Shown: positions 1 to 64,000 of the stretch, piece after piece
Layout: every line of letters starts with the position of its first letter
How positions within the stretch are numbered: position 1 is the stretch's first letter
IMG/VR virus record: IMGVR_UViG_3300001847_000332
Coordinates: 1 to 64,000 of that record
DNA: 64,000 nt
Strand: one strand, 5' to 3'
Source of the DNA: a virus
Notes under the pieces: model-generated
Told to the model about the DNA's origin: nothing
The model's database searches: none
What the model saw: only the letters and a program-made list of their open reading frames with translations
Position numbers and translations under genes: made by a program

Positions 1-3000
1 GCGTAGGCGTAGGCGTAGGCGTCGGAACAGGAGTTGTGCCTCCACCGCCCGGAGTAGGAGTCGGGGTAGGAGTCGGCACGGTACCTGTACCGCTGCCTCC
101 CGGGGTTGGTGCCGGGGTAGGCGTCGGAGTCGGAGTTGCACCTCCACCACTCGGCGTTGGAGTCGGCACCTGCGGCGTCACCGGCGTAGGTGTTGGCGTG
201 GGGGTAGGCGTTGCTCCTCCACCACCCGGCGCGGGGGTAGGAACTTGCGGCGTTACCGGTGTCGGGGTAGGCGTCGGAACGGGTGTTGCACCACTACCTC
301 CTGGGATAGGAGTAGGGGTAGTGCCGGTGTCGCCCGGCGTTACCGGGATCGTTGGTGTAGTTTCTCCGCCTCCCGGTGTAGGAGTGGGCGCTGGCTGTTG
401 TGGCGCAAAAATTTGTTTGGCAATGTCCGGTGGCACCAAGCTTACCTGCATGGTTTTTGGATCAAATGCTCGAATATCATCATTTCCAAAATCAACAACA
501 GTAAACCCTTCTCCGTTTTGTGCCGCCCTTTTTACCCCCGGCAAATTTAACCCGATAGTGGTAAAACCATTAGCCGCGCTTCCGAATCCCGTTTTGGCGC
601 CCCCAATCACCGAAGTCCAATCAATTTCTGACGTAGGCGTAGGAGAGCCTTTTGAAGCAAAAGAAATCAAAGCCCCAACTTTCTCTTTGGCCTCTGCTGG
701 GAATTCAATAGTTTTTGGCTCTTTATCGGAGCTTGGGGTATATAACTTTCCTTCGGCTTTGTCATATACAGGGACTTTATTCCAAACCTGCGACAATTGA
801 GCATTAGTGAGCTCTTTGCCGAACATGTCATAAAATCCTGACAAGGCATTTGGATCTTCTTTTAGCGCTGTAACTACAATTTCATTGATCACGCCCGATT
901 TATTATATGAAATACGTATGATTCGATCTGCAATCGTCGCTTCAGAATACTGTCCTACTAGCGAATCCACGTCGGCATCCGTCAGGTTGACGTTCATGCT
1001 TTTTGCGACGTTCCTGACTTCTTCGCTCGTGGTCGTTCCTCGATTGATATAGTCAGTGATTGCAGCTGTCTTATTTGGGCTTCTGTAGAGGTCTAGCGCC
1101 AGCTTGTTGACTTCCTCTGACGTGCCTTTATATCCCTCGCTGTCGAATTGACGCTGAACCAACTCTTTAAAGTTCACCGGCAAATTCTTGTCGCGGCCTT
1201 CGGTCAGGAAATGCGTTGCGGCGTTGGCCGATGTGACATTGTTGGCAATGCCGTATTCATATGCGTTGAAGCTCGGATCAATTGCTTTGGCGGCAGTGTT
1301 TTGAACTTGTGCTAGGTACTCATTTGTTGCGGCGGCCATCCGATTTTGTGCCGCATTTATTTGCGAAGTTTGCTGCGCCACTACCTGATCGCGTTGCGTT
1401 TTAAGCGACTGGCTATACGCATCATTTGCTGCAAGCTGCTGCTTGTAAAAATCAACCTGAGATGGCGGCATCCATGATGGCGCAGACGCTAACTGTTGTT
1501 TAAGCTGAGTATCTTTGATAGCCGCCGTTTGCATTTGGCTATCAAGCGCCGATAATCTGGAGTCAAACGCAATTTTAACTGACTGCACACTTTGCGCGGC
1601 ATTTGTCAGATTGGAGCTGTTCAAATTGTTGATGATCGATTGAACAGCAGATTTTTTATCTTCTGTGCTCATGTTTTTGTCGGAATAAATAGCGATTGCC
1701 GCATTTCCGACAGAATCGCTAATTATTGACTTGGCTGCCGCTGGAGCATTTTTATATGCTGCCGACTCCGCAAGCAACGCAGCTATTGCACCGGGCTGTC
1801 CAGTAACAGTTTTAACGGCTGCGGGGTCAAGCATGCCCCACATTTCGGACATAAGATCGCCCGAGGTTCGGCGCCCCGCTAGTTTGTTAATTTGCTCTTC
1901 GGTAAGCGGCAAGCCAATGTCTTGAGCGATCTGTTTTACTTCCGCAGGGGTTTGGATGTTGCGGTCAATATAGTTGGCAACCATATCGCGCGGATTGACC
2001 GCGGTTGTTTTTCCCCAGCCGCCATATGAAGCGGACGACATCTCTTGTACAAGATTTTTGAGGTCCGTCGCGTTAGCATCAAATCCTTGTGCGCGTAGCT
2101 CACGAGTTGCCGCGGTTTCAAAATTTGTGGCGAGGTTGTCCTTATACCCAGATGTAAGATAGTGCTCGTAGGGGTCTGTTGCCTCAGGATGCAGGGCTTG
2201 GTATTGCGCCGCATTGAAGTGGTCGTCCAAACCCGCAACCATTGCCTGCTTAGTTTGGCCGACAATGCTTGCCGTTTCTGAACTAATTTTGTCGCTGTTA
2301 GCCTGAAGATCGCCAGTAGCGATGTCATACTGATCCAACACGCTTTTGTGTTCCTGTTTTAGAACCTCAAGCTGTGTTGAAATTTTGTCTAAATCTTGTT
2401 GGTGCTGCTCCGCGTATAGATTCAAGGAATCGGTGGTTGAATTGATCTTATCGATCAAGCCATCTTTTACCATTGAATAAGCAACTTGCGATTCAGATAC
2501 CGTGTAGTACCCCAGATTTCCGACTTGAACTTGTTTACCAATAGCGGACATTCTGCGGTCATATTCAGCCATCAACGATTCCCGCTCTTTCAACTTGGCG
2601 TTGATAACGTCAGCAATTTCGTTGTAATGATCCGCAAGCGTAGTCTGCGCAGCTTCGTTAGTTTTAATTGCTTCCTGTGAGCTCGCCGCTTTTTCGTAGT
2701 TTTTCTGCGCATCCGACACGTACTGTTGCAAGTTGCTCTGCGCGAGTTTGCCAAGATACTGGCCGGTTGATTTCAGTAACCCTTGTTTAGCAGCGTCGGA
2801 AAAGTTTGTGCCTGTTAGCACGCTGGCAAGGGTATTGCTCACCGTACCAAGTGCGATTTGTGCGGCAGCGGATTTGTTTGGGTCTCCGATAAGTTTTTTG
2901 AACTCAGGAGACACGTTGAGTGCTTTACTCAAAATGTCCGATGAGCTGATTGCCGCATTAATTGCCGCTTGAGAAGCATTTTGCCCGGTTATACCCGCTG

Positions 3001-3481
3001 CCGTAGCCGCTTTGATTGCGTCCTGCCCAACTTTGCCTATTGATTTCCACGCATCATTATTGGCAAGCGCGATGTCCAACGCTCCAACCACGCCTTGCGC
3101 TGCGCCCGACAGCGCGCCGATACCAACGTTTTGTTTTTTGATTACTGACTCAGTAATCCCTGCGGCTACATTTGACAATACTTTGGAAGCAATTTGCCCC
3201 GTTGTTCCCGAGATCGCGGAACTTACCTGACTTCCAACGAACCCTCCAACTTTCGCACCCGCGTAAGATGCGGCGCCACTAGTGATTGCGTTTTTTAGCA
3301 CGTCACTAACCCCGCCTCCGCGAATCGCGGTAGAAAGCCCTGAAATGGCTCCCGCGCCAATCGCCGTTGCTACCGTGCCTGTAACTGTAGCTCCAACCAA
3401 TGATGCCAAGGCTGTGCCAATCGTGGCAGAAATGCCGGTAACCGCCAATCCACCTAATGCAATAGCTGCTACAAAGGGCAT
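1..3481 (-). CDS. Large virion protein, Pro/Thr-rich C terminus (partial)
   Basis: An open minus-strand frame of 1160 codons runs from an ATG to the window edge, so the C terminus is missing. The N terminus is Gly/Ala-rich and hydrophobic, like membrane-active internal virion proteins. The middle is helical and Gln/Lys-rich. Two related motifs lie near residues 422-444 ([19 protein letters not shown]) and 735-760 (a HFLTEGR form). They resemble the short A-x-H-[YF]-x-x-[SE]-G repeats of large surface proteins. From about residue 1027 it becomes [12 protein letters not shown] low-complexity repeats, like a flexible stalk. It is the last gene of the leftward late operon seen here. I do not recognise a named family; tail or internal virion protein is inferred from position and composition. 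Confidence 0.8.
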
Positions 3482-3484
3482 GGT

Positions 3485-3892
3485 TTACAGCTCCACGTAA
3501 TAGGCCGTTGTGTCTTGGCCATTAGGCATTTTTACTTCTTGCGTTTTGAATACCTTCACTCGTTTTGCAAGAATTTTGAATTTTGGGTCATTTGAGTAGC
3601 TATAAACTACTTTGGCCCCGATGTTTTTTAAATAATTTACTAAACTCAACAAATGTTTGGATAACGCAATTCCATCTTCGTTAACCGATAGGGTATGAAA
3701 TTCCACTACCCCTTTATCGCGCACTAAAACTAAAAACAAGGTATTTCCAAAATGTATTAGTTTGGCGCCATCCTCCTGCACTACTTGAGCCAGTTGCAAG
3801 ATTAGCTGGTCGGCTTCTTGAGGAGTACTGGTATTTTGTTTTGCATACTCCTGAACAAGATTTTGAATGATTTGAGCATCCTTGTTTTCCAT
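3485..3892 (-). CDS. Conserved-looking phage protein, GNAT-like size
   Basis: A 135-residue protein. A TTG lies two codons upstream, but I chose the ATG two bases after the TGA of the preceding gene. The N terminus is Gln-rich and helical; the C-terminal half alternates beta and alpha (VVEFHTLSVNEDG, then GAKVVYSYSNDPKF). It contains no membrane segment. It lies between the fibre-like protein and the large Pro/Thr-rich protein, three bases before the latter's start, so it is co-transcribed with virion genes. The small alpha/beta pattern would fit an acetyltransferase-like fold, but I see no clear acetyl-CoA motif. Function unknown. Confidence 0.75.
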   Translation of the reverse strand: MENKDAQIIQNLVQEYAKQNTSTPQEADQLILQLAQVVQEDGAKLIHFGNTLFLVLVRDKGVVEFHTLSVNEDGIALSKHLLSLVNYLKNIGAKVVYSYSNDPKFKILAKRVKVFKTQEVKMPNGQDTTAYYVEL

Positions 3893-3894
3893 AA

Positions 3895-5244
3895 TCAATC
3901 CGTCAAATCAATGAATGCTAGCCCGCCGATGGCGTCTCCAGTGCCCGTCAATACGCGCACTCCGATGGTGTAAATGTCGCTAACTCCAGCGATGGTGGAA
4001 CCCAACTGGAGATCAAAGTTATATCCTGTCGGGCCTACCGATGATCCACGTGACTGATTGGTAGCCGACGAATAATCCAACTGTACACACGTACCGTCCG
4101 TCATAGCCGATGCGGTAATGTCATATTCCACGTTGTTGAATGCTGTTGTTACCCATGACGCACCCGTGAGCGTTGAATTTTTGACCAGTTGTATCTCGTA
4201 GTTGCCAGAACTTGTTGGGAATACCGTTACTAACTGTGGCAACACCACTGCATTCAAACGCGTACTTTTTAATCGAATCGATACTAACGGAATTAACGTC
4301 GTCCCAATGGATGCCAGCGCACTAGTACGACGTGCGATTTGCTGTTTGACTTGCTGCTCATATCCGCCTTCGGAAATTACGGTGGAGCAAATTTGCTTCA
4401 TCGTTGAAGATGATGCGGTAGCGCCGGTATTAGTAATTTCATAACGGACGGGCAAAATTGCAGTAGTCATATAGACCTTAGCAAGGTCATTGGCATTGTT
4501 GAACGTATGACAAATGATCAGTTGCCCGTTGATAACGAAACCACACCGCACGGAACCCACTCCCAGCCACTCCAGGTCGCACCAAAAAATCTGAGATTTG
4601 GTGGTATCCAGCGTGTATCCACTGTCTCCTGTGCCGTCCAGTTTGTCGCCGTTCCAGTCTGCCTGATTGACTGTTCGGGCATCACTTACCGTGCCACTAG
4701 TGTAGGTTCGCAACACAAACGATTTTGTCGTATCCGCTTGTTGGAAAAACACGCCGTTTTGAGAATTAAAGTACCCTACCCGCTGGCGCAAGTTGGTCTT
4801 GGCGGCGTTCATCACAAACGTGCACATCACTTCCAAACTTTTGCCCGGCTGATACGGCATACAGCGATAAGTTTGCCGTACAACCTCGCTACCTGAACTA
4901 GTTGTCACATTTAGATCAAGTGTACTTTCATTAGATTGATACGTTGTGCTGCCGCCCGTTGCCGTTGAAGTGTCAAACTGGTCATCCGCTTGAAAACGAT
5001 TTTGGCTGTCAAACAACGTCATCGGTTCGCTCATGCGAGCACGACCAAAAGCGTCAAGAGCAGTCCCGTAAAAACCTACCTGATATGGTCCTTGATTTGC
5101 CACGAGTTGCCCCAGTACATAATTGAGTTGGTTGAAGTACAACCGCAACACATTTGAATACTGTGCTGCCCATTCGGAGTTGTACTCTACGGGACCGTTT
5201 GGCAATCGCGGAACCGCGGGCATCCGAGCTTCAACAATTGACAT
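3895..5244 (-). CDS. Virion structural protein (tail/appendage)
   Basis: A 449-residue beta-rich, Ser/Thr/Asn-rich protein. It contains features I associate with a structural protein widespread in marine and freshwater podoviruses: a GYFN-x-NGVFFQQ stretch, a WNGDKLDGTG stretch, DLEWLGVGSVRCGFVINGQ and LPVRYEI. It directly follows the P22 gp10-like protein with a two-base gap, so it probably belongs to the tail or its appendages. No enzymatic motif is visible. Assignment rests on operon position and remembered family features. Confidence 0.85.
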   Translation of the reverse strand: MSIVEARMPAVPRLPNGPVEYNSEWAAQYSNVLRLYFNQLNYVLGQLVANQGPYQVGFYGTALDAFGRARMSEPMTLFDSQNRFQADDQFDTSTATGGSTTYQSNESTLDLNVTTSSGSEVVRQTYRCMPYQPGKSLEVMCTFVMNAAKTNLRQRVGYFNSQNGVFFQQADTTKSFVLRTYTSGTVSDARTVNQADWNGDKLDGTGDSGYTLDTTKSQIFWCDLEWLGVGSVRCGFVINGQLIICHTFNNANDLAKVYMTTAILPVRYEITNTGATASSSTMKQICSTVISEGGYEQQVKQQIARRTSALASIGTTLIPLVSIRLKSTRLNAVVLPQLVTVFPTSSGNYEIQLVKNSTLTGASWVTTAFNNVEYDITASAMTDGTCVQLDYSSATNQSRGSSVGPTGYNFDLQLGSTIAGVSDIYTIGVRVLTGTGDAIGGLAFIDLTD

Positions 5245-5246
5245 GG

Positions 5247-7112
5247 CTACCTCCGGCCATCAGGACGCACATCAATTCGGGGGGCCCCCAATTGCCAATT
5301 TACGCCTAAATCTGTGCTTTCAATTTTCATTGCGAGTTGCCTGCCCCTAACGCGTATATAAACTTGTCCGGTAAATTCTTCTACTGGAATTATCGCAGTG
5401 CGCGTTACTGCGGCGTTGTTTACCCCTGCCACTGATTCGGGATCATTGTATCCACTTCCCGAATTTCGCAATGGGTCAAGATATAAAGTTACACTTGGCG
5501 ATGTCGCTGATGATCCTCGGAATGTTATGTCCGGTAAAACACGATAGATAAAACTGAAATTATGGCCGTCGTCAATATCAAATTCCGATGACTGAACGTA
5601 AGCATCGATTGCGGTCAACGTTCCTGTTGTACCGTCATCCGTTCCATATTCATGATTCACAATATTATTGACGTATGTTGCGGCAAGTGGGTATGCACGC
5701 AATCCACTATCCAACCATGCTGTACGAGCCATATTGCCGTAGTACCAAATATCTTCCATGTAATTGTAAATTACATATTTATCAATTGACGTGGAATCGC
5801 TTGAACAATAAAACCACCACACTTCATTAAACCCTTCATTGGTGCCCGCAAAAATTTGCCCGTATTGAAGAGTATTGATATTTCCAAAAATGTGCTGACG
5901 AAGGTCACAGCGAAGCGTTGATACACGACCATCATATTTATAAAACTTATCCACACCCATCCAATAAACTACGCCAGACGCTAACGCCATTGCGTTTTGA
6001 GACGGCACAGAAATGTTGTCGCCCAACAACTGAACACCCCAAACTTCAGGGGCGCCCAAATACTGCAACGAATACATAGAGCTATCTGTCCAAACCAAAA
6101 TTTCTTGGCGTGCTTGCAAAGCTCCAATGATTTCGGAACCGTGTGAAAGCCTAATGCTTCCCGCCTGCGATGTCGCTGATGGAGTCCAGTTTGCTGCGTT
6201 TTCTTGATCCGACCAGCGAATTAGCATCGGGTCAAATAATGCGCTGCTGATGTCCTCTGTACCAAACGCGAACACAAACCTGCTCTGGTCTGAGACAAAC
6301 ACAAAATTTGCTTGGACTGGAGTATCTGATGCTCCAGCCAGCGTACTAATATTGACGCCGCGAGTTGATAGCCCTGCGCTTGCATCCCAATAATAAATTC
6401 CGCCACCGCGCGGGTTAAAAATCAAATCCTCACCAAAATTGCTTTGGCTCCACAACCGTAGGCTGTCTGACGCTGACGTTGTCCCCCATGATCCACTTGA
6501 CCACGCCCCCGCGCCCCAACCAGCCAAGGGCACAGAGAACTCTGGCCCCGTATTGATTTGATATGCCGCAGTCACTGTTCCGCCGCCGGGGGAGCCTGCG
6601 GCGTCCGTCGCGTTTGCCGTGGCTGCTACAGTAATCGTGTAAGAATTTGTGTTGATTACCGTTACCGCATACTCTTTGTTCAAAACACTGGCTGTGATAT
6701 TTCCTCCCAAACCCGTCGCGCCGGAAAAAGTGACATAGTCACCGGTCACGCAGCCGTGAGCCGTATCCGCTACCGTAATAACAGATGACGCATTCGTTGC
6801 CGTAAATGGATTGGTTAGAACGGCCGTATCCCTAATTGGAGTAATGTCGTAATAATCGGCACCCAATTCAATGTAAAACTTTTTATTTGTCCCAATTCCC
6901 AACAAATTCAAACCGGATAAAGTGATCCAGTTCCACAACGAACGCGCATACCCCAAAAAGGTACTTGCGCTGATTCGTTGCCATCCGCCGAGTTTTTCAG
7001 GCGTCCCTTGCCGAAATCTAATTTTGTCGCAGGAATACCAACCACCTTCATTGGTATATCTTGTGTTTTCCCTATTTACGCCGGCACGCGGCAGGATTTT
7101 CTTCAACGGCAT
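5247..7112 (-). CDS. P22 gp10-like packaged-DNA stabilisation protein
   Basis: A 621-residue, beta-rich protein. The N terminus (MPLKKILPRAGVNRENTRY, then GGWYSCDKIRFRQGTPEKLGGW) is characteristic of the phage stabilisation/tail-hub family that includes P22 gp10. Repeated blade-like segments follow (LIRWSDQENAANWTP, LVWTDSSMYSLQYLG). These proteins form a ring that closes the portal channel after packaging. A likely inserted beta domain sits near residues 105-170 (AHGCVTGDYVTFSGATGLGG). Upstream lies the endolysin, downstream an appendage protein. It ends in TAG, which argues that TAG is a normal stop in this genome. Confidence 0.85.
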   Translation of the reverse strand: MPLKKILPRAGVNRENTRYTNEGGWYSCDKIRFRQGTPEKLGGWQRISASTFLGYARSLWNWITLSGLNLLGIGTNKKFYIELGADYYDITPIRDTAVLTNPFTATNASSVITVADTAHGCVTGDYVTFSGATGLGGNITASVLNKEYAVTVINTNSYTITVAATANATDAAGSPGGGTVTAAYQINTGPEFSVPLAGWGAGAWSSGSWGTTSASDSLRLWSQSNFGEDLIFNPRGGGIYYWDASAGLSTRGVNISTLAGASDTPVQANFVFVSDQSRFVFAFGTEDISSALFDPMLIRWSDQENAANWTPSATSQAGSIRLSHGSEIIGALQARQEILVWTDSSMYSLQYLGAPEVWGVQLLGDNISVPSQNAMALASGVVYWMGVDKFYKYDGRVSTLRCDLRQHIFGNINTLQYGQIFAGTNEGFNEVWWFYCSSDSTSIDKYVIYNYMEDIWYYGNMARTAWLDSGLRAYPLAATYVNNIVNHEYGTDDGTTGTLTAIDAYVQSSEFDIDDGHNFSFIYRVLPDITFRGSSATSPSVTLYLDPLRNSGSGYNDPESVAGVNNAAVTRTAIIPVEEFTGQVYIRVRGRQLAMKIESTDLGVNWQLGAPRIDVRPDGRR

Positions 7113-7119
7113 ATTTTCC

Positions 7120-7632
7120 TCACGCCATCATGGTCGTTGCTTCTTGTTTGACTTCAGCCACGCGCCTGCCCCAGCCACGTCCAAACGCGCTCCATGTAGG
7201 TAGTTCTTCCAGAAAAGCCAGTCGAATCGCGTTATAACCTTCGATCAACAGCCGTGTGTCGGCGGCTTTAACCGCCGCCATTGTTGCCGGGCCAAACGCT
7301 CCGTCCACTTTTACCTCTAGTGCCTGTTGAAGCCACTTGATAGCCCGCCCCGGTCCGCTGTTCACCGCCGCATCAAAAACCGCATAATCAATACCTGCGG
7401 GCAAATGATCGCCACATACCTTGTCCCAGTATTTGCGTTTGTAAAACGGTGTGATTTTTTCGACGGTCAGCTTTTTGATTTCATCGACCGTGGCTGGACG
7501 GCCGACCCACTCTTCCCAAGCGGCCTTCGTAACGCCCATATTGGTAGCGCCGCCGGGGTCTTGCGGATGATCCACAAAGCCGCCTTCGTGCTTGAGTAAC
7601 CGGGCTAAGGAGCTGCTAAAGTTTTCTTTCAT
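7120..7632 (-). CDS. GH108-type endolysin (muramidase)
   Basis: A 170-residue cell-wall hydrolase. The N terminus carries KHEGGFVDHPQDPGGATNMG, the signature of glycoside hydrolase family 108 lysozymes; E16 is the expected catalytic acid. The rest (PFYKRKYWDKV, DYAVFDAAVNSGPGRAIKWLQQAL, VDGAFGPATMAAV) matches the family, including the short peptidoglycan-binding-like C terminus. I chose the internal ATG because the family motif begins right after it; a GTG 42 bases upstream would add a residue stretch unlike the family. The start overlaps the holin gene by 17 bases, giving a lysis cassette. Confidence 0.92.
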   Translation of the reverse strand: MKENFSSSLARLLKHEGGFVDHPQDPGGATNMGVTKAAWEEWVGRPATVDEIKKLTVEKITPFYKRKYWDKVCGDHLPAGIDYAVFDAAVNSGPGRAIKWLQQALEVKVDGAFGPATMAAVKAADTRLLIEGYNAIRLAFLEELPTWSAFGRGWGRRVAEVKQEATTMMA

Positions 7633-8038
7633 TGGCTGACCGTGCTGAGAGGATTTTCTCCAAGGTTCGGCCACCGAAATATGCGCTCATTACGAGCATG
7701 CCCCACTGTCCCAGCAGGGTCACATAACTTTCGGAGACCTTGAACCCGATCCCATCTAGCACGGCCAGTAGCAGGTAAGCAGAAAGCAGGTAAATCAGCG
7801 TCATCGGACGCACATTTTTGGATAGCCATGAATCGCTACCCATATCTGCTTTCCACCTGTCAGAGACGCCGGTTGTCTCCGACTCAATACGCTTTGTTTC
7901 TTCCAGCATTTTAGCCAACTCGCCGTCCTGCGCGAGACGAGTCAGCTCTTCTTGGGCTTTTGCCTTGGCTTCGGGGTCAGGTATGACCTTATCGAGCAGT
8001 TGCGCTCCGACTGTTAGCAGCGTTTCCAGTCCAATCAT
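7616..8038 (-). CDS. Holin, 3TM GTA-type
   Basis: A 140-residue protein with an N-terminal helical part (VIPDPEAKAKAQEELTRLA), a SDRWKADMGSDSWLSKNVRP segment and two strong membrane helices near residues 82-100 and 106-126. The PDPEAKAKAQEE and SDSWLSKNVRP motifs are those of the GTA holin 3TM family. It would permeabilise the inner membrane so that the overlapping GH108 endolysin reaches the wall. I use the ATG rather than a TTG four codons upstream; a GGGGCGGG stretch precedes it. Confidence 0.88.
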   Translation of the reverse strand: MIGLETLLTVGAQLLDKVIPDPEAKAKAQEELTRLAQDGELAKMLEETKRIESETTGVSDRWKADMGSDSWLSKNVRPMTLIYLLSAYLLLAVLDGIGFKVSESYVTLLGQWGMLVMSAYFGGRTLEKILSARSANERKL

Positions 8039-8050
8039 ACCCGCCCCCAA

Positions 8051-11000
8051 TCAGAAGAACACGAAGAAATTCCCGTTGGGGATATTCCACCCCGTGTTGT
8101 TGCCGCTATCCACTGAGTTTAAGGCATACCAGAATGCCCCACCTGCGGCCGTGGAATATCTCAAATCCAGGTAATTGGATGTAACCGTGCCCGAGGACTT
8201 GGATAGCGTCGCCGGAGTCGTGCTGGTTGCGTTGATGGTGACCAGATTCCCAGCCGTTCCGCTTACGCTCCAGTTGGTCACGGTCTGCGTGGAGCCGGAC
8301 TCAAACGTAAATGTCGTAGGCTGGACGGAGTTATCAATTGTGGTGAACGTATTGCTGCCCGTTACCGTGAGCGCCCCCGCTCCCCCATTTCTCAACGTGC
8401 AGTTGTAAGCCGACCCGCCGCCCACAAACGTCTTGGCCGACGCGGAGGTCATGGAGATAACGCCCGTGCCTGTGCCTGCTGTGGTAGTGAAGCCCGTCGG
8501 GTTGGCGTTGTTAAACGCAGTTGCACCACTGCCGGCAATGACAAGCGTTGATCCATTAAAGGTAATATTTTTTGTGCCTGCTGATGTCGATAGCGTTCCA
8601 AGCGTTACCGATTTGCCATTTAGGTCAAAGGTGCCATTTGCCAATGTTAAGTTGCGAGTTGCCCCCATTACAAATGTATCTTGCGGCTGAACTGTCGCTC
8701 CTACAGCATTTATGCTAATTGGAAAATCAAACGTCTGGCCGTTAGCAGTAATTTTTTGCGTGCCAGAAGTTGCATAAAACCATATGGCATTTGCCCCTGA
8801 AATAGTCATTCCGCTACTAAACTTCAGATCTCCATAAACCACCATCGTTGCGCCATTAGCCAAGGTGCCTGTAAACCCGGTGTAATCCACGTTTTTGAAA
8901 CCATTAAACATGTTTACCGTATCCGAACCAGCAGTAATTGCTACGGACACAACATTGCTATCCGTATATCCTGAAGTAACTCTAAAATTTCTTGTTCCTG
9001 TCGAACCCGAATAATTTGATACAAACAACGGAGTACCTGTATATGAAAATCCTGTTGAATTGCTCAAATTGAGAACCGTAGTATTATTCCCAGTGAGCGT
9101 AATTTGGCCTGTCCCAAACGCAATTGCTCTTGTATTGGAGTTGTTTGATACCCATCCTACGCAAGTTAGTGTTTTGTTATTTAAGTCGACCGTTCCGGCT
9201 GTCAACGTAAATCCCGAGGACGCTGTAGTTGTAAAATTATCTTGCAATGCCACAGTGCCACCACAGTTAACCGTGATGGGCTGGTCTATGGTTACGTTGT
9301 TAGAGGTGATTTGCTGGACACCACTAGATGACAAAAATGACATTCCGCCATTGCTTGTTGCTACTGTGCACGTACTACTTAATTTTAAGTTTCCGTATAT
9401 AAATCTATTTGTAGTTGAAGCTGCAACTGTCCCGCTAAAACCAGAATAATCAAGATTTTTTATATAAGATGATGATGAAAATGCTACCGTATCAGACCCG
9501 GCTGAGATGTTGAAAGAAATTGCATTAGATTCAGACCCGCCACCGCTTTGATGAACGGCCAACGTGCGTGTTCCGGTACTGCCGCTATACGTTGCATTGA
9601 CTATTGGCGTCCCGGTATAAGTAAAATTTGTTGCCGTCCCTGTATTCCAAATTGTTGCGTTATTGCCTGTAAGCGTAATGTTCCCAGTACCAAAAGCAAT
9701 TGCGCGAGTCGTTGAGACGTTAGACCCGAACAGCACACAAGTTAGCGTTTTGTTATTGAGGTTAAGCGTACCTGCTACCAACGAGAACCCACTATTGCTT
9801 GTTTGCGTTAGGTTGTCTCCGAGCTGCACCGTCCCGCCTGGGCTATTGACCGTAATTGGCTGTGTCCAAGTGATACCCGCCGACGTGATCGTTTGCGTTG
9901 TGCCTTGTCCAGCAAATGTAATTGTATTGGTTCCGCTCAAGGTCAAACTGGAAAACAGCGTGACGTTACCGTGGATATTTGGTTGGTTGCCAGATGTGGA
10001 TAGCGTAAATGCCGTCGTTCGATTGGACACCCCATCCGCCATTTGAATGGTACCAATCCACCAGTTTGTATCAATTGTGACCGTTCCAGCGGTTCCCGCT
10101 TCCGTAAAGGTTGCGGTGTCCTGCGGCAACGGAAAATTGTTGGCCGCTGGCGCCCCGTTGTTCGTTGTGGCCCATCCTGTAGAGGACCAATTCAACGACC
10201 CGGCGGCATTCCAATAAACCGTCTTGGGCGAAGCCGTTGTAATGCTGCTCACGTTTCCGGCGTTGCCCAGTCTCGTTCCTGTCCATGGAGTAGCAACGCT
10301 GCCAGCCGCTTTGATGTCACGGAAATCCACATCTGCCAGAGTTGCTAAAGAACCATTTAACGTCAGTGTCCGCTGTGTGCCAATAGTGTCCGAACCAACT
10401 TGAATCCGACGCACCGCTGTATTAGCTGCACCCAGCGTGAGTGCGCCTGAAATTGTTTGGTTTGAGTCAAACGTAACAATCCTATTCCCGTCAGCAGCCC
10501 GGCTTGTAAACGTCAAATTGTTGTACGTATTGGCCCCGGTAATCGTGAGCGTTCCAGACGCCGTGGAGCTTTGCGTGACGTTGTAATAGGTTAAGCCTCC
10601 ACCGCTAAACACTTGTGTTGCGGCAGACAAAGTAATGGTAGATGTCCCGGCACTAAAGGTTAACCCGGTTGTTGTTGAAAACACCCATGCGCTACCACCA
10701 CCTAATGTAATGGTCGATGAGCCTAAAGTTACACTTTTAGTTGCCGTGCCAGACGTTTGGAATGCTGCCGCAGATACGCTGTAGTTTCCCGTATCAAATG
10801 AGCCATTTACAAAAACTAATGTTCCCGTATTACTTCCGATGGACAAAGCACTTCCAAGTGTCCATCCACCCCCGACTCCATCAAAATATATAGATATTGA
10901 ACCTGGGATTCCTACACCATTGGTGGTTATCGTTTTCCCTGTTGTTGTGGATTTGAATCTCCACGTTGACCCCGAAGATATTGTTGCGGCGAAATTTGTT

Positions 11001-11308
11001 GCTGGCAGGGTCATTGACCCATAAATGTCCAAATATCCTAATGCTGCCGTTGCCAGCGTCATCGCGCCGTCCAACGCACCGCCTGCTCCGCCCGTAGCAA
11101 AACTATTGCACAGCGAGGGCGATCCCGACGTGCCATCCACCGTAACCGTAAATGACCCAGTACCGGTATTGGAATTGGCATCAAAAAATACATCGTCAGC
11201 CGATGTGGGTAAGAATGATGCGTTCGGCGTGCCGCCTGTTGTATCCGACCAATGATTAGTCGCGTCTGACCAGCTACCTGTTCCGCCAACCCAATACCGA
11301 TTTGCCAT
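8051..11308 (-). CDS. Giant beta-solenoid fibre/adhesin-like protein
   Basis: A 1085-residue Thr/Ser/Gly/Asn-rich protein beginning MANRYWVGGTGSWSD, a start seen in many phage and bacterial parallel beta-helix proteins. The body consists of short strands with TLTGNN, LNLNNKTLTC and SGSTGTR elements. A block of roughly 190 residues beginning near residue 485 recurs from about 680, sharing LNNKTLTC, TRAIAFGTG and ITLTGNN. It probably forms an extended fibre or baseplate appendage contacting the host surface. No enzymatic motif is visible. It lies between two small fibre-associated genes and the lysis cassette. Confidence 0.85.
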   Translation of the reverse strand: MANRYWVGGTGSWSDATNHWSDTTGGTPNASFLPTSADDVFFDANSNTGTGSFTVTVDGTSGSPSLCNSFATGGAGGALDGAMTLATAALGYLDIYGSMTLPATNFAATISSGSTWRFKSTTTGKTITTNGVGIPGSISIYFDGVGGGWTLGSALSIGSNTGTLVFVNGSFDTGNYSVSAAAFQTSGTATKSVTLGSSTITLGGGSAWVFSTTTGLTFSAGTSTITLSAATQVFSGGGLTYYNVTQSSTASGTLTITGANTYNNLTFTSRAADGNRIVTFDSNQTISGALTLGAANTAVRRIQVGSDTIGTQRTLTLNGSLATLADVDFRDIKAAGSVATPWTGTRLGNAGNVSSITTASPKTVYWNAAGSLNWSSTGWATTNNGAPAANNFPLPQDTATFTEAGTAGTVTIDTNWWIGTIQMADGVSNRTTAFTLSTSGNQPNIHGNVTLFSSLTLSGTNTITFAGQGTTQTITSAGITWTQPITVNSPGGTVQLGDNLTQTSNSGFSLVAGTLNLNNKTLTCVLFGSNVSTTRAIAFGTGNITLTGNNATIWNTGTATNFTYTGTPIVNATYSGSTGTRTLAVHQSGGGSESNAISFNISAGSDTVAFSSSSYIKNLDYSGFSGTVAASTTNRFIYGNLKLSSTCTVATSNGGMSFLSSSGVQQITSNNVTIDQPITVNCGGTVALQDNFTTTASSGFTLTAGTVDLNNKTLTCVGWVSNNSNTRAIAFGTGQITLTGNNTTVLNLSNSTGFSYTGTPLFVSNYSGSTGTRNFRVTSGYTDSNVVSVAITAGSDTVNMFNGFKNVDYTGFTGTLANGATMVVYGDLKFSSGMTISGANAIWFYATSGTQKITANGQTFDFPISINAVGATVQPQDTFVMGATRNLTLANGTFDLNGKSVTLGTLSTSAGTKNITFNGSTLVIAGSGATAFNNANPTGFTTTAGTGTGVISMTSASAKTFVGGGSAYNCTLRNGGAGALTVTGSNTFTTIDNSVQPTTFTFESGSTQTVTNWSVSGTAGNLVTINATSTTPATLSKSSGTVTSNYLDLRYSTAAGGAFWYALNSVDSGNNTGWNIPNGNFFVFF

Positions 11309-11311
11309 TCG

Positions 11312-11467
11312 TTACTCCGACTCTGCCGTGATGACGGCAATCCACGCACTCAGCCGTTGTTGTTTCATCGCCTCGATTTCTGCGTCCGAGGGCGTTTCGC
11401 CATCAGGAAACCACAACGCATCCGAGAACTTGCCATGCTCAGTATCAAACGAGAAATCAATCTTCAT
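11312..11467 (-). CDS. Small acidic protein between fibre genes
   Basis: A 51-residue protein, MKIDFSFDTEHGKFSDALWF onward, with a helical C terminus. The ATG overlaps the TGA of the preceding gene as ATGA, a standard coupling junction; a longer reading from a non-ATG start upstream is less likely. Composition suggests a small soluble accessory protein, perhaps a fibre chaperone or tail assembly factor, but this is guesswork from position. Confidence 0.75.
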   Translation of the reverse strand: MKIDFSFDTEHGKFSDALWFPDGETPSDAEIEAMKQQRLSAWIAVITAESE

Positions 11468-12234
11468 GCTTGCGTCACCACGCCCACCACATCCCAGCGG
11501 GTATTGTTGGCGTTGTAAACGCAACCTACATACACGGTCTTATTCGGCACGGTAGCTGTTGGAAGCGTCACGCCGATAACGGTATATGTAGCGTTCCATG
11601 TCAAAGTACGGGTAGTTCCGTTATCCAAAATTCGGAACAACAGCTTATTGCCGTCCAGCGGAGTGCCTGTAGGCGCGTTGATAGTAAGACCCGCCGCTAA
11701 CGCGGTGAATGCATACTGATCGTACAGAGAAATATCTGGCGTTACCGAAGCTGCCGACGCCGTACTAGAAACCCGAGGGTTAATCCGACCGCCGAAAGGC
11801 GTGGACGCAATCTTCACAAAGTCGCTGCCATTCCACGTAATTAGCGCCGTTTCGCCAGCGATCATTGTAACGCCAGTGGTCGGACCTGCCCCCACTACCT
11901 TTACCGACTGACTTGTGGAGGTTGCGTTGAGCACCAGATAGATTTTGCTTGCCGCAGGGACGGTCACGGTCAGCGTGCCTGCCGGGTTTCCTGTGCAGTT
12001 GATGATCTGATACTGAGAAGAACCCGTAGCGCCCGAGCCTGCTTGTGATAAGGATGTCCCGTTGGTCACGCTCAATGTGACTGCGGTCTGGTTTCCGCTG
12101 ATGGTCTGTGCCCCGGCGACGGCTGCATCCAAGTAAGACGTAATGTAGTTGTTGACCGTATCGCCCCACGTGCCGGCCAATTCACCTGTGACAGGAAGTG
12201 CCAACCCAAGCAATGATGTGTATGAAGTAGCCAT
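11464..12234 (-). CDS. Tail fibre-type virion protein
   Basis: A 256-residue beta-rich protein starting MATSYTSLLGLALPVTGELA and TWGDTVNNYI, a start common among phage tail proteins. The middle (GTLTVTVPAASKIYLVLNAT, GETALITWNGSDFVKI) looks like jelly-roll or Ig-like strands. The C-terminal part (LYDQYAFTALAAGLTINAPTG, VYVGCVYNANNTRWDVVGV) is typical of phage proteins encoded beside fibres. It follows the small 11-residue-repeat gene. Structural role inferred from context and family resemblance. Confidence 0.85.
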   Translation of the reverse strand: MATSYTSLLGLALPVTGELAGTWGDTVNNYITSYLDAAVAGAQTISGNQTAVTLSVTNGTSLSQAGSGATGSSQYQIINCTGNPAGTLTVTVPAASKIYLVLNATSTSQSVKVVGAGPTTGVTMIAGETALITWNGSDFVKIASTPFGGRINPRVSSTASAASVTPDISLYDQYAFTALAAGLTINAPTGTPLDGNKLLFRILDNGTTRTLTWNATYTVIGVTLPTATVPNKTVYVGCVYNANNTRWDVVGVVTQA

Positions 12235-12306
12235 TCGTTATCCTTATGTCGGGATTTGTTGCCAATTAGAGCTTTGGCTATCGCTATCAACGCCCAAAAT
12301 TGCGGA

Positions 12307-12492
12307 CTACGATGTGCTGATTGCTTGCCAATTGCCAACCTGTGAATCGTCAATTACTGCCCATGCCGGAGTTTGTGCATCTGCGATCTGCGCCCAGTTA
12401 GCCGTTTGAGTATCATCAATGATGAACCAAATCAATGATGATGTCTGAAATGCATCATTTTGAAATGAGTCTAACTGGAACGCTCTTGCCAT
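12307..12492 (-). CDS. Small 11-residue-repeat protein interrupted by TAG
   Basis: A 61-residue protein with an N-terminal FQLDSFQNDAFQ pattern and tandem 11-residue units: IDDTQTANWAQ, IADAQTPAWAV and IDDSQVGNWQA, with Q at position 5 and W at position 9. The annotated reading ends at TAG immediately after ISTS. Beyond it the same frame continues SAILGV then DSDSQSSNWQQ and ends with TAA at 12244-12246. The TAG stands exactly where each repeat has Gln. Small proteins of this kind occur beside phage tail fibre genes. Either the C terminus has been truncated by a CAG-to-TAG change or the stop is read through. Confidence 0.75.
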   Translation of the reverse strand: MARAFQLDSFQNDAFQTSSLIWFIIDDTQTANWAQIADAQTPAWAVIDDSQVGNWQAISTS

Positions 12493-12495
12493 ATC

Positions 12496-13038
12496 CTAGT
12501 CCGTTTGTTTTTGAGGTTTCACTAAAGTGGCATGCATATCCAATGCCGCTTCTTTAAAATTCTGTAAAGCAAACTGGATGTATTCTGAATTTCTAACTGA
12601 AAGCTCAGGGCTAAATGAATAACCCCACGTTGCGGTAAAGTCACACGAATATCCAGCAGGATTCCATTTAATATCCGTGTGCGGTGCATTGACCTCGCGC
12701 CAATCCTGTTTGACGTAGTAATACGACATTTCTGATACTGGCGGCCATGCATGAGTGAAATCGCCGTAAGCCCGGTTTGATGCCCAGTGCGGAGTAATCA
12801 AAAATGCTTTTCCCCCATCTTGGAGCACACGAAATGCTTCATTCAGGAAATGCACTCTTTGAGTAGCGGACAGATGCTCAAGGAAATGGCTTGCGTGAAT
12901 TTCTTCTACAGACCCGTCTTCCCAAGGCCATTTGTCCTCTCCGATATTGAGGACAACATCAACCCCCTCCATCGGATACTGGTCCACCCCGATGTAACCT
13001 TCTTTTTTCCGCTTCCCACAGCCAAGATCAAGTTTCAT
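12496..13038 (-). CDS. Class I SAM-dependent methyltransferase
   Basis: A 180-residue enzyme. Motif I, LDLGCGK, lies at residues 3-9, followed by GYIGVDQYP (acidic residue for ribose binding), then EEIHASHFLEHL and FRVLQDGGKAFLITP, the usual motif order of small Rossmann-fold methyltransferases. The substrate is unknown. The neighbouring gene is a glycosyltransferase and both are embedded among fibre genes, so modification of a glycan or of a virion surface protein is a reasonable inference. Confidence 0.88.
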   Translation of the reverse strand: MKLDLGCGKRKKEGYIGVDQYPMEGVDVVLNIGEDKWPWEDGSVEEIHASHFLEHLSATQRVHFLNEAFRVLQDGGKAFLITPHWASNRAYGDFTHAWPPVSEMSYYYVKQDWREVNAPHTDIKWNPAGYSCDFTATWGYSFSPELSVRNSEYIQFALQNFKEAALDMHATLVKPQKQTD

Positions 13039-13041
13039 TTT

Positions 13042-13776
13042 TCACCAAGTGTAATCAGGAATTCCGCCGCGCTTGCCATCAAGATCATAGTGTCCAACCT
13101 TGACAGAACAGTCAATTGCGCAGCGATACCCATACTGACGCGCGTTTTGCCAGAAGTACAAGTCTTGCGTTGCGACACCACTTTCCGTTTGCGTTACAAA
13201 CCATGGCCTGCGCAGTCGCTCATCCTTAAACATCTCCAAACGAAATACATTAAATCCCATTCCTGTGCCACAGCATTCCACCAAACCACCATTCGGGTCA
13301 GGTCGCTGCGGCCGGAAATTTAACACTGGATCATTCGGGTCGCCCCAAATTTGCGCACAGCCCCCCGCACCTTGCGTGAAGTACAGCCCGCCAATACAAG
13401 CAAACTCTGGGTGTGCTTCCATTCGTGCCAGCAACTTTACAATTCCGTCTGGCGGAGGAATGTTGTCATGCTCAAGTGTGATGATGTACTTCCACTTACT
13501 CAAATCTGGGTGAGCAAGAATTCCTTCAATCGCTGAAGAAAATGCTTTTCCTACTTCCATTCCAACTGCCCATAACCGAGTAAATTTGGCGTTGGGCGGG
13601 GAGTACAAGTTCATCCAACTCGCTACTGCTTTGGTGGGAATCTGACCAAAACACGGGACAATTTGAATGCAAGACATGTCCTTGTACGATTTGTCCGATG
13701 TGAGCCGCGAGATAGTCTTTTCCAAATCCGCGTTATGAACTCCACCATCGTAGGAAGAAATAATTTGAGGTTGCAT
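13042..13776 (-). CDS. Glycosyltransferase-like protein (GT-A type)
   Basis: A 244-residue protein with CIQIVPCFGQIPTKAVASW near the N terminus and KYIITLEHDNIPPPDGIVKL, where E102-H103-D104-N105 occupies the position of the metal-binding DxD of GT-A transferases. Later ACIGGLYFTQGAG, ECCGTGMGFNVFR and TQDLYFWQNARQYGYR fit the acceptor/catalytic half. It overlaps the upstream fibre gene by one base (TAATG). A role in decorating the fibre or modifying host surface sugars is inferred. Confidence 0.8.
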   Translation of the reverse strand: MQPQIISSYDGGVHNADLEKTISRLTSDKSYKDMSCIQIVPCFGQIPTKAVASWMNLYSPPNAKFTRLWAVGMEVGKAFSSAIEGILAHPDLSKWKYIITLEHDNIPPPDGIVKLLARMEAHPEFACIGGLYFTQGAGGCAQIWGDPNDPVLNFRPQRPDPNGGLVECCGTGMGFNVFRLEMFKDERLRRPWFVTQTESGVATQDLYFWQNARQYGYRCAIDCSVKVGHYDLDGKRGGIPDYTW

Positions 13777-16664
13777 TAGTTGTTTCTCATCACCACAGCA
13801 AAGTTAGCTTGCAATCGACTGGCACCAGTCATGGTCATTTGCGAGTACGAAATCGTAGCCGGCAATCCAGTTGAAGCGGCTGAGAATACACCAGATGGTT
13901 GCAAACTGTTATTGGTGTTTGCCGTTGCCACTGCGTAGTCTTGGACCATCGCCCAGCTTGCTGACTGCATCGTGTTGCCGACAATAGACAATGTTTGCCC
14001 AAGCGCCGTGGTCGCAGTGCCGCTAGAAAACGTGTTGGTCACTAGGTTAGCGGCAATAAAATACTCACCGGGGGTTACGCTAAAGTTTACGGGGCATGAA
14101 ATTGGCCTGATCCCTGATCCCAAAATCTGCGTTGCGCCAGCCGTATTGCTCGCAAGGGTATATGTCGTCTGTGTTGATCCTGAGGACAGGGACATCAATC
14201 TTGAGTTCAGCGTGTCATTTGTATAAATGCCCATGTAAATTGACAACTGCTGACCGTAGGTATTTGCCGTTGCCGAACTTGCGAGCGATTGATACAACAA
14301 CAGATCCATGCGAGAACCGCTCAGGTACGGCAAGGTCACGACATTTACCGATGCCGAAGCGTTGGTTGGAGCCGACAACATTGTTAGCCCCGCATAATTT
14401 GGAACAATTACCCGTGATAGGAGCGGCGCTGCCGGAGCACTCAAAGACAATGCTAAACCGTTTGTGTTCAGCGTCAGCGAACCCGAAATGTTTGTACCGC
14501 CGAATGTCGTGCCCGTCCCTGCTCTACCGGATGTCAGGTCATTAACATAAGTGGTAATGAACGGCGGCCATGCTGCCGACAAGCCAGACGTATTGAGCGT
14601 TACACCGACGGTTGTACCCGCTTGTGTCGTGCTTGTGTAACCAGTCCCCGCTTTGTTGGTATCTACGGTTTGCGCTACTGTATTGACGCCGCTGATGGTA
14701 ATTGCATTACCTACTTGGCTAAGGGTAATGTTATTCCCCCCTGCCAAAGTTAAAGTCCCGCTGGAGACTTGAGCTAGCGTTCCTGACGTATTTCCCGATA
14801 GCGTGATGTTGTGCAGGTTTTGCGTTTGGACCGTTTGTGCCACGTATGTAGTCAAATACGCCGGCACTCCCAAACTCAAACCGCTTGTGTTCAGCGTACC
14901 AACAATTGCTGTACCTGCCGTTGTGGTCGACGTAAAGCCAGTACCTGCCTTGTTGGTATCGACCGTTTGTGCCGCGTAGGTCGTAATAAAGGGCGGCCAC
15001 GCTGCCGACAGACCAGACGTGTTCAATGTTACGCCTACTGTTGATCCAGCTTGCGTAGTGCTTGTATACCCCGTGCCGGCCTTATTGGTATCTACGGTTT
15101 GCGCGACTGTGTTGACGCCGCTAATGGTAATCGCATTTCCCACTTGACTGAGGGTGATGTTATTTCCACCAGCCAAGGTTAACGTTCCACTTGAGATTTG
15201 GGCTAGCGTACCCGAGGTATTCCCGGATAACGTGACATTATGAAGATTCTGCGTTTGAACCGTTTGCGCCGCATAAGTTGTTAAATAGGCTGGGACACCT
15301 AAGCTCAAACCACTTGTATTTAATGTGCCGACTACTGCCGTTCCCGCAGTTGTCGTAGATGTAAAACCTGTTCCCGCCTTATTTGTGTCTACGGTTTGTG
15401 CGACCGTGTTAACACCACTGATGGTAATAGCATTGCCTACCTGACTTAGCGTGATGTTGTTACCACCCGCTAATGTGAGCGTTCCACTAGAAATTTGCGC
15501 CAGCGTGCCTGATGTGTTCCCCGACAGTGTGACGTTGTGCAAGTTCTGCGTCTGCACCGTTTGTGCCGCATAAGTGGTGATATATGCGGGGACTCCCAGA
15601 CTTAGTCCGTTAGTATTAAGGGTGCCGACGACTGCTGTTCCAGCGGTCGTCGTAGAAGTGAACCCTGTGCCTGCCTTGTTGGTGTCTACTGTTTGTGCCG
15701 CATAAGTCGTCAAAAACGGCGGCCACGCTGCCGAAAGTCCCGATGTATTAAGCGTAACCCCAACCGTTGATCCCGCTTGCGTCGTACTTGTATAGCCAGT
15801 TCCCGCATAATCCGTTTTGACGGATGCCGTCATCTGATTCGTGCTAAGCCCAAACGTAACGCCGTTTGAGTTGGCGAACTGGATTGTCCCACTGTTCTGT
15901 GTATAGGTGCCCGAGCCTTGCAATGCCGCGCCCGCACCTGCCCCACCCGCGTTTCCGCTTAGTGAGAGCGCGACGCCATTTGTATTGACCGACAATGTTC
16001 CAGTCAAATTTGTCAGGGCCAGTGTCGTACCTGTACCAGCTCGCCCCGATGTCAGATCATTTGCGTAAGTGGTAATGAATGCGGGCATCGCCATGCTGAG
16101 ACCATTAGTCCCATTTGTGGCGACCACTGCGGTACCGGCAGTTGTTGTGGATGTGAATCCAGTGCCTGCAAAATTTGTTGTATTAGCCGACGGAAACGCC
16201 GCGCTTGTAATTGCTGATGTCGCGCTTGTCTGTTGAAATAGACTTGACTGGCTGGTATTTACAAAATTAGAACTTTGATTGCTCGCCATGTAATTTGTGG
16301 CGACCGTTGCAATTACCGAACCGTTTGACAAACTAAAGCTAACACCATTAGTATCGCCAAACTGCATCGTATTGGCACTTGTGTTCGTACCCGACGCCGA
16401 AAAATACATCGGCTGCTGAGTCTGCGCGAATGTGGCAGCATTGAAAATAATTGTTGCCGCACTTACATCCGTAGTCGCGCTCAATGTGATATTACTACCA
16501 CCTTGAAAAACAATATTTGTTCCGCTAATTGAAGCCGGACCAAGATAATTACCGGACAGTGTTTGGGCTTGGATATGCGCTGAATTCCAGTCGCTTGGAC
16601 GAACCACACTTGTGGCTGTTCCATCTGCTACTGTCTGGGTGTAGGCATGAAAAAGAGCGGTCAT
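13776..16664 (-). CDS. Long tail fibre with near-identical tandem repeats
   Basis: A 962-residue Thr/Gly/Asn-rich fibre. The N terminus (MTALFHAYTQTVADGTATSV, VRPSDWNSAHI) resembles phage appendage attachment domains. The central part repeats AGTGFTSTTTAGTAVVGTLN, LSLGVPAYLTTYAAQ, LHNVTLSGNTSGTLAQ and ITLSQVGNAITISGVNT several times. The C-terminal about 200 residues are non-repetitive and hydrophobic/beta-rich, likely the receptor-binding tip. At DNA level the repeats differ mostly at third codon positions although the proteins are nearly identical. No enzymatic motif. Confidence 0.88.
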   Translation of the reverse strand: MTALFHAYTQTVADGTATSVVRPSDWNSAHIQAQTLSGNYLGPASISGTNIVFQGGSNITLSATTDVSAATIIFNAATFAQTQQPMYFSASGTNTSANTMQFGDTNGVSFSLSNGSVIATVATNYMASNQSSNFVNTSQSSLFQQTSATSAITSAAFPSANTTNFAGTGFTSTTTAGTAVVATNGTNGLSMAMPAFITTYANDLTSGRAGTGTTLALTNLTGTLSVNTNGVALSLSGNAGGAGAGAALQGSGTYTQNSGTIQFANSNGVTFGLSTNQMTASVKTDYAGTGYTSTTQAGSTVGVTLNTSGLSAAWPPFLTTYAAQTVDTNKAGTGFTSTTTAGTAVVGTLNTNGLSLGVPAYITTYAAQTVQTQNLHNVTLSGNTSGTLAQISSGTLTLAGGNNITLSQVGNAITISGVNTVAQTVDTNKAGTGFTSTTTAGTAVVGTLNTSGLSLGVPAYLTTYAAQTVQTQNLHNVTLSGNTSGTLAQISSGTLTLAGGNNITLSQVGNAITISGVNTVAQTVDTNKAGTGYTSTTQAGSTVGVTLNTSGLSAAWPPFITTYAAQTVDTNKAGTGFTSTTTAGTAIVGTLNTSGLSLGVPAYLTTYVAQTVQTQNLHNITLSGNTSGTLAQVSSGTLTLAGGNNITLSQVGNAITISGVNTVAQTVDTNKAGTGYTSTTQAGTTVGVTLNTSGLSAAWPPFITTYVNDLTSGRAGTGTTFGGTNISGSLTLNTNGLALSLSAPAAPLLSRVIVPNYAGLTMLSAPTNASASVNVVTLPYLSGSRMDLLLYQSLASSATANTYGQQLSIYMGIYTNDTLNSRLMSLSSGSTQTTYTLASNTAGATQILGSGIRPISCPVNFSVTPGEYFIAANLVTNTFSSGTATTALGQTLSIVGNTMQSASWAMVQDYAVATANTNNSLQPSGVFSAASTGLPATISYSQMTMTGASRLQANFAVVMRNN

Positions 16665-16673
16665 TGCCGTTCC

Positions 16674-17099
16674 TTATGCAACGCGAATTAACGCGGTAGA
16701 TTGTGTGGCGGCCGGCATCGTCACCGTAAAGGGCGAGTTCAATGACGACTTGTCCGAACCAAAATCCAAAACCGCAATCGCTTTGTTAGACTTACTAAAA
16801 TTATAAATCAACGCCCCACGCGCCGTAATGTTTGAATTCGACCAAGTTGAATTATTAAAACTTACAATTGCCGTTGTTCCCGCCAATGTTACGGACACGC
16901 CTGTAAGCGTGTTCCCTCCAGCCGTATAGTTAGTACCAGAAGACGATACCTCGCCTGTGGTGGAGTAAACTGTTGTTGAGTCATTTAGTATCGCACTGCT
17001 TGTGTAAAGTGCGATTTTGATAACGTCGGTCGATAAATCATGTTGCCCAAGCAGGATTTGCTGCTTGAATGACGAGCACATTGTTTGCACAATTGCCAT
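16674..17099 (-). CDS. Virion-associated protein upstream of the fibre
   Basis: A 141-residue protein, MAIVQTMCSSFKQQILLGQH then DVIKIALYTSSAILNDST, with a beta-rich C-terminal half. Similar proteins with an IKxALYTSxA motif are common beside phage fibre genes, where they are described only as structural or hypothetical. It lies ten bases before the repeat fibre and one base after the adaptor-like protein. Confidence 0.8.
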   Translation of the reverse strand: MAIVQTMCSSFKQQILLGQHDLSTDVIKIALYTSSAILNDSTTVYSTTGEVSSSGTNYTAGGNTLTGVSVTLAGTTAIVSFNNSTWSNSNITARGALIYNFSKSNKAIAVLDFGSDKSSLNSPFTVTMPAATQSTALIRVA

Positions 17100-17100
17100 C

Positions 17101-17730
17101 TCAACTTACCTTTTCGCGGAATTGGCCAGAACGATAAGCATCCTGACGGAGCTTGCCGTCGCCCAAATTTTTAAGAAGCCCAACAGCTTGTACGTACAGG
17201 GTTTGGTACAACTGAACCATATCCTGTTCCCCTTTCATAAAACGAATAGCTTCAATCAACGCACCATTTAAAAGTGCGGAATCGAACTCATCTCCAAGCC
17301 ATGTTGTGCCCGCAGTAACAATTGATGGCGGGTAGTATCCGTAATGAAGCTCCGCAGAATAACTGCTATTGGGAGTAGGACCGACGATAAATGTATTGTC
17401 GTCAAAATACGCATAATGTTTAGGCAATCCTGTGCTAGTCGGCACCGGATAAGCTTCGCGCATAAAATTAACATCTTTATTTAACAAATAGTGATATGCG
17501 CCATCACTATCTACCACGGCCAACGAATAGGTATACAAAAAATCGTTTGGCGCGGACAAATACTTGTTATTAGCCGTCAGCGTTCCAGTAACATTTTTTC
17601 GAAGTGCTGGAATTTGGACACTGTTGTAAATTTTTTGCTCGGCCTGTTCAGTAAACATAGCGAGCTGATCGGCTGTGAAAGTGTTTTCACAGATGTCTTG
17701 TATATTTGTACAAAGTGTCGCGTAATTCAT
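17101..17730 (-). CDS. Head-tail adaptor / tail tube A-like protein
   Basis: A 209-residue protein with an N-terminal helical part (YATLCTNIQDICENTFTADQ, FTEQAEQKIYNSVQIP) followed by beta elements (YLSAPNDFLYTYSLAV, HYAYFDDNTFIVGPTPNSSY) and a C-terminal helix (LLNGALIEAIRFMKGEQDMV). This order is that of phage adaptor proteins of the T7 gp11/P22 gp4 kind that ring the portal exit. A second adaptor-like protein lies about 750 bases upstream. Assignment is from architecture, so moderate. Confidence 0.7.
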   Translation of the reverse strand: MNYATLCTNIQDICENTFTADQLAMFTEQAEQKIYNSVQIPALRKNVTGTLTANNKYLSAPNDFLYTYSLAVVDSDGAYHYLLNKDVNFMREAYPVPTSTGLPKHYAYFDDNTFIVGPTPNSSYSAELHYGYYPPSIVTAGTTWLGDEFDSALLNGALIEAIRFMKGEQDMVQLYQTLYVQAVGLLKNLGDGKLRQDAYRSGQFREKVS

Positions 17731-17737
17731 AAGCGCC

Positions 17738-17923
17738 TCACGCCATCGGACCGCGAGCCGTTACGCCTTTTGTGGCTGCACCCGTCCCACGAATTTTAAC
17801 GCCGGAAGTTTTAACTCCATTGTTAGCAGTCATGGACATGCCATCAGTAGGTGTCCAGTTTTTCTTTTGTTCAAACGGTACTTCTTTACCTGCCTTAACC
17901 GGGATAACTTTCTTATCAGCCAT
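17738..17923 (-). CDS. Tiny basic Gly-rich protein
   Basis: A 61-residue basic protein, MADKKVIPVKAGKEVPFEQK, ending VKIRGTGAATKGVTARGPMA. I chose the ATG over a TTG three codons upstream. Short proteins with a KxRGxGAAxKGxxxRGP tail are common in podovirus-like structural operons, next to adaptor genes. Its basic, disordered character suggests a nucleic-acid or capsid-lining role, but function is unknown. Confidence 0.75.
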   Translation of the reverse strand: MADKKVIPVKAGKEVPFEQKKNWTPTDGMSMTANNGVKTSGVKIRGTGAATKGVTARGPMA

Positions 17924-17924
17924 C

Positions 17925-18092
17925 TCAAGCACCTTTTTTGTAGGTAAATGATGATTTCTTTTGATTAGCTACTTTAGCCAGACCGCGACCAAGTTGTTTA
18001 CGCTGAAGGCTAGTTACGCCGCCTTTGGCGTATCCCTTACCAGCCGCCTTGCTTTCAGTCTTAACGATAGATTTTGTGTTTACTTTGCCCAT
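17925..18092 (-). CDS. Tiny basic protein, 55 residues
   Basis: A short frame that length filters miss: MGKVNTKSIVKTESKAAGKG, then YAKGGVTSLQRKQLGRGLAK and an SSFTYKKGA end. It has 14 Lys/Arg and no hydrophobic core. It fills the gap between two other small structural-operon genes with a one-base gap to the downstream ATG, and its codon pattern matches its neighbours. The YAKGG motif recurs in the protein encoded at 20023-20424. Function unknown. Confidence 0.7.
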   Translation of the reverse strand: MGKVNTKSIVKTESKAAGKGYAKGGVTSLQRKQLGRGLAKVANQKKSSFTYKKGA

Positions 18093-18102
18093 GTTCCGTC
18101 CC

Positions 18103-18474
18103 TCAAGTTGTAGATATAGTTACCGTGCCAATTTGCCCGGTAGCGACCAGATTATTTACAAATCCCGGCATTGCTGCAGAATCCCCTCCGCCTACCGGAA
18201 CCCAGCCCCATTGAACGTCTCGGGACGCATTTTGTGCCGATGTATAAACCAGTGATTGATCTGGACGTGGTCTACGCAGGGCTTGCGGGTCATCTACTGG
18301 ATACATACCCTGCATGTTTTGCGGGTGGTCCACACTCCAACATTCATTACAGGCCAAAACGTTTGTTTTCTTTGTACGGACGATTAGCTCTTTGAGCTTA
18401 GACAGAGCATAACGAAACCCGCAAACGTCGCAGAATCCGAATGCTTTTTTGCCCGCTGCGAACCTATTGCCCAT
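18103..18474 (-). CDS. Zinc-ribbon-like structural-operon protein
   Basis: A 123-residue protein with C15-x2-C18 (FCDVCGFRYALSKLKELIVR) and C42-x2-C45 (ACNECWSVDHPQN), spaced as a four-cysteine zinc ribbon. A Pro/Arg-rich linker (DDPQALRRPRPDQS) and a beta-rich C terminus follow. Proteins with the CxxCGFRY and CxxCWxxDHPQ pair recur in phage structural operons beside the adaptor gene, as here. A role in connector assembly is inferred. Confidence 0.82.
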   Translation of the reverse strand: MGNRFAAGKKAFGFCDVCGFRYALSKLKELIVRTKKTNVLACNECWSVDHPQNMQGMYPVDDPQALRRPRPDQSLVYTSAQNASRDVQWGWVPVGGGDSAAMPGFVNNLVATGQIGTVTISTT

Positions 18475-18476
18475 GG

Positions 18477-19163
18477 CTACCTCGATCTAAACATTCGAGG
18501 TACGAATCGAACGGAAGCCTTTTCTCGGTCCTCACCCGCCGCTAAATCAAACTGTTCGTCATACGCGGCTTTCAGCATTTGAATACGCTCTCCAAGAGCG
18601 GGGTCTTTTTGTGCTAAATAATAGGCCAGCCCAGCTACCAAGCAAGGCAAAAAACGAAATTGAACATCTGGAGTTTCTATACCATTTCCAGCGTCCTGAA
18701 TCCGGCGCATACGCCAGTACACAAGCGTGTAGGTCTGGGTGGTATCCGGCACGGGCCACACCGTAACCTGTGGCGCATCACGCAGCCGCTGAACGTAGAG
18801 CTGGATGGGGCGGCCCTGTACATTTTTGTTGGGGATCGTGGCGTAAGTGGAAACGCTGATCCGCGAGATTGCCAGATCAGCCTGCGTCGAGCCGCTGCCT
18901 GTACGTACGACATGATCGAGAAGGTCGATGGTGTCTGACGGAAGGGTGTATGTGGCGACCCCGGGCGAAAGCACTTGCGTACCTTGCTCAATGGTCCACA
19001 TGTTAATGCCACGGTTTTGCCACTCAATCGTGAGCAGGTTCATGGACCGCCGCGCTGTTCGTAGGTCATAACCCGAACGCATCTCGCGCCCAGCACGCTC
19101 CCACGCTTCTTCAGCAATCTCCGTGAAGTCCAGATTAAACGCGGTTGTGCCGGATGTGGTCAT
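18477..19163 (-). CDS. Head-to-tail connector/adaptor protein
   Basis: A 228-residue protein. N-terminal helices (FTEIAEEAWERAGREMRSGY, DLRTARRSMNLLTIEWQNRG) precede a beta section (GVATYTLPSDTIDLLDHVVR, YVQRLRDAPQVTVWPVPDTT, YTLVYWRMRRIQDAGNG) and a C-terminal helix (CLVAGLAYYLAQKDPALGER). This is the architecture of P22 gp4/T7 gp11-like adaptors. The RRSMNLLTIEWQNRGINMW stretch is frequent in podovirus connectors. It is immediately followed by the zinc-ribbon protein. Confidence 0.78.
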   Translation of the reverse strand: MTTSGTTAFNLDFTEIAEEAWERAGREMRSGYDLRTARRSMNLLTIEWQNRGINMWTIEQGTQVLSPGVATYTLPSDTIDLLDHVVRTGSGSTQADLAISRISVSTYATIPNKNVQGRPIQLYVQRLRDAPQVTVWPVPDTTQTYTLVYWRMRRIQDAGNGIETPDVQFRFLPCLVAGLAYYLAQKDPALGERIQMLKAAYDEQFDLAAGEDREKASVRFVPRMFRSR

Positions 19164-19340
19164 TTATTTGCCCAGTTTCTTGAGCGTCTGCGCCAGACGT
19201 GCACGCTTGCCCGTTGTGCCGGGTTTCTTGGCAGCTGCTGCTAGCTTGCCAGCGGGAATGGGCTTGCCTTCTTTGACGCCGAGTGAACTACGCAATGCGC
19301 CCGGCTTCTTGATCGCTTTCTGAATCCACTTCTCAGCCAT
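19164..19340 (-). CDS. Small basic phage protein, 58 residues
   Basis: A short basic frame too small for usual filters: MAEKWIQKAIKKPGALRSSL, GVKEGKPIP and KRARLAQTLKKLGK. This sequence type (KWIQKAIKxPGALR...RARLAQTLKKL) is a frequent conserved small protein in phage structural operons. Its TAA is adjacent to the ATG of the adaptor gene. Function unknown; its charge fits DNA or scaffold contact. Confidence 0.82.
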   Translation of the reverse strand: MAEKWIQKAIKKPGALRSSLGVKEGKPIPAGKLAAAAKKPGTTGKRARLAQTLKKLGK

Positions 19341-19342
19341 GA

Positions 19343-19594
19343 TTACCTCTTCACAGTTTTAGCCGACTGTCGGAATGCCGCAGCAGTCGGAGCACCTTTG
19401 GCACCGGGTTTGCGCATCTTCTCGCCCGAGCCCGCGGCAATACGTTTGCGCTTGGCATTGATGTTGGCATACAACCCGACGTTACCGCCCGCGGCATACA
19501 TGTCCACGTCCTGAGGATGATCCTTACGGACAATCTTCTTGGCTTTGGGCATCTTGCTGGGGTTGATAATCCCCATACCACGGCTCGGTCTCAT
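19343..19594 (-). CDS. Small basic phage protein, 83 residues
   Basis: Lys/Arg-rich protein with AKKIVRKDHPQDVDMYAAGG and KRKRIAAGSGEKMRKPGAKG followed by APTAAAF. The RIAAGSGEKMRKPGxKGAPT tail is a pattern I recognise from small conserved podovirus proteins of unknown function. The ATG overlaps the preceding TGA by one base (TGATG), so translation is coupled. Confidence 0.78.
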   Translation of the reverse strand: MRPSRGMGIINPSKMPKAKKIVRKDHPQDVDMYAAGGNVGLYANINAKRKRIAAGSGEKMRKPGAKGAPTAAAFRQSAKTVKR

Positions 19595-20013
19595 CAGATA
19601 ATCTTGCCTTTCGTTTTGCCTTTAGTGGCAATGCCGTCAGCCCGACGGGACGCGGAACCCACGGAGCCGCCTTTTTTTAGTCCTCGGGCTTCTCTACGTT
19701 CTTGGGCAGCGGCTTCACGTCCAGCTTTCATTACCGATGGGTAGCGATCAAAAGCTACTTCTCCGATACTAGGAGCTGGCACATCTTCTTTAAAAGCCCT
19801 ATTGGCTTCTTGATCACGTGCATACTGGGCACCAGCACTTAATTCTGTGCCGTAATCATCGTCGCTACTGCCGGTAAGAGCATTTTTTAAACGGTTAGCA
19901 ATGCCTTTACGTCGGTCTACTTCCGCAGCTAACCCCCCCGCAGTGGGGTTTAATTTTTCAAGCTCTTGCTGTTTACGCAATCGACGAGCCCCGGGAGATT
20001 CTTTATCTGCCAT
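19594..20013 (-). CDS. Small structural-operon protein with KGKTKGK tail
   Basis: A 139-residue mostly helical, charged protein: ESPGARRLRKQQELEKLNPT, GIANRLKNALTGSSDDDYG, REAAAQERREARGLKKGGS. It ends in RADGIATKGKTKGKII. The last element is shared with the next gene upstream (ADGIAQKGKTKAKQI), suggesting a repeated linear motif recognised by a common partner. No catalytic motif. Confidence 0.75.
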   Translation of the reverse strand: MADKESPGARRLRKQQELEKLNPTAGGLAAEVDRRKGIANRLKNALTGSSDDDYGTELSAGAQYARDQEANRAFKEDVPAPSIGEVAFDRYPSVMKAGREAAAQERREARGLKKGGSVGSASRRADGIATKGKTKGKII

Positions 20014-20022
20014 GATATCTCC

Positions 20023-20424
20023 TTACTTGCACATGCCGCCTTTTTTCATCACGATCTGCTTGGCTTTGGTCTTGCCTTTTTGAGCAATGCCATCAGCCGC
20101 CTTCGTGAAGCCGCCTTTGGCGTAGCACTTGCCGCCCTTCTTCATACCCTTGGCTTCTTCAGACTTTTCGCCCTTGGCGTATTGCTGCGGCGTGATCTTG
20201 CCAGATTTGATCGCTTTGGCTTCTTTCAGCTCTTCGCTGTAAGTTTCTTTACCGCCAAACAGTTTTTTAGCTGCCATCTTTCCACCCTCGCTGAATTTGC
20301 GGCCCTTATCGGCCTTCATAAACTCTTGCCCAACCGACTGCGGAATGCCTACTCGTTTAGCCGCTTTCGGATCGTTGGCAACCATTGCCATCAAATTGTG
20401 CTGCTTTTGACTACGACTCGGCAT
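20023..20424 (-). CDS. Small Lys-rich phage protein
   Basis: A 133-residue protein whose N terminus (SRSQKQHNLMAMVANDPKAA, KRVGIPQSVGQEFMKADKG) is a widely conserved phage motif. The C-terminal half is basic and Gly-rich (AKGMKKGGKCYAKGGFTKAA, DGIAQKGKTKAKQIVMKKGG). It overlaps the end of the holin-like gene by 14 bases. The function of this family is not known; placement between head and connector genes suggests an assembly or capsid-internal role. Confidence 0.8.
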   Translation of the reverse strand: MPSRSQKQHNLMAMVANDPKAAKRVGIPQSVGQEFMKADKGRKFSEGGKMAAKKLFGGKETYSEELKEAKAIKSGKITPQQYAKGEKSEEAKGMKKGGKCYAKGGFTKAADGIAQKGKTKAKQIVMKKGGMCK

Positions 20425-20608
20425 TCTTTTTACCCCTGCCGTGAATCCATCCTTGAACGGTCGGCGTTTCGTAAATTCGGATTAACGTCCAGACGATTGA
20501 AAACAACGCGGCAATCGCCGGAAGGTAATTTACAATCGTACCGATTACCGTAAGTATCGAAGCCGCATCGCCAACTTGCTTAGCCACCTCGTGTGCTTGG
20601 TCACTCAT
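20411..20608 (-). CDS. Small membrane protein, holin-like
   Basis: A 65-residue protein with a hydrophobic core at about residues 17-44 (ILTVIGTIVNYLPAIAALFS, IVWTLIRIYE) able to form one or two membrane helices, followed by a basic tail (HGRGKKNAES). Small phage proteins with a LPAIAALxSIxWxxIRIYE pattern are often called holins. It is not next to the endolysin, and a 3TM holin already accompanies the endolysin, so this may be an antiholin or a second lysis protein. Confidence 0.65.
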   Translation of the reverse strand: MSDQAHEVAKQVGDAASILTVIGTIVNYLPAIAALFSIVWTLIRIYETPTVQGWIHGRGKKNAES

Positions 20609-20877
20609 TTACATCCCCACCGTTTGAGACTAGCCGCCTTGCGCGTCGGGCGACCTTTCTCATCCTTCATTGGTCCCGGCATGCCACTCATACGGGCGCA
20701 AAACGATTTCTTACGTCCCGCATCTGCCTTGGTTTTTGGGTTTGGTGCCGGTGCCTTTAGGTTTGAACCAGTCGCTGCGTTATAGCGAGCACGCCCTTTG
20801 GCAGTTAAGCCGGCTCCCTGAGAAACCGGAAGTTTCTCACCTCGGCCTACCGCCAAAGAGACGTTCTTTTTAGGCAT
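20605..20877 (-). CDS. DUF6321-like small protein
   Basis: A 90-residue basic protein with LTAKGRARYNAATGSNLKAP, NPKTKADAGRKKSFCARMSG and RPTRKAASLKRWGCK. This pattern corresponds to a small conserved phage domain (DUF6321 as I recall it). I start it at the MPKKNVSLAV methionine, which overlaps the preceding stop by eight bases; the longer reading with an extra Cys-rich N terminus is less likely. Two Cys and many Lys suggest a zinc or nucleic-acid contact, but function is unknown. Confidence 0.8.
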   Translation of the reverse strand: MPKKNVSLAVGRGEKLPVSQGAGLTAKGRARYNAATGSNLKAPAPNPKTKADAGRKKSFCARMSGMPGPMKDEKGRPTRKAASLKRWGCK

Positions 20878-21148
20878 AAAACACCGTAACTTTGGCATTC
20901 GACAATGTAGCGTAGGCACTTGTTAGAAACAGTACCCCTTCCGCTGGAATCACGACGTTAAACGGTGTTCCGGCTGCCGTGGTATTGATTGTCAAAATTG
21001 TGGTACCGCTTGATCCACCATCTTTTAACACCACACTGCCAATACTCGCACCCGGTTCAATGACTAAACCGCGAACTCTGGCACGCGCATCCGTGACTGC
21101 GCCAGATGCTGCCAGAGAGATGGCTTTAACATCAGTCTGCATCGACAT
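20870..21148 (-). CDS. Small beta-rich virion protein
   Basis: A 92-residue protein, MSMQTDVKAISLAASGAVTD, then VIEPGASIGSVVLKDGGSSG and GEGVLFLTSAYATL-like strands. It looks like a compact beta sandwich of the kind used as capsid decoration or head-completion protein. It sits between the major capsid area and the small basic proteins. No specific family recognised. Confidence 0.7.
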   Translation of the reverse strand: MSMQTDVKAISLAASGAVTDARARVRGLVIEPGASIGSVVLKDGGSSGTTILTINTTAAGTPFNVVIPAEGVLFLTSAYATLSNAKVTVFYA

Positions 21149-21161
21149 GATGCGCTCCTAA

Positions 21162-21701
21162 TTAGCTGTCAGCGAACGGAGTAGCGACAACGCCGGTACC
21201 GAGCACAACGCCTGTCACGGCATATTTCAGCGCAGCGATAGCAACGATCTGAACCCAAGTGCCAACAACACCGCCCGTTGTACCGCCATTCAGGTTAATA
21301 AAGTCATTGGATGCGGCTGGAACAAAGCCGACCGTAACGTTAGCTGAATCGGTATCAATGGATAAAACCGAACCGATAAATTTATCTGTACCATCTGTGC
21401 CGATCTTCAGCGAACTTGTCGCGATTGTCGTCGGAACCCAAATGGTATAAACAACGCCTTCGTTATTTACGGTGTTGGGGTCAGCACCGGGGCCGCTTGT
21501 TACCGGGTCACTAGAGGCATTAATCGTTGGAAGCGTCAAAACGACGTTGGATGCCAATGTGCCGCCAACCGCCAGAATGCGACCGCCGTGGTCATTGGGA
21601 TTTAGCGTTGTGCTAGCTGTCAGGGTGAGAACAGCGCCGGGGCCTTGTTGGAAGATACCGCCCAAAGAGCGGATTGGGCCTTGGAAAGTAGAGCGAGCCA
21701 T
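21162..21701 (-). CDS. Beta-rich head-associated protein
   Basis: A 179-residue Thr/Gly/Val-rich protein starting MARSTFQGPIRSLGGIFQQG, with VYTIWVPTTIATSSLKIGTD and AALKYAVTGVVLGTGVVA. Composition matches capsid decoration or virion surface proteins. It is the first gene after the terminator behind the capsid gene and has its own candidate promoter about 90 bases upstream. Decoration role is inferred. Confidence 0.75.
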   Translation of the reverse strand: MARSTFQGPIRSLGGIFQQGPGAVLTLTASTTLNPNDHGGRILAVGGTLASNVVLTLPTINASSDPVTSGPGADPNTVNNEGVVYTIWVPTTIATSSLKIGTDGTDKFIGSVLSIDTDSANVTVGFVPAASNDFINLNGGTTGGVVGTWVQIVAIAALKYAVTGVVLGTGVVATPFADS

Positions 21702-21788
21702 AAATTGTCCCTCATGCGGTTAGGTATACGCGCCTGCATGAAGTCAGCCGGGACTGCCGCGTACACCGGAAAGTTCCCGGATAGTGTC

Positions 21789-21817
21789 TTTTTAACAGCC
21801 CCGTACGGTGTGGTCAA
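21789..21817 (-). promoter_or_regulatory. Candidate promoter for leftward structural genes
   Basis: Read on the minus strand: TTGACC, a 17-base spacer, then TAAAAA, about 90 bases before the ATG of the head-associated gene. The -35 is five of six, the -10 only four of six. It lies just after the capsid terminator, where restart of transcription would be expected. Confidence 0.4.
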
Positions 21818-21892
21818 GCTAAACCTGCTGCGTTACGATACAGGTAACGTCCGATACAAAGCTCGAGTACCGCGAGAACCCCCGATACAAAG

Positions 21893-21915
21893 AAAAAAGG
21901 GGCCTTGCGGCCCCC
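21893..21915 (-). terminator. Rho-independent terminator after capsid gene
   Basis: On the minus strand, GGGGCC-GCAA-GGCCCC is followed directly by TTTTTT. The stem has a GNRA loop and lies about 30 bases after the capsid stop codon. It would set the high capsid transcript apart from the downstream small genes. Confidence 0.85.
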
Positions 21916-21945
21916 TTCCAAATACACTTAAGTATTTGATTTACA

Positions 21946-22857
21946 TCAGGTCGAACCGGGCGAACCGAAGATGCCAAGCGGGTCAGACACGCCGAACGAG
22001 TAACGCTCACGGGCCTTATAACGTGTGTTGCCAGTGTCAAAATCACCATCCATTCCGGTTTGCATCGGAGTACGGACAAAGTGCTTCAGACCATTCGGAA
22101 CATCCGTCAGCAGGAACCAAGCGTTAGTGTCAGTCAGCCAGTGGTTGACCGTGTAACCCTCGGGGATCGAGCCGTTGTTCTTCAGCGCGTTGATGTCATT
22201 GTCGGCGGTGCCAACACGCAGCTCAGTTTCGAGCAGGCGTGTAGCAACGAACTGAAGGGACGGAGGCACGACCAGCTTGCGGGGCTTGGCAGCGATCAGC
22301 AGGCCGCGTTCGTCAGTCCAGCCAGCGATCTGAATGACAGCGGCCTCGAGCGAGGTTTCATTCAGGTCAGCACCCGTTGTGGGACGGTTGCTATTTGTGC
22401 CGCCAGAGATCAGGGGGTGATCTGTGGCACACAGAACCTTGCCGTCACCGTAGGTGGGGCCGCCAGAGAAGGCTTGGTTCAGAATGGTAGCGGCCTTAAC
22501 TTGCTTGGTGTAGGCCATCGCACGGGCTAGGGCCTTGGTATAACGAGCCGAAAGGCTGTCATACAGGTTGTCCTCAATCGCTTCTTCAGTGATTGAGAAA
22601 CCCATCGCAATGGTTTCGTGGTTATAGCGAGCGGTCCAAGCTTCTTGCCCATTATCATAAGCAATAGCGGAGCCTTCGTTTTTGACCGGAGCGGCGGAGA
22701 AGCCGGACAGCTTGGTTTCTTCTTCGAAAGAACGTTCGGAAGTTTCGGCTTCGAAAATTTCCTTGTGTTCTTCGCCGTAACGCTTGTACTCCAGACCGAA
22801 CAACGCGTTCAGGCCGGGGAGCAGTTCTTTGAGTAGCTGGGCACGAGAAATAGCCAT
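21946..22857 (-). CDS. Major capsid protein (Mu gpT-like)
   Basis: A 303-residue protein. KELLPGLNALFGLEYKRYGE and YNHETIAMGFSITEEAIEDN are N-terminal arm elements. ATDHPLISGGTNSNRPTT, KLVVPPSLQFVATRLLETEL and LTDTNAWFLLTDVPNGLKHF follow the signature order of Mu gpT-like/HK97-fold capsid proteins. It is preceded by the scaffold and a decoration-like gene and followed by a terminator, as expected for the most abundant virion protein. The N terminus lacks a long delta domain, consistent with a separately encoded scaffold. Confidence 0.92.
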   Translation of the reverse strand: MAISRAQLLKELLPGLNALFGLEYKRYGEEHKEIFEAETSERSFEEETKLSGFSAAPVKNEGSAIAYDNGQEAWTARYNHETIAMGFSITEEAIEDNLYDSLSARYTKALARAMAYTKQVKAATILNQAFSGGPTYGDGKVLCATDHPLISGGTNSNRPTTGADLNETSLEAAVIQIAGWTDERGLLIAAKPRKLVVPPSLQFVATRLLETELRVGTADNDINALKNNGSIPEGYTVNHWLTDTNAWFLLTDVPNGLKHFVRTPMQTGMDGDFDTGNTRYKARERYSFGVSDPLGIFGSPGST

Positions 22858-22868
22858 GACTTAGCTCC

Positions 22869-23501
22869 TTAAACGCCAGCAGTAGCGTTGTATGTGTGGT
22901 AGGTAGCGTTGAACTTAACAATAAATTCAACAAAGTTGCCGGAGCTGTTTTGAGTATCCGGCACCACATCCACCACACGGATCGGCAGAATGGTAGCGAC
23001 GTTGTTAATAAACACGCCCATACGGCTATTGCCAGAAGTTGACAGACCAGTGTTCAACACCAATTCCGCATTACAGGAAATAGCATTTGCACGGCTGATG
23101 TAAGCGGGAAGCAAGCCGCCAGCAGCATCGTCAGCCACCGCGCTGGTGACGTTAACAACGCGGAACAGAGCGTTGGGATCATCACAAACATAAGCGACAA
23201 TGTCAGAAGCTACAATACTACCGGGATAGTACTGGGAAAACAGCTTCTGCTTGGTGCTCGGGTTTGTGTACGAGCAGCCGAGGAACACGCCAACCACACC
23301 AGCCACAGGGCTAGTTTGGTTTTGCAGTGTGGTAATAATAAGCGTGCCGTCGTTCTTGTACTGCACCACGTCGCCGGTATAAATGGCGGTAGCGTAGTTA
23401 GAAGCGATAGGAATTTGCCGTGTAGCGCCAGCAAACGGCAAGCCGCCGATCAGATTGACCGGTTTCAGGCCGTAAGGCGCATCAACTGTAGGATAAGCCA
23501 T
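22869..23501 (-). CDS. Putative capsid-associated protein
   Basis: A 210-residue protein, MAYPTVDAPYGLKPVNLIGG and GATRQIPIASNYATAIYTGD, with VVQYKNDGTLIITTLQN and GVFLGCSYTNPSTKQKLFSQ. Proteins of this pattern usually sit just upstream of Mu gpT-like capsid genes and are described as structural. A capsid decoration or stabilising role is inferred. Eleven bases separate it from the capsid ATG. Confidence 0.8.
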   Translation of the reverse strand: MAYPTVDAPYGLKPVNLIGGLPFAGATRQIPIASNYATAIYTGDVVQYKNDGTLIITTLQNQTSPVAGVVGVFLGCSYTNPSTKQKLFSQYYPGSIVASDIVAYVCDDPNALFRVVNVTSAVADDAAGGLLPAYISRANAISCNAELVLNTGLSTSGNSRMGVFINNVATILPIRVVDVVPDTQNSSGNFVEFIVKFNATYHTYNATAGV

Positions 23502-23515
23502 TTAAGACTCCTGAA

Positions 23516-23950
23516 TTAGGTACCAGAACCGAAACTTACCTTGGATTTACGCTCGTGAAAGAGCGGCATCCGCGGATCATTTTCGCGCATGAGGTTGTTG
23601 TCGACCGAACGCATCTGATTGTCCGCCTGACCGCGATAAAAGGCGTCACGCTCTTCAGCCATTTCGGTTGGAATCTTGCAAAGCATCAAGCCACCAATCA
23701 CGATGTTGTCACGATGCTTGTCGTTCTCCACAGCCGCCAGTTGAATCTCGGGATGCTGTGAAGCTTTTACCGGTTCCCAGCCTTCGCGAAGTTTTGCGGA
23801 AACATTCATGGGATCAGCCTGATTCATCGTGGACATGCGTACCCACCGAAACGTATATCCCTGTTCAGGATTGGGATCAGGCAGCAAGGCAGCGGGTGCC
23901 CAGCGACGTTTACGGACGGTAGCTTCACGTGGAGTTCTGTTCTCAGCCAT
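23516..23950 (-). CDS. Conserved head-region protein
   Basis: A 144-residue soluble protein with ATVRKRRWAPAALLPDPNPE, QGYTFRWVRMSTMNQADPMN, VSAKLREGWEPVKASQHPEI and GGLMLCKIPTEMAEERDAFY. The RWVR...NVSxKLREGWEPV pattern is recurrent in phage head modules between scaffold and capsid. Its start overlaps the scaffold stop by eight bases. Function unknown; an assembly accessory is a reasonable inference. Confidence 0.78.
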   Translation of the reverse strand: MAENRTPREATVRKRRWAPAALLPDPNPEQGYTFRWVRMSTMNQADPMNVSAKLREGWEPVKASQHPEIQLAAVENDKHRDNIVIGGLMLCKIPTEMAEERDAFYRGQADNQMRSVDNNLMRENDPRMPLFHERKSKVSFGSGT

Positions 23951-24878
23951 TTTGTTTCCTCATATCTTCAGCAACCTGTCTGGCGTATTGCTCCAGAGTT
24001 AGACCCAGCCGTTTGGCAATGGCCTGTTGCGACTTGGTAAGCACGATTTTTTTGGGCGCAGTGGTACGAGTCGCTGGAGCTACCACAGGTTTGGACCGGG
24101 GTTTTTCTTCCGGTTCGACTTCCTCGAACTGATCGGGGAACACTTGGCGCATACGACGGTTGATGCTGTCGTAGTATTCGTCGGATTGAGGGTCGACACC
24201 CTGCTTGATAAGCTTCTGATGCAGCCCCAGAGCAAAGCTCGTCATCTCGTCGTCAGACCCGAACCACGGATTGTTCTCATGCCACGCAGTGACTCGTGGG
24301 TCTGCAGCTGAAACCGATTGCTTTACTGGAACGGTTTGCTTACTTTCTACATCAGGAGTTTCCTCTTGTAAAGAGGGGAGTTGAAAGTTTGCTACACGAT
24401 CTGCTTTAAGTTTAGCTGAAGTGAGCGACTCCTGTGCAGCCGTGACCTTATCAGGATCACCCTCCTCGTATGCAGCGCGGAACATCGCCTTGGCCTGTTC
24501 AAGCTCAACAGTCGCGGCACGTTTAGCCTGCTCAAGTAGCGCTTCTTGGTTCTGGTTGACGGTCTGTTTAAGCTTCTTGTTTTCCTCAATGATGCTTTGT
24601 GCAAGGCGAAGTGCTTCCTCGCGCTCCCGTAGGGCTGCTTCCTTGGCTCGACGTTCATCGTGATAGCCGCGAGTAAAGTGCTGGATACGCTTCTTAACCT
24701 TTTCGGAATACCCTTCCAGCTCATCGTCAGTCACCTCGGTGGGCGGGTCCGCTGGCTTGCGCCCTTGGTCCTTGGGTGGCGTATCGTCGACGATCTCAAC
24801 CTCAAAACTGTCATCTTCCGCAGCTGCTTTCTTCTCGTCCTTGTCAGGATCGGGAAACTCAAACTCTACTCGGTCCAT
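23943..24878 (-). CDS. Capsid scaffolding protein
   Basis: A 311-residue acidic, strongly helical protein. An Asp/Glu-rich N terminus precedes a long coiled coil (about residues 70-175, with YHDERRAKEAALREREEALR and EQAKRAATVELEQAKAMFRA), a linker, and a basic C-terminal helix (KKIVLTKSQQAIAKRLGLTL, EQYARQVAEDMRK) of the kind that contacts the coat protein. I chose the ATG with an AAGGAG five bases upstream; a GTG two codons earlier overlaps that site. Position between portal and capsid is standard for scaffolds. Confidence 0.85.
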   Translation of the reverse strand: MDRVEFEFPDPDKDEKKAAAEDDSFEVEIVDDTPPKDQGRKPADPPTEVTDDELEGYSEKVKKRIQHFTRGYHDERRAKEAALREREEALRLAQSIIEENKKLKQTVNQNQEALLEQAKRAATVELEQAKAMFRAAYEEGDPDKVTAAQESLTSAKLKADRVANFQLPSLQEETPDVESKQTVPVKQSVSAADPRVTAWHENNPWFGSDDEMTSFALGLHQKLIKQGVDPQSDEYYDSINRRMRQVFPDQFEEVEPEEKPRSKPVVAPATRTTAPKKIVLTKSQQAIAKRLGLTLEQYARQVAEDMRKQNG

Positions 24879-24887
24879 ATTCACTCC

Positions 24888-25256
24888 TTACGGACGGCTG
24901 ATGCCGCGCGGGTCCGCCACTACGGCCTCCACGCTGTCATCTGACATGAGGCGATACTCCACCCCCCGGAATGTGAACCGTGTGCCTGTGTTGGCGCGGA
25001 ACATCACGTAGTCGCCTTTACAGCACCACGGACCGTAGGGGAACCTATCCTCGTCCATGTACGCTTGGTTGCCCACGTCCACCACCAACCCGATTGTGGA
25101 CAGGATGCGCTCATGGTGGATGGTCTTAGAGTCTTTGAGTAGGCCAGACTCATACTCTTCCTCCACCTGCGGTAGTGCGATCAGCAACATATATCCGACC
25201 GGTTTGGGCAACTGCTCGTCAAACTCTGCGTCGGTCAATGTGATTTCCTCAGTCAT
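24888..25256 (-). CDS. GroES-like co-chaperonin
   Basis: A 122-residue protein with LPKPVGYMLLIALPQVEEEY followed by ESGLLKDS (the mobile-loop region), TIGLVVDVGNQAYMD, CKGDYVMFRANTGTRF and EYRLMSDDSVEAVV. This matches the beta-barrel order of GroES and its phage relatives (T4 gp31-like function), which pair with host GroEL to fold the coat protein. No GroEL is encoded here. It lies between portal and scaffold, consistent with capsid folding. Confidence 0.88.
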   Translation of the reverse strand: MTEEITLTDAEFDEQLPKPVGYMLLIALPQVEEEYESGLLKDSKTIHHERILSTIGLVVDVGNQAYMDEDRFPYGPWCCKGDYVMFRANTGTRFTFRGVEYRLMSDDSVEAVVADPRGISRP

Positions 25257-25446
25257 TCTCGTCGTCCAAGTAGTTTTGCTCGAGGTCTGTTACAACTGCG
25301 ACTGCGTAGGTCAGACCCCGGAGGACCCCACACAGCTCCTTATACGTGGCGTAATCCCCCGCCTTGCCTTCAGCGAGGTGATTACGCACCCGGTTAACCT
25401 CTTCCCCAAGGTTGCCCCTGAGGACCTCAAACACCGTTTTTGCCAC
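25249..25446 (-). CDS. Small helical head-module protein
   Basis: A 65-residue protein, MAKTVFEVLRGNLGEEVNRV, AEGKAGDYATYKELCGVLRG and a DLEQNYLDDEND acidic end. It begins with GTG, directly after the portal stop, and overlaps the co-chaperonin gene by eight bases. Small proteins with a DYATYKELCGVLRGL motif are common next to phage portals. Function unknown. Confidence 0.78.
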   Translation of the reverse strand: MAKTVFEVLRGNLGEEVNRVRNHLAEGKAGDYATYKELCGVLRGLTYAVAVVTDLEQNYLDDEND

Positions 25447-27912
25447 TTATTTCCCCTTCATTTTTTGCTGCTGTACCACCGTTTTTAACAGGTCAGTCTT
25501 GAGCCTGTCTGTGTTCTGCTTGTCCTGCGCCTGCAGCCGCATACCTTCCTTCTGCTGCTCGAGGGCGAGTCGCTGCGTCTCCAGCGCGAGGCGCTTGTCC
25601 GCGTGCTGCGCGTCGATGGCGTCCTTCTGAGCCTTGCGCTGGAGCTCCTGCTGCTTGACCTGCAGCTCCTGCTGCTGCATCTGCAACAGGGGGTCTTGAG
25701 CCTGCTGCTGGGCTTGCTGTTGTGCAGCCTGCTGCTGGTGGAGCTGCACGAGCTGTTGAGCTGCGTCGGCCACGAGGCGGGAGAGCTGCACCTCCATCTC
25801 AGGCGGCATGGGCTCGTTGGGCGGGGGCAGCGGCACGCCGAGGCGTTCCTCAATCTGCTTGCGATAGCTGTAGCCCAAGTGCTCGGCCACGTGTGCCATG
25901 AGGGCGGCCTGCATCTGCTGCGCCATGGGGTTCTGGCCAATAGTCGCGGCGATCATGGGGTCCTGCATGAATGTCATGTGAGCAGCGATGTGCGCATCGT
26001 GATCTTGGTAGATAAACGCCTTGACCGGCTTGCCAACCATGACCGCCATGTTCTCGCTGATGGGGTCCATCGGCTTCTGGTCCTCGGGCATCGGCACGAT
26101 AAGCTCAGCGTTCTTGATGCCCAGCACCTCAAGCATCTGCCTGTGCAGGTACTGCAGGTCGTATATCTGGGGAGACTGCTGGGCCATCTGCAGCGCCGCT
26201 TGGTACTGTACAACCCGCTGGGCCATGGTGCTGCTGTTGGGGTCGCTGACCGGGATGACCTCCACGAGCGCGTAGTCCTCGCGCCGTGCGGCTGGAGCGG
26301 CTTTACTCGGGGTATAGTCGTAAGACGTCGGGGCATACTCAGCGATGATCGCCTTGAGCAGCTTGAACTCCTGCTTCATCGCGTAGTGCACCCGGGCCTG
26401 CACTGCAGCCATGGGCTTGAGGGTGCGCTCGAGGATCGCCAGCGTGGTGCCTACCGGCGCGTTGGCCGACATGTCACTCACCTTGAGGTCGCTGATCGCC
26501 CCCAGACGGCGGCCTTCTTCCGTGATCTGATTGAGCAGCGCCAGCAGAGTCTGGCTTGGCTCCTTGTACGGCAGGGGCATGATGTTGTCGCGGATGGCTC
26601 CGCTCGGGATGTCCACGTCCCGGAACTCCCCGGGCGCGATGGGCGTGTCGTCGCCCTTAATACGCAGCCCGCGTGCCTTGAGCCCGCCCGGCAGGTTAGA
26701 CAGCGTACCCGCGTCAACCAACTGACGGATGAGGCTGGTACCTGCCCGGGCATACCCGCCGATGATGTGGATAAGCCCCAGACCATAGAACCCAAACCCA
26801 ATCACGTACGGGTAGTGCACGAAGTGCTGACGCTTGAGGGGGCTGGGGGTGGGGTAGCGTGTGGCTGTGCCTGTGGGCGTGGCCGGGGAGGGCAGGTGAG
26901 GCTCCCAGTTACGGCGGATAGACAGGACAGTCTGCGTGCTTTTATCGATAGTCACCACGTACGGTGAGGGCAGGTCGTCGTCTGCACTGTCGATGCCGGG
27001 GATGATAAGGTCTGCGTGCACCTCGAACAGAGCGTACCGATTGTCATCCGACAGCGTGTAGCCAGCATCCTCAGACTTCTTCTTCTCAAGGTCGCTTTGG
27101 AATGACTTAGGCTCCCCAAGGTCCACGTCCCGGTAGAAGTTGGCGGCCTGCAGCTTCTGCATCTCCATCTTGGTCTTACGCAGCACGTGAGTCACGCGCT
27201 CCGCAGTCTCCAGAGCCGTCGCACCGTACGGCACGATAATGTCCTCAGCCGGGACGGTGATGCTCACCTGCCGGGCAAGGGTGGGGTCAAAGTAAACCTT
27301 CTTGAACACACTGCCAGCCAGCGCAAGATTAAACAACGCACGCTCATGCTCCGTACGATACTCCACCATAACTTCCGTGAGCTGGTAATTCATGTCGTCG
27401 CGCACGCGCTCGGCAGCTTTCTCCTTGTCCGGCGTGGTCTCTCCAATAATGAGCGTCTTGACCGGACCCGCGGCAGGAAATGTCTCCTGCATGGTTTCAG
27501 CTTGGAACCTGATGGCAGCTTCCGACAGCACGGCGGAGTACACGCCGCAGGATTCCTCCCACGGCTCCATCCGCTCCTCATACTTAAAGCCTAAGACCTC
27601 CAACCCTTTAACATAGGTTTCGACCCATTCCTTGCGACTGTTAATGTCCGTTTCAACTTCGTCGATCAAGTCCGAAGCGAGAGCGGCGAGTGTGCCTTCG
27701 TCGAGGTATTCGGCAAGGTTGGCATCGAACGGGACGCCAGCGGTGGAGTCGGCGTCAGTGGATGTGGGAGTCAGGTTGATTTCAACTGACCCGTCCTCGA
27801 GCTCGGTGATGTCGGCAGGGGAGGAATCTTGTTCAAGCTCGATCTCGAGCGCGGGCAGTCCCTCTACCTCAAGGGAGGAGGGCATAAGACCCTTATCTAC
27901 GTTTGTGGCCAT
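25447..27912 (-). CDS. Portal protein
   Basis: An 821-residue protein, large for a portal, with KEWVETYVKGLEVLGFKYEE, VLSEAAIRFQAETMQETFPA and YRTEHERALFNLALAGSVFK in the N-terminal wing/stem, a DNRYALFEVHADLIIPG central part, TSLIRQLVDAGTLSNLPGG and a long Gln-rich coiled C terminus (about residues 690-810). This is the head-module portal downstream of TerL. The ATG is preceded by AAGGA at seven bases; a longer reading from an upstream start is not supported by a ribosome site. The Gln-rich barrel-like tail may extend into the capsid. Confidence 0.9.
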   Translation of the reverse strand: MATNVDKGLMPSSLEVEGLPALEIELEQDSSPADITELEDGSVEINLTPTSTDADSTAGVPFDANLAEYLDEGTLAALASDLIDEVETDINSRKEWVETYVKGLEVLGFKYEERMEPWEESCGVYSAVLSEAAIRFQAETMQETFPAAGPVKTLIIGETTPDKEKAAERVRDDMNYQLTEVMVEYRTEHERALFNLALAGSVFKKVYFDPTLARQVSITVPAEDIIVPYGATALETAERVTHVLRKTKMEMQKLQAANFYRDVDLGEPKSFQSDLEKKKSEDAGYTLSDDNRYALFEVHADLIIPGIDSADDDLPSPYVVTIDKSTQTVLSIRRNWEPHLPSPATPTGTATRYPTPSPLKRQHFVHYPYVIGFGFYGLGLIHIIGGYARAGTSLIRQLVDAGTLSNLPGGLKARGLRIKGDDTPIAPGEFRDVDIPSGAIRDNIMPLPYKEPSQTLLALLNQITEEGRRLGAISDLKVSDMSANAPVGTTLAILERTLKPMAAVQARVHYAMKQEFKLLKAIIAEYAPTSYDYTPSKAAPAARREDYALVEVIPVSDPNSSTMAQRVVQYQAALQMAQQSPQIYDLQYLHRQMLEVLGIKNAELIVPMPEDQKPMDPISENMAVMVGKPVKAFIYQDHDAHIAAHMTFMQDPMIAATIGQNPMAQQMQAALMAHVAEHLGYSYRKQIEERLGVPLPPPNEPMPPEMEVQLSRLVADAAQQLVQLHQQQAAQQQAQQQAQDPLLQMQQQELQVKQQELQRKAQKDAIDAQHADKRLALETQRLALEQQKEGMRLQAQDKQNTDRLKTDLLKTVVQQQKMKGK

Positions 27913-28171
27913 TTTTAATCCTTGCTGTATTGGTTTTGGGGTCGTAGGTGAAGGCACGTGCGGGCTTGCCAGTGGCTTTCTTAGCACGGTCTATTGCCCG
28001 TTCCTCAGCTGTCATCTGGTCTCGAGCATGCCCCTCTGGGGTGAGGGTGGTGGTGCCGGGGTACACGTGGCCGCGCTTCTCCAGTATGGCAAGCGCCTTA
28101 GCTCGGTCTCCTACCTGTGCAGCCAGCCGGTCTATCAGCTGATTGCGCCCCATAAACTTCTGAGTTGTCAT
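27893..28171 (-). CDS. Small basic protein between terminase and portal
   Basis: A 92-residue protein, LIDRLAAQVGDRAKALAILE, KRGHVYPGTTTLTPEGHARD and ATGKPARAFTYDPKTNTARI with a basic end (KNGHKRR). The RNxLIDRLAxQVGDRxxAxxIL...RGH pattern is common in phage terminase-portal gaps. Its ATG overlaps the TerL TGA by one base. Function unknown. Confidence 0.8.
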   Translation of the reverse strand: MTTQKFMGRNQLIDRLAAQVGDRAKALAILEKRGHVYPGTTTLTPEGHARDQMTAEERAIDRAKKATGKPARAFTYDPKTNTARIKNGHKRR

Positions 28172-29670
28172 CAGTAATACCCCCCGCGTCGACGGAAATA
28201 GACCGGATCATTGTCCTCGTTATCCGTACGTAATGGGAGTAGTCCGCCCTTACGTATCCGCATCAGGGCAAGGGTCGTGGCGTCCACCTCGTCGTCGTGT
28301 TCTCCGGCAGGGAAAGACACTATTTCTTCCACGGTAGCTTGCGCCCATGGCGTCTCTGGAAACCACACGTGGCCCGATGCAAACATGTCGGACACGGCGT
28401 TAAGCCGGGCGATCTTGTCTTGCCCTTTGCCCGGGCTGTAGTCCTGCACAAAGATGCCGCTGCGTCGCATCTCGTCGATCAGCGGCTGGCCGCTGGCTTT
28501 TGCTTCGACAATCACGGAGTCCGGCTCCCAATCTGCGTATTGCTGCAGAGCCATTTGCTTGAGCTCAGGAAACTCCCATTTTCCTTTAGTCCGATTGAGC
28601 AAAATGGCATTGGTGGAGTTGTCCTCCTCATTAAAGAACACTCCCCACGTGTGGCACACGGAATAGTCCGACCGGTCTTTGGTGGTGAGCGCCGTGTCGT
28701 ATGACTGCACAATAAAGGAAACCGATGGCGGATCGTCTTTCGTCCACCATCTGACCCAATCCCGCTTGATAATGGCCGACTCTGAGGCAGTCGGGTTCTG
28801 CATGTACTGAGCATTCCACTGCCACAGCACGTTGACCATCGACGCTTTAGTCCGCAGGAGCGACTCAAGGCTCCATTGCTCCGGCCACAACGATTTTGGC
28901 GGGTGGTCCGGGTGGTCCGGGGGGTTATCTGCGTTCAGAATGGCAGGAAATTCGAAGATTTCGTATTGATCGGCCTCTGGATTAGTCGCAGCAGCCTTGA
29001 TAAGGCGCCCGATGAGGTCCCGCTGGTGCCAACGGGTGTGCAGAATGCAGATTTTCCCGTCCGGCATGAGACGTGTGCGCAAGCCCGCACTGAACCACTC
29101 ATATAAGGAGTCCAAAGCCTCTGGATTCAGGTCCTGTTCCGAGATAGGATCGTCCACAATCAGCAGGTGGGCACCCCGCCCGGCGATGGCGCCGCCTGAA
29201 CCGACCGCATACACCTCGCCGCCGGCCGTCGTATTCCACTTCCCGGCAGCTTTAGCGTCGGCTGCAATGGAAACGTCGGGGAAAATGGCCCGATATTCGG
29301 CAGATTGCATCAAATTTCGCACTTTTCGGGCCATATCCATGGCCAGATTGGCAGTGTGCGATGTGATAATGATCTTGTGTTCGGGGTGCAAGCCCAAGTA
29401 CCACGCCGGGTAGTAGATGGAAATCATCTGTGACTTGCCCATACGAGGTGCCATGGACACGGCAACCCGGTCTTTGTACCCTTTCTCGACGTCCATCAGC
29501 AGCCCGCCAAGGCGTTTGAGGTGTGTACCGAACTTATAGGTACGGTCAATTGCCCCAATGAATGCCAGAAAATCATTCCGGCACAGGGACACCCGCTTGC
29601 GCGTCTCAAGCTCGTCCAGCAAAGCAAGGAGTTCTGCCTTTTCAGCTGTGTTCAGCGTCGCAAGGTTCAT
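28171..29670 (-). CDS. Terminase large subunit (TerL)
   Basis: A 499-residue packaging motor. The Walker A variant APRMGKS lies at residues 74-80, the Walker B LLIVDDP at 169-175 and a coupling-type HTRWHQRD at 211-218. The RNase H-fold nuclease has D325 (SYDTALTT), E389-x-K391 (VIVEAKASG) and the H458-D-D...D463 cluster. It couples ATP hydrolysis to DNA translocation through the portal and cuts concatemers. The 5' end overlaps the preceding gene by 29 bases. Confidence 0.95.
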   Translation of the reverse strand: MNLATLNTAEKAELLALLDELETRKRVSLCRNDFLAFIGAIDRTYKFGTHLKRLGGLLMDVEKGYKDRVAVSMAPRMGKSQMISIYYPAWYLGLHPEHKIIITSHTANLAMDMARKVRNLMQSAEYRAIFPDVSIAADAKAAGKWNTTAGGEVYAVGSGGAIAGRGAHLLIVDDPISEQDLNPEALDSLYEWFSAGLRTRLMPDGKICILHTRWHQRDLIGRLIKAAATNPEADQYEIFEFPAILNADNPPDHPDHPPKSLWPEQWSLESLLRTKASMVNVLWQWNAQYMQNPTASESAIIKRDWVRWWTKDDPPSVSFIVQSYDTALTTKDRSDYSVCHTWGVFFNEEDNSTNAILLNRTKGKWEFPELKQMALQQYADWEPDSVIVEAKASGQPLIDEMRRSGIFVQDYSPGKGQDKIARLNAVSDMFASGHVWFPETPWAQATVEEIVSFPAGEHDDEVDATTLALMRIRKGGLLPLRTDNEDNDPVYFRRRGGYY

Positions 29671-30250
29671 TAAACACGGCTTCTATGGGTTCATGGTGGA
29701 CAGGCATGGGTATGACTTCGCCCTCTACAACTTTTGATAGCCGCTCGCGGAGCATTTGCTCCAGCTCTTCTGTTGGGCGGTGGCGTAGCGTGATCTCAGC
29801 TTTTTCCGTGAACAGGCCGACATCGCTGATTTTGCCTAGCAGCTCGAGTGCTTTGATCCGAATGCGTGGGTCGGAGCTGGCAGTTTCAAATATGAGCTTA
29901 TTAGTAATATAAGTCCGCAGCTGACTGGCAGATTCAATTACCTGCTTGTCGTATTCCGACAGCATTGCCTTGAGATGCACAACCATCCCGGGGCTGGATA
30001 GGTCCACATCAGTGGCATTTTCGGTCCCCATGAATACAGACCGTGCCTTAACAATGTCCGTTTCGCTGACGTGCACATCCGCTTCAAGGTCGGCTAGTGC
30101 AGAAAAAGCAGCTTCTACCCGCGCTTGCAATGTTTCAAACGTGGGCTGGTATTCGGCAAACTCAATATGAGTGTCCACTACGGGCGTATACATGGGCAAC
30201 CCATAATAGGGCGATGCTTTGACTGTAACGTACGGGTGCCCAAGCGTCAA
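29642..30250 (-). CDS. Putative terminase small subunit
   Basis: A helical 202-residue reading from a TTG; the first ATG gives 183 residues (MYTPVVDTHIEFAEYQPTFE). Neither start has a clear Shine-Dalgarno, so the N terminus is uncertain. The core (VIESASQLRTYITNKLIFET, RIRIKALELLGKISDVGLFT) is helical and the C terminus is acidic and Glu-rich, like TerS oligomers that hand DNA to TerL. It immediately precedes and overlaps TerL and is the first gene of the leftward operon. The call is by position and fold character only. Confidence 0.62.
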   Translation of the reverse strand: MTLGHPYVTVKASPYYGLPMYTPVVDTHIEFAEYQPTFETLQARVEAAFSALADLEADVHVSETDIVKARSVFMGTENATDVDLSSPGMVVHLKAMLSEYDKQVIESASQLRTYITNKLIFETASSDPRIRIKALELLGKISDVGLFTEKAEITLRHRPTEELEQMLRERLSKVVEGEVIPMPVHHEPIEAVFNEPCDAEHS

Positions 30251-30305
30251 GCGTACGGTTCTAGCTATGGGCGTGTATAAGTTTTTATGAGTCCATATAG
30301 GGTGT

Positions 30306-30395
30306 ACTAAGTCAATTTATGGCTATCGGCCAATGTTGGAAATTTACTAAGTCAATTTATGGCTATTGGCCAATGTTGGAAATTTACTAAGTCAA
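30306..30395. repeat. Tandem 40-bp direct repeats
   Basis: Two 40-bp units (30306-30345 and 30346-30385) differ at one base, and the first ten bases recur at 30386-30395. Each unit contains the near-palindrome TTGGCCAAT or its C variant and, on the minus strand, TTGACTTAGTA. Such iterons could bind a replication initiator or an activator of the leftward operon. Confidence 0.85.
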
Positions 30396-30417
30396 CGTAG
30401 GTCTGGAGGAGGATGTG

Positions 30418-30519
30418 GTGGATATAAAACTCAGCGCAGCGCGGGCGAGCGTAGCCCAAAAAATCTTGGGGGGCACCGGGGGTAGTGGGGTCGCGCTGGC
30501 GCCCATTCCGCGCCTCTAA
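30418..30519 (+). CDS. Possible 33-residue leader peptide
   Basis: GTG-initiated frame with GGAGGAGG five bases upstream. It encodes VDIKLSAARASVAQKILGGT and ends GVALAPIPRL, with its TAA inside the palindromic site. There is no obvious promoter directly upstream and the known promoter begins after it, so it may not be expressed. Reported because the ribosome site is unusually strong. Confidence 0.25.
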   Translation: MDIKLSAARASVAQKILGGTGGSGVALAPIPRL

Positions 30520-30526
30520 CGTTAGA
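30515..30526. promoter_or_regulatory. TCTAACGTTAGA palindrome, site 1
   Basis: Perfect 12-bp palindrome ending 12 bases before the -35 box of the first strong rightward promoter, a place where an activator or repressor would act. Confidence 0.75.
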
Positions 30527-30538
30527 ACGAAATATATC

Positions 30539-30567
30539 TTGACAATCCGTCAAGGCTTATATATACT
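30539..30567 (+). promoter_or_regulatory. Strong early promoter
   Basis: TTGACA, a 17-base spacer and TATACT, about 70 bases upstream of the first rightward gene. The predicted transcript would begin with a hairpin TGTGCTG-ataa-CAGCGCA (30575-30592), which could protect the 5' end. Confidence 0.85.
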
Positions 30568-30638
30568 CCACTCATGTGCTGATAACAGCGCATCCGACAC
30601 GGGGCGGATTCCCCTAGATACTACAAAGGAAAAACATC

Positions 30639-31256
30639 ATGAAAAAGACCGATATTATTATCAACGTGATCCCTTCCGAGATGCTGCAAAAGGCGGCGGA
30701 TAAGATTGCCCATGCAGAACGCTCATTAATCGCGAATGCAATAAAAATTACCGAAAAAGCCAGCACAGTCCGGCGGGACGAAATCAGGGTGCTGATTAAG
30801 TATGCCTTGGATAATAACGTGCCGCGCAAGATTGCACGAGATGATATTGTGGAAAAGGTACTCATGCCCGCGATTAGTTCGAACGGTGCAGATATTCCGG
30901 GCGCCCTGACCAAAAAGACAGTGCAACAGTACGGCACCAGCATCATGCGGGCGATTGAGCTTGGGGTGGAATATCGGCACAACCTTGCCAATGATCCGCA
31001 ATATGCGCGCAAGAAAAAGCCCAAAGTGGAAACGCCTGCCGATGAAGAATCGCTCGAAGTGGGCGAAGGTCTGGCACAGGGCAAGCGCGAGGCCAAGAAA
31101 CCCGGCGCACCCAAAGTGGCGACAAGGTGGGAGGTGTCCCACCATGCGAGTGTCACTGTAGGCATGCTTCGCGCCGTGGGTGAAATGGAATGTGCAGATG
31201 CTGTGCAGGAAATCCTTGAGGATTACAACCTGTGGGCACTGCCAAAAGCCAACTAA
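30639..31256 (+). CDS. First early protein, unknown
   Basis: A 205-residue charged, mainly helical protein, MKKTDIIINVIPSEMLQKAA onward, with EKASTVRRDEIRVLIKYALD and VQQYGTSIMRAIELGVEYRH, a KKKPKVETPADEE linker and a small C-terminal helical domain. AAAGGA lies about ten bases before the ATG. Being the first gene behind the strong promoter, it is a candidate host-takeover or regulatory protein, but no family is recognised. The helical, basic N terminus could bind nucleic acid. Confidence 0.8.
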   Translation: MKKTDIIINVIPSEMLQKAADKIAHAERSLIANAIKITEKASTVRRDEIRVLIKYALDNNVPRKIARDDIVEKVLMPAISSNGADIPGALTKKTVQQYGTSIMRAIELGVEYRHNLANDPQYARKKKPKVETPADEESLEVGEGLAQGKREAKKPGAPKVATRWEVSHHASVTVGMLRAVGEMECADAVQEILEDYNLWALPKAN

Positions 31257-31263
31257 CACAACC

Positions 31264-31281
31264 GCGCCCCGCAAGGGGCGC
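31264..31281 (+). other. Intergenic GCAA-tetraloop hairpin
   Basis: GCGCCCC-GCAA-GGGGCGC between the first early gene and the next. No T-tract follows, so it is more likely an RNA stability or processing element than a terminator. Confidence 0.55.
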
Positions 31282-31303
31282 ACCCAACCTAGGGGGATAT
31301 ACC

Positions 31304-31501
31304 ATGCTAGATATGATTGACCTATTGTTGCAAGCCCGTTCGAGCGGCAGACTTGACCCCGCGCTAAATGCGCGCATCGATGCCGCAGTGTGCGCGGTGT
31401 TGCGTAGGATGGATGCCCACATGGCGCAGATTATGGAACGTGAATTCCTCGGGGTATCCAACATCATGGATTGTGAGGAACTCATTGGGCGCGCGCCATG
31501 A
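31304..31501 (+). CDS. Small helical early protein
   Basis: A 65-residue protein, MLDMIDLLLQARSSGRLDPA, ALNARIDAAVCAVLRRMDAH and EFLGVSNIMDCEELIGRAP. I start it at the ATG behind AGGGGGAT; an upstream in-frame start would read through the intergenic hairpin. Its stop overlaps the next ATG as ATGA. Function unknown. Confidence 0.75.
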   Translation: MLDMIDLLLQARSSGRLDPALNARIDAAVCAVLRRMDAHMAQIMEREFLGVSNIMDCEELIGRAP

Positions 31502-31581
31502 CCACAGGGCAGGAACTCGGATACCTTATCATGCTGGCCCTTGCAGTGACGATTGTGGTGGGCTGGATATTCTTCGATTGA
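31498..31581 (+). CDS. 27-residue single-pass membrane peptide
   Basis: A tiny frame, MTTGQELGYLIMLALAVTIV followed by VGWIFFD, essentially one membrane helix. The ATG overlaps the preceding stop (ATGA), and a canonical terminator follows six bases after its stop. That framing supports a real gene. It may be an early membrane-active effector. Confidence 0.65.
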   Translation: MTTGQELGYLIMLALAVTIVVGWIFFD

Positions 31582-31586
31582 CCTAG

Positions 31587-31612
31587 GCCCCGCGAAAGCG
31601 GGGCTTTTTTTC
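31587..31612 (+). terminator. Rho-independent terminator
   Basis: GCCCCGC-GAAA-GCGGGGC followed by eight T. It ends the first early transcription unit. A second GC-rich hairpin, GCCCGCC-TTCCG-GGCGGGC, lies at 31614-31632. Confidence 0.93.
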
Positions 31613-31719
31613 GCCCGCCTTCCGGGCGGGCGTCATAGTGGTCTAAGGCGGGCGAGTGAGGGCGCGCGGGCGCGCGTGGGTGGGCGAGGGCCTTACGGGC
31701 GCGCACGTAGGGGCCGGAT

Positions 31720-31731
31720 TCTAATGTTAGA
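31720..31731. promoter_or_regulatory. Palindrome variant TCTAATGTTAGA, site 2
   Basis: One mismatch from the perfect palindrome. It ends five bases before the TG of an extended -10 promoter, overlapping the -35 zone, so a bound protein would control that promoter. Confidence 0.65.
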
Positions 31732-31735
31732 AGTG

Positions 31736-31744
31736 TGATATAAT
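31736..31744 (+). promoter_or_regulatory. Extended -10 promoter
   Basis: TGATATAAT forms an extended -10 (TGnTATAAT) without a good -35. The palindrome variant occupies the upstream position. Transcription would begin about 20 bases before the next gene. Confidence 0.75.
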
Positions 31745-31773
31745 ATAAGTTCAATACTTACATGGAGGCGCAC

Positions 31774-32112
31774 ATGCGCAACAGATCATGGCCGTTTAAG
31801 AATCTGGACATTGGCCAGTCCTGCACCATCCCCGCAAACCTTGTACCCAAGGCGCGCGCATACGTGCACGTGTATGGCGGGCAGACGGGCAAACGTTTCT
31901 CGTGCAGGGCACAGCCGGATGGGTCGCTGATAGTCACGCGCAAGCCGCTGGGGGAGCGGCGCATTGTTCTAACGTTAGAAGAGCTGCATGCCCTCGCTAG
32001 CACGTTTAGCAAGGCACGCTTGCGCGAGCTAGCCCCCATACTGGCAGGGCACTTCAAAATCGAGAAGTTTGAGGACCGCGCAGAGCTGGTGCAGCGTGAC
32101 GAAATCGCGTAA
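31774..32112 (+). CDS. Small early protein, possible DNA-binding regulator
   Basis: A 112-residue protein, MRNRSWPFKNLDIGQSCTIP, AYVHVYGGQTGKRFSCRAQP and GSLIVTRKPLGERRIVLTLE. The first 60 residues recall small phage proteins with a WPFxxLxxG...GKRFxxR...V.R pattern. I use the ATG behind GGAGG rather than an ATG four codons upstream that contains that site. The coding sequence itself carries one palindrome (VLTLEE codons). Being next to an operator-controlled promoter, it could be autoregulated. Confidence 0.7.
   Translation: MRNRSWPFKNLDIGQSCTIPANLVPKARAYVHVYGGQTGKRFSCRAQPDGSLIVTRKPLGERRIVLTLEELHALASTFSKARLRELAPILAGHFKIEKFEDRAELVQRDEIA
31968..31979. promoter_or_regulatory. TCTAACGTTAGA palindrome, site 3 (intragenic)
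   Basis: Perfect copy within a gene, with flanking T and A making 14 palindromic bases. In frame it encodes V-L-T-L-E. Confidence 0.65.
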
Positions 32113-32176
32113 CGCGGTTACAAAACTTATTAGCTAAGGATACGAATCCAAAATAACCGGTTATTATATGCACTAT

Positions 32177-32207
32177 CCCCCTGCTAAGTGGCTGATCCGG
32201 CAGGGGG
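32177..32207 (+). other. Stem-loop downstream of the early gene
   Basis: CCCCCTGC and GCAGGGGG flank a 15-base loop. No T-tract follows, so termination is possible but not supported. Confidence 0.4.
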
Positions 32208-32402
32208 AGTCGTTATAAATGTTCTTTAAATAAATAAAAATATAACTAGTAAGTTATGTTGTTACGCCTGTTTATTATGAGCGCTGGAATTTTCTTGGAA
32301 GGCTCTCGGCTGCCCTTGACGCTTTTTTTTCTCGTACCTTTGTGCAAGAAAAAAGGCGTTTTCCCCCTTACGCTCTTAAAATAACGCATAACTCGCCACT
32401 TT

Positions 32403-32521
32403 CGTTGATTTTAAAGGGTTTTCCCGTAACGCGTTTTTTGCCCCTTGTTACAGCCTTGATTCCAATAGCCCCAACCGTTACGTATTTCGCCACCCATGCG
32501 TTACAACGTTGATTTTAAAGG
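32403..32521. repeat. 15-bp direct repeat pair
   Basis: CGTTGATTTTAAAGG occurs at 32403-32417 and 32507-32521, 104 bases apart, within the AT-rich noncoding region. Confidence 0.7.
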
Positions 32522-32562
32522 ATTCTATAGTCGCCTATATTTTGCCTATTTTTTAGGCACGT

Positions 32563-32596
32563 TTGACATTTTTCTGGCGAAATGTTAAGATATAAT
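32563..32596 (+). promoter_or_regulatory. Promoter for HTH gene
   Basis: TTGACA, 17 bases, TAAGAT, with an overlapping consensus TATAAT five bases further on. It lies about 65 bases before the HTH gene. Confidence 0.7.
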
Positions 32597-32661
32597 TATC
32601 AGGGTAAACCCCTACTTATACCTATAGCCGACGAACCCTTTTTTCCTAGGACTTGACACTC

Positions 32662-33027
32662 ATGCCTCTAACGTTAGAACTTATTCCCTGCCTAAACGGC
32701 GTGCCCCTTAAAGTACAGTATATAAATAGTGTGCGCTACGTGCGTATCGGCTCCAAGCTGTTGCCCCTCAAGCAGGTTGTTGCTGAAATCAAGTACGGCA
32801 CATATCTCCCACCTGCTGAACTAAACCCAACAGAACGGGTCGAACGCTTGCGCCGCCTCACCACTGAGGGCGGGCTGTCTTACGCCAAGGCCGGCGCCCT
32901 GTTCGGCATCACGAGGCAGCGGGTACACCAGCTGCTGCACCCACCTGCCGCTCCCGTAGACCCCACAGACTCCGTAGACCCCACAGACTCCGTAACACTC
33001 CCTGCCGGATGGACCCCCATCACTTGA
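32662..33027 (+). CDS. HTH protein, sigma region 4-like
   Basis: A 121-residue protein. The N-terminal part is beta-like (LELIPCLNGVPLKVQYINSV). The HTH lies near residues 73-93 (GLSYAKAGALFGITRQRVHQ), very close to the tR(Q/E)RVxQ recognition helix of sigma70 region 4. The C terminus repeats PVDPTDSVDPTDSV, encoded by an 18-bp tandem duplication. A perfect palindrome sits in codons 3-6 (LTLE). It is a prime candidate to bind the palindrome and to autoregulate. I use the ATG, though a TTG three codons upstream is possible. Confidence 0.8.
   Translation: MPLTLELIPCLNGVPLKVQYINSVRYVRIGSKLLPLKQVVAEIKYGTYLPPAELNPTERVERLRRLTTEGGLSYAKAGALFGITRQRVHQLLHPPAAPVDPTDSVDPTDSVTLPAGWTPIT
32667..32678. promoter_or_regulatory. 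TCTAACGTTAGA palindrome, site 4
   Basis: Perfect copy five bases into the HTH gene, where binding would block early elongation or initiation. Confidence 0.7.
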
Positions 33028-33052
33028 CAAACTGTTAAGTATATGCTATAAT
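33024..33052 (+). promoter_or_regulatory. Consensus promoter TTGACA-17-TATAAT
   Basis: Both boxes match the sigma70 consensus with the optimal spacer, plus a TGC extended -10. It overlaps the stop of the HTH gene and drives the MoxR/VWA cluster. Confidence 0.93.
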
Positions 33053-33060
33053 GTATATAC

Positions 33061-33090
33061 GCTGGTAACTCGGCCCCAGCCGAGCCCAGC
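33061..33090 (+). promoter_or_regulatory. 5'-UTR stem-loop
   Basis: GCTGG pairs with CCAGC and CTCGGC pairs with GCCGAG around a CCCA loop, 11 bp with a small internal loop. It begins about where the consensus promoter would initiate, so it would cap the mRNA 5' end. A T-rich stretch and a palindrome follow before the first start codon. Confidence 0.65.
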
Positions 33091-33109
33091 TAGTTGCCTG
33101 CTTACTTTT

Positions 33110-33121
33110 TCTAACGTTAGA
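33110..33121. promoter_or_regulatory. TCTAACGTTAGA palindrome, site 5
   Basis: Perfect copy in the 5' leader, 11 bases before the next ATG. Palindrome, ribosome site and start codon form a 26-base stretch repeated exactly at 35928-35953. Confidence 0.75.
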
Positions 33122-33132
33122 CGGAGACGACG

Positions 33133-33348
33133 ATGCACACACTATCTACACGTAACCCCATATGCACTGAGTGCGGTATCAACAAGCTACAGCATGCCCG
33201 TGCGGCGCTCGGGTACACCGTATGCCTCAGCTGCGGCGAGCAGATTGCCCAACAACGCAAGCACATAACCGCGCCAATCAATAAGTCCAGCTACATGCTA
33301 ATCACCGATCTAACCCTGCTCAAACAACTCAACCCTAAGCGAGCCTAA
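33133..33348 (+). CDS. Small zinc-finger protein
   Basis: A 71-residue protein with C11-x2-C14 (PICTECGINK) and C32-x2-C35 (VCLSCGEQIAQQRK), a four-cysteine zinc ribbon of the DksA/TraR-like or small phage type. GGAGACGACG precedes the ATG. It could bind RNA polymerase or nucleic acid; this is inferred only from the zinc knuckles. Confidence 0.75.
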   Translation: MHTLSTRNPICTECGINKLQHARAALGYTVCLSCGEQIAQQRKHITAPINKSSYMLITDLTLLKQLNPKRA

Positions 33349-33363
33349 GCCACACCCCAGATT

Positions 33364-33375
33364 TCTAACGTTAGA
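33364..33375. promoter_or_regulatory. TCTAACGTTAGA palindrome, site 6
   Basis: Perfect copy in the intergenic gap, 20 bases before the next ATG. Confidence 0.75.
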
Positions 33376-33395
33376 GTTTACTCACGGAGCCAACC

Positions 33396-34133
33396 ATGAC
33401 CACACTACACACCCTACTGACCCAGCACCTGCACAGACATGCTTACCGCAGAGGCATATTCAAGGGCGCTGCGCCTCTCAACCAGCGCTGGGCAAGGCAC
33501 AAGCGTGTGCATCACAATCCCATCACCGACACGATGGACGTCATTATCTACAACACGGACGTCGTATCTGCCCACAGGGACGGCAGCATCACCCTACGCA
33601 CTAACGGATGGAACTCGCAGACAACCAAGGACGGTATCAATCGGGTGCTATACACCCTGCGCAGCCGTCTATACATCTATTCCCTAAGGCATAGGGGTGT
33701 ATCCCAATGGGTGTTATCCACTGAACATGGTACTTATGCATTCTACGACGGGATGGTGTTGTCCCCAGAACTCAAGCCCTGCCATCCCAAGCCATTTAAG
33801 TACCGTGCCATCAACGCTTTTAAATCCACAGCCTTCACCAAGGACCCCACTACCAAGGAGTTTTTTCAAACCCTGCCGCTGCTCCACGCTGCGCTGCCGG
33901 ACACTAGGCAGGCACACCTTAACTGGTATGCCTACGAACAACGCGGCTCCGCCCTGCGCAAGCTTATAGCAGACCCCGCTCAGTGGGCGGACTTGGTCGA
34001 GGCGCAGGCGTACTACGCCCAGTGGCCGGGGGCCCCTAAACACCCGGACCACAAGGACGTTGCACGACTACTCAAGCAATACGCCAAGGAGGACCTGTAC
34101 GAGGTACACGACACGCCATACACCCTGCTGTAA
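33396..34133 (+). CDS. Conserved early phage protein, unknown
   Basis: A 245-residue protein. The N-terminal half has MDVIIYNTDVVSAHRDGSIT, LRTNGWNSQTTKDGINRVLY and YDGMVLSPELK, a beta-rich module found in many phage early regions without known function. The C-terminal half is helical (HLNWYAYEQRGSALRKLIAD, EAQAYYAQWP). It precedes the MoxR-like gene cluster and may be part of it. Confidence 0.78.
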   Translation: MTTLHTLLTQHLHRHAYRRGIFKGAAPLNQRWARHKRVHHNPITDTMDVIIYNTDVVSAHRDGSITLRTNGWNSQTTKDGINRVLYTLRSRLYIYSLRHRGVSQWVLSTEHGTYAFYDGMVLSPELKPCHPKPFKYRAINAFKSTAFTKDPTTKEFFQTLPLLHAALPDTRQAHLNWYAYEQRGSALRKLIADPAQWADLVEAQAYYAQWPGAPKHPDHKDVARLLKQYAKEDLYEVHDTPYTLL

Positions 34134-34149
34134 CCCACCGCCTAACCTT

Positions 34150-34161
34150 TCTAACGTTAGC
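34150..34161. promoter_or_regulatory. Palindrome variant TCTAACGTTAGC, site 7
   Basis: One terminal mismatch; intergenic, 26 bases before the next ATG. Confidence 0.65.
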
Positions 34162-34187
34162 ACCCTGTATAGGGTGGAGGAACGACC

Positions 34188-34478
34188 ATGCCAACCAAGA
34201 AATTAAAAGTTGAAGATATATTGCCGCCTCTGCTCGACACGTTGGCGGCGCAGGCTGCCTGCCGTCCGCCCACGGGGTTCCGGCCATCGTCACACTGGTC
34301 ACAAGCCGGCCCACTTATCGAGGAGGCGCGCATCACGCTCAGATACTGGAGCAACCAGTCGTTTGTCACGGCGTATGTGGAGGAGGGCGAGTGGTATCAA
34401 GGCCCGACACCACTGATAGCCGCCATGCGTGCGTATGTAGCCCTGCGCATGGGCGACAAGATCACCCCATCAACCTAA
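34188..34478 (+). CDS. DUF2591-like small phage protein A
   Basis: A 96-residue protein with SSHWSQAGPLIEEARITLRY, YQGPTPLIAAMRAYVALRMG. The DWSQxGPIIE...TPLxAAMRxYVA pattern is that of DUF2591-type phage proteins. A longer paralogue lies just after the MoxR-like gene. Function unknown. Confidence 0.82.
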   Translation: MPTKKLKVEDILPPLLDTLAAQAACRPPTGFRPSSHWSQAGPLIEEARITLRYWSNQSFVTAYVEEGEWYQGPTPLIAAMRAYVALRMGDKITPST

Positions 34479-34502
34479 CCTAACCTAACCCGGAGACTTA
34501 CC

Positions 34503-35555
34503 ATGCGTACTACTATCAACCTTGCCCAAGCTGAGGCGCTCATCCGCACCTGCGGCCACACTAATACCGTCCTGCTCCGAGGCCAGCCCGGCGTAGGCAA
34601 GAGCAGCCTGCTGCACACACTCACCCACCACCTGCCCGACTACTACCCGTGCTACGTGGACTGCGCTAACCTAGACCTTGGCGATCTGGGTATGCCGCTC
34701 GTAAACCGCGAGACCGAGACCACGTCCTACGCACCGAACGTGCGGTTCGGTATACACCAGCCCCGCCCGGTGCTTCTAATGTTAGACGAGCTGGGAAAGG
34801 CGCCACGGCCTGTGCTCAACATGCTGCTGCCCGTCATCCTCGAACGGCGCCTTGGCGACAAGCAACTGCCCACTGGCTCGATCATATTTGCCACGACTAA
34901 CCTCGACAGCGACGGGGTGGGGGACAACATACCGGCCCATGCGTATAACCGCATGACGGTCGTCAACCTTGCTAACCCCACGTCCTCGGAGTGGCTAGCG
35001 TGGGCCATGGCTAACAACGTCGCAGCAGAGGTCTGCACATTCGCTGAGCAGTACTCACAAGTGTTCGAGTGCTATGCCGACAACCCCGAGACCAAGAATC
35101 CGTACATATTCAACCCACTCACCGGTAACACCCGTGCGTTCGTCAGCCCTCGCAGCCTAGCCCACGCCTCCCACATCGTCCGGCATCGCCAGACGCTAGG
35201 TGAGGCGACACTACCTGCGCTCATCGGCACGGTAGGCGAGTCCGCTGCCCGGGATATGGACGCCCTGCTGCGTATCTCTGACAAGCTGCCGTCACTCCAG
35301 ACCATCGTCGAGCATCCCACCACTGCCCCCCTACCCAAGGACGCCGCAGGCTATTTCATCCTTGCGTTCCAGCTGGCTGCGGACTCCAGCCCCTCAACCA
35401 TGGACGCCATGATGACCTACGTCAACAGGTGGGACGCGTTCGAGGCGGCGACTGTGTTAATCACTACGCTAGCAGGCGACCGCAACAAAGCGCCGATGGC
35501 CTGTGCCAACGCACAGTTCAGAAAGAAAGCGGCTGAGCTGGGTAAGTATTTCTAA
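34503..35555 (+). CDS. MoxR-type AAA+ ATPase
   Basis: A 350-residue ATPase. Walker A GQPGVGKS lies at residues 27-34, Walker B LLMLDE at 91-96, and sensor 1 FATTN at 129-133. The GDLGMPLVNRE and FVSPRSLAHASHIVRH elements fit the MoxR/CoxD branch, which usually works with a VWA-domain protein as a remodelling chaperone. Here the VWA partner is encoded about 1.4 kb downstream. The palindrome variant lies in the Walker B codons, turning L-T-L-D into L-M-L-D. Confidence 0.9.
   Translation: MRTTINLAQAEALIRTCGHTNTVLLRGQPGVGKSSLLHTLTHHLPDYYPCYVDCANLDLGDLGMPLVNRETETTSYAPNVRFGIHQPRPVLLMLDELGKAPRPVLNMLLPVILERRLGDKQLPTGSIIFATTNLDSDGVGDNIPAHAYNRMTVVNLANPTSSEWLAWAMANNVAAEVCTFAEQYSQVFECYADNPETKNPYIFNPLTGNTRAFVSPRSLAHASHIVRHRQTLGEATLPALIGTVGESAARDMDALLRISDKLPSLQTIVEHPTTAPLPKDAAGYFILAFQLAADSSPSTMDAMMTYVNRWDAFEAATVLITTLAGDRNKAPMACANAQFRKKAAELGKYF
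34775..34786. promoter_or_regulatory. Palindrome variant TCTAATGTTAGA, site 8 (intragenic)
   Basis: One mismatch; within the Walker B codons of the MoxR-like gene. It may be chance or a retained site. Confidence 0.5.
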
Positions 35556-35565
35556 GGAGACGACG

Positions 35566-35970
35566 ATGCAGATTAAAACAAGTGAGCTGCGTGACGCTGC
35601 GCTCGACTGGGCTGTGGGGTTTGCACAATGTATGGAGGCGACAGGTGGCAAGCCCATACAGGCTCGAGACCTCATGGCCGCTGCCGTGCGTAACGGTATA
35701 GCGAGCTACTCGACCGACTGGTCACAAGCCGGGCCGATCATCGAGCGGGAGAGTATAGACATTCAGAAAGGCAACCCGCTGTACTTCCCGAAAGGTAATG
35801 AGCACGGCGACTACTACGAACCACTGTGGATCGCCGGAGGTAAGCATGGCAGGACGCCGCTTGAAGCTGCTATGCGCTGCTATGTAGCGAGAAAGCTGGG
35901 CAACGAAGTAGATGTACCCGACGAACTTCTAACGTTAGACGGAGACGACGATGAAAAAGCAAACGGTTGA
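35566..35970 (+). CDS. DUF2591-like small phage protein B
   Basis: A 134-residue protein. TSELRDAALDWAVGFAQCME, STDWSQAGPIIERESIDIQK and GKHGRTPLEAAMRCYVARKL show the DUF2591-type pattern in full. It ends acidic (DGDDDEKANG). AAGGAGACGACG precedes the ATG. Its 3' end contains a palindrome and overlaps the next gene by 20 bases. Function unknown; paralogue of the protein before the MoxR gene. Confidence 0.85.
   Translation: MQIKTSELRDAALDWAVGFAQCMEATGGKPIQARDLMAAAVRNGIASYSTDWSQAGPIIERESIDIQKGNPLYFPKGNEHGDYYEPLWIAGGKHGRTPLEAAMRCYVARKLGNEVDVPDELLTLDGDDDEKANG
35928..35939. promoter_or_regulatory. TCTAACGTTAGA palindrome, site 9
   Basis: Perfect copy in the tail of one gene and 11 bases before the next ATG; part of the 26-base exact repeat shared with 33110-33135. 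Confidence 0.75.
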
Positions 35971-36145
35971 AGCACTGATACAAGACCTCAAGGCACTCAT
36001 TCAGGTGCAGGAGGAGAAGGAGGAGCTGCTCATTCAGGTCATAAAGATGTGCCGGGATGAGATCAACAAACCCTCAGCCAATAAGACACAGCTGCTCGCA
36101 TCACTCGACAAGTTTATCTCAACGCACTACCCCACCACTCACTAA
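35951..36145 (+). CDS. Small coiled-coil protein
   Basis: A 64-residue helical protein, VEALIQDLKALIQVQEEKEE then LLIQVIKMCRDEI, with heptad-like spacing. GGAGACGACG precedes the ATG. Unknown function; possibly a regulator of the MoxR/VWA pair by position. Confidence 0.72.
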   Translation: MKKQTVEALIQDLKALIQVQEEKEELLIQVIKMCRDEINKPSANKTQLLASLDKFISTHYPTTH

Positions 36146-36154
36146 GGAGACATC

Positions 36155-36508
36155 GTGGACATTAAAGAGTTAGCTATATCCCGTGCTATAGCCATGCTCA
36201 ACGCAGCGGATGCCAAGTACAAGATCGTGATGCCTGACGGGCGGGAGTTCGGAGAGCTTGAGGTTAAGCCACCCCGCATCCGCAAACGTAGCTACAGATA
36301 CCCGCCCGGCGAGATGAGTGCCTACTGGCGGCCACTGGTGAAGGACTTCGAGGTGGGTACGGTGTTGTCTATTCCGTTCGGCAAGTTCGACGGGGTACAC
36401 CTGCGCGGCACCATGTCAGGGTACTTCACAACTACCTACGGTAAGGGTGCGGTAATGACGTCAATCAACCATGAAACCAAAACTATTGAATGTTTAAGGG
36501 TGAGCTGA
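36155..36508 (+). CDS. Small early phage protein, unknown
   Basis: A 117-residue protein from GTG behind AAGGAGACATC. It has AKYKIVMPDGREFGELEV, a basic stretch (RIRKRSYRYPPGE) and VGTVLSIPFGKFDGVHLRGT with TIECLRVS at the end. A similar GVxLRGxxSgyxxxxyGkG...I.vLRv pattern recurs in phage early genes. Function unknown. Confidence 0.78.
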   Translation: MDIKELAISRAIAMLNAADAKYKIVMPDGREFGELEVKPPRIRKRSYRYPPGEMSAYWRPLVKDFEVGTVLSIPFGKFDGVHLRGTMSGYFTTTYGKGAVMTSINHETKTIECLRVS

Positions 36509-36509
36509 C

Positions 36510-36908
36510 ATGTGGACATCAAGCGTAGTTAATCGCAGTGAGATAGAGGAGCGTCTTGAGGAGCTCGACGCTGAGCGCGATCAGTTCATGGAGGAGACAG
36601 GGCTAGACGAAGTGGCCGATAGCGAAGCGTGGGACGAAGCCCTCAAGGTGTGGGAAACCCATAACGAGGAGGGGCAGGAGTGGCTCAAGCTATCCGAGGT
36701 CCTCGAAGAGATGGGCAGTGCCGATTTACTTATCGCTGAAGATTATTGGGTGGAGTATGTGCAGGACATGCTGGAGGGGTGTGGAGACATACCCGACAAC
36801 CTGCCGTGGTACGTGGAGATCGACTGGGAAGCAACCGCCAAGAATGTGGCCGGTGACTACAGCACCATCACAATCGACGGCAAGGAATGGCATTACCAGT
36901 ACAACTAA
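36510..36908 (+). CDS. Acidic protein, antirestriction-like C terminus
   Basis: A 132-residue very acidic protein (many Glu/Asp). The C-terminal part, EYVQDMLEGCGDIPDNLPWY, VEIDWEATAKNVAGDYSTIT and IDGKEWHYQ, resembles a phage/plasmid module often labelled antirestriction (ArdA-like DNA-mimic) with EYAxxLAxDxGxI..WPxxxIDWxxAAxxLxxDY. The N terminus is a charged helix (EIEERLEELDAERDQFMEET). DNA mimicry is plausible but unproven. Confidence 0.65.
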   Translation: MWTSSVVNRSEIEERLEELDAERDQFMEETGLDEVADSEAWDEALKVWETHNEEGQEWLKLSEVLEEMGSADLLIAEDYWVEYVQDMLEGCGDIPDNLPWYVEIDWEATAKNVAGDYSTITIDGKEWHYQYN

Positions 36909-36916
36909 GCAACGCT

Positions 36917-36928
36917 TCTAACGTTAGA
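36917..36928. promoter_or_regulatory. TCTAACGTTAGA palindrome, site 10
   Basis: Perfect copy, 14 palindromic bases with flanks, in the gap 27 bases before the VWA/metallopeptidase gene. Confidence 0.75.
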
Positions 36929-36955
36929 AACCACCCTTAACAGGAAGAAACGACG

Positions 36956-38128
36956 ATGAAACCAATAGATCGCTTTAACAAGGCGAGGATCGCCATCATG
37001 CGTCACCCACGCTTCTGCCGGTACAGCGGCATCATGGCGTGCGGCGATACCAAGCTGACCACCGACGTGCCGACAGCCTGCACGGACGGGTGGAACACGT
37101 ACTTTAACCCCGAGTTTTTCGCAGACTTCACGGACAGCCAGCTGCGCATGCTTATCCTGCATGAGCAACAGCACAAGGCATACCGACACAACGTAGTGTG
37201 GCGCAGCCTGTGGAAGAAAGACCCACAGCTCGCCAACATCGCCGCTGACCACTTCGTGAACCTGTCCCTGATAGACATGGACGCAGGCGAGGGGTTTGTC
37301 ACCATGCCTAACGTCGGTGTGCAGCCTGACCCACAATACCGCGGCTGGTCGGTGGGTCGTATCTACCACCACCTCAAGCAAGACCCACCGCCCGAGGGCT
37401 CAGGCGGCATGGACGACCACGACTGGGAGCCCTCCTCCGACCCTGCCAACCCCGACGAAGCAAGCGAGGCCCAACGGGCCCTCGACCAAGCGCGTGCCCA
37501 GCAGATAGACCAAGCCCTGCGCCAAGGCGAGATACTTGCCAAGCGTAGGGCCGCCGCACTTGGGCTAGACAATGAGCTCGGGTTCGGTGAGCTGCTGCAC
37601 CCCATGGTCGACTGGCGCACCGCCCTGCGGGAGTTCGTGACGGAGCATTGTGCAGGCAAGGATGAGTCCTCATGGCGCAGGCCTAACCGACGCTACCTAG
37701 CCGACGACGTGTATATGCCGTCCATGCAGGGAATCACTATGACGCGCTTGGCTGTGGTGATGGACACCAGCGGCTCGTGCTTCGGCACGGACATCGCCAC
37801 GCGGTTCGTTAGCGAACTTGCCGCTATCGCGGAGCAAGTTAAGCCTACCCTCATTGACATATTGTACGTTGACACCGAGGTAGCCATGCACCAGACATTC
37901 GACCATGGCCAGTTCGCTGTAGCGCAGCTTAGACCGCGTGGTGGTGGCGGCACTAATCTACCAGTGGCGTTCGGCTACCTGAGCGACAAGCGCATTGAGC
38001 CCACTGCCATGGTGGTGCTCACGGATGGCGAGACACCGTTCGGCAACCCGCCGGCGTACCCCGTGCTGTGGGCGATGAGTTCTAACGTTAGAGCGCCGTA
38101 TGGCACCACCGTGTATTTGGGAGACTGA
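36956..38128 (+). CDS. Metallopeptidase-VWA protein (DUF2201-like)
   Basis: A 390-residue two-domain protein. The N-terminal domain has LHEQQHKAYRH with H69-E-x-x-H73 and a following AADHFVNLSLI, the zinc peptidase-like pattern of DUF2201-type proteins. A Pro/Gln-rich linker (about 145-195) leads to a VWA-like domain with the MIDAS motif DTSGS at 270-274 and VLTDGE later. Such proteins pair with MoxR ATPases; one is encoded upstream. The target is unknown. A palindrome lies near its 3' end. Confidence 0.88.
   Translation: MKPIDRFNKARIAIMRHPRFCRYSGIMACGDTKLTTDVPTACTDGWNTYFNPEFFADFTDSQLRMLILHEQQHKAYRHNVVWRSLWKKDPQLANIAADHFVNLSLIDMDAGEGFVTMPNVGVQPDPQYRGWSVGRIYHHLKQDPPPEGSGGMDDHDWEPSSDPANPDEASEAQRALDQARAQQIDQALRQGEILAKRRAAALGLDNELGFGELLHPMVDWRTALREFVTEHCAGKDESSWRRPNRRYLADDVYMPSMQGITMTRLAVVMDTSGSCFGTDIATRFVSELAAIAEQVKPTLIDILYVDTEVAMHQTFDHGQFAVAQLRPRGGGGTNLPVAFGYLSDKRIEPTAMVVLTDGETPFGNPPAYPVLWAMSSNVRAPYGTTVYLGD
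38081..38092. promoter_or_regulatory. TCTAACGTTAGA palindrome, site 11 (intragenic)
   Basis: Perfect copy in a different reading frame (S-N-V-R) near the 3' end of the VWA gene, 46 bases before the next ATG. Confidence 0.7.
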
Positions 38129-38138
38129 GGTTCGAAAA

Positions 38139-38744
38139 ATGGGAATGAAATTAACAGCAAGTGAATTAAAGGAACGCTATCCGCGCAAGTTTGAAAAGGA
38201 GCATGAAGATTGGATCAACCAGCTGTGGGATGACTGGTGGGATTATGTGTGGGAGGGTTTCAAGGAGGATATGCAGGCTAAAGGCATGAGTGAGCTGGAG
38301 GGCCCGCAGTTTGACCTGTACCGCCGCTACGCCATGTTCTCTGGCACCCTCAAGCTAAGCACGATCATGGAAGAAACAGGCGCCCATGAAAAATATTACC
38401 CGCTGTACTTGGCCGTTGTGCAGGCTAGGGATTATGTGCGGTGCCATCCAAAAAGCAGGTCCGATACCCTCGGTGTAGCTGTATCCAGCTACTCTTTCAG
38501 TAGCAATCCCGAAGGCGTGTTCTCTGACATGGATGACGACGACTGGCAGGACTTAGTGGGCGACCTATGGAAGCAGTGCGATCCTGAATCCCTTGCACTC
38601 GAGTATTGCAATGACTTGTGCCACGACCTGCTCAAACGCCTTGATGATGCTTACGGGTGGGAAACATCCGAAGAAAACTTTATAGAAATGTGCGAAACCA
38701 ACGAAGTGACCTTTGAGGTGAACGACGATGAAATTCAAGATTGA
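38139..38744 (+). CDS. Acidic early protein, unknown
   Basis: A 201-residue acidic, Trp/Tyr-rich protein, LTASELKERYPRKFEKEHED, WINQLWDDWWDYVWEGFKED and DMDDDDWQDLVGDLWKQCDP. GAGG lies eight bases before the ATG. It follows the VWA gene by ten bases. Strong negative charge hints at DNA mimicry or protein inhibition, but no family is recognised. Confidence 0.75.
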   Translation: MGMKLTASELKERYPRKFEKEHEDWINQLWDDWWDYVWEGFKEDMQAKGMSELEGPQFDLYRRYAMFSGTLKLSTIMEETGAHEKYYPLYLAVVQARDYVRCHPKSRSDTLGVAVSSYSFSSNPEGVFSDMDDDDWQDLVGDLWKQCDPESLALEYCNDLCHDLLKRLDDAYGWETSEENFIEMCETNEVTFEVNDDEIQD

Positions 38745-38994
38745 TATTGCAGGTACATCAGTTTTCCTGTCTCCCGAACAGCTGGGCCAGCTGGTCATAA
38801 TGCTGGGCGATGCCACCCGCATTGAGGAGAAGTACGTAGGCACAGGCAAGGGACCCAACGGCGCGTCGTACATAAAGCTCATCCGTTCGTACCAACCGTC
38901 CGAGCACTTCCGACCGTACTGCGTAACCGACGACGAGTATGCGGCGATGGAGCTCGTCACCAAGCTGGAGGATGAGAAAAATGGAACAAGTTGA
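38728..38994 (+). CDS. Small early protein, unknown
   Basis: An 88-residue protein, FKIDIAGTSVFLSPEQLGQL, VIMLGDATRIEEKYVGTGKG and DEYAAMELVTKLEDEKN. It overlaps the previous gene by 17 bases and the next by 14. The compact alpha/beta pattern has no recognised family. Confidence 0.7.
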   Translation: MKFKIDIAGTSVFLSPEQLGQLVIMLGDATRIEEKYVGTGKGPNGASYIKLIRSYQPSEHFRPYCVTDDEYAAMELVTKLEDEKNGTS

Positions 38995-39244
38995 GTGCAG
39001 GTATTCTGAGTCCGATGGGTATTACTACCTCGCCATATACGACCATCGGGTGATCGGACGGTTTGCGGTAGTCGACCAAGAGGGACCCATCGACAAGCGT
39101 CCTGAGTGGCTCACGAACATTGTTAATATCGCTGCTGTTGGTGACCACTTTCTGTCTGTGACAGACCCTCCGCCTACTCGGGTGTTGTGGTTCTGGATGG
39201 ACAAGAACTACAACTTGCTCGAGATCGGATCGCATAATTTATGA
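38981..39244 (+). CDS. Small early protein, unknown
   Basis: An 87-residue beta-rich protein, MEQVECRYSESDGYYYLAIY, RVIGRFAVVDQEGPIDKRPE and TRVLWFWMDKNYNLLEIG. The start is the first ATG near the end of the previous gene. Its TGA overlaps the next ATG. No family recognised. Confidence 0.68.
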   Translation: MEQVECRYSESDGYYYLAIYDHRVIGRFAVVDQEGPIDKRPEWLTNIVNIAAVGDHFLSVTDPPPTRVLWFWMDKNYNLLEIGSHNL

Positions 39245-39432
39245 CGAAGTTTTGCAGCAACTGCATGAAAGTCCGCCCCTCTGAGGGCGGAGTGTGGCTA
39301 CGCACAGCCACAGCTAAGCGTTGGAGATGTGCCGCATGTACCGCACGGGTTAAAGCTCGCAGCGGACCTAATCAACCTGAAAGGACTCAAGATGAATCTG
39401 GAGCTGGTGAAGGAAGCATTGAAGGTGGCTGA
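39241..39432 (+). CDS. Small zinc-ribbon protein
   Basis: A 63-residue protein with C5-x2-C8 (KFCSNCMKVRPSEGG) and C30-x2-C33 (RWRCAACTARVKARSG), a zinc ribbon seen in many small phage proteins. ATGA junction with the previous gene. It overlaps the next gene in another frame for about 40 bases, so the exact C terminus could be debated. Confidence 0.7.
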   Translation: MTKFCSNCMKVRPSEGGVWLRTATAKRWRCAACTARVKARSGPNQPERTQDESGAGEGSIEGG

Positions 39433-39571
39433 CAGCATTCTGGGCGCAGCCGTGCATTCCGGCACGCATTTTCAAACAGCGGCGGGCAAGGATGACGCTG
39501 TGCAAGCTCGCAACTTGGTCAAAGCCGCATTACAGGAACTTACACATGAACCGCATTCCGTCCGTGCCTAA
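39392..39571 (+). CDS. Small helical protein
   Basis: A 59-residue protein, MNLELVKEALKVADSILGAA, VQARNLVKAALQELTHEPHS. AAGGA lies seven bases before the ATG. It overlaps its neighbours at both ends, as is usual in this cluster. Unknown function. Confidence 0.65.
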   Translation: MNLELVKEALKVADSILGAAVHSGTHFQTAAGKDDAVQARNLVKAALQELTHEPHSVRA

Positions 39572-39842
39572 TCTACAACAAGTTGTTCGACCTCAGCCTC
39601 ACGCTACATACAACGAATTGCGGCAAAAAAACGATCAGCTTGAAGCTGAAGTAGGCAGGCTTAAAGAACTGGTGGATTATCAGCACGCCATCATTGTTGG
39701 CCAGCAGCCTCTTATGTCTCACCTCCAGTGGGAGGCGTCTAAGTGGAATCATTACAAACGTATTCTCGAGGCCAAGGAAGGGAAAGCCGCGGTGTCTGAG
39801 GCAGAGAGTCAGGTTCAGCAGCGAATGTCAGGACTAATTTGA
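39546..39842 (+). CDS. Coiled-coil early protein
   Basis: A 98-residue protein with a central coiled coil (YNELRQKNDQLEAEVGRLKE) and a second helix (WEASKWNHYKRILEAKEGKA). The start ATG lies in the end of the previous gene. No family recognised. Confidence 0.68.
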   Translation: MNRIPSVPNLQQVVRPQPHATYNELRQKNDQLEAEVGRLKELVDYQHAIIVGQQPLMSHLQWEASKWNHYKRILEAKEGKAAVSEAESQVQQRMSGLI

Positions 39843-39851
39843 GGGCAAAAA

Positions 39852-39992
39852 ATGATGACTGAGGAAGAATTTACGACTGTTATGGAACAAGGGTATGAGG
39901 ATGGATACCGAGGTGGGTTAATTATCGGATTCATCCTTGGAGCGCTCAGCGCGCTGGCCGCGGGCCTGCTTTATATGGTGGTGATGAGATGA
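39852..39992 (+). CDS. 46-residue membrane protein
   Basis: A short frame, MMTEEEFTTVMEQGYEDGYR then GGLIIGFILGALSALAAGLL, with one clear membrane helix and a short tail. Its TGA overlaps the next ATG as ATGA, in keeping with the chain of coupled genes. It is below usual length cut-offs. Role unknown. Confidence 0.68.
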   Translation: MMTEEEFTTVMEQGYEDGYRGGLIIGFILGALSALAAGLLYMVVMR

Positions 39993-40126
39993 CCGAGGAA
40001 CAAAAGAAGGCATGGAATGACGCTATTGATGCAGTATTGGAGCTGTTGAGGATTCATCCCCCAAGCCGCATAGGGGAGGCAGCATTTATGCGGCGTTTAA
40101 TTAACCTCAAGGAGACGTTAAAGTGA
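39989..40126 (+). CDS. 45-residue helical protein
   Basis: Short frame: MTEEQKKAWNDAIDAVLELL, RIHPPSRIGEAAFMRRLINL. It starts in an ATGA junction and ends in a GTGA junction. Both overlaps support translation. Function unknown. Confidence 0.62.
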   Translation: MTEEQKKAWNDAIDAVLELLRIHPPSRIGEAAFMRRLINLKETLK

Positions 40127-40530
40127 AGTCAGTATCAAGCATGTCGGACGCACGTACATTTGTTAGTGATACAACGGTGGTAAGCCCGTTTCGCCCCCCG
40201 GCACAACCGCAACTGAAACCGAAAGACCCAGTACGGTGGGCGAATTCGGACAACCCACTGCGTCCGGCGCCGATGCCTAAAGTAGTGACTCAAAAAGTAA
40301 ATGCTCAGCCAGTTAGAACATTGCCTACAGTACAGGAACCCCCGGTGCAGGAAAGCAAAACACGCCCTCGCCTTAGAGCAGCCTTGATGTTAGCGGGTGC
40401 ATTTTTGGTTATTCCCGGGCTAATCGGCGGCATGATTTCAATGGTAGCGTTAGGGCCACTTGGATTGGCCGTGGCAGCAGGGGCACTGTTTGTCGGGAGT
40501 GCGCTCCTGAAGGCTGCGGTAAACATGTAA
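40123..40530 (+). CDS. Membrane protein with Pro-rich N terminus
   Basis: A 135-residue protein starting with GTG in an overlap behind GGAGACG. The N-terminal 80 residues are Pro/Gln-rich and disordered; two membrane helices follow (ALMLAGAFLVIPGLIGGMIS, LGPLGLAVAAGALFVGSALL). The next gene also encodes a two-helix membrane protein with a long N-terminal domain, so the two may form a complex. Confidence 0.7.
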   Translation: MKSVSSMSDARTFVSDTTVVSPFRPPAQPQLKPKDPVRWANSDNPLRPAPMPKVVTQKVNAQPVRTLPTVQEPPVQESKTRPRLRAALMLAGAFLVIPGLIGGMISMVALGPLGLAVAAGALFVGSALLKAAVNM

Positions 40531-40539
40531 GGAAAAGAC

Positions 40540-41088
40540 ATGGGCAACGGTGTGAGCAGAACGTATCCAGTAGGGATTATTAAGCACAGCCCGACGAGAG
40601 TTAGCTTCGGCAAACCCGAAGTTCGGGTATATAACCGAGAAGAGTGGGAGACAAAACCGTTGCTCAACACTCATGAAGTACGCCGCATCGAAGCCAAGAT
40701 AAAAGCGGCTGCGGTGCGGCCTATTGAGCCTCAGTGCCGATTACCAGAAATTGAGTTGCCAAAACCAAAATGGTGGCAGAAATTACTGCGTACATCTCTT
40801 GAAGATCAGCTCGGACTTTTGCTTGGCTCTTGTTTAGTGGCTGGCGCGGCGACGATATTTATGGGGCCAGTAAGTTTTGTTCTTCCAGCAGCAGTAATAG
40901 GTTTCATGCTTGTCAGCGCAGCATATAAAGCGACTGCAAAAAAACTCCCCACTGAAGCAGAAATCATGGCAAGAAGAAAAGCAGCACAGCATTTAATTAA
41001 GTTGGCGAATAAATACAGACGGGCAGGGCTGCATATTGAGGCCAAACTGTATGCAGATATGGCACAAAAACAATTGAGGATAAAATGA
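40540..41088 (+). CDS. Two-helix membrane protein
   Basis: A 182-residue protein with a basic N-terminal domain, a KWWQKLLRTSLEDQLGLLLG segment, two membrane helices (residues about 100-140, with LVAGAATIFMGPVSFVLPAA) and a helical C-terminal domain rich in Lys/Arg. AAGGAAAAGAC precedes the ATG. It may anchor replication or alter the host membrane; no family recognised. Confidence 0.72.
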   Translation: MGNGVSRTYPVGIIKHSPTRVSFGKPEVRVYNREEWETKPLLNTHEVRRIEAKIKAAAVRPIEPQCRLPEIELPKPKWWQKLLRTSLEDQLGLLLGSCLVAGAATIFMGPVSFVLPAAVIGFMLVSAAYKATAKKLPTEAEIMARRKAAQHLIKLANKYRRAGLHIEAKLYADMAQKQLRIK

Positions 41089-41282
41089 CAGACCAAGAAA
41101 TGCACCAATTCAATGCGCTCCGTAAGGGATTGAATGCCACCTGCTTAGTTATAAAGCGCTTGCTAGCTGAGCGACACTCTATACCCATGACAGACCCGCG
41201 TATTGATGAGCTAACAATCAAACTGGTAAATGCCGCCGCTGATATGTTTGAAGCTGACGCGAGAAAGGATAACTTGCAATGA
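41085..41282 (+). CDS. Small helical protein
   Basis: A 65-residue protein, MTDQEMHQFNALRKGLNATC, LAERHSIPMTDPRIDELTIK. It is joined by ATGA junctions to both neighbours. No family recognised. Confidence 0.68.
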   Translation: MTDQEMHQFNALRKGLNATCLVIKRLLAERHSIPMTDPRIDELTIKLVNAAADMFEADARKDNLQ

Positions 41283-41653
41283 ACCTACGCGAAGCAGCAC
41301 AACAGGCGCTTGAGGCGTTGAGCGTGTTGAAGCCCGACAATTGGGAAGATAAAGAATTGCAAATCCAAGCATGGGAGGCCCTTCGCGCCGCGCTATCTGA
41401 AGAAGCCATGCAACGCCTGACGGATGTGCAGCAGGAGATGGAGCCTGCAATTACAAGAACTGAACGAGGACTGATTTTGCACGTTGGGTGGGATGACATT
41501 CCGGCAGGGGCCAAGCTATATCTCTATCCACCAAAGCGAGAATGGGTTGGGCTGACGGATGAGGATATGAAAGAGATTTTTATCTACGCCGGAGATACAG
41601 CAAAGCGTGTTGCCCGCGCCATCGAAGCCAAGCTGAAGGAGAAAAATTCATGA
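41279..41653 (+). CDS. Modular small phage protein
   Basis: A 124-residue protein: MNLREAAQQALEALSVLKPD, a DELQIQAWEALRAAL-like helix, and the C-terminal module REWVGLTDEDMKEIFIYAGD with RVARAIEAKLKEKNS. The EWVGLTDEE...AIEAKLKEKN cassette is widespread in small phage genes and is shuffled between them. Function unknown. ATGA junctions on both sides. Confidence 0.78.
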   Translation: MNLREAAQQALEALSVLKPDNWEDKELQIQAWEALRAALSEEAMQRLTDVQQEMEPAITRTERGLILHVGWDDIPAGAKLYLYPPKREWVGLTDEDMKEIFIYAGDTAKRVARAIEAKLKEKNS

Positions 41654-42123
41654 GATACACACAAGCCAAACCGCTGATTGACAAACTGATGGACATCGCA
41701 GTCCTATTCCATGGCTCGCCGTCGCTGCTTAGAGACAGGCTGTATTCCGCCATCAATGAGTTCCTGCCTGACATGGACGAAGCGTGCATGGAGCGCGGGT
41801 GTCCGGCCTTTGATGGGCGTGATGTGGTTGAAGAAGCTCCTCCGATACAAGAGCAAACTGAAAAACAAACGATCGATAAAGACACGATGGAATATCTAAC
41901 CATGGCGCAGGAGGCAGATGTATCAATTCGTGGGCACTACGACGAAACCGGAGTAACCCCGCAAGAACTCGAACGCTTCGCCGCCCTTGTCGCAGCAGCC
42001 GAACGCGAGGCGTGTGCGAAGGTGTGCGAGGAAGTCGAGCGTAAGGCAACCAAACAACCGCCGATGGTTGGTCAAGGCGCTCAGTCATGCGCTGCGGCTA
42101 TTCGAGCAAGGGGAGAGAAATGA
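41650..42123 (+). CDS. Modular small phage protein
   Basis: A 157-residue protein. The N terminus is helical (YTQAKPLIDKLMDIAVLFHG); the C-terminal half carries ELERFAALVAAAEREACAKV, CEEVERKATKQPP and a CAAAIRARG end, a cassette repeated across phage small genes. The next protein carries a related EREACAQICE...TIRARSNK version, suggesting duplication. Function unknown. Confidence 0.78.
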   Translation: MRYTQAKPLIDKLMDIAVLFHGSPSLLRDRLYSAINEFLPDMDEACMERGCPAFDGRDVVEEAPPIQEQTEKQTIDKDTMEYLTMAQEADVSIRGHYDETGVTPQELERFAALVAAAEREACAKVCEEVERKATKQPPMVGQGAQSCAAAIRARGEK

Positions 42124-42383
42124 CTAAAGATCAATACATCAATCTGTTTCATGAGTTAGAACTGAATCGCGTGGCTTTCAAACGTCTTATGGATTGCGAT
42201 GACGAAGTGTTGCGCCTGGTTAATCGCGCTCTCGAAATAGAACGCGAGGCGTGCGCTCAGATATGCGAATCTTTAGCGCAGGATCGTGGGATGTTTCACC
42301 CCGATGATGAAGAGTTTAAAACTGGTGTTTTGGCAGGGGCTGGAATGTGCGGAGTAACGATCCGAGCAAGGAGCAACAAATGA
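42120..42383 (+). CDS. Modular small phage protein, paralogue
   Basis: An 87-residue protein with LFHELELNRVAFKRLMDCDD, ALEIEREACAQICESLAQDR and GVTIRARSNK. The EREAC...IRAR cassette repeats that of the preceding gene. ATGA junctions on both sides. Confidence 0.75.
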   Translation: MTKDQYINLFHELELNRVAFKRLMDCDDEVLRLVNRALEIEREACAQICESLAQDRGMFHPDDEEFKTGVLAGAGMCGVTIRARSNK

Positions 42384-42553
42384 AGAACTTCATCGCAACA
42401 TATGAAAGCCCGAAGAACATTTTCAGTGGCAAAAAGCTTTTCCGATGCGCCAACATAGCTGAAGCACAGGATCAGTTCTTCGCATGGCTACGCACGCAAA
42501 GCACGTACCAACACATGTGGGCACTTACCGTGTCGTTTGAGGAGGTACAATGA
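42380..42553 (+). CDS. Small protein, unknown
   Basis: A 57-residue protein, MKNFIATYESPKNIFSGKKL, CANIAEAQDQFFAWLRTQST and LTVSFEEVQ. Alpha/beta pattern; ATGA junctions on both sides. Confidence 0.68.
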   Translation: MKNFIATYESPKNIFSGKKLFRCANIAEAQDQFFAWLRTQSTYQHMWALTVSFEEVQ

Positions 42554-42753
42554 AGCTATACGACGTACCAAAAAATACAAAAATTAGAGTTGGGGATGTG
42601 CCGCTGATGTTTCACCACATCGACGGCATGTATTCATTGTGCACTGATGAACACGGGCATCCCGTACACCTTGCTGCATGGACCGACGTTGAATGCGTAA
42701 GCGAAGCCGATACAGACCAAAGCCAATCCTCCGAAACACGATTGGATATGTAA
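42550..42753 (+). CDS. Small conserved phage protein (YDVP type)
   Basis: A 67-residue protein, MKLYDVPKNTKIRVGDVPLM, FHHIDGMYSLCTDEHGHPVH, LAAWTDVECV. The YDVPxNTxIRV...HIDGMYSxCxxxxGxxVHLAAWT pattern recurs in many phages, function unknown. The end overlaps the next gene by 61 bases. Confidence 0.8.
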   Translation: MKLYDVPKNTKIRVGDVPLMFHHIDGMYSLCTDEHGHPVHLAAWTDVECVSEADTDQSQSSETRLDM

Positions 42754-43154
42754 TAGAAGGTGTAACCCCGTTAGCTCAGCATAACCCGCACGTACTGACA
42801 CTCAAGATCAAGAACCACGCGTCCATGGTTGCGCTGACCAAGGGCGAAGCTACCAAGGATGACTTTAATCGGCTGGTGGCTGCTGCCAATGTAGTCGAGG
42901 CGCTGTATATCATGGGCTTTGGCAAGGAGTACAAGGACGCCATGGATAACGGGCACTCCGCCCTTATGGCACTTGGCCAGCGTGGTAAAAAGATCGGCAA
43001 GCTTGTGCTGAAGGCGGAAGAACTTCAGGCACTTAACTACATGATGGAGCTGCACGATGCGCAGCTGGATGTCATTACGGTTAAGCATTTGGAGAACGCG
43101 ATCAAGATGGTTGAGCGCGAACGCAGGGCAGGGCGTACCAAGGATATTGTATGA
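42693..43154 (+). CDS. Conserved phage protein (MRKRSRYRP type)
   Basis: A 153-residue protein. The start MRKRSRYRPKPIL, although deep in the previous gene, is a known N terminus of a conserved phage family, so I keep it. LKIKNHASMVALTKGEATKD, NVVEALYIMGFGKEYKDAMD and LQALNYMMELHDAQLDVITV follow. The family is helical and its function is not established. ATGA junction with the next gene. Confidence 0.82.
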   Translation: MRKRSRYRPKPILRNTIGYVIEGVTPLAQHNPHVLTLKIKNHASMVALTKGEATKDDFNRLVAAANVVEALYIMGFGKEYKDAMDNGHSALMALGQRGKKIGKLVLKAEELQALNYMMELHDAQLDVITVKHLENAIKMVERERRAGRTKDIV

Positions 43155-43363
43155 TTGTTAAAGACTCATCCGATGGCACGGCAGCGGTTGACCCGAATTA
43201 TTTCTGGCAGCCGATTGCTACCTGCCCCATTGGCCGTAAGGTTCAGCTCATCAACAAACCGATGGGCTGCGCTACCTACGGCGTTTATGACCGTAAAAGT
43301 ACCTACTGGACTCATTGGGCACCCCTGCCCAAGTTCAGTGTTGATTCTTTAAAGGAGCAGTAA
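43151..43363 (+). CDS. Small DUF551-like protein
   Basis: A 70-residue protein with NYFWQPIATCPIGRKVQLIN and KSTYWTHWAPLPKFS. The WxPIxTxP...GxxxxxTHWAPLP motif resembles DUF551, common in phages. It ends immediately before the HTH-DUF3310 gene. Confidence 0.78.
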   Translation: MIVKDSSDGTAAVDPNYFWQPIATCPIGRKVQLINKPMGCATYGVYDRKSTYWTHWAPLPKFSVDSLKEQ

Positions 43364-43750
43364 ATGAAAGCAAAAGATAAAATCCGTAAGGCTTTGGCGA
43401 AAAACCCTAACCTGAGCGTGGCCGAGTTGGCCGATAAGCTCAACATCTCTCGCGTTACGGTGTACGCTGTCCGCAAGCAGTTGGCGCAGGAAACGTTTGA
43501 GGAAACTGTTGAGGAAACCGCGCCGGTTGAAGTCGAATCCGTTACCGCCAAGCAAGTTGGCGGTAACCATTACACAACCCTTGAGATTCAGCCATGGGAA
43601 GTCATCGAACGCAACAACATGGGTTTCTTCGACGGCAATGCCGTGAAGTATCTGATGCGGTACAAGGCCAAGGGTGGTGTGGAGGACCTCAAGAAGGCCC
43701 ATCACTATCTCGAGAAACTGATCGAGCTCGAGAATGGCCGCAACGCCTGA
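43364..43750 (+). CDS. HTH-DUF3310 fusion protein
   Basis: A 128-residue two-domain protein. Residues 16-40 form an HTH (LSVAELADKLNISRVTVYAV). After a Glu-rich linker, KQVGGNHYTTLEIQPWEVIE, GFFDGNAVKYLMRYKAKGGV and DLKKAHHYLEKLIELE are DUF3310, a phage domain with a proposed nucleotide-related role. The added DNA-binding domain suggests it is tethered to DNA. It is a second candidate to bind the palindromic sites. Confidence 0.87.
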   Translation: MKAKDKIRKALAKNPNLSVAELADKLNISRVTVYAVRKQLAQETFEETVEETAPVEVESVTAKQVGGNHYTTLEIQPWEVIERNNMGFFDGNAVKYLMRYKAKGGVEDLKKAHHYLEKLIELENGRNA

Positions 43751-44069
43751 AGCAAAGGTTAAAGCTAAAGTCCATGCCAAGCTCAAATCGCATGGCGCAT
43801 ATGCCGTCAATTACATTGGCGGCCAATATGCTAATAACGGCACTCCTGATATTCTGGCCTGCTACCGCGGGCGGTTTATCGCGATAGAGTGCAAGGCTGG
43901 CAAGAACAAGCCCACCGCTCTTCAGCTGCGCAACCTCGAGCGCATTGAGGACGCCGGTGGGCTGGCCTTGGTTATCAACGAAACCAACTTGGAGGTGCTC
44001 AATGACCTCGAAGCCGCTCGATCTAATTGGGCAGATTTTGGCCGATCCGTCACTGATCCTGAAGGGTGA
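43734..44069 (+). CDS. VRR-NUC type nuclease
   Basis: A 111-residue PD-(D/E)xK protein. PEAKVKAKVHAKLKSHGAYA, then G36-T-P-D39-I-L and I-E52-C-K54-AGKNKPTALQ carry the catalytic D, E and K; LERIEDAGGLALVINE closes the fold. VRR-NUC nucleases process branched DNA or primers and often adjoin phage DNA polymerases, as here. It overlaps the previous gene by 17 bases. Confidence 0.88.
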   Translation: MAATPEAKVKAKVHAKLKSHGAYAVNYIGGQYANNGTPDILACYRGRFIAIECKAGKNKPTALQLRNLERIEDAGGLALVINETNLEVLNDLEAARSNWADFGRSVTDPEG

Positions 44070-44184
44070 TGAGCACGAGCAGGAGATACTTCGCGTGCGG
44101 ATGAAACAACGGCAAGACGTGGTGCTGGCGGAAGGAATCGAACCCTCGACCGCTCGCTTACAAGGCGAGAGCTCTACCAACTGA
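44002..44184 (+). CDS. Possible 60-residue protein running into antisense tRNA
   Basis: ATG inside the nuclease gene in another frame, encoding MTSKPLDLIGQILADPSLIL and DEHEQEILRVRMKQRQDVV. The last 19 codons (LAEGIEPSTARLQGESSTN) are just the complement of the tRNA gene. The first 40 residues look protein-like, so an original short gene may have been extended or truncated by tRNA insertion. Confidence 0.35.
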   Translation: MTSKPLDLIGQILADPSLILKGDEHEQEILRVRMKQRQDVVLAEGIEPSTARLQGESSTN

Positions 44185-44195
44185 GCTACGCCAGC
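44120..44195 (-). tRNA. tRNA-Thr (UGU anticodon), CCA encoded
   Basis: On the minus strand the 76 bases fold into a full cloverleaf: acceptor GCTGGCG/CGCCAGC, D-arm GCTCAGTTGGTAGAGC, anticodon stem CTCGC/GCGAG with loop CTTGTAA (anticodon TGT), T-arm with GGTTCGATTCC, and discriminator A plus encoded CCA. It reads ACA. It is antisense to all surrounding genes, so it needs its own minus-strand promoter or is expressed from antisense transcription. Confidence 0.93.
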
Positions 44196-44199
44196 AATT

Positions 44200-44211
44200 T
44201 CTAACGTTAGA
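44200..44211. promoter_or_regulatory. TCTAACGTTAGA palindrome, site 12
   Basis: Perfect copy, five bases before the DNA polymerase ATG, in the place where a ribosome site is expected, and between the tRNA and the polymerase. Confidence 0.75.
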
Positions 44212-44216
44212 ACACG

Positions 44217-46091
44217 ATGCCACAAATACTTGTTTGCGACTTTGAAACTTTCTACGACCGCGACTTTAGTTTGTCGAAGCTTACCACGGAGGAGTATGTC
44301 CGCGACTCACGGTTTGAAGCCATCGGTTTAGCATTCAAGCTGAATGATGGCGTTACCACGTGGGTGTCCAAGCCGTCCGTGGCGCGGTGGGTTGCCTCGG
44401 TAGATTGGTCGGACAAGATTGTGGTGTGCCAGAACACAGCGTTTGATGGAGCGATACTGGCATGGCATTACGGCGTGAAGCCGCTGGCGTGGGCGGACAC
44501 GCTGAGCATGTCCCGTGCGCTGTACCCACACGACAAGTCGCATAGCCTCAAGGCGCAGGCGGAGCGCATGGGCATCGGTGCCAAGGGCGACGAAGTGCTC
44601 AACGCGTTGGGCAAGCACTATGACGATTTCTCAGTCGAAGAGCTCTCTCGGTACGCCGCGTACTGCGTGAACGACGTAAACCTCACGCACACCCTGTTCA
44701 CCCGCTACATCGAGCAGGGCTTCCCCAAGCAGGAGCTCAAGCTCATTGACCTCACCCTGCGCATGTTCATCGAGCCTCGGCTGGTGCTCGACAACGCCGC
44801 GCTGGTCGCTCACCTGCAGGCTGTGCGTGAGCATAAGCAGCAGCTGCTCGACGCCGTGCGTGACCAGCTCATTAACGCTGACCCTGACAATGCCGCGGCT
44901 ATCCTTTCCGAGGACATCAAGAAGCTCCTCATGTCCAACGACAAGTTCGCCGCCCTGCTGCGCCAGCTCGGCATTGAGCCCCCGCTCAAGATCAGCCCCA
45001 CCACCGGCAAGGAAACCTATGCCTTCGCCAAGACCGACGAGCCGTTTAAGGAGCTGCAGGAGCACGACGATCTGCGCGTGCAGACACTGGTTGCCGCCCG
45101 GCTGGGCAACAAGACCACCCTTGAGGAGACCCGCACCGAGCGCTTCATCGGTATGTCTGGGCGCGGCGAGTTCCCAGTACCCCTGCGCTACTACGGCGCA
45201 CACTCGGGACGTTGGTCTGGCCAAGACTCGGTGAACCTGCAAAACCTCCCCAGCCGAGGGCCTCACGCCAAGAAGCTTAAGAAGGCCATCCGCGCACCCG
45301 AGGGCTACATCGTCATCGACTCCGATTCCGCGCAGATCGAGGCCCGCACCCTTGCGTGGCTCGCCGGGCAGGACGACCTCGTACAGTCATTCCGTGACAA
45401 ACAGGACGTGTACAAACAGATGGCCAGCTTCATCTACAACGTGGCCGAAGATCAAATCACCAAGGAGCAGCGGCAGGTAGGTAAAGTCGTAATTCTCGGG
45501 GCAGGTTACGGCGTAGGACACACTAAGCTCAAGCTGTTCCTCAAGGCCATGGCCGGTGTCGAGGTGTCCGAGGACGAAGCCCGGCGCATCATCAGCGCAT
45601 ACCGTAACCGCTACGCTGCCATTCCGTACCTGTGGGACAAGGCTAACCGTGCGATTGAGGCGCTGCACGCAGGCCAGACCTTACAGGTCGACGCTATCGG
45701 GCTCGTGCACGTTGAGCCGGGCAAGGGCCTGACCCTGCCGAGCGGCCTGCACATCCAGTACCCAGGCTTGAAGCGCGTGAACCGCGAGAACAAAACCGAG
45801 TGGGCGTACGACGCCAAGGGCATCCTCACTCGCGTGTACGGCGGGCTGTGTGTTGAGAACTTCACTCAAGCTATCGCCCGCTGCGTTATCGCGGAACAGA
45901 TGCTGCGCATCCGCCGGCGCTATCCAGTAGTGCTGACTGTGCACGACTCCATCGCGTGTATTGCTCCGGCGGATGAGCGTGAGCAGGCCACTCAGTATGT
46001 CGTCGAGTGTATGTCGTGGAACCCCAAGTGGGCAGTCGGTTTGCCCCTCGCATGCGAGGCAGGTTCGGGCGATTCCTACGGAGACTGTTGA
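44217..46091 (+). CDS. Family A DNA polymerase with 3'-5' exonuclease
   Basis: A 624-residue replicative polymerase. The N-terminal DnaQ-like exonuclease has Exo I DFET (8-11), Exo II N73-x3-D77 and Exo III Y149-x2-N-D153. The polymerase domain has motif A D368-S-D-S-A-Q-I-E375, motif B K423 to Y431-G432 and motif C H576-D577-S578. It lacks a 5' nuclease. There is no ordinary Shine-Dalgarno; the palindrome sits directly before the ATG. It probably works with the SNF2 helicase and primase-helicase encoded downstream. Confidence 0.95.
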   Translation: MPQILVCDFETFYDRDFSLSKLTTEEYVRDSRFEAIGLAFKLNDGVTTWVSKPSVARWVASVDWSDKIVVCQNTAFDGAILAWHYGVKPLAWADTLSMSRALYPHDKSHSLKAQAERMGIGAKGDEVLNALGKHYDDFSVEELSRYAAYCVNDVNLTHTLFTRYIEQGFPKQELKLIDLTLRMFIEPRLVLDNAALVAHLQAVREHKQQLLDAVRDQLINADPDNAAAILSEDIKKLLMSNDKFAALLRQLGIEPPLKISPTTGKETYAFAKTDEPFKELQEHDDLRVQTLVAARLGNKTTLEETRTERFIGMSGRGEFPVPLRYYGAHSGRWSGQDSVNLQNLPSRGPHAKKLKKAIRAPEGYIVIDSDSAQIEARTLAWLAGQDDLVQSFRDKQDVYKQMASFIYNVAEDQITKEQRQVGKVVILGAGYGVGHTKLKLFLKAMAGVEVSEDEARRIISAYRNRYAAIPYLWDKANRAIEALHAGQTLQVDAIGLVHVEPGKGLTLPSGLHIQYPGLKRVNRENKTEWAYDAKGILTRVYGGLCVENFTQAIARCVIAEQMLRIRRRYPVVLTVHDSIACIAPADEREQATQYVVECMSWNPKWAVGLPLACEAGSGDSYGDC

Positions 46092-46123
46092 GGTATAGTC
46101 AGGGGCTACCTAAGGACCCTACG

Positions 46124-46777
46124 ATGCTCTCTCATTCATACTCCGCTATTAAGGATTTTGAAGGCTGTCCCCGTCGTTACCATGCGGTTCGCATACTGAA
46201 GCAGTTCAAGCAGTCAGATACTGAAGCCACACTGTACGGCACAGCTGTACACAAGGCGTTTGAAGAATACATCCGCGACGGCAAGCCGCTTCCCGAACAG
46301 TTTAAGTTGTTCGAGCCATACGTCGAGCCGCTCAAGAACATTAAGGGCACCGTGCTGTGCGAGCAACGAATGGGCATCCGCAAGGACTTTACTCCTTGCG
46401 AGTTTTTCGACAAGAACGTGTGGTTTCGCGGCGTGCCCGACTTCTTGGCGGTGAACAAAACCAAAGCCCGGATAGCCGACTACAAGACCGGGAAGTCTGC
46501 GCGCTTTGCCGACCCCGACCAGCTCGAGCTGATGGCAGCGATGGTGATGGCACATCATCCTGAGGTTACACATGTGTCCGGGATATTGTTGTTTGTCGTA
46601 GCTCGAGATGTGGTCAAAGCAGAATTTTCGCGCGACATGCTTCCAAACATCTGGTCAAAATGGGCAGGCCGCGCTAGTATGATTGAGTCAGCTGTGGATC
46701 ACGGCGCATGGGGGGCTAAACCCTCCCCGCTGTGCCGGTTCTGTCCGTTGACGCAAGAAGCATGTGAACACAGATAG
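46124..46777 (+). CDS. Cas4/RecB-like PD-(D/E)xK nuclease
   Basis: A 217-residue nuclease. LSHSYSAIKDFEGCPRRYHA opens it; the nuclease core has GVPDF (103-107) and ARIADYKTGK with D119 and K121. Cysteines C15, C204, C207 and C214 have the spacing of the Fe-S cluster in Cas4, AddB and Dna2 enzymes. It probably trims replication or recombination ends. I start at the ATG 32 bases after the polymerase stop rather than an in-frame start inside the polymerase. Confidence 0.88.
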   Translation: MLSHSYSAIKDFEGCPRRYHAVRILKQFKQSDTEATLYGTAVHKAFEEYIRDGKPLPEQFKLFEPYVEPLKNIKGTVLCEQRMGIRKDFTPCEFFDKNVWFRGVPDFLAVNKTKARIADYKTGKSARFADPDQLELMAAMVMAHHPEVTHVSGILLFVVARDVVKAEFSRDMLPNIWSKWAGRASMIESAVDHGAWGAKPSPLCRFCPLTQEACEHR

Positions 46778-46787
46778 TGCAACATGG

Positions 46788-47358
46788 CCCCCAGCCACCG
46801 GTGGGGTAAAACAGTGGCAGCTGTAGGTAGGACTGCTCGGATCATCAGCGTCTCCCCCTACTGATACAGCAGGCCCCCGTCTCTCCGGGGGGCCAACACG
46901 CATGAGGATTGGCGCATAAATATCGGTCATGGGGAATGAAGTCGCGCTCTGGGTTCGAAACCAACGTGCACTGCCCTTCATCCCGATTGAGCGTAACGGA
47001 TCGCAACCGTAAACAGTCCTCAACCGTGTTGGTGAATGCGCAAGCTGATGCGCAACGAGTTGTGTCTGATACGTGGCGTGGCTGGGACAGTGCCGAATCG
47101 GTAAGGTTGAGTGCCCCAACGAATAACACAGACTGGTCACACGTCTTAATGCAGAAATGCCGGAGATCAGCACCGGCCACCAACACTTGACCGCAGGGAG
47201 AGACCTGCCTGATTAGGGAGCCGGATATTCCTTTGACACCTCGGAAAGACGAGGGCTAACACACATGCGTCCTGAGCGGCTAGGTGGGGGAACACCTAGT
47301 GCGCGCCCCAAGGGCGCAGCCGTGTTAGCATAAGGTAAAAGTTTTTGGCTTACGCCAA
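46788..47358 (+). ncRNA. Candidate large structured RNA
   Basis: Nearly 600 bases between two nuclease genes with no convincing frame but many complementary helices. They include GCTGTAGGTAGG with CCTACTGATACAGC (46820-46831/46857-46870), GGCCCCC/GGGGGCC (46872-46894), ATGAAG/CTTCAT plus GGG/CCC (46932-46984), TGCGCA/TGCGCA (47037-47054), GCCGG/CCGGC, GCAGG/CCTGC, CCTCG/CGAGG. An outer stem GCTAACAC/GTGTTAGC (47255-47329) encloses CTAGGTG/CACCTAG and GCGCCC/GGGCGC. A G-T pair in the first helix favours the plus strand. Size and style recall ornate phage RNAs such as GOLLD, but identity is unknown. Confidence 0.6.
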
Positions 47359-47371
47359 CCGGGATCGCTAA

Positions 47372-47629
47372 GTGGCTACGAAAAAACGTAATTATGCGCG
47401 TGAATATGCTCTGTATCAGGGTACCCCGGAGCAACTGAAGAAACAGTCCGAACGGCACAAGGCCCGGCGTGCCTACGAAAAGGCTAACGGCAAGCTGCCG
47501 GACAGTATGGATGTGGACCACGTGAAGCCCTTGAGCAAGGGCGGAACCAGTAAACTAAGCAACCTACGGGCCGTGCCCAAGTCGAAGAACAGAAGCTTTG
47601 CGCGTACCAGTACGAACAAGGTTAAGTAG
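47372..47629 (+). CDS. HNH endonuclease
   Basis: An 85-residue nuclease from GTG. MDVDHVKPLSKGGTSKLSNL with H50 and N64, and KSKNRSF with N73 form the HNH core. Lys/Arg-rich ends fit DNA binding. It may be a free-standing homing-type enzyme that protects its region. No group I or II intron boundaries were recognised around it. The ribosome site is weak, and the structured RNA ends just upstream. Confidence 0.85.
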   Translation: MATKKRNYAREYALYQGTPEQLKKQSERHKARRAYEKANGKLPDSMDVDHVKPLSKGGTSKLSNLRAVPKSKNRSFARTSTNKVK

Positions 47630-47652
47630 TCTATACAACCAGTAGGACGTTT

Positions 47653-49197
47653 ATGCAGATCGTGGACAACCGCGCGCTGCTCTTCGTCACGCGCAAGGCA
47701 GATCAGATTACTGCCTTGATCCCCAAAAGCCGCATCCTTGCACGCAGTGGTGACAAGGCGCAGGTGCTCGTGAATTGGGGGCCGGACGAGGTGCAGATAC
47801 TCCGCAACCTCAAGATCAAAGCCCCGCCTAACCCGATACTGGGTAGGTACGAATGGCCGGGCGTATACAAACCCTTCGAGCATCAGCGCACTACTGCAGC
47901 ATTCCTTGCGTCACACCCTCGGTGCTTTTGTTTCAATGATCCCGGCACAGGCAAGACCAGTGCTGCGGCGTGGGCTGCCGACTACCTGATGAATCAAGGC
48001 AAGGTTAAGCGCGTGCTGGTGGTGTGCCCGGTGTCGATCATGGACACAGCATGGCGGTCTGACTTGTTTAAGACCGTGATGCACCGCACTGTTGGGATTG
48101 CGATTGGGTCGCGAGAAAAGCGCGAGGCCATCATCAACGGGCGCTACGAATTCGTCATCATCAATTTCGATGGCGTAAAGATAGTCACTCCGGCACTCGC
48201 GGCAGGAGGGTTTGATCTTATCATCGTCGACGAAGCCAACGCCATCAAAAGCGTATCCACCGACCGCTGGAAAGCGCTCGCCTCGCTTGTGCGCGCGGAC
48301 ACCCGGCTGTGGCTGATGACCGGCACCCCTGCCTCCCAATCTCCATTGGATGCGTATGGGCTGGCCAAGCTCGTCAACCCAGACGGCGTGCCGCGCTTTT
48401 TTGGCGCGTGGCGTGATAAGGTGATGGTCAAGATCACGCAATACAAATGGGTGCCCAAGAATGAGTCTCAGGCTATTGTGCATGCAGCGTTACAGCCGGC
48501 TATTCGGTACACGAAAGAAGAGTGCTTGGACCTGCCCGATCTGCTCTATGCTACCCGGGAAGTGCCCCTTACACCGCAGCAGCAAAAGTACTACAACGCC
48601 ATCAAGCAGGAAATGATTACTCGCGCGGCAGGTGAGGAGATCACCGCCGCGAATGCCGCGTCAATGCTCAACAAGCTGCTGCAGCTGTCCCAAGGTGCGG
48701 TATACACCGACACCAAGGAGATCGTGCAGTTCGACATCAAGCCCCGACTGGCTGAGCTCATAAGTATCATTGAGCAGACTGACTATAAGGTGCTGGTGTT
48801 TGTGCCGTTTCGGCACGTGCTCGAGATGCTTCGCGACGCCCTGACTGGCTACACCGTGGAGGTTATTCACGGAGGTGTGCCAGCTACGGCGCGGGCTGAG
48901 ATCATCAAGCGGTTCCAGACGCAGGACAACCCGCGCATCCTGCTCATGGTGCCGCAGGCTACTGCGCATGGCATCACACTAACCCGGGCAGATCAGGTGG
49001 TATGGTGGGGGCCTATCCCGTCCACCGAGTATTACCTGCAAGCTAACGCCCGCGCCCACCGGCAGGGCCAGACACGCAACGTAACCGTCACGCACCTGCA
49101 GGGCAGTCCGGTGGAGAAGCGTCTCTACACCATGCTGCAGGGCAAGATCGACATGCACCAAGCGCTCGTCGAGTTGTACAAACAAGAAATAAGTTGA
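47653..49197 (+). CDS. SNF2-type DEAD/DEAH helicase
   Basis: A 514-residue helicase. Motif I is PGTGKT (97-102), motif II DEAN (193-196), motif III LMTGTPA; the second RecA domain has VLVFVPFRHVLEMLRDAL, RILLMVPQATAHGITLTRAD and the final NARAHRQGQ arginine motif typical of SNF2 proteins. Substitution of DEAH by DEAN is common in phage members. A role in fork movement or recombination is inferred from position next to polymerase and primase. Confidence 0.92.
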   Translation: MQIVDNRALLFVTRKADQITALIPKSRILARSGDKAQVLVNWGPDEVQILRNLKIKAPPNPILGRYEWPGVYKPFEHQRTTAAFLASHPRCFCFNDPGTGKTSAAAWAADYLMNQGKVKRVLVVCPVSIMDTAWRSDLFKTVMHRTVGIAIGSREKREAIINGRYEFVIINFDGVKIVTPALAAGGFDLIIVDEANAIKSVSTDRWKALASLVRADTRLWLMTGTPASQSPLDAYGLAKLVNPDGVPRFFGAWRDKVMVKITQYKWVPKNESQAIVHAALQPAIRYTKEECLDLPDLLYATREVPLTPQQQKYYNAIKQEMITRAAGEEITAANAASMLNKLLQLSQGAVYTDTKEIVQFDIKPRLAELISIIEQTDYKVLVFVPFRHVLEMLRDALTGYTVEVIHGGVPATARAEIIKRFQTQDNPRILLMVPQATAHGITLTRADQVVWWGPIPSTEYYLQANARAHRQGQTRNVTVTHLQGSPVEKRLYTMLQGKIDMHQALVELYKQEIS

Positions 49198-49212
49198 CAG
49201 TGTTTACTGTCA
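49195..49212. other. Inverted repeat at the end of the helicase gene
   Basis: TGACAGT-gttt-ACTGTCA begins in the helicase stop codon. It may be an operator or a weak RNA hairpin; TTGACA at its left edge also resembles a -35, but no good -10 follows. Confidence 0.5.
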
Positions 49213-49250
49213 GAAGTAGGCTGTAACAACATACGACCAAGGAGACTTTT

Positions 49251-49637
49251 ATGGACGCTGCGAAACTTGTGCAAGTTTATTTGAAGATGCGAGACACCAA
49301 GGACATGATGGTACGTGACCATGAAACCAAGCTAGCTGCGCTCACTTCCCAAATGGAAGCAATCGAACAGGAACTCATTGAAATCTGCAAAGCCACGGGA
49401 CAGCAGGGAGGCAAGACGCCGTACGGAAGCTTTACGAAAACCGTTAAAACGCGCTACTGGACTAACGATTGGGATAGCATGTACCGCTTTATCAAAACGC
49501 ATGACCTGCCGCAGCTGCTGGAACGACGCATACACCAAGGAAATTTTAAGGAGTTCATGGAAGCTAATCCCGGGACGCTTCCTGAAGGATTGAACGTTGA
49601 CTCGCGCTACGCCATAACCGTGCGGAGGTCCAAATGA
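49251..49637 (+). CDS. Coiled-coil replication-module protein
   Basis: A 128-residue protein with a charged coiled coil (LVQVYLKMRDTKDMMVRDHE, TSQMEAIEQELIEICKATGQ) followed by a small domain (TKTVKTRYWTNDWDSMYRFI, EGLNVDSRYAITVRRS). Proteins of this pattern accompany ssDNA-binding or recombination genes in phages. AAGGAGAC precedes the ATG. Function not established; Gam/Gp157-like nuclease inhibition is one possibility. Confidence 0.75.
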   Translation: MDAAKLVQVYLKMRDTKDMMVRDHETKLAALTSQMEAIEQELIEICKATGQQGGKTPYGSFTKTVKTRYWTNDWDSMYRFIKTHDLPQLLERRIHQGNFKEFMEANPGTLPEGLNVDSRYAITVRRSK

Positions 49638-49840
49638 TTAAGTTTTTATATGGCGTATCAGTAGCCCTTATACTCGCCGGCGGATTTGGCATAGTCGTTA
49701 AAGCAGAAACAGAAAATGAAAAAAACCTCGATGCGTTAGAAGCCGCATGTGAGAGCTCCTTGGGCGTGCTGGCACGTATGCGCCAAGGCTATAAATGTGT
49801 CGTGCCAGTTCACCAACTTATAAGGAACAACCATGAGTAA
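49634..49840 (+). CDS. Small exported or membrane-anchored protein
   Basis: A 68-residue protein. MIKFLYGVSVALILAGGFGI then VVKAETENE is a signal-like or single membrane helix with AxA-type sequence after it, followed by a small domain with two Cys (CESSLGVLARMRQGYKC) that could form a disulfide in the periplasm. ATGA junction with the previous gene. Role unknown; possibly superinfection exclusion. Confidence 0.68.
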   Translation: MIKFLYGVSVALILAGGFGIVVKAETENEKNLDALEAACESSLGVLARMRQGYKCVVPVHQLIRNNHE

Positions 49841-50744
49841 CCTAACCCTATTCAACAACGGCTCTTCCGTTCCTGATTACTTGCGCAATCCTGAGGATGA
49901 CGTTACCAAGTCGCTCGCCGGTCAAAGCTCTACCAAAGCTATCTCCATCAAAGGCGGTGTGTGGCGTCTCATGTCTGGCGGTGAGGAAATTGCCAAGAAT
50001 GAGGACAGAGCCCTTAATATGGTGATCGTGGCCGCCGCCAAAACCAATTCGCGCACCTACTTCCAAGGCAAATACGAAGAGGGCAAGGATATTGGCCCGA
50101 CATGTTGGTCTGCTGACGGCGTTAAACCCAATGATGAAGTGCCGGCCGATCAGCGCCAGTCCAGCCTGTGCGTCTCTTGCCCCCAGAACATTGAGGGCTC
50201 TGGCGAAGGCAAGTCCCGCGCATGCCGTTTCAGTCGTCGTCTAGCAGTTGTACTAGACAATGACATTGGCGGCGACATTTACCGCCTGCAGCTGCCCGCC
50301 AAGTCTATTTTTGGCAAGCCGGTTGATGGCAAGATGAGCCTGCAGGCGTATGCCAACTTCCTGTCTGGCCACAACGTGCCTATCAACGGGTTGGTCACTG
50401 AGGCGCGGTTCGACACTGGTGAAGCGGTGCCTGTGCTGCGCTTCAAGGCTGTCCGCCCGCTCACTCGTGAGGAATGGGAAGTGGCCAAGGCTCAGGGCGC
50501 ATCCGAAGATGCCCGTCGCGCTATTGAGTTCAAGCTGGCAGTTAAAACTGACAAGCAAGCTGCCCTGCCTGCCGCGTTTGCTGAGACTCCTGCCCGCAAG
50601 GAAGTGGTTGCCGCCGAGCCTGCTGTTGAGGAAGTAGCCGAGCCGGTCAAGCGCGCCAAGAAAGCTGCGCCTGCTGCTGAGCCTACGGATAAGCCGAGCG
50701 TGGCTGCTATCCTAAGCGACTGGGGTTCTGACGACGATGAGTGA
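49833..50744 (+). CDS. Probable ssDNA-binding protein, zinc and acidic tail
   Basis: A 303-residue protein. The core has KGGVWRLMSGGEEIAKNEDR, MVIVAAAKTNSRTYFQGKYE and RLQLPAKSIFGKPVDGKMSL, an OB-like arrangement. Cysteines C91, C113, C116 and C131 could bind zinc, as gp32 of T4 does. An Ala/Glu/Pro-rich linker ends in ILSDWGSDDDE, an acidic tip like those by which SSBs recruit partners. It precedes the primase-helicase. SSB function is inferred, not shown by a family signature I can name. Confidence 0.68.
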   Translation: MSNLTLFNNGSSVPDYLRNPEDDVTKSLAGQSSTKAISIKGGVWRLMSGGEEIAKNEDRALNMVIVAAAKTNSRTYFQGKYEEGKDIGPTCWSADGVKPNDEVPADQRQSSLCVSCPQNIEGSGEGKSRACRFSRRLAVVLDNDIGGDIYRLQLPAKSIFGKPVDGKMSLQAYANFLSGHNVPINGLVTEARFDTGEAVPVLRFKAVRPLTREEWEVAKAQGASEDARRAIEFKLAVKTDKQAALPAAFAETPARKEVVAAEPAVEEVAEPVKRAKKAAPAAEPTDKPSVAAILSDWGSDDDE

Positions 50745-50979
50745 TCGGCGGGGGTACAGCTCAGCACTTATTGAAGAGGTAGCTGCGGCTGACCCCGCGC
50801 TGCCCGCGGTACGCTTGGCCAAGCTGTGCATCGCACAGGGAAGGTCTGTGTGGGAAGTCTCAGCTCAGCTGGGCGTATCGCGGATTACAATTTACAAGTG
50901 GTTTTGCGGTAGAGTGAACCCACGCAGCAAGCACTTGGAACGAATTTTTAAACTAATTTCTGAACTTGAGCGTGCATAA
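50737..50979 (+). CDS. HTH DNA-binding protein
   Basis: An 80-residue protein with an HTH near residues 39-62 (SVWEVSAQLGVSRITIYKWF) followed by CGRVNPRSKHLERI. The second helix lies as in XRE/Cro-like or invertase-type domains. It overlaps the previous gene (ATGAGTGA). It could regulate replication genes or bind the origin. A third candidate partner of the palindromes. Confidence 0.8.
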   Translation: MSDRRGYSSALIEEVAAADPALPAVRLAKLCIAQGRSVWEVSAQLGVSRITIYKWFCGRVNPRSKHLERIFKLISELERA

Positions 50980-50995
50980 TCAGTACCGAGGCTAG

Positions 50996-51014
50996 GCTAC
51001 GCTGATCCCGTAGC
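50996..51014 (+). other. Hairpin before the pseudoknot
   Basis: GCTACG-ctgatcc-CGTAGC, in the gap after the HTH gene and just ahead of the pseudoknot. It may assist its folding. Confidence 0.55.
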
Positions 51015-51017
51015 GAC

Positions 51018-51077
51018 GAGGCGGAACACGGGGCCGCCGCCTCACCTATTACCCCGCACATAACAATAACCCCGTGT
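51018..51077 (+). promoter_or_regulatory. H-type pseudoknot in primase leader
   Basis: Stem 1 is GAGGCGG (51018-51024) with CCGCCTC (51037-51043). Its loop contains ACACGGGG (51026-51033), which pairs in full with CCCCGTGT (51070-51077). The result is a 7-bp plus 8-bp pseudoknot with a 26-base last loop. Its final base is next to the GAGG ribosome site (51078-51081) of the primase-helicase, whose GTG lies at 51086. Folding could hide or expose that site. Confidence 0.7.
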
Positions 51078-51085
51078 GAGGCTAC

Positions 51086-53950
51086 GTGAGCACCGCATTC
51101 CTAGACGCTGTTCTGCCGTCTGCAGGTCTCTACTGTGTAACAAGGATCAAAAACAAAAAGGTCGTCGACCAGCGGTTCTGCACAAGCAAAACCGACATCG
51201 CCCAATTAACCTCAACCCTGAATGAAGCCCCGTGGAACGTCTACGTGGCGTTGGCGTCATTCAAGTCTGAAGTCCGCGAGGCGGAGAACGCCCGCACCAT
51301 TAAATGCTTTTTTGTCGACATCGACAGCAAGAACGGCAAGCCATACGCCAGCGCTGCCGAAGCTGGTCTTGCGCTCAAGCAATTCGTCAAAGCCTCCGGT
51401 CTGCCCATCCCCACAGTCGTGGCCTCGGGCGGCGGCGTGCATGCGTATTGGACGTTCACCGAGGAAGTGCCAATCGCGCAGTGGCGTCCGTATGCACGTG
51501 CCTTTAAACATTTCTGTTTTGAGCATAGCCTGAAGATAGATGCCCAAGTGTCTGCCGACGCAGCGCGAGTCATGCGCATGCCGGGTACGCTCAACTACAA
51601 CACCGCCACGCCCACGCTAGCCAGCTTGGTCAAGCTGGGCAAGCCCACGCTGTTTGAGGACTTGTGCAAGCTGCTGCCGGCTCCGCCAGCCGATTTGACT
51701 GCGGCCACAGCCTTCGGCGCGGACGACATGACCCGCGGGCTGGCACACAGCAGTGACCTACCCCCGTGCGAGTTCTCCACCTTGCTCGACAAGAGCACCC
51801 GCGGCAACGGTTGCGCCCAGATCAAGTGGGCGTATGAGAACCAGTCTGAGGTGCCGGAGCCTCTGTGGCGTGCGGTGCTGTCGATAGCGTGGAACTGCAC
51901 GGATGCACGCACCGCCATCCATGACGTATCCCAGAACCATCCAGAGTATTCGTACCACTCGACGCTGGCCAAGGCCGAGCGGCTCACTCAAAAGCCGCAT
52001 ACCTGCCAATGGTTCCGGGACAACAACCCCGAGCTATGCAAAGGCTGCCCGCAGAAAGTCACCAGTCCTATCCAGCTGGGTCGCACCGTCAAACCCACGC
52101 CCACGGTTGTTGAGGACGGCGCTGAGGTTTATGTGGTGGAGCACACCGTAGCCACCCTGTCCGGCACGCAGCAGTCGGTCACGGTATCTATCCCGGCGTT
52201 CCCGTTCCCTTACTACCGAGGCGAGCGCGGCGGGGTGTACCGCGACGAGGAAGCGCCGGATGGCGAGAAGAAGCCGGTTGAGATATACGCGCAAGACCTC
52301 TATCTAACTGGGCGATTCTACGACTCCGACGACCACGGAGACGGTGAAGGCGAGTTGCTTGGCGTCTGCCTACACTTACCACGTGACGGGGTGCGTACCT
52401 TTTACGCCCCGGCAACATCGCTGCTCAACAAGGAGAAACTGCAAACCATCCTGCTCAAGCATGGGGTGGTCGCATTCGGCAAACAATGGGACGGCATCAT
52501 GGCTTACTTCGCTTCATCCATCCGCAAGCTGCAAAAAGACGCGAGCGCATACCGCACGCGCAACCAGATGGGCTGGACGCCTGACGAGCTTGGCTTTGTC
52601 GTGGGCGAAATTGAATATACCGAGATTGGCCCCAAGCTGGCCCCGCCTGCCAGCAGCACCCGGCAGATGGCCCCGGCGTTCCAACCTGCCGGTAGCCTCG
52701 ACGAATGGAAAAAAATCGCCAACTTCTACGACAAAAAAGGCATGGAGCCCCACGCCTTCACCCTGTTCTGCGGCTTCGGTTCTCCGCTTATGCCCCTGTT
52801 GGGCGGGTTCGACGTGAAGGGTGCAGTGGTCAATCTGGTGTCCAACGAGTCCGGCACGGGCAAGACCACCGCTGTCATGGTCAAGGACTCCATCTTCGGG
52901 AACCCGGCTCGGCTGTTGGGCTCCGCGGACGACACCTATCTGGCCAAGTTCCAGCATATCGGCATGCTGAACAACATCAGCCCGTCGTTCGACGAGATGA
53001 CCAATTCCAAGCCGGAAGAGCTCTCCGACTTCATTTACTCCGTCACGCGCGGTCGAGCTCGGCACCGGATGGATTCTCAAGCCAACAAGCTGCGGAACAA
53101 CAACACCACGTGGAGCAGCATTGTTGTCACCACCAGCAACTCCGTGTTCTCCGACGCCATCAGCAGCATCAAGTCCACCTCCGGCGGCGAGCAGGCGCGC
53201 CTGCTGGACATCTACGTCGGCGCGGTACCCGACATAAGCAAGGCCGAAGCCGACGAAATTTTCCGCAAGCTGTCGACCAACTACGGCGTAGCCGGCCCCG
53301 TGTTCATCAGCTATGTGCTGGCCAACAAGCAGCTGGTCATCGAAACCCTGCACAAGATGCAGAATAAAATCGACGAAGAACTCAAGCTCGACAAGGCCGA
53401 CCGCTTCTACTCCGGCTTGCTTGCTTGCGCGTTCACTGGCGCATACTTCGCCCGCAAGCTGGGCCTGTTCGACATCAACATTGGCCGGGTATACCGCCAC
53501 ATGCTGCACGAAGTGCTGGGTATCCGCGCGGCGCGCGTGTCCTCCGTCGGCTCGAGCACACAGGTCGCCGTCGAAACACTGGGTCGCTACATCAACGAAT
53601 TCCTGTCCAACGCGATCATCATCGAAAGTGCCAAGAACGGCGTACCCGCCGCGCCGATCACAGCACCACGCGGCGCGTTGAAGATGCGGTACGAACCAGA
53701 CAGCAAAGAGTTATGGATACCCGTGCACGAGCTACGCACCTACTTCGTCGAGAAGCAGGTGGATGTGAAGCAAAGCTTAGCCGTGATGACCAAGAACGGC
53801 ATGCTCAAAAACAAGGGCAAGGCTCTCAACAAGCGGATCGGTGCCGGCGCTATGGGCAGCATGAGCGCAGTGCCCGTGCGGTGTTATTGTTTTGATAGCG
53901 ACGCGGTAGGTATGACAGATGTCATTCCTCAAAGCCAAGAAACTACCTGA
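51086..53950 (+). CDS. AEP primase / DUF927 helicase
   Basis: A 954-residue replication enzyme. The N-terminal archaeo-eukaryotic primase has FFVDIDSK (D78, D80), SGGGVHAYW (H119) and RVMRMPGTLNYN. A Cys cluster (HTCQWFRDNNPELCKGCPQK) follows. The C-terminal half is a DUF927-type AAA+ helicase with SGTGKTTA (589-596) and DEMTNSK. It primes and unwinds the fork for the family A polymerase. Start is GTG with GAGG four bases upstream, tight against a pseudoknot. Confidence 0.93.
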   Translation: MSTAFLDAVLPSAGLYCVTRIKNKKVVDQRFCTSKTDIAQLTSTLNEAPWNVYVALASFKSEVREAENARTIKCFFVDIDSKNGKPYASAAEAGLALKQFVKASGLPIPTVVASGGGVHAYWTFTEEVPIAQWRPYARAFKHFCFEHSLKIDAQVSADAARVMRMPGTLNYNTATPTLASLVKLGKPTLFEDLCKLLPAPPADLTAATAFGADDMTRGLAHSSDLPPCEFSTLLDKSTRGNGCAQIKWAYENQSEVPEPLWRAVLSIAWNCTDARTAIHDVSQNHPEYSYHSTLAKAERLTQKPHTCQWFRDNNPELCKGCPQKVTSPIQLGRTVKPTPTVVEDGAEVYVVEHTVATLSGTQQSVTVSIPAFPFPYYRGERGGVYRDEEAPDGEKKPVEIYAQDLYLTGRFYDSDDHGDGEGELLGVCLHLPRDGVRTFYAPATSLLNKEKLQTILLKHGVVAFGKQWDGIMAYFASSIRKLQKDASAYRTRNQMGWTPDELGFVVGEIEYTEIGPKLAPPASSTRQMAPAFQPAGSLDEWKKIANFYDKKGMEPHAFTLFCGFGSPLMPLLGGFDVKGAVVNLVSNESGTGKTTAVMVKDSIFGNPARLLGSADDTYLAKFQHIGMLNNISPSFDEMTNSKPEELSDFIYSVTRGRARHRMDSQANKLRNNNTTWSSIVVTTSNSVFSDAISSIKSTSGGEQARLLDIYVGAVPDISKAEADEIFRKLSTNYGVAGPVFISYVLANKQLVIETLHKMQNKIDEELKLDKADRFYSGLLACAFTGAYFARKLGLFDINIGRVYRHMLHEVLGIRAARVSSVGSSTQVAVETLGRYINEFLSNAIIIESAKNGVPAAPITAPRGALKMRYEPDSKELWIPVHELRTYFVEKQVDVKQSLAVMTKNGMLKNKGKALNKRIGAGAMGSMSAVPVRCYCFDSDAVGMTDVIPQSQETT

Positions 53951-54164
53951 CAACGTCCGGGTCCTCACCATCTTCGGCGCGGAGTACTGGATGCCTTGGG
54001 AGGACATGCGCCGCGGTTGCTCCTGCTTTCTGCCGACGACCGCCACCGCCCAGCAGGTAGCCGAACTGCTAGGTCCCATCGAGAAATACCTCGGATGGCA
54101 CTTCGCAGTGGCTAACCGCTGTGAATACGGACGCTACGGCGTCCGTATCTGGCGCATGGTCTGA
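53919..54164 (+). CDS. Small conserved phage protein
   Basis: An 81-residue protein, KAKKLPDNVRVLTIFGAEYW, MPWEDMRRGCSCFLPTTATA and LGWHFAVANRCEYGRYGVRI. It overlaps the end of the primase-helicase by 32 bases. The EYWMPWEDMxxGxSxFxPT pattern is seen in other phages beside replication genes. Its stop is directly abutted by the stop of the convergent giant gene. Confidence 0.78.
   Translation: MSFLKAKKLPDNVRVLTIFGAEYWMPWEDMRRGCSCFLPTTATAQQVAELLGPIEKYLGWHFAVANRCEYGRYGVRIWRMV
54125..54148. terminator. Hairpin at the convergent junction
   Basis: ATACGGACG-ctacgg-CGTCCGTAT, a perfect 9-bp stem inside the last codons of the rightward block. There is no T-tract on either side, so factor-independent termination is uncertain, but it is the only strong stem where the two blocks collide. 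Confidence 0.45.
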
Positions 54165-57100
54165 TTACTTCTTACCCAAGTAAATCTGTTTGGCTTCGCG
54201 CAGCCAGCTGAGCTGCTCGTTAATCATTTTCTCCACCTCCTGCTTGGCCTTGAGTCGTTCTGCAGAGTTCGGGATTTCTCTCTCGCCGTTCGGGCTTTCG
54301 AGGAAAGTGATGTACTGCCGTTGTTGCGCCAGTTGAGTCAGCGCGATGTTTGTCATGGCAGCCAGCGTGAGCTCAGCTTCATGCGCCTTGGCGTACTCAA
54401 CCGCCCGTTCCGCGTCGTTTTTGGAAAGATCGTCCAGCGCCCGCTTATAGGGTGCGACCTTGTTCACCAAGTCGTAGAACTCTTCCTTCGGCCCGGTTGG
54501 CACATCCGGCAGCAGATACTGACCAATAAACCAGTACTGGCTCAGCGGGCGATCAATCTTGCCCGGGTTGATAAGCTGGTCGGTCAGCATGTTAGACAGC
54601 GGCACCGCCCCACCAAAATACCCACGCAAGGTGTTGTCGATGACAATCGGAGAAATCTCCACGCCCATCGTCTCAGACGCCCAGCGACCGATAGCTTTAG
54701 CTAGCTCGCTTGTGGACGATACTGCCTGCATACCTGCCGGAAGGTTGGCCTTGTAAATGCCTGTGAGCGGACGCCCCGTCACGAACGAGTAATTCAGCAC
54801 TCCCTCAATGATTGGCTTCACTGCCTGCGGAACTGGCGTCATACGCCCGCCAATTGGCGAGTATTGCGTGAACGCATACGACAGCGCCGACTTCACAGCC
54901 TCGCTGGCAAGCTGCTCCTGCGGGGTATCCAGCCGGGACATGTAGCTAATAACAGTCTCAACCGGCACCTTGAACAGCGCGGCCATATCGCTGGGTACCG
55001 GCAGTCTTTTGCCGCCTACAATCCAGTTGTCCGAACGCGTACGCAAGTCCTGCTTTTCGTATTCATCATCTCCGGTATTGGCCAGCGCGTACAGGACACT
55101 AAAGCCCACCATTTTGGCCGCCTGCGTCCAAAACAGCCGGGCCGCCGTACGTCTATCAACCGACGCTGAGCCCCTGCCAGTCATACTGCGCAGCAATACA
55201 TCACTGGCTTGGATGTACGCGTTGAAGAACGGGATAGTCGCCACGGCGCTGCCGATAGTTTGGCTGGCTCCACGCCTGCGGAAATTGATGAACTCCCGAG
55301 CCCGAGTGAGTGCAAGTGCTTCGTCCTTGGACTCCTTGATTGTGCGGTCGTAAATAGCCTTACGAATGGCCAAGTCCGACGCACGGGTCAGCGACTCAAG
55401 GCGATGATGCAGCTCGCGCAGGGGTTTACGTTTGGAGTAACCCAAGTTAAACAGCGCCACTTCGGTCGGATTGCTGGGGTTGTAGTCGACTTCACCAACC
55501 AAGCCCTTTTCCGCAAACCGTTTGGTGAACTCATGGTTTTTGCCGAAGATCAGCTCATGCGTACCGATGCGCAGGAAGTTGGTGATGGCTGGAATAATCA
55601 GCAACGACGGGTGTTTCACACCTGATGTGATAAATGCCCGTTGGATGTCATCCGTCACCTGCTTGGCCACAAACGGAGGCATGACGGTCACAATCCGGCG
55701 CAGGATTTGAGACACTGCAGCAAACACCTTGGTGATTGCCATCTTGGGGCCTTGCATGTCTTTGAAGGCCCGCATATCCCAGTGCGACCGCACCTCGTAG
55801 TAATACTCCCGTCCGTTGCGGTAGGCTGCCACCACATTGTTTGGGTTGGTAAGCCCAGACTTAGTGTACCCAAGCTCTTTAGCCTGCCCGATGTCCGCCA
55901 GCAGTTTGAGCGTTGTGGCATTGGCATCCTGCCTCAGCGTTTGCTTTAGCATCCACGTCATCAGCTTGGCGTGGTTATCAACCACGTTGCCAACTTCCAT
56001 TCGAGTCGTGCCTTTAAACATCGGCAACGATCCGAGCTGGGCAAGGCCTCGGCCAGCACTGCGCTTGGGGGTGAACTTATCGAAGAACTTATCGATACGA
56101 TCAAACGGCACATACCCTGACGCTTCTTTCCACTGATCGGCTACTTCTTTGCTGATACGTCCAACTGAAACCAGCTTGTCAATCATGTGGAATCGCTGCT
56201 GGTCCATCATCTTGAGGATTTCTTTTACTTCCGGGTTGGCCTCAAGGCCGCGCAGGGCGATGGCGATTTGTTCTTCCGCAGAACGCGGGTCAGCTTTAGC
56301 CAGCTTGTGAATTGGGAATACGGCTTCCTTTTCCGCTTTGTTGACCTTGACCATCTCATTCAAGCGCACCGCTTCCATCATTTTGGAAGTTTCAGCATAC
56401 GCCTGCTCGAACGTCATGCCTTTAGCGTCACCCCAGTTCTTAACAGCAGCGAGCACGTCCGCGATGGAGGAGACGTTTTTGGTTCGCTTCACTACCCACT
56501 CGCCAAGCGTCGCGTCCTTCTCCATATCACCGTTTTCAATGAACGCATTGAACATCTTTTCCGCGTCCGCGGCTTGGCGGATCAACAACTCAGGATTGGT
56601 AAGCCCGGTAATGTTATCCCGCACATTGCCGTCAAACAGGATATTGAGGCGATTAACAACCGATGCGTACGCATCCGCAATCTCCGTGCGGAACCGAGTT
56701 ACAAACGGAACGTCATCCTTCTCAAGGAAGATGCGGCTTGCTGAGCGGATCATGCGCCCCGCAGGCCCGGGCTGGTCTTTCATCAGCTCGCTCTTCTCAG
56801 CGATGCCCTCGGTGGGGCTTACCGCGCGAGATGGTTGGGCAGTGGTGTCGACAGTGCCAGACCACACAACCGGTTTAGCCGGACCCATGTTATTGAGGAA
56901 TTCGGCTACTGATTTAGCCGGAGCAAACCGCTGCCCTGTAACGGCAGCAACCAAAGCCCGAAGCTTGTCCGCGACAGACTTGAAGAACTTTTCAACGACT
57001 GAAACAGGTCGTTCGTCCGTGGTAGCCCACTTGGAAACGTTGTCAGCAAACCATTCGCTGAAGGATGTCCAGTACGGCGATAGCAGTTTGGCTTCAACCT

Positions 57101-60100
57101 CTTTACCCACTGTCGCCGCATGCGATTCAGCTGTTTCACGGTTGCGCAAGGATTCAATCACTTCCTTGGCGGACGCGCCTTTAGTCGTCTGCAGCCACTG
57201 TTCGTACTCAGTTTTGATGGCAGCTTTAACATCGCTCGAAGCATTGTCGTACGACACGCGCTGAATGAGATGCCCCAACTCATGCGCAATGGTTTCCAGC
57301 GTACGCGCTTCGGACAATCCGGGGCGGAGCGAAATGTAAAAACTGTCGCGCTTGGGGCCGTACGCGCGAAGTGACCCGTCCTCGCCGGGGTCCATACCCG
57401 CGGATTGGGCGGAGGCATACTCCGCGTACAGCTTGTACTTATCAATAGCCCCTTCGGCTTTGACATCTTCCGGGTGCAACAAAAACACCTTGATGTCGCC
57501 AAGCCCAAGGTCTTGCATGAGTGCTGCCAAGTAGCCCGAATAGCGGCTGTCCACCGTTTCGCTGGCGACAACATTACTCTTGGCGTTGGTAAACGGCCCA
57601 TCCGGGTTTGCTCGCAAGTTAGCCGCTTCTTCCGCAACCAAACGAGCTTTGGCAGCTCTAAGGCGCTTGGCAAGCTCAGGCGAAAGTTTGCTATCGAGCA
57701 GTTTGGAATCTACATCTATCCGATACCGTCCGGTCAGTTCTACCGGGGCATAAACGTACTGCCCCGTTAGAGCACTAAACCCGCGAAGCAATGCTCCTTC
57801 TTCATCGGAGTACACCACTTTGCCAGCGACATCTGGCTCAAACTTGGTAGCCCATTCCGGGTGCTTGTCGCTTTCCCCAAACACAGCGGACGGCTCTTCA
57901 ACTTCCGTGGGCTTAGCAACAACCGGCTCCGCTTTACGCTTAGCTTCTTTTTTTGCTTTGGCTTCTTCCGCCTTTTTGGCAACGGCAGCTTCACGCTCGG
58001 CTTTAGCTTTTTCAGCCTTGGCTTTCTTGGCAGTGGCAGCTTCGGCTTTAGATGTTCTTAGGTCCGTAATCTTATTGCCCGCGTGCATACCTGCGTAGGC
58101 TTCATACCCGGGTACATCTTCCCGCGATTGCCACAATTCCAGCGGATACCGCCCAACAGCGGGTTCGGTATGATACGGAATGTTTTTGTTTGTATCCGAG
58201 GTGCCAAATTTTCCGGTTTTTGGGGTAGCCCAAACCAAAGTGGCAAGCCCGTTTTTCAAGACAACTCGGGCGTTTTTCATGTCAGATACGCCAGCCGCGC
58301 TTAACCTTGAGGCATCCGCATCAAGGTAGATTGTTTTTACACTGCGCGGCTTAGCCCCAAAGTCTCCTTCATGTCCGACATCGGCACGGGCGGCCTTGGT
58401 CCGTAGGGTTGTGCCGTCCGCGTACACCTTATAGGTAGACCCTTTGGCTGTAGTAAATTCTGCGGTATGTGGTTCTAGTGCAGGGGCAGGCTTGCCTTCA
58501 AGCTCAACTGCTGCTGGAGCAACTCGTCCAGCAGGTACCACTCCACGTCCGACAGACTCTCCAGCTCTGGGGGCAGGGGTTGCGGGCGGTGCGACTGCAG
58601 GCTCGCTAGGTACGCCCACGCGAGGCTTACCTTCTCCGGGGGCAGGTCTAAATGCAGGTACTGCTGGTTGTGGGAAGAGCGCATCAAACACCTCCGCTTT
58701 GGAAGAACCTTCCGTGAGTTTAAGGGCCTTGCGGGCTTCCGGCGCGGCCGCAGGTGCCATCTCCGTCAGCTTGCGCAGGAACGGTCGGTTCTTAGCATTG
58801 GCTGCCCACGTCAACGTTTCGGGCCGTACGCCGGCTTCCGTGAGTTTGTTGATGGTTGGCTGGAGTTCCGCCGGTACAGCGCGTTTAGGCGCCAGCGTAG
58901 GTTCCGGCACAGGTTCAGTTGGCGCCGACACTTCCGCTTCCGGCGCCGTAAAATCCAGCCGTTGCTGCCCACGCCGTTCCATCTGCTCCGCGGTCAACGG
59001 TGCGGTGGGAGCAGCTTCTTCAGCTTTGGCTTTCTTGATCCCGGCTTCTTTGAGTTCTGTAGGCGTGAACAACCTACCCTGCCCGGCAGCGGTATACCCG
59101 CGCGGAGTGAGCGCCGCACGGAGCGGCTGGATGCGATCTTTTAGTTCTGCAAGCCGCTCTTTTAGCTGCGCCGTTTGGGGGGATAACTCTTTAAGCCGTT
59201 TGAATTCCTGTTCATAATCACTTAACGTACGCGCGTCTTCCAACGGCAACTGCAATTGTTCCGCAGGAGGCGCAACTTCCGCCGGAATAGGCTCTGCCGG
59301 AGCCGCCGCTTCTTTGGGCCGTTTAATGCCCGCTAACTCTTCAGGCGAAAACAGCTGCGCTTGCCCCTCCACGGTATAGCCCCGCGGTGCCGCGGCTTCC
59401 TGTGCTTCCTTAGCACGTGCTGCCAGCACACGCTGCTGCGCTTCTTCTCGAGCCCGTGCTGCAGGCTCAGCCCGTGCGCCACCACGCAAGCCGCTAACCG
59501 CGCCAACACCGCCACCCAACCCGGCAGCACCCAGCGCTGCCATAGCCCCAGTCTCACCCAGCTTCTCAGTCAGGCGCTGTGTGGGGTCAATCGTACGCAG
59601 GGCAATGTTCTCGGCCAGCCGGCCGCCAACTTCTTCAGGGATTTCACCTAAGGTCTCACCTGCGGCTGTGCTGACCGCACCTCGAAACACTCCGGGGGCG
59701 GCTCTACCAGCAAGCGCCTCCTCAAGGCGGCTAGCCCCGGGCAGGTTCTGCGCCAACCATGAAATAACGCCTGCGCTAGCCCCAGCACCACGGGCGAGGT
59801 TGATAGCTTGTGCAGCAGCTTCCGGCTCCGGCGTGCCTTGCCTCACCAGTTTGTCATACGCTGCGGCATAGGTATCCGCCCCGATGTCCGCGCCTTGCAT
59901 AGCCGCGCCTACGCCTTTAGCGGCAACTGCCCCGGCTTTGATCGCCGCTTCGCGAGCGGCAACTTCCTCAACGCCTTTGGCCAGCCCACGCCGCAATGCA
60001 GCGCGACCTACACCAGCCGCGGCTCCGCCCGGAACAATAAGCTGGGGAGCTTGCTTGGCAAGGAACCCTAGCAACAACCCCGGATCAGTTACCGTTTCTC

Positions 60101-60485
60101 CAAGGGCTGTACCGAAAGCCTGCAGCTCCCCAGTCTTTTCCGCTTCAGCAATCTTGGCAGCACGCGCAGCTTCTCGAGCTTTATAGCCGGGCGACATAGC
60201 TTCTTCCGCGGCTTTCTCTGTGCGCTTACCCCAGCCATACAGCCCCGTCTCGCCAAAGTCGCCAGTGGCCAGCCCATACAACTGCCCCGGAAACTGCGCT
60301 AGTGCGCCAATGCCGCCTTTGAACTGCTTGCCAATGTCGGACACAGCTTCGCCAGTTGTGCGCTCGGTCGATGCAGGTTTGGCTCCTTGCTTATGGGTTG
60401 TATACGCCCATTGCCAAGCGGTGTTTTCATCAGGGGCATCTACTTCATACTCAGCCCCTTCAACGGTCACGTCATATGTCGGCAT
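54165..60485 (-). CDS. Giant polyvalent virion protein, HELGH zincin
   Basis: A 2106-residue protein, like those injected with phage DNA. The N terminus (VEGAEYEVDAPDENTAWQWA) is frequent in such proteins. Gly/Ala-rich hydrophobic segments lie near residues 130-330. Two related motifs (RGYTVEGQAQLFSPEEL, RGYTAAGQGRLFTPTEL) and a long Ala/Glu/Lys part follow. IAHELGHLIQRV puts H-E-L-G-H at 1068-1072, a zinc peptidase motif. A C-terminal block near 1770-1850 (LYALANTGDDEYEKQDLRTR, LPVPSDMAALFKVPVE) matches the LPD38-type domain of large polyvalent proteins. It probably aids DNA ejection or acts in the host cell. Confidence 0.85.
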   Translation of the reverse strand: MPTYDVTVEGAEYEVDAPDENTAWQWAYTTHKQGAKPASTERTTGEAVSDIGKQFKGGIGALAQFPGQLYGLATGDFGETGLYGWGKRTEKAAEEAMSPGYKAREAARAAKIAEAEKTGELQAFGTALGETVTDPGLLLGFLAKQAPQLIVPGGAAAGVGRAALRRGLAKGVEEVAAREAAIKAGAVAAKGVGAAMQGADIGADTYAAAYDKLVRQGTPEPEAAAQAINLARGAGASAGVISWLAQNLPGASRLEEALAGRAAPGVFRGAVSTAAGETLGEIPEEVGGRLAENIALRTIDPTQRLTEKLGETGAMAALGAAGLGGGVGAVSGLRGGARAEPAARAREEAQQRVLAARAKEAQEAAAPRGYTVEGQAQLFSPEELAGIKRPKEAAAPAEPIPAEVAPPAEQLQLPLEDARTLSDYEQEFKRLKELSPQTAQLKERLAELKDRIQPLRAALTPRGYTAAGQGRLFTPTELKEAGIKKAKAEEAAPTAPLTAEQMERRGQQRLDFTAPEAEVSAPTEPVPEPTLAPKRAVPAELQPTINKLTEAGVRPETLTWAANAKNRPFLRKLTEMAPAAAPEARKALKLTEGSSKAEVFDALFPQPAVPAFRPAPGEGKPRVGVPSEPAVAPPATPAPRAGESVGRGVVPAGRVAPAAVELEGKPAPALEPHTAEFTTAKGSTYKVYADGTTLRTKAARADVGHEGDFGAKPRSVKTIYLDADASRLSAAGVSDMKNARVVLKNGLATLVWATPKTGKFGTSDTNKNIPYHTEPAVGRYPLELWQSREDVPGYEAYAGMHAGNKITDLRTSKAEAATAKKAKAEKAKAEREAAVAKKAEEAKAKKEAKRKAEPVVAKPTEVEEPSAVFGESDKHPEWATKFEPDVAGKVVYSDEEGALLRGFSALTGQYVYAPVELTGRYRIDVDSKLLDSKLSPELAKRLRAAKARLVAEEAANLRANPDGPFTNAKSNVVASETVDSRYSGYLAALMQDLGLGDIKVFLLHPEDVKAEGAIDKYKLYAEYASAQSAGMDPGEDGSLRAYGPKRDSFYISLRPGLSEARTLETIAHELGHLIQRVSYDNASSDVKAAIKTEYEQWLQTTKGASAKEVIESLRNRETAESHAATVGKEVEAKLLSPYWTSFSEWFADNVSKWATTDERPVSVVEKFFKSVADKLRALVAAVTGQRFAPAKSVAEFLNNMGPAKPVVWSGTVDTTAQPSRAVSPTEGIAEKSELMKDQPGPAGRMIRSASRIFLEKDDVPFVTRFRTEIADAYASVVNRLNILFDGNVRDNITGLTNPELLIRQAADAEKMFNAFIENGDMEKDATLGEWVVKRTKNVSSIADVLAAVKNWGDAKGMTFEQAYAETSKMMEAVRLNEMVKVNKAEKEAVFPIHKLAKADPRSAEEQIAIALRGLEANPEVKEILKMMDQQRFHMIDKLVSVGRISKEVADQWKEASGYVPFDRIDKFFDKFTPKRSAGRGLAQLGSLPMFKGTTRMEVGNVVDNHAKLMTWMLKQTLRQDANATTLKLLADIGQAKELGYTKSGLTNPNNVVAAYRNGREYYYEVRSHWDMRAFKDMQGPKMAITKVFAAVSQILRRIVTVMPPFVAKQVTDDIQRAFITSGVKHPSLLIIPAITNFLRIGTHELIFGKNHEFTKRFAEKGLVGEVDYNPSNPTEVALFNLGYSKRKPLRELHHRLESLTRASDLAIRKAIYDRTIKESKDEALALTRAREFINFRRRGASQTIGSAVATIPFFNAYIQASDVLLRSMTGRGSASVDRRTAARLFWTQAAKMVGFSVLYALANTGDDEYEKQDLRTRSDNWIVGGKRLPVPSDMAALFKVPVETVISYMSRLDTPQEQLASEAVKSALSYAFTQYSPIGGRMTPVPQAVKPIIEGVLNYSFVTGRPLTGIYKANLPAGMQAVSSTSELAKAIGRWASETMGVEISPIVIDNTLRGYFGGAVPLSNMLTDQLINPGKIDRPLSQYWFIGQYLLPDVPTGPKEEFYDLVNKVAPYKRALDDLSKNDAERAVEYAKAHEAELTLAAMTNIALTQLAQQRQYITFLESPNGEREIPNSAERLKAKQEVEKMINEQLSWLREAKQIYLGKK

Positions 60486-60488
60486 CGG

Positions 60489-62312
60489 TTAGCCTTTCGT
60501 TTTTGGACGAACAGCACCCGGAGGGGCGGGAGGAACGGCGGCTCCGCCAGCAGAGGCGATTCCGGCGTTAGTCACCAAATCTTGTACGCTTTGTGGGGTA
60601 GCCAACGCGGCTTTTAGCAGTTGAACATGCCGTTTTTCTACTTCTCGCTGTCTAAACTGCTCTGGCGAAAGACCCGCTTTTTGTGCTTGTGTTTGCGCAA
60701 TAAATAACCCAGATTTAGGATCGGCTAAATCTTTCTCATACATTTTTTCCGCATCAAGCCTAATTTTTTCTTGTTGTGCCGGAGTCAAGGTATTTCGCGC
60801 AAGGTCTTTGATTTGAGCATTAAGTACTGCAATGTCCGCGCGAGTATCCGCCCCATACTTTGCAGCTTCATAAGAGCCAACGGTTTGCGCAGATTTACTA
60901 CGCTCTTCAAGCGCTTGCTTGCGTGCTTCCTCACCCTTGCCATAAGCCGTCTCGGCTTGAGTAATCTTGCCTGAAGCTTGAGCTTCACGAAGCTTCTGCA
61001 GCTGGTCCTCAAGTGCAGCGCGTGCGGTCATTTGCTCCTGTTGGTAGTTACGTCCAGCTCTGCCTGCGGAGCCCAACACTTCTCCGATAGTGCGCCCTTG
61101 AGCGCCTGACAACCATGCCCCCAGAGGGTCCTGCATCGCCTGTTGCTGACGCATGCGCTCCTGAAGCGCCTCGAGTCCTTGCTGCTGCACCTTAGCTTGT
61201 TCAGCGTAAAGCGGGTCAAAGCGTTTGGAATACGCTGCTTCGCGAGCAGTGGCTACATCTTCTGGTTTAACTCCAAGCGCTTCGGTTTGCGACTTTTCGA
61301 AGGCTTGTTGCAGCGCGGAGGGAGCTGCTTGTTGGCCCAAAGCTCCGGCAATGCCGGGTTGGGGGGCTGCCGGGCCAACGCCCGGAGCCATATTGGGAGC
61401 CCCAGCAGGTGCCGCACCTTCTCTGCGAGTAGGCAATTCCAAACCTGCTGAGATACCTGCTCCACCCGGCGCCGGCAAGGGACCTGCAGGAAGCGTCTGC
61501 GGTCCGGGCACTAGGCCTTGAGGTTCGGTTGGCGGTGCTGCTTGCGCTTGCGGTGCGGGCTGTTCCGCAGGCTGTGCGGCTTGCGATTCAGTAGTTGGGC
61601 GGATTACCCCTTCAGCGGTACGCATTTTCCCAGTAACAAACGCTTCTGGATTAGCTTTGAACGCCGCAAACAGTTGGGGGTTATCAACCAGCTCGCGATA
61701 GTTTGACTGAATATATTTACGAACCGCGGTTTTTACGTCGTATTGTTCAGCCGGCAACGTGAATGCGCCTTGGAAGGGCCCAAGGTCGTACTGAGCTTGG
61801 ATACCCGCGAGCTCTTCTCTACGCCTACGCCGAGCTTCTTCTTCTGCAGATGGAGGCGCAACGCTGAACAACGATTTAAGCCCGCGCGTAAACGCTGTTT
61901 CATCGCTTTTTACTTCGGAACCGCCCGGACCTGCAAACGCCACGATGCCGCCCGAGGCCATAGCTTGCGCTGGCATCATGTTAGGGGACGGAGCTTGGGC
62001 GATGCCGGTCTGTGCAGCACGCTGCAGGTTCTCGCGTTGCTGCTGGGCTTGCTGCTGGGCCACTTGGCCCACGCGCTGCGCGACTTCTTGCTTGGTCATG
62101 TCGAGCACTTGCTGCTCGCGTTGTTGGGCCACCGTGGGCATCTGGCCCGGAGCGCCCATTTGCATCTGCCGAGCGGCGGCTTCTTTTTCAGATTTAAGCT
62201 TCTGCAAAGCCAATAGGTCGATGAGCTGCTGAGACTGGGCGTAACGCTGCATCAGCGCTTGCGGGTTGCCACGATAGGCATCCATACGATTTTGGATTTC
62301 TTGATCGATCAT
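60489..62312 (-). CDS. Internal virion protein, Gln-rich
   Basis: A 607-residue protein. It starts with a helical Gln-rich segment (IDQEIQNRMDAYRGNPQALM, EQQVLDMTKQEVAQRVGQVA) and then MASGGIVAFAGPGGSE, a motif common in podovirus-like internal proteins. A Pro/Ala-rich linker (about 245-330) precedes a coiled C-terminal half (KVQQQGLEALQERMRQQQAM, ARKQALEERSKSAQTVGSYE). AAGGA precedes the ATG. A role in the ejection complex with the giant protein is inferred from position. Confidence 0.78.
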   Translation of the reverse strand: MIDQEIQNRMDAYRGNPQALMQRYAQSQQLIDLLALQKLKSEKEAAARQMQMGAPGQMPTVAQQREQQVLDMTKQEVAQRVGQVAQQQAQQQRENLQRAAQTGIAQAPSPNMMPAQAMASGGIVAFAGPGGSEVKSDETAFTRGLKSLFSVAPPSAEEEARRRRREELAGIQAQYDLGPFQGAFTLPAEQYDVKTAVRKYIQSNYRELVDNPQLFAAFKANPEAFVTGKMRTAEGVIRPTTESQAAQPAEQPAPQAQAAPPTEPQGLVPGPQTLPAGPLPAPGGAGISAGLELPTRREGAAPAGAPNMAPGVGPAAPQPGIAGALGQQAAPSALQQAFEKSQTEALGVKPEDVATAREAAYSKRFDPLYAEQAKVQQQGLEALQERMRQQQAMQDPLGAWLSGAQGRTIGEVLGSAGRAGRNYQQEQMTARAALEDQLQKLREAQASGKITQAETAYGKGEEARKQALEERSKSAQTVGSYEAAKYGADTRADIAVLNAQIKDLARNTLTPAQQEKIRLDAEKMYEKDLADPKSGLFIAQTQAQKAGLSPEQFRQREVEKRHVQLLKAALATPQSVQDLVTNAGIASAGGAAVPPAPPGAVRPKTKG

Positions 62313-62322
62313 GGCTTAGTCC

Positions 62323-63180
62323 TTACTTGGCAGGTGTTGTGCTGGGGAACAGCATGTCATACAGCTGACGAATACCGCCGGCGCTCTGCAGAATCTCTGC
62401 CAGCGCGCTAGGCTGCTGGTATGTAGTGGTCTGAGCTTGAAGTGGCAGCCCTTGGAGCAGCGATTGTTGATACTGCACCTGCTTGTACGGGAAGTCGCGT
62501 TCTTCCTCGAACGCTGCTTTCTCCGCAGCGATGCCTTCGCCTGTGATGCCGCGCTGGACTCCACCAAGTTCAGCTTGTTTAGCCAGCAACCCAAGGCCGT
62601 ACTGATTGGCTTGGTTCCGCGCCTCCATCTGGCGCTGCTGCTCGACGTTGAACTGCTGTTGGCCTTGCTCATATGCACGCTGATAGCCTTGGCCGGTGAT
62701 GTTAGCCAAGTTCTGCAACAGGTTGCGGTTGCCCTCCGACTCCATCACCGCTTGGCGGCTGCCGCCGTAGGCACCGGCCTTGGTCAGCCGTGCGGCATCC
62801 TGTATGCGCTGAATCTGCGCTTGGCGGCGGGCTTCGTCAATCTGCGGCTGCAAGGAAGCCTGCAGGTAAGGGCTCATGTACTGCTGCGCAGTGCCTTGAG
62901 CGGTAAACGTGCCCGGCTGATAGGCCCCCATCTGCTGAGGTACAGCAAGCCCAGCAAGCCCTTGGAACGCCTGCTGCTGCAGCTGGCTAGCGCCCGCAGT
63001 AAGGGGGCCTTCGTAGGCTTGATACGGCGTGCTGGCCAGAGCCTGCCCTTTGCCAAGCATGCTAGTTACATAAGGCCCAACCCAGTTGGACAAAGAGGAT
63101 TCAGTGCCGACCGGCAACTGCGTAGTAGTGCCGGTACCGGTGGTGCCGGTGGATGTAGTCGTAGGAGTCGTGGTCGCCAT
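62323..63180 (-). CDS. DNA-ejection-type virion protein
   Basis: A 285-residue protein. After a Thr-rich start (TTTPTTTSTGTTGTGTT) come YVTSMLGKGQALASTPYQAY, YMSPYLQASLQPQIDEARRQ, GAYGGSRQAVMESEGNRNLL and LANITGQGYQRAYEQGQQQF. The YMSPYxQ..iDxARR....A.aGAyGGSRqAv pattern is typical of internal virion or tail-associated proteins of podovirus-like phages. Position among internal proteins supports the call. Confidence 0.78.
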   Translation of the reverse strand: MATTTPTTTSTGTTGTGTTTQLPVGTESSLSNWVGPYVTSMLGKGQALASTPYQAYEGPLTAGASQLQQQAFQGLAGLAVPQQMGAYQPGTFTAQGTAQQYMSPYLQASLQPQIDEARRQAQIQRIQDAARLTKAGAYGGSRQAVMESEGNRNLLQNLANITGQGYQRAYEQGQQQFNVEQQRQMEARNQANQYGLGLLAKQAELGGVQRGITGEGIAAEKAAFEEERDFPYKQVQYQQSLLQGLPLQAQTTTYQQPSALAEILQSAGGIRQLYDMLFPSTTPAK

Positions 63181-63187
63181 TCTTAAC

Positions 63188-63994
63188 TCACTTGGGAAGG
63201 AATTTATTGGGGTTGATCTGTTTGCCCTGTTGTTTTGTGCCGGTGCGGGCTTTACGGATGCGATCCATCATCTCGTACAACCGCTGCGCACCCGCTTCCG
63301 AATTGCCATTCCCGAGATGGCTTACCACGTCTGCAGGGACCACAAATTCGCCGTCGCTAAGTTTGGCAGGTTGCTTGCCGTCAATATGCGCGGGTACTTC
63401 GTCCGCCATACCATCGGTCTTACCGCCCAGATAATACCCGCCTGTGATTCCACCTTCAGCATATTGAGGTGCGGGTCGCGCAGCATTGAGCTGGGCGAGT
63501 CCTGCGGCTTGCTGCGCGGCAGATTGTTGTGCCGCTGCTGCTTGCTCGGGCGCGACATATTGCACATCAGAGAAGTACCTACGGCCGCCAGCACCCGGGC
63601 GGTGGGCTCCAGACTGCGGAACCTGTTCGCGCACCGCGGTCAGCGCAGGGATTTTTCCTTGGTACCCGACTTTTTCTGCGGGCTTATTCATTTTTGTGCC
63701 GAGTAATCCGGCAAGGCCTCCGCCGATGGTGGCGATGTTTTTCCAATTCGGGTCCCCGGTTTTTTCATCAAAAAATACTTTGTTTCCAAACTTTTTGATT
63801 GCGGAAAAAATTCCGTCTAACCCTCCGGGAGTACTGACATCCCCTCCAGTAGCTGTGTTGGCGTACAAATAATCCAGCATTGGGCCGTACGATGTGCCGC
63901 TTGGCAGCGTTATATTAGACCAGTCAATGTTAGGCGTATCCGATCCATACACGGGAATTTGAATATCAAGGTTTGGGTTGTCTGGTGTAGACAT
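63188..63994 (-). CDS. Virion protein with DGxADxVPAxIDG motif
   Basis: A 268-residue protein. A GLAGLLGTKMNKPAEKVGYQ stretch contains a possible membrane-active helix. An Ala/Gln-rich middle is followed by AEGGITGGYYLGGKTDGMAD, then EVPAHIDGKQPAKLSDGEFV, VPADVVSHLGNGNSEAGAQR. This last cassette is widespread in phage internal or tape-measure-like proteins and is usually linked to ejection. It is the first gene at the right edge and probably follows others outside the window. Confidence 0.8.
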   Translation of the reverse strand: MSTPDNPNLDIQIPVYGSDTPNIDWSNITLPSGTSYGPMLDYLYANTATGGDVSTPGGLDGIFSAIKKFGNKVFFDEKTGDPNWKNIATIGGGLAGLLGTKMNKPAEKVGYQGKIPALTAVREQVPQSGAHRPGAGGRRYFSDVQYVAPEQAAAAQQSAAQQAAGLAQLNAARPAPQYAEGGITGGYYLGGKTDGMADEVPAHIDGKQPAKLSDGEFVVPADVVSHLGNGNSEAGAQRLYEMMDRIRKARTGTKQQGKQINPNKFLPK

Positions 63995-64000
63995 ATCGTA

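Follow-up and report, generated by a model that had tools for sequence, protein, structure and literature searches.

The gap between two nuclease genes

The locus raises the question of what occupies a long gap between two nuclease genes of a virus. The window analysed here is the whole stretch of 64,000 nucleotides, which was taken from a virus record of 64,939 bases. In the initial annotation positions 46788-47358 were described as free of supported genes and read as a candidate structured noncoding RNA, which might be one of the large ornate RNAs such as GOLLD and ROOL or a new class. The gap was borne out, with a somewhat larger extent, and Pfam confirmed both flanking nucleases:

46007..46777, plus strand: PD-(D/E)XK (Cas4-like) nuclease gene, upstream of the gap (Pfam PDDEXK_1, E 1e-16)
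46778-47371: gap of 594 bases, from the stop of the PD-(D/E)XK nuclease to the start of the HNH gene, without supported gene
47372..47629, plus strand: HNH endonuclease gene, downstream of the gap (Pfam HNH_3, E 8e-6)
44120-44195, minus strand: tRNA-Thr (TGT), upstream of the polymerase gene; also in the relatives L365, L367 and L371

The frames crossing the gap had been regarded as noise, and indeed none of the four ORFs tested reaches the curated Pfam cut-off. Protein coding of the gap was rejected, as no Pfam family lies above the cut-off and as, in 150 homologous cores, the insert lengths fall into each of the three frames about equally often (45/48/57), i.e., without frame conservation. 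Folding of the plus strand yields a modest gain over shuffled sequences (z -2.27, with 2 of 100 shuffles equally good), and for this reason the folding energy alone is no proof of structure. The pairs of the core, described below, comprise 28 G.U against a single A.C when read on the plus strand, which is therefore the RNA strand. The analysis confirmed that the gap 46778-47371 is structured noncoding RNA on the plus strand. Judged from sequence comparisons, it appears to be an array of separate small structured RNA units of an apparently undescribed kind.

Rfam returned no match over the gap even at E<=10, except for a chance-level fragment. The models for group I/II introns and HEARO gave no match in the window, neither did RF00039 (DicF), and Rfam contains no family for the type I core or for the P0/P1 units. 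A search of open-access papers on structured RNAs in phages, on dicF and on tRNA-like RNAs found no earlier description of the type I RNA. The part of the initial reading that stood is thus a structured noncoding RNA of a class absent from Rfam, the homologues of which often lie near phage tRNA genes. The window itself has only one tRNA gene, located 2.6 kb from the gap and on the opposite strand.

Architecture of the array

A unit can be read as a cassette, in which a leader hairpin P0 is followed by an inner RNA closed by the helix P1, with one strand, X', common to P0 and P1. The window holds two units, preceded by a conserved module termed domain A. All features lie on the plus strand:

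46788..46870, plus strand: domain A, the first module of the locus, conserved (mean identity of 72% among six relatives in alignment A4)
46820-46831 with 46857-46870, plus strand: domain A stem GCTGTA-GG-TAGG / CCTA-CTGA-TACAGC
46872..46894, plus strand: strong GC hairpin GGCCCCC/GGGGGGCC before unit 1 (sequence, fold)
46893..47032, plus strand: leader hairpin P0 of unit 1, preceding the core; 5' side with X CCAACAC (46893-46899), spacer GCA and Y TGAGGATT (46903-46910); 3' side with Y' AGTCCTCA (47015-47022), spacer ACC and X' GTGTTGG (47026-47032); apical part with T-loop-like GGTTCGAAACC (46951-46961)
47026..47186, plus strand: core of unit 1 (type I), 161 nt (covariation; covariance model R1, 90.9 bits, with the window in the training alignment and its relation to the other cores found by blastn beforehand)
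47026-47034 / 47178-47186, plus strand: P1 of unit 1, closing helix GTGTTGGTG / CACCAACAC; linker AA after the 5' strand
47037-47041 / 47050-47054, plus strand: P2 of unit 1, loop AAGCTGAT
47055-47158, plus strand: variable insert of unit 1, in the position of the tRNA anticodon arm
47159-47163 / 47173-47177, plus strand: P4 of unit 1, loop AGATCAGCA, abutting P1
47193..47208, plus strand: spacer hairpin GCAGG GAGAGA CCTGC (sequence only)
47235..47254, plus strand: GACA-hairpin GACACCTCGGAAAGACGAGG before unit 2 (same element before units in L220/L221, L364, L367 and L371)
47256..47329, plus strand: leader hairpin P0 of unit 2 (MFE, P0 consensus); 5' side with X CTAACAC, spacer ACA and Y TGCGTCCT (47266-47273); 3' side with Y' AGGGCGCA (47311-47318), spacer GCC and X' GTGTTAGC (47322-47329)
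47332..47356, plus strand: short tail domain of unit 2, AAGGTAAAAGTTTTTGGCTTACGCC (similar tail after the last P0 in L367 and L371)

The arms of the domain A stem covary among the six relatives (GCTGTA/TACAGC, GTTGCA/TGCAAC, GATGTA/TACATC) and the domain probably holds an H-type pseudoknot formed by CCCC/GGGG plus GCCAC/GTGGC. The stem carries a conserved GG/CTGA internal loop, and domain A is also present in relatives without any unit; possibly it is the anchor of the array. The GC hairpin following it is swapped for a GACA...GGAAAGAC hairpin in the relatives L366, L367 and L370. A hairpin of the plan GACA-stem-GAAAGA-stem recurs ahead of many units, in the window as well as in L220, L364, L367 and L371.

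An 8-bp long-range stem had been reported in the gap, and it was recovered as pairing of GCTAACAC (47255-47262) with the X' strand of unit 2, enclosing the two strong hairpins described with it (47280-47299 and 47303-47317). The stem is no more than the leader hairpin of unit 2.

Covariation of the type I core

A sensitive blastn search against phage records gave matches in 153 records. Most of these matches fall on a pair of short conserved blocks that keep their order; in the window the blocks read GTGTTGGTGAATGCGCAAGCTGATGCGC and GCCGGAGATCAGCACCGGCCACCAACAC. The two blocks pair with each other and thereby make up P1 of the type I core. Phages of Klebsiella and E. coli have P1 as GTTGTGGTG/CACCACAAC, others have it as GGTCTG/CAGACC or AGAGG/CCTCT. 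P2 has the form TGCGC-loop-GCGCA, with compensatory variants, e.g., TGCGT/ACGCG, TGCGA/TCGCA and TACGC/GCGTA, and P4 the form GCCGG-loop-CCGGC. In 72 diverse cores 95.8% of the pair cells form, 16 of the 25 pairs changed on both sides and 169 such cells were counted; none of 500 shuffles reached any of the five covariation measures. Covariation in homologues, the check set beforehand for a structured RNA, was thus strongly passed. As this set of 72 cores had been filtered for pairing, cores were additionally picked by P4 and the P2 loop only, and in this test, which is unselected for pairing, 7.25 of 8 P1 positions pair compared with 4.67 in a control mixing the strands of different cores.

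The loops of P2 and P4 contain the exact complements GCTGAT/ATCAGC and are nearly invariant. Since they hardly vary, the loop-loop complementarity is supported by conservation and not by covariation; the chance of finding a 6-nt complement in loops of 8 and 9 nt is about 0.3% by our own rough count. The insert between P2 and P4 is between 5 and 165 nt long in homologous cores, with minimal cores of less than 100 nt carrying inserts of 5-12 nt, and it is weakly structured (mean z -0.5). A role of the insert as antisense RNA to its own phage was considered and dropped, as no excess of antisense matches to the own locus was seen.

It was considered whether the units are decaying tRNA genes or mobile DNA cassettes with an RNA fold that has no present function. 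The interchange with tRNAs, the exchange of cassettes and the fast turnover reported below fit such an origin, but strong compensatory evolution, invariant loops and the asymmetry of G.U over A.C pairs persist over unrelated phages, and in view of this covariation we regard it as highly improbable.

The leader hairpin P0 and its exclusion of P1

P0 is often present upstream of P1, and its plan is fixed as X-spacer-Y...Y'-spacer-X', with X' being the 5' strand of P1. X' can pair with X or with the 3' strand of P1, never with both, therefore the outer part of P0 and P1 are mutually exclusive. All 13 arm positions of P0 are paired in 44 of 138 type I cores (32%) against 5.4% of the controls, and unit 1 of the window reaches 13/13. 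The arms covary, e.g., CACAAC/GTTGTG, CAACAC/GTGTTG, CATCAC/GTGATG, TGCATC/GATGCA and CATCAT/ATGATG. For one version of P0 in IMG/VR the partner strand is complete in 117 of the 126 independent matches listed, with Y and Y' covarying; among the matches listed the inner domain that follows is of type I in 17, and dozens of others occur. Apart from type I, the inner domains that follow P0 mostly share this closing P1, and the majority are not tRNA-like.

A tRNA-like connectivity

The core runs from P1 over a 2-nt linker to P2, the insert and P4, which abuts the 3' strand of P1 with a 0-nt linker, and the loops of P2 and P4 are complementary. The order of acceptor stem, D-arm and T-arm with 2-nt and 0-nt linkers was found in alignment A1 and in a fixed-offset test. 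The predicted connectivity is the topology of a tRNA in which the anticodon arm is replaced; this refers to topology, and membership in the tRNA family is not claimed. The core shares with tRNA (RF00005) an acceptor-like helix of 7-9 bp, the 2-nt linker, D-arm-like and T-arm-like hairpins and interacting loops. In contrast to tRNA, type I cores have no anticodon arm but the insert in its place, the P4 loop does not show the T-loop consensus TTCRANY, and CCA is mostly not encoded: it was found at offsets 7-9 in 34 of 133 cores, the window not being among them. Given the missing TTCRANY and the small share of cores that encode CCA, aminoacylation is unlikely. ARAGORN and Rfam reported no tRNA over the gap.

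tmRNA, viral TLS and mascRNA are further tRNA-like RNAs. With tmRNA and other tRNA-like RNAs the core has in common a tRNA-like body with other RNA in place of the anticodon arm; unlike tmRNA, it has no tag ORF and no ARAGORN call, it is not a chromosomal housekeeping gene, and its insert is freely exchanged. A further connection to tRNA is seen in the leader, as the same P0 leader also heads real tRNAs. Another version of P0 is followed by an ARAGORN-called tRNA in three cases (Arg, Gly and Gln), and in an E. coli prophage of strain 7_33_80A a leader 83% identical to an e14-like leader precedes tRNA-Arg. In L739, L545 and L648 P0 is followed by a tRNA-like RNA with canonical T-arm and D-arm and with another structure for the anticodon arm.

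Exchange of inner domains and turnover of units

The E. coli prophages L220 and L221 have 98%-identical flanks and the same outer P1, the inner domain being of type I in one and of type II in the other. Conversely, 34 pairs of instances share the same or nearly the same insert (up to 100% identical) although their P1 and flanks differ; mEp460 and P1-like elements, e.g., have the same insert of 78 nt. The number of units at the locus of the window is 0, 1, 2 or 3 in relatives, with two in the window, one in L371 and three in L367. L366, L368 and L369 (84-88% nuclease identity) and L370 (82%) have only domain A and a hairpin, and in more distant relatives mostly a few tens of bases or less separate the two nuclease genes. 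The hairpin stretch of L366, L368 and L369 ends in CAACAC; L366 and L367 are identical through CAACAC and diverge after it, which therefore marks the start of a unit. In L374 (519-1250), another relative of this locus, a small ORF is inserted after the first hairpin and is followed by P0.

These observations bear on the suggestion that the gap encodes a single large ornate RNA. GOLLD and ROOL assemble via intermolecular kissing loops (PMC12286853). The units resemble these structured phage RNAs in being phage-borne, in lying near tRNAs and in having kissing-type loops, so that an RNA-only multimer held by complementary loops is conceivable. However, the Rfam models of GOLLD and ROOL have no match in the window, either at the gathering threshold or at E<=10, and none in the 20 homologous loci searched; sequence and fold are unrelated, and GOLLD and ROOL are single, much larger RNAs, whereas minimal type I cores are below 100 nt and close relatives carry 0-3 units. 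The order of P1, P2 and P4 lets the loops meet within one molecule, as in tRNA, and given this connectivity an internal contact is simpler than dimerisation by loop kissing. We therefore regard a single large RNA as very unlikely; it was this half of the earlier suggestion that fell, the hallmark of the gap being the 161-nt tRNA-like core.

Distribution in phages and bacterial genomes

The records found by blastn belong to very different phages of Klebsiella, E. coli, Pseudomonas, Acidovorax, Erwinia and others, with genomes of about 40 to 160 kb. The pattern scans of IMG/VR for each block give the abundance as an at-least value. The type I RNA ranges over gamma- and betaproteobacterial phages including phage P1 and BASEL phages, and its lambdoid version is present in 1773 of 5426 complete E. 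coli genomes (33%). The P4 motif matched 119 times in genome contigs, and seven of these matches have P1 and P2 as well; they come from genera such as Stutzerimonas, Pseudocitrobacter, Pandoraea, Pseudomonas and Xanthomonas, the named hosts being gamma- or betaproteobacteria. The remaining contig matches, without P1 and P2, are chance, and a wider presence outside phage hosts was dismissed. Among the BASEL phages the type I blocks are found in PQ850597 (Bas80), PQ850598 (Bas77), PQ850625 (Bas78) and PQ850629 (Bas79).

In phage P1 (L361, NC_005856) two units lie, by the type I model, between trnT and tciA, where antisense ORFs are annotated:

L361 3315-3422 (record 69814-69921): first P1 unit
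L361 3576-3705 (record 70075-70204): second P1 unit

The ORFs in question, plp and upl, run antisense over or just short of the RNA units and are probably not genes. The P1-like plasmid pMS6198C (L218) carries at 4011-4831 three model matches and one degenerate unit in tandem, from tRNA-Thr to the next gene, and its last P1 helix, which runs into a T-run, may double as terminator. In Pseudomonas phage PS-1 (L009) the Rfam Proteo-phage-1 RNA (RF03044) lies at 2764-2843, about 150 nt upstream of the type I core.

Action in cis or in trans

The units could be cis-acting leaders, i.e., antiterminators like the put RNA of HK022, attenuators or translational switches for the following operon, with the exchange of P0 and P1 as switch. 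Their positions are often leader-like, e.g., between the cI-like ymfK and yfdP or between the antiterminator Q and holin, long ORFs next to the RNA mostly run in its direction if they have database support, and one relative, of type III, lies in the dicB leader; the mutual exclusivity of P0 and P1 also fits. Against a role in cis, the genes downstream of the units are unrelated and encode endolysin, HNH, ParB-like, terminase or methyltransferase proteins, and the RNA is often followed by a terminator of its own: intrinsic terminators are located within 170 nt downstream of 40 of 140 cores compared with 2 of 145 shuffled ones, and upstream of 13 of 140. Of the tRNAs within 2 kb of cores 41 of 43 are on the same strand, and in HC6 and KP591P1 the RNA and the tRNAs are oriented against their flanking genes on both sides. 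The terminators, the same-strand tRNAs and the orientation in HC6 and KP591P1 favour an RNA acting by itself. HK022 put RNA shares with the units leader positions in some prophages but has a different fold; the HK022 stretch tested gives only a weak, chance-level match to the covariance model (E 0.24), and put was rejected as a relative. Taken together, a cis-acting leader is rather unlikely. A further argument against it, that 40% of the downstream ORFs seemed to be opposite to the RNA, was withdrawn because few long opposite ORFs have PHROG support.

The DicF locus of E. coli and processing by RNase III

The dicBF operon of the Qin prophage in E. coli K-12 contains two units of the P0/P1 type (K-12 EMG2):

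L362 3923-4118: leader of DicF, type II inner domain directly upstream of DicF, with its own P0
L362 4201-4334: leader of dicB, a relative of type III, detected with the type I model (E 6e-5)

The DicF precursor is processed by RNase III and RNase E (PMC10448788, PMC5069750), and the longer DicF species of K-12 is 190 nt long and RNase III-dependent (PMC10448788). Counting 190 nt back from the 3' end of DicF leads to L362:3995, within the 3' strand of P0, and from this published length we infer that the RNase III cut falls in P0. The DicF precursor (RF00039) shares the P0/P1 frame with the units, at allelic loci; it differs from type I in its type II inner domain and in the 53-nt antisense RNA downstream. 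The Rfam family covers these 53 nt only.

A unit might accordingly be a mere processing handle, i.e., part of a precursor from which a short antisense RNA, like DicF, is cut from or just after the unit as active molecule. The processed K-12 sister unit argues for it, and so does a DicF-like hairpin with a T-run after the type I and II units of L220/L221. Set against this, no DicF-like RNA was found 3' of the window core, and RF00039 matches K-12, next to the sister unit, and no other homologue tested; tRNA genes occupy the same slot, and the core is conserved far more than the sequence 3' of it. We consider this explanation unlikely.

A proposed scaffold for exchangeable RNA cargo

Sequence comparison has established P0, P1, P2 and P4, the complementarity of the loops, the exchange of inner domains and the gain and loss of units at the locus. 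For the array as a whole we propose, with about even confidence, a set of cassettes in which each unit is a stable, RNase III-matured tRNA-like scaffold that presents exchangeable RNA cargo in trans. In unit 1, P1 would act as acceptor stem, P2 as D-arm and P4 as T-arm, with the loops meeting as elbow. The array would be transcribed together with the neighbouring genes. P0 would presumably fold first and then be cut by RNase III, by analogy with the sister unit behind the 190-nt DicF species; cleavage would remove X, free X' for P1 and release the stable scaffold. The scaffold would stabilise and present the insert, which may act in trans on a target in the host or in a competitor, in host takeover or counter-defence. 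By this proposal, the rapid replacement of inserts and units in unrelated phages would be explained by inserts acting in trans on such targets. More tentatively, one possibility is that gamma- and betaproteobacterial phages maintain a common library of horizontally transferred RNA cassettes that use natural tRNA scaffolds, with hypervariable cargo for the anticodon arm and a leader cut by RNase III, the cassettes being trans effectors, e.g., in counter-defence or host takeover, and the E. coli DicF locus representing one domesticated branch.

Phage P1, the BASEL laboratory phages and roughly one in three complete E. coli genomes carry this RNA, and its model is one for annotators to add. The units expose plp and upl of P1 as probable false genes, account for the leader that precedes the much-studied DicF, and constitute a ready laboratory system for the long-standing question of the role that stable RNAs other than tRNAs have in the tRNA clusters of phages. 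Should the scaffold idea hold, phages would use exchangeable RNA effectors as they use exchangeable accessory proteins.
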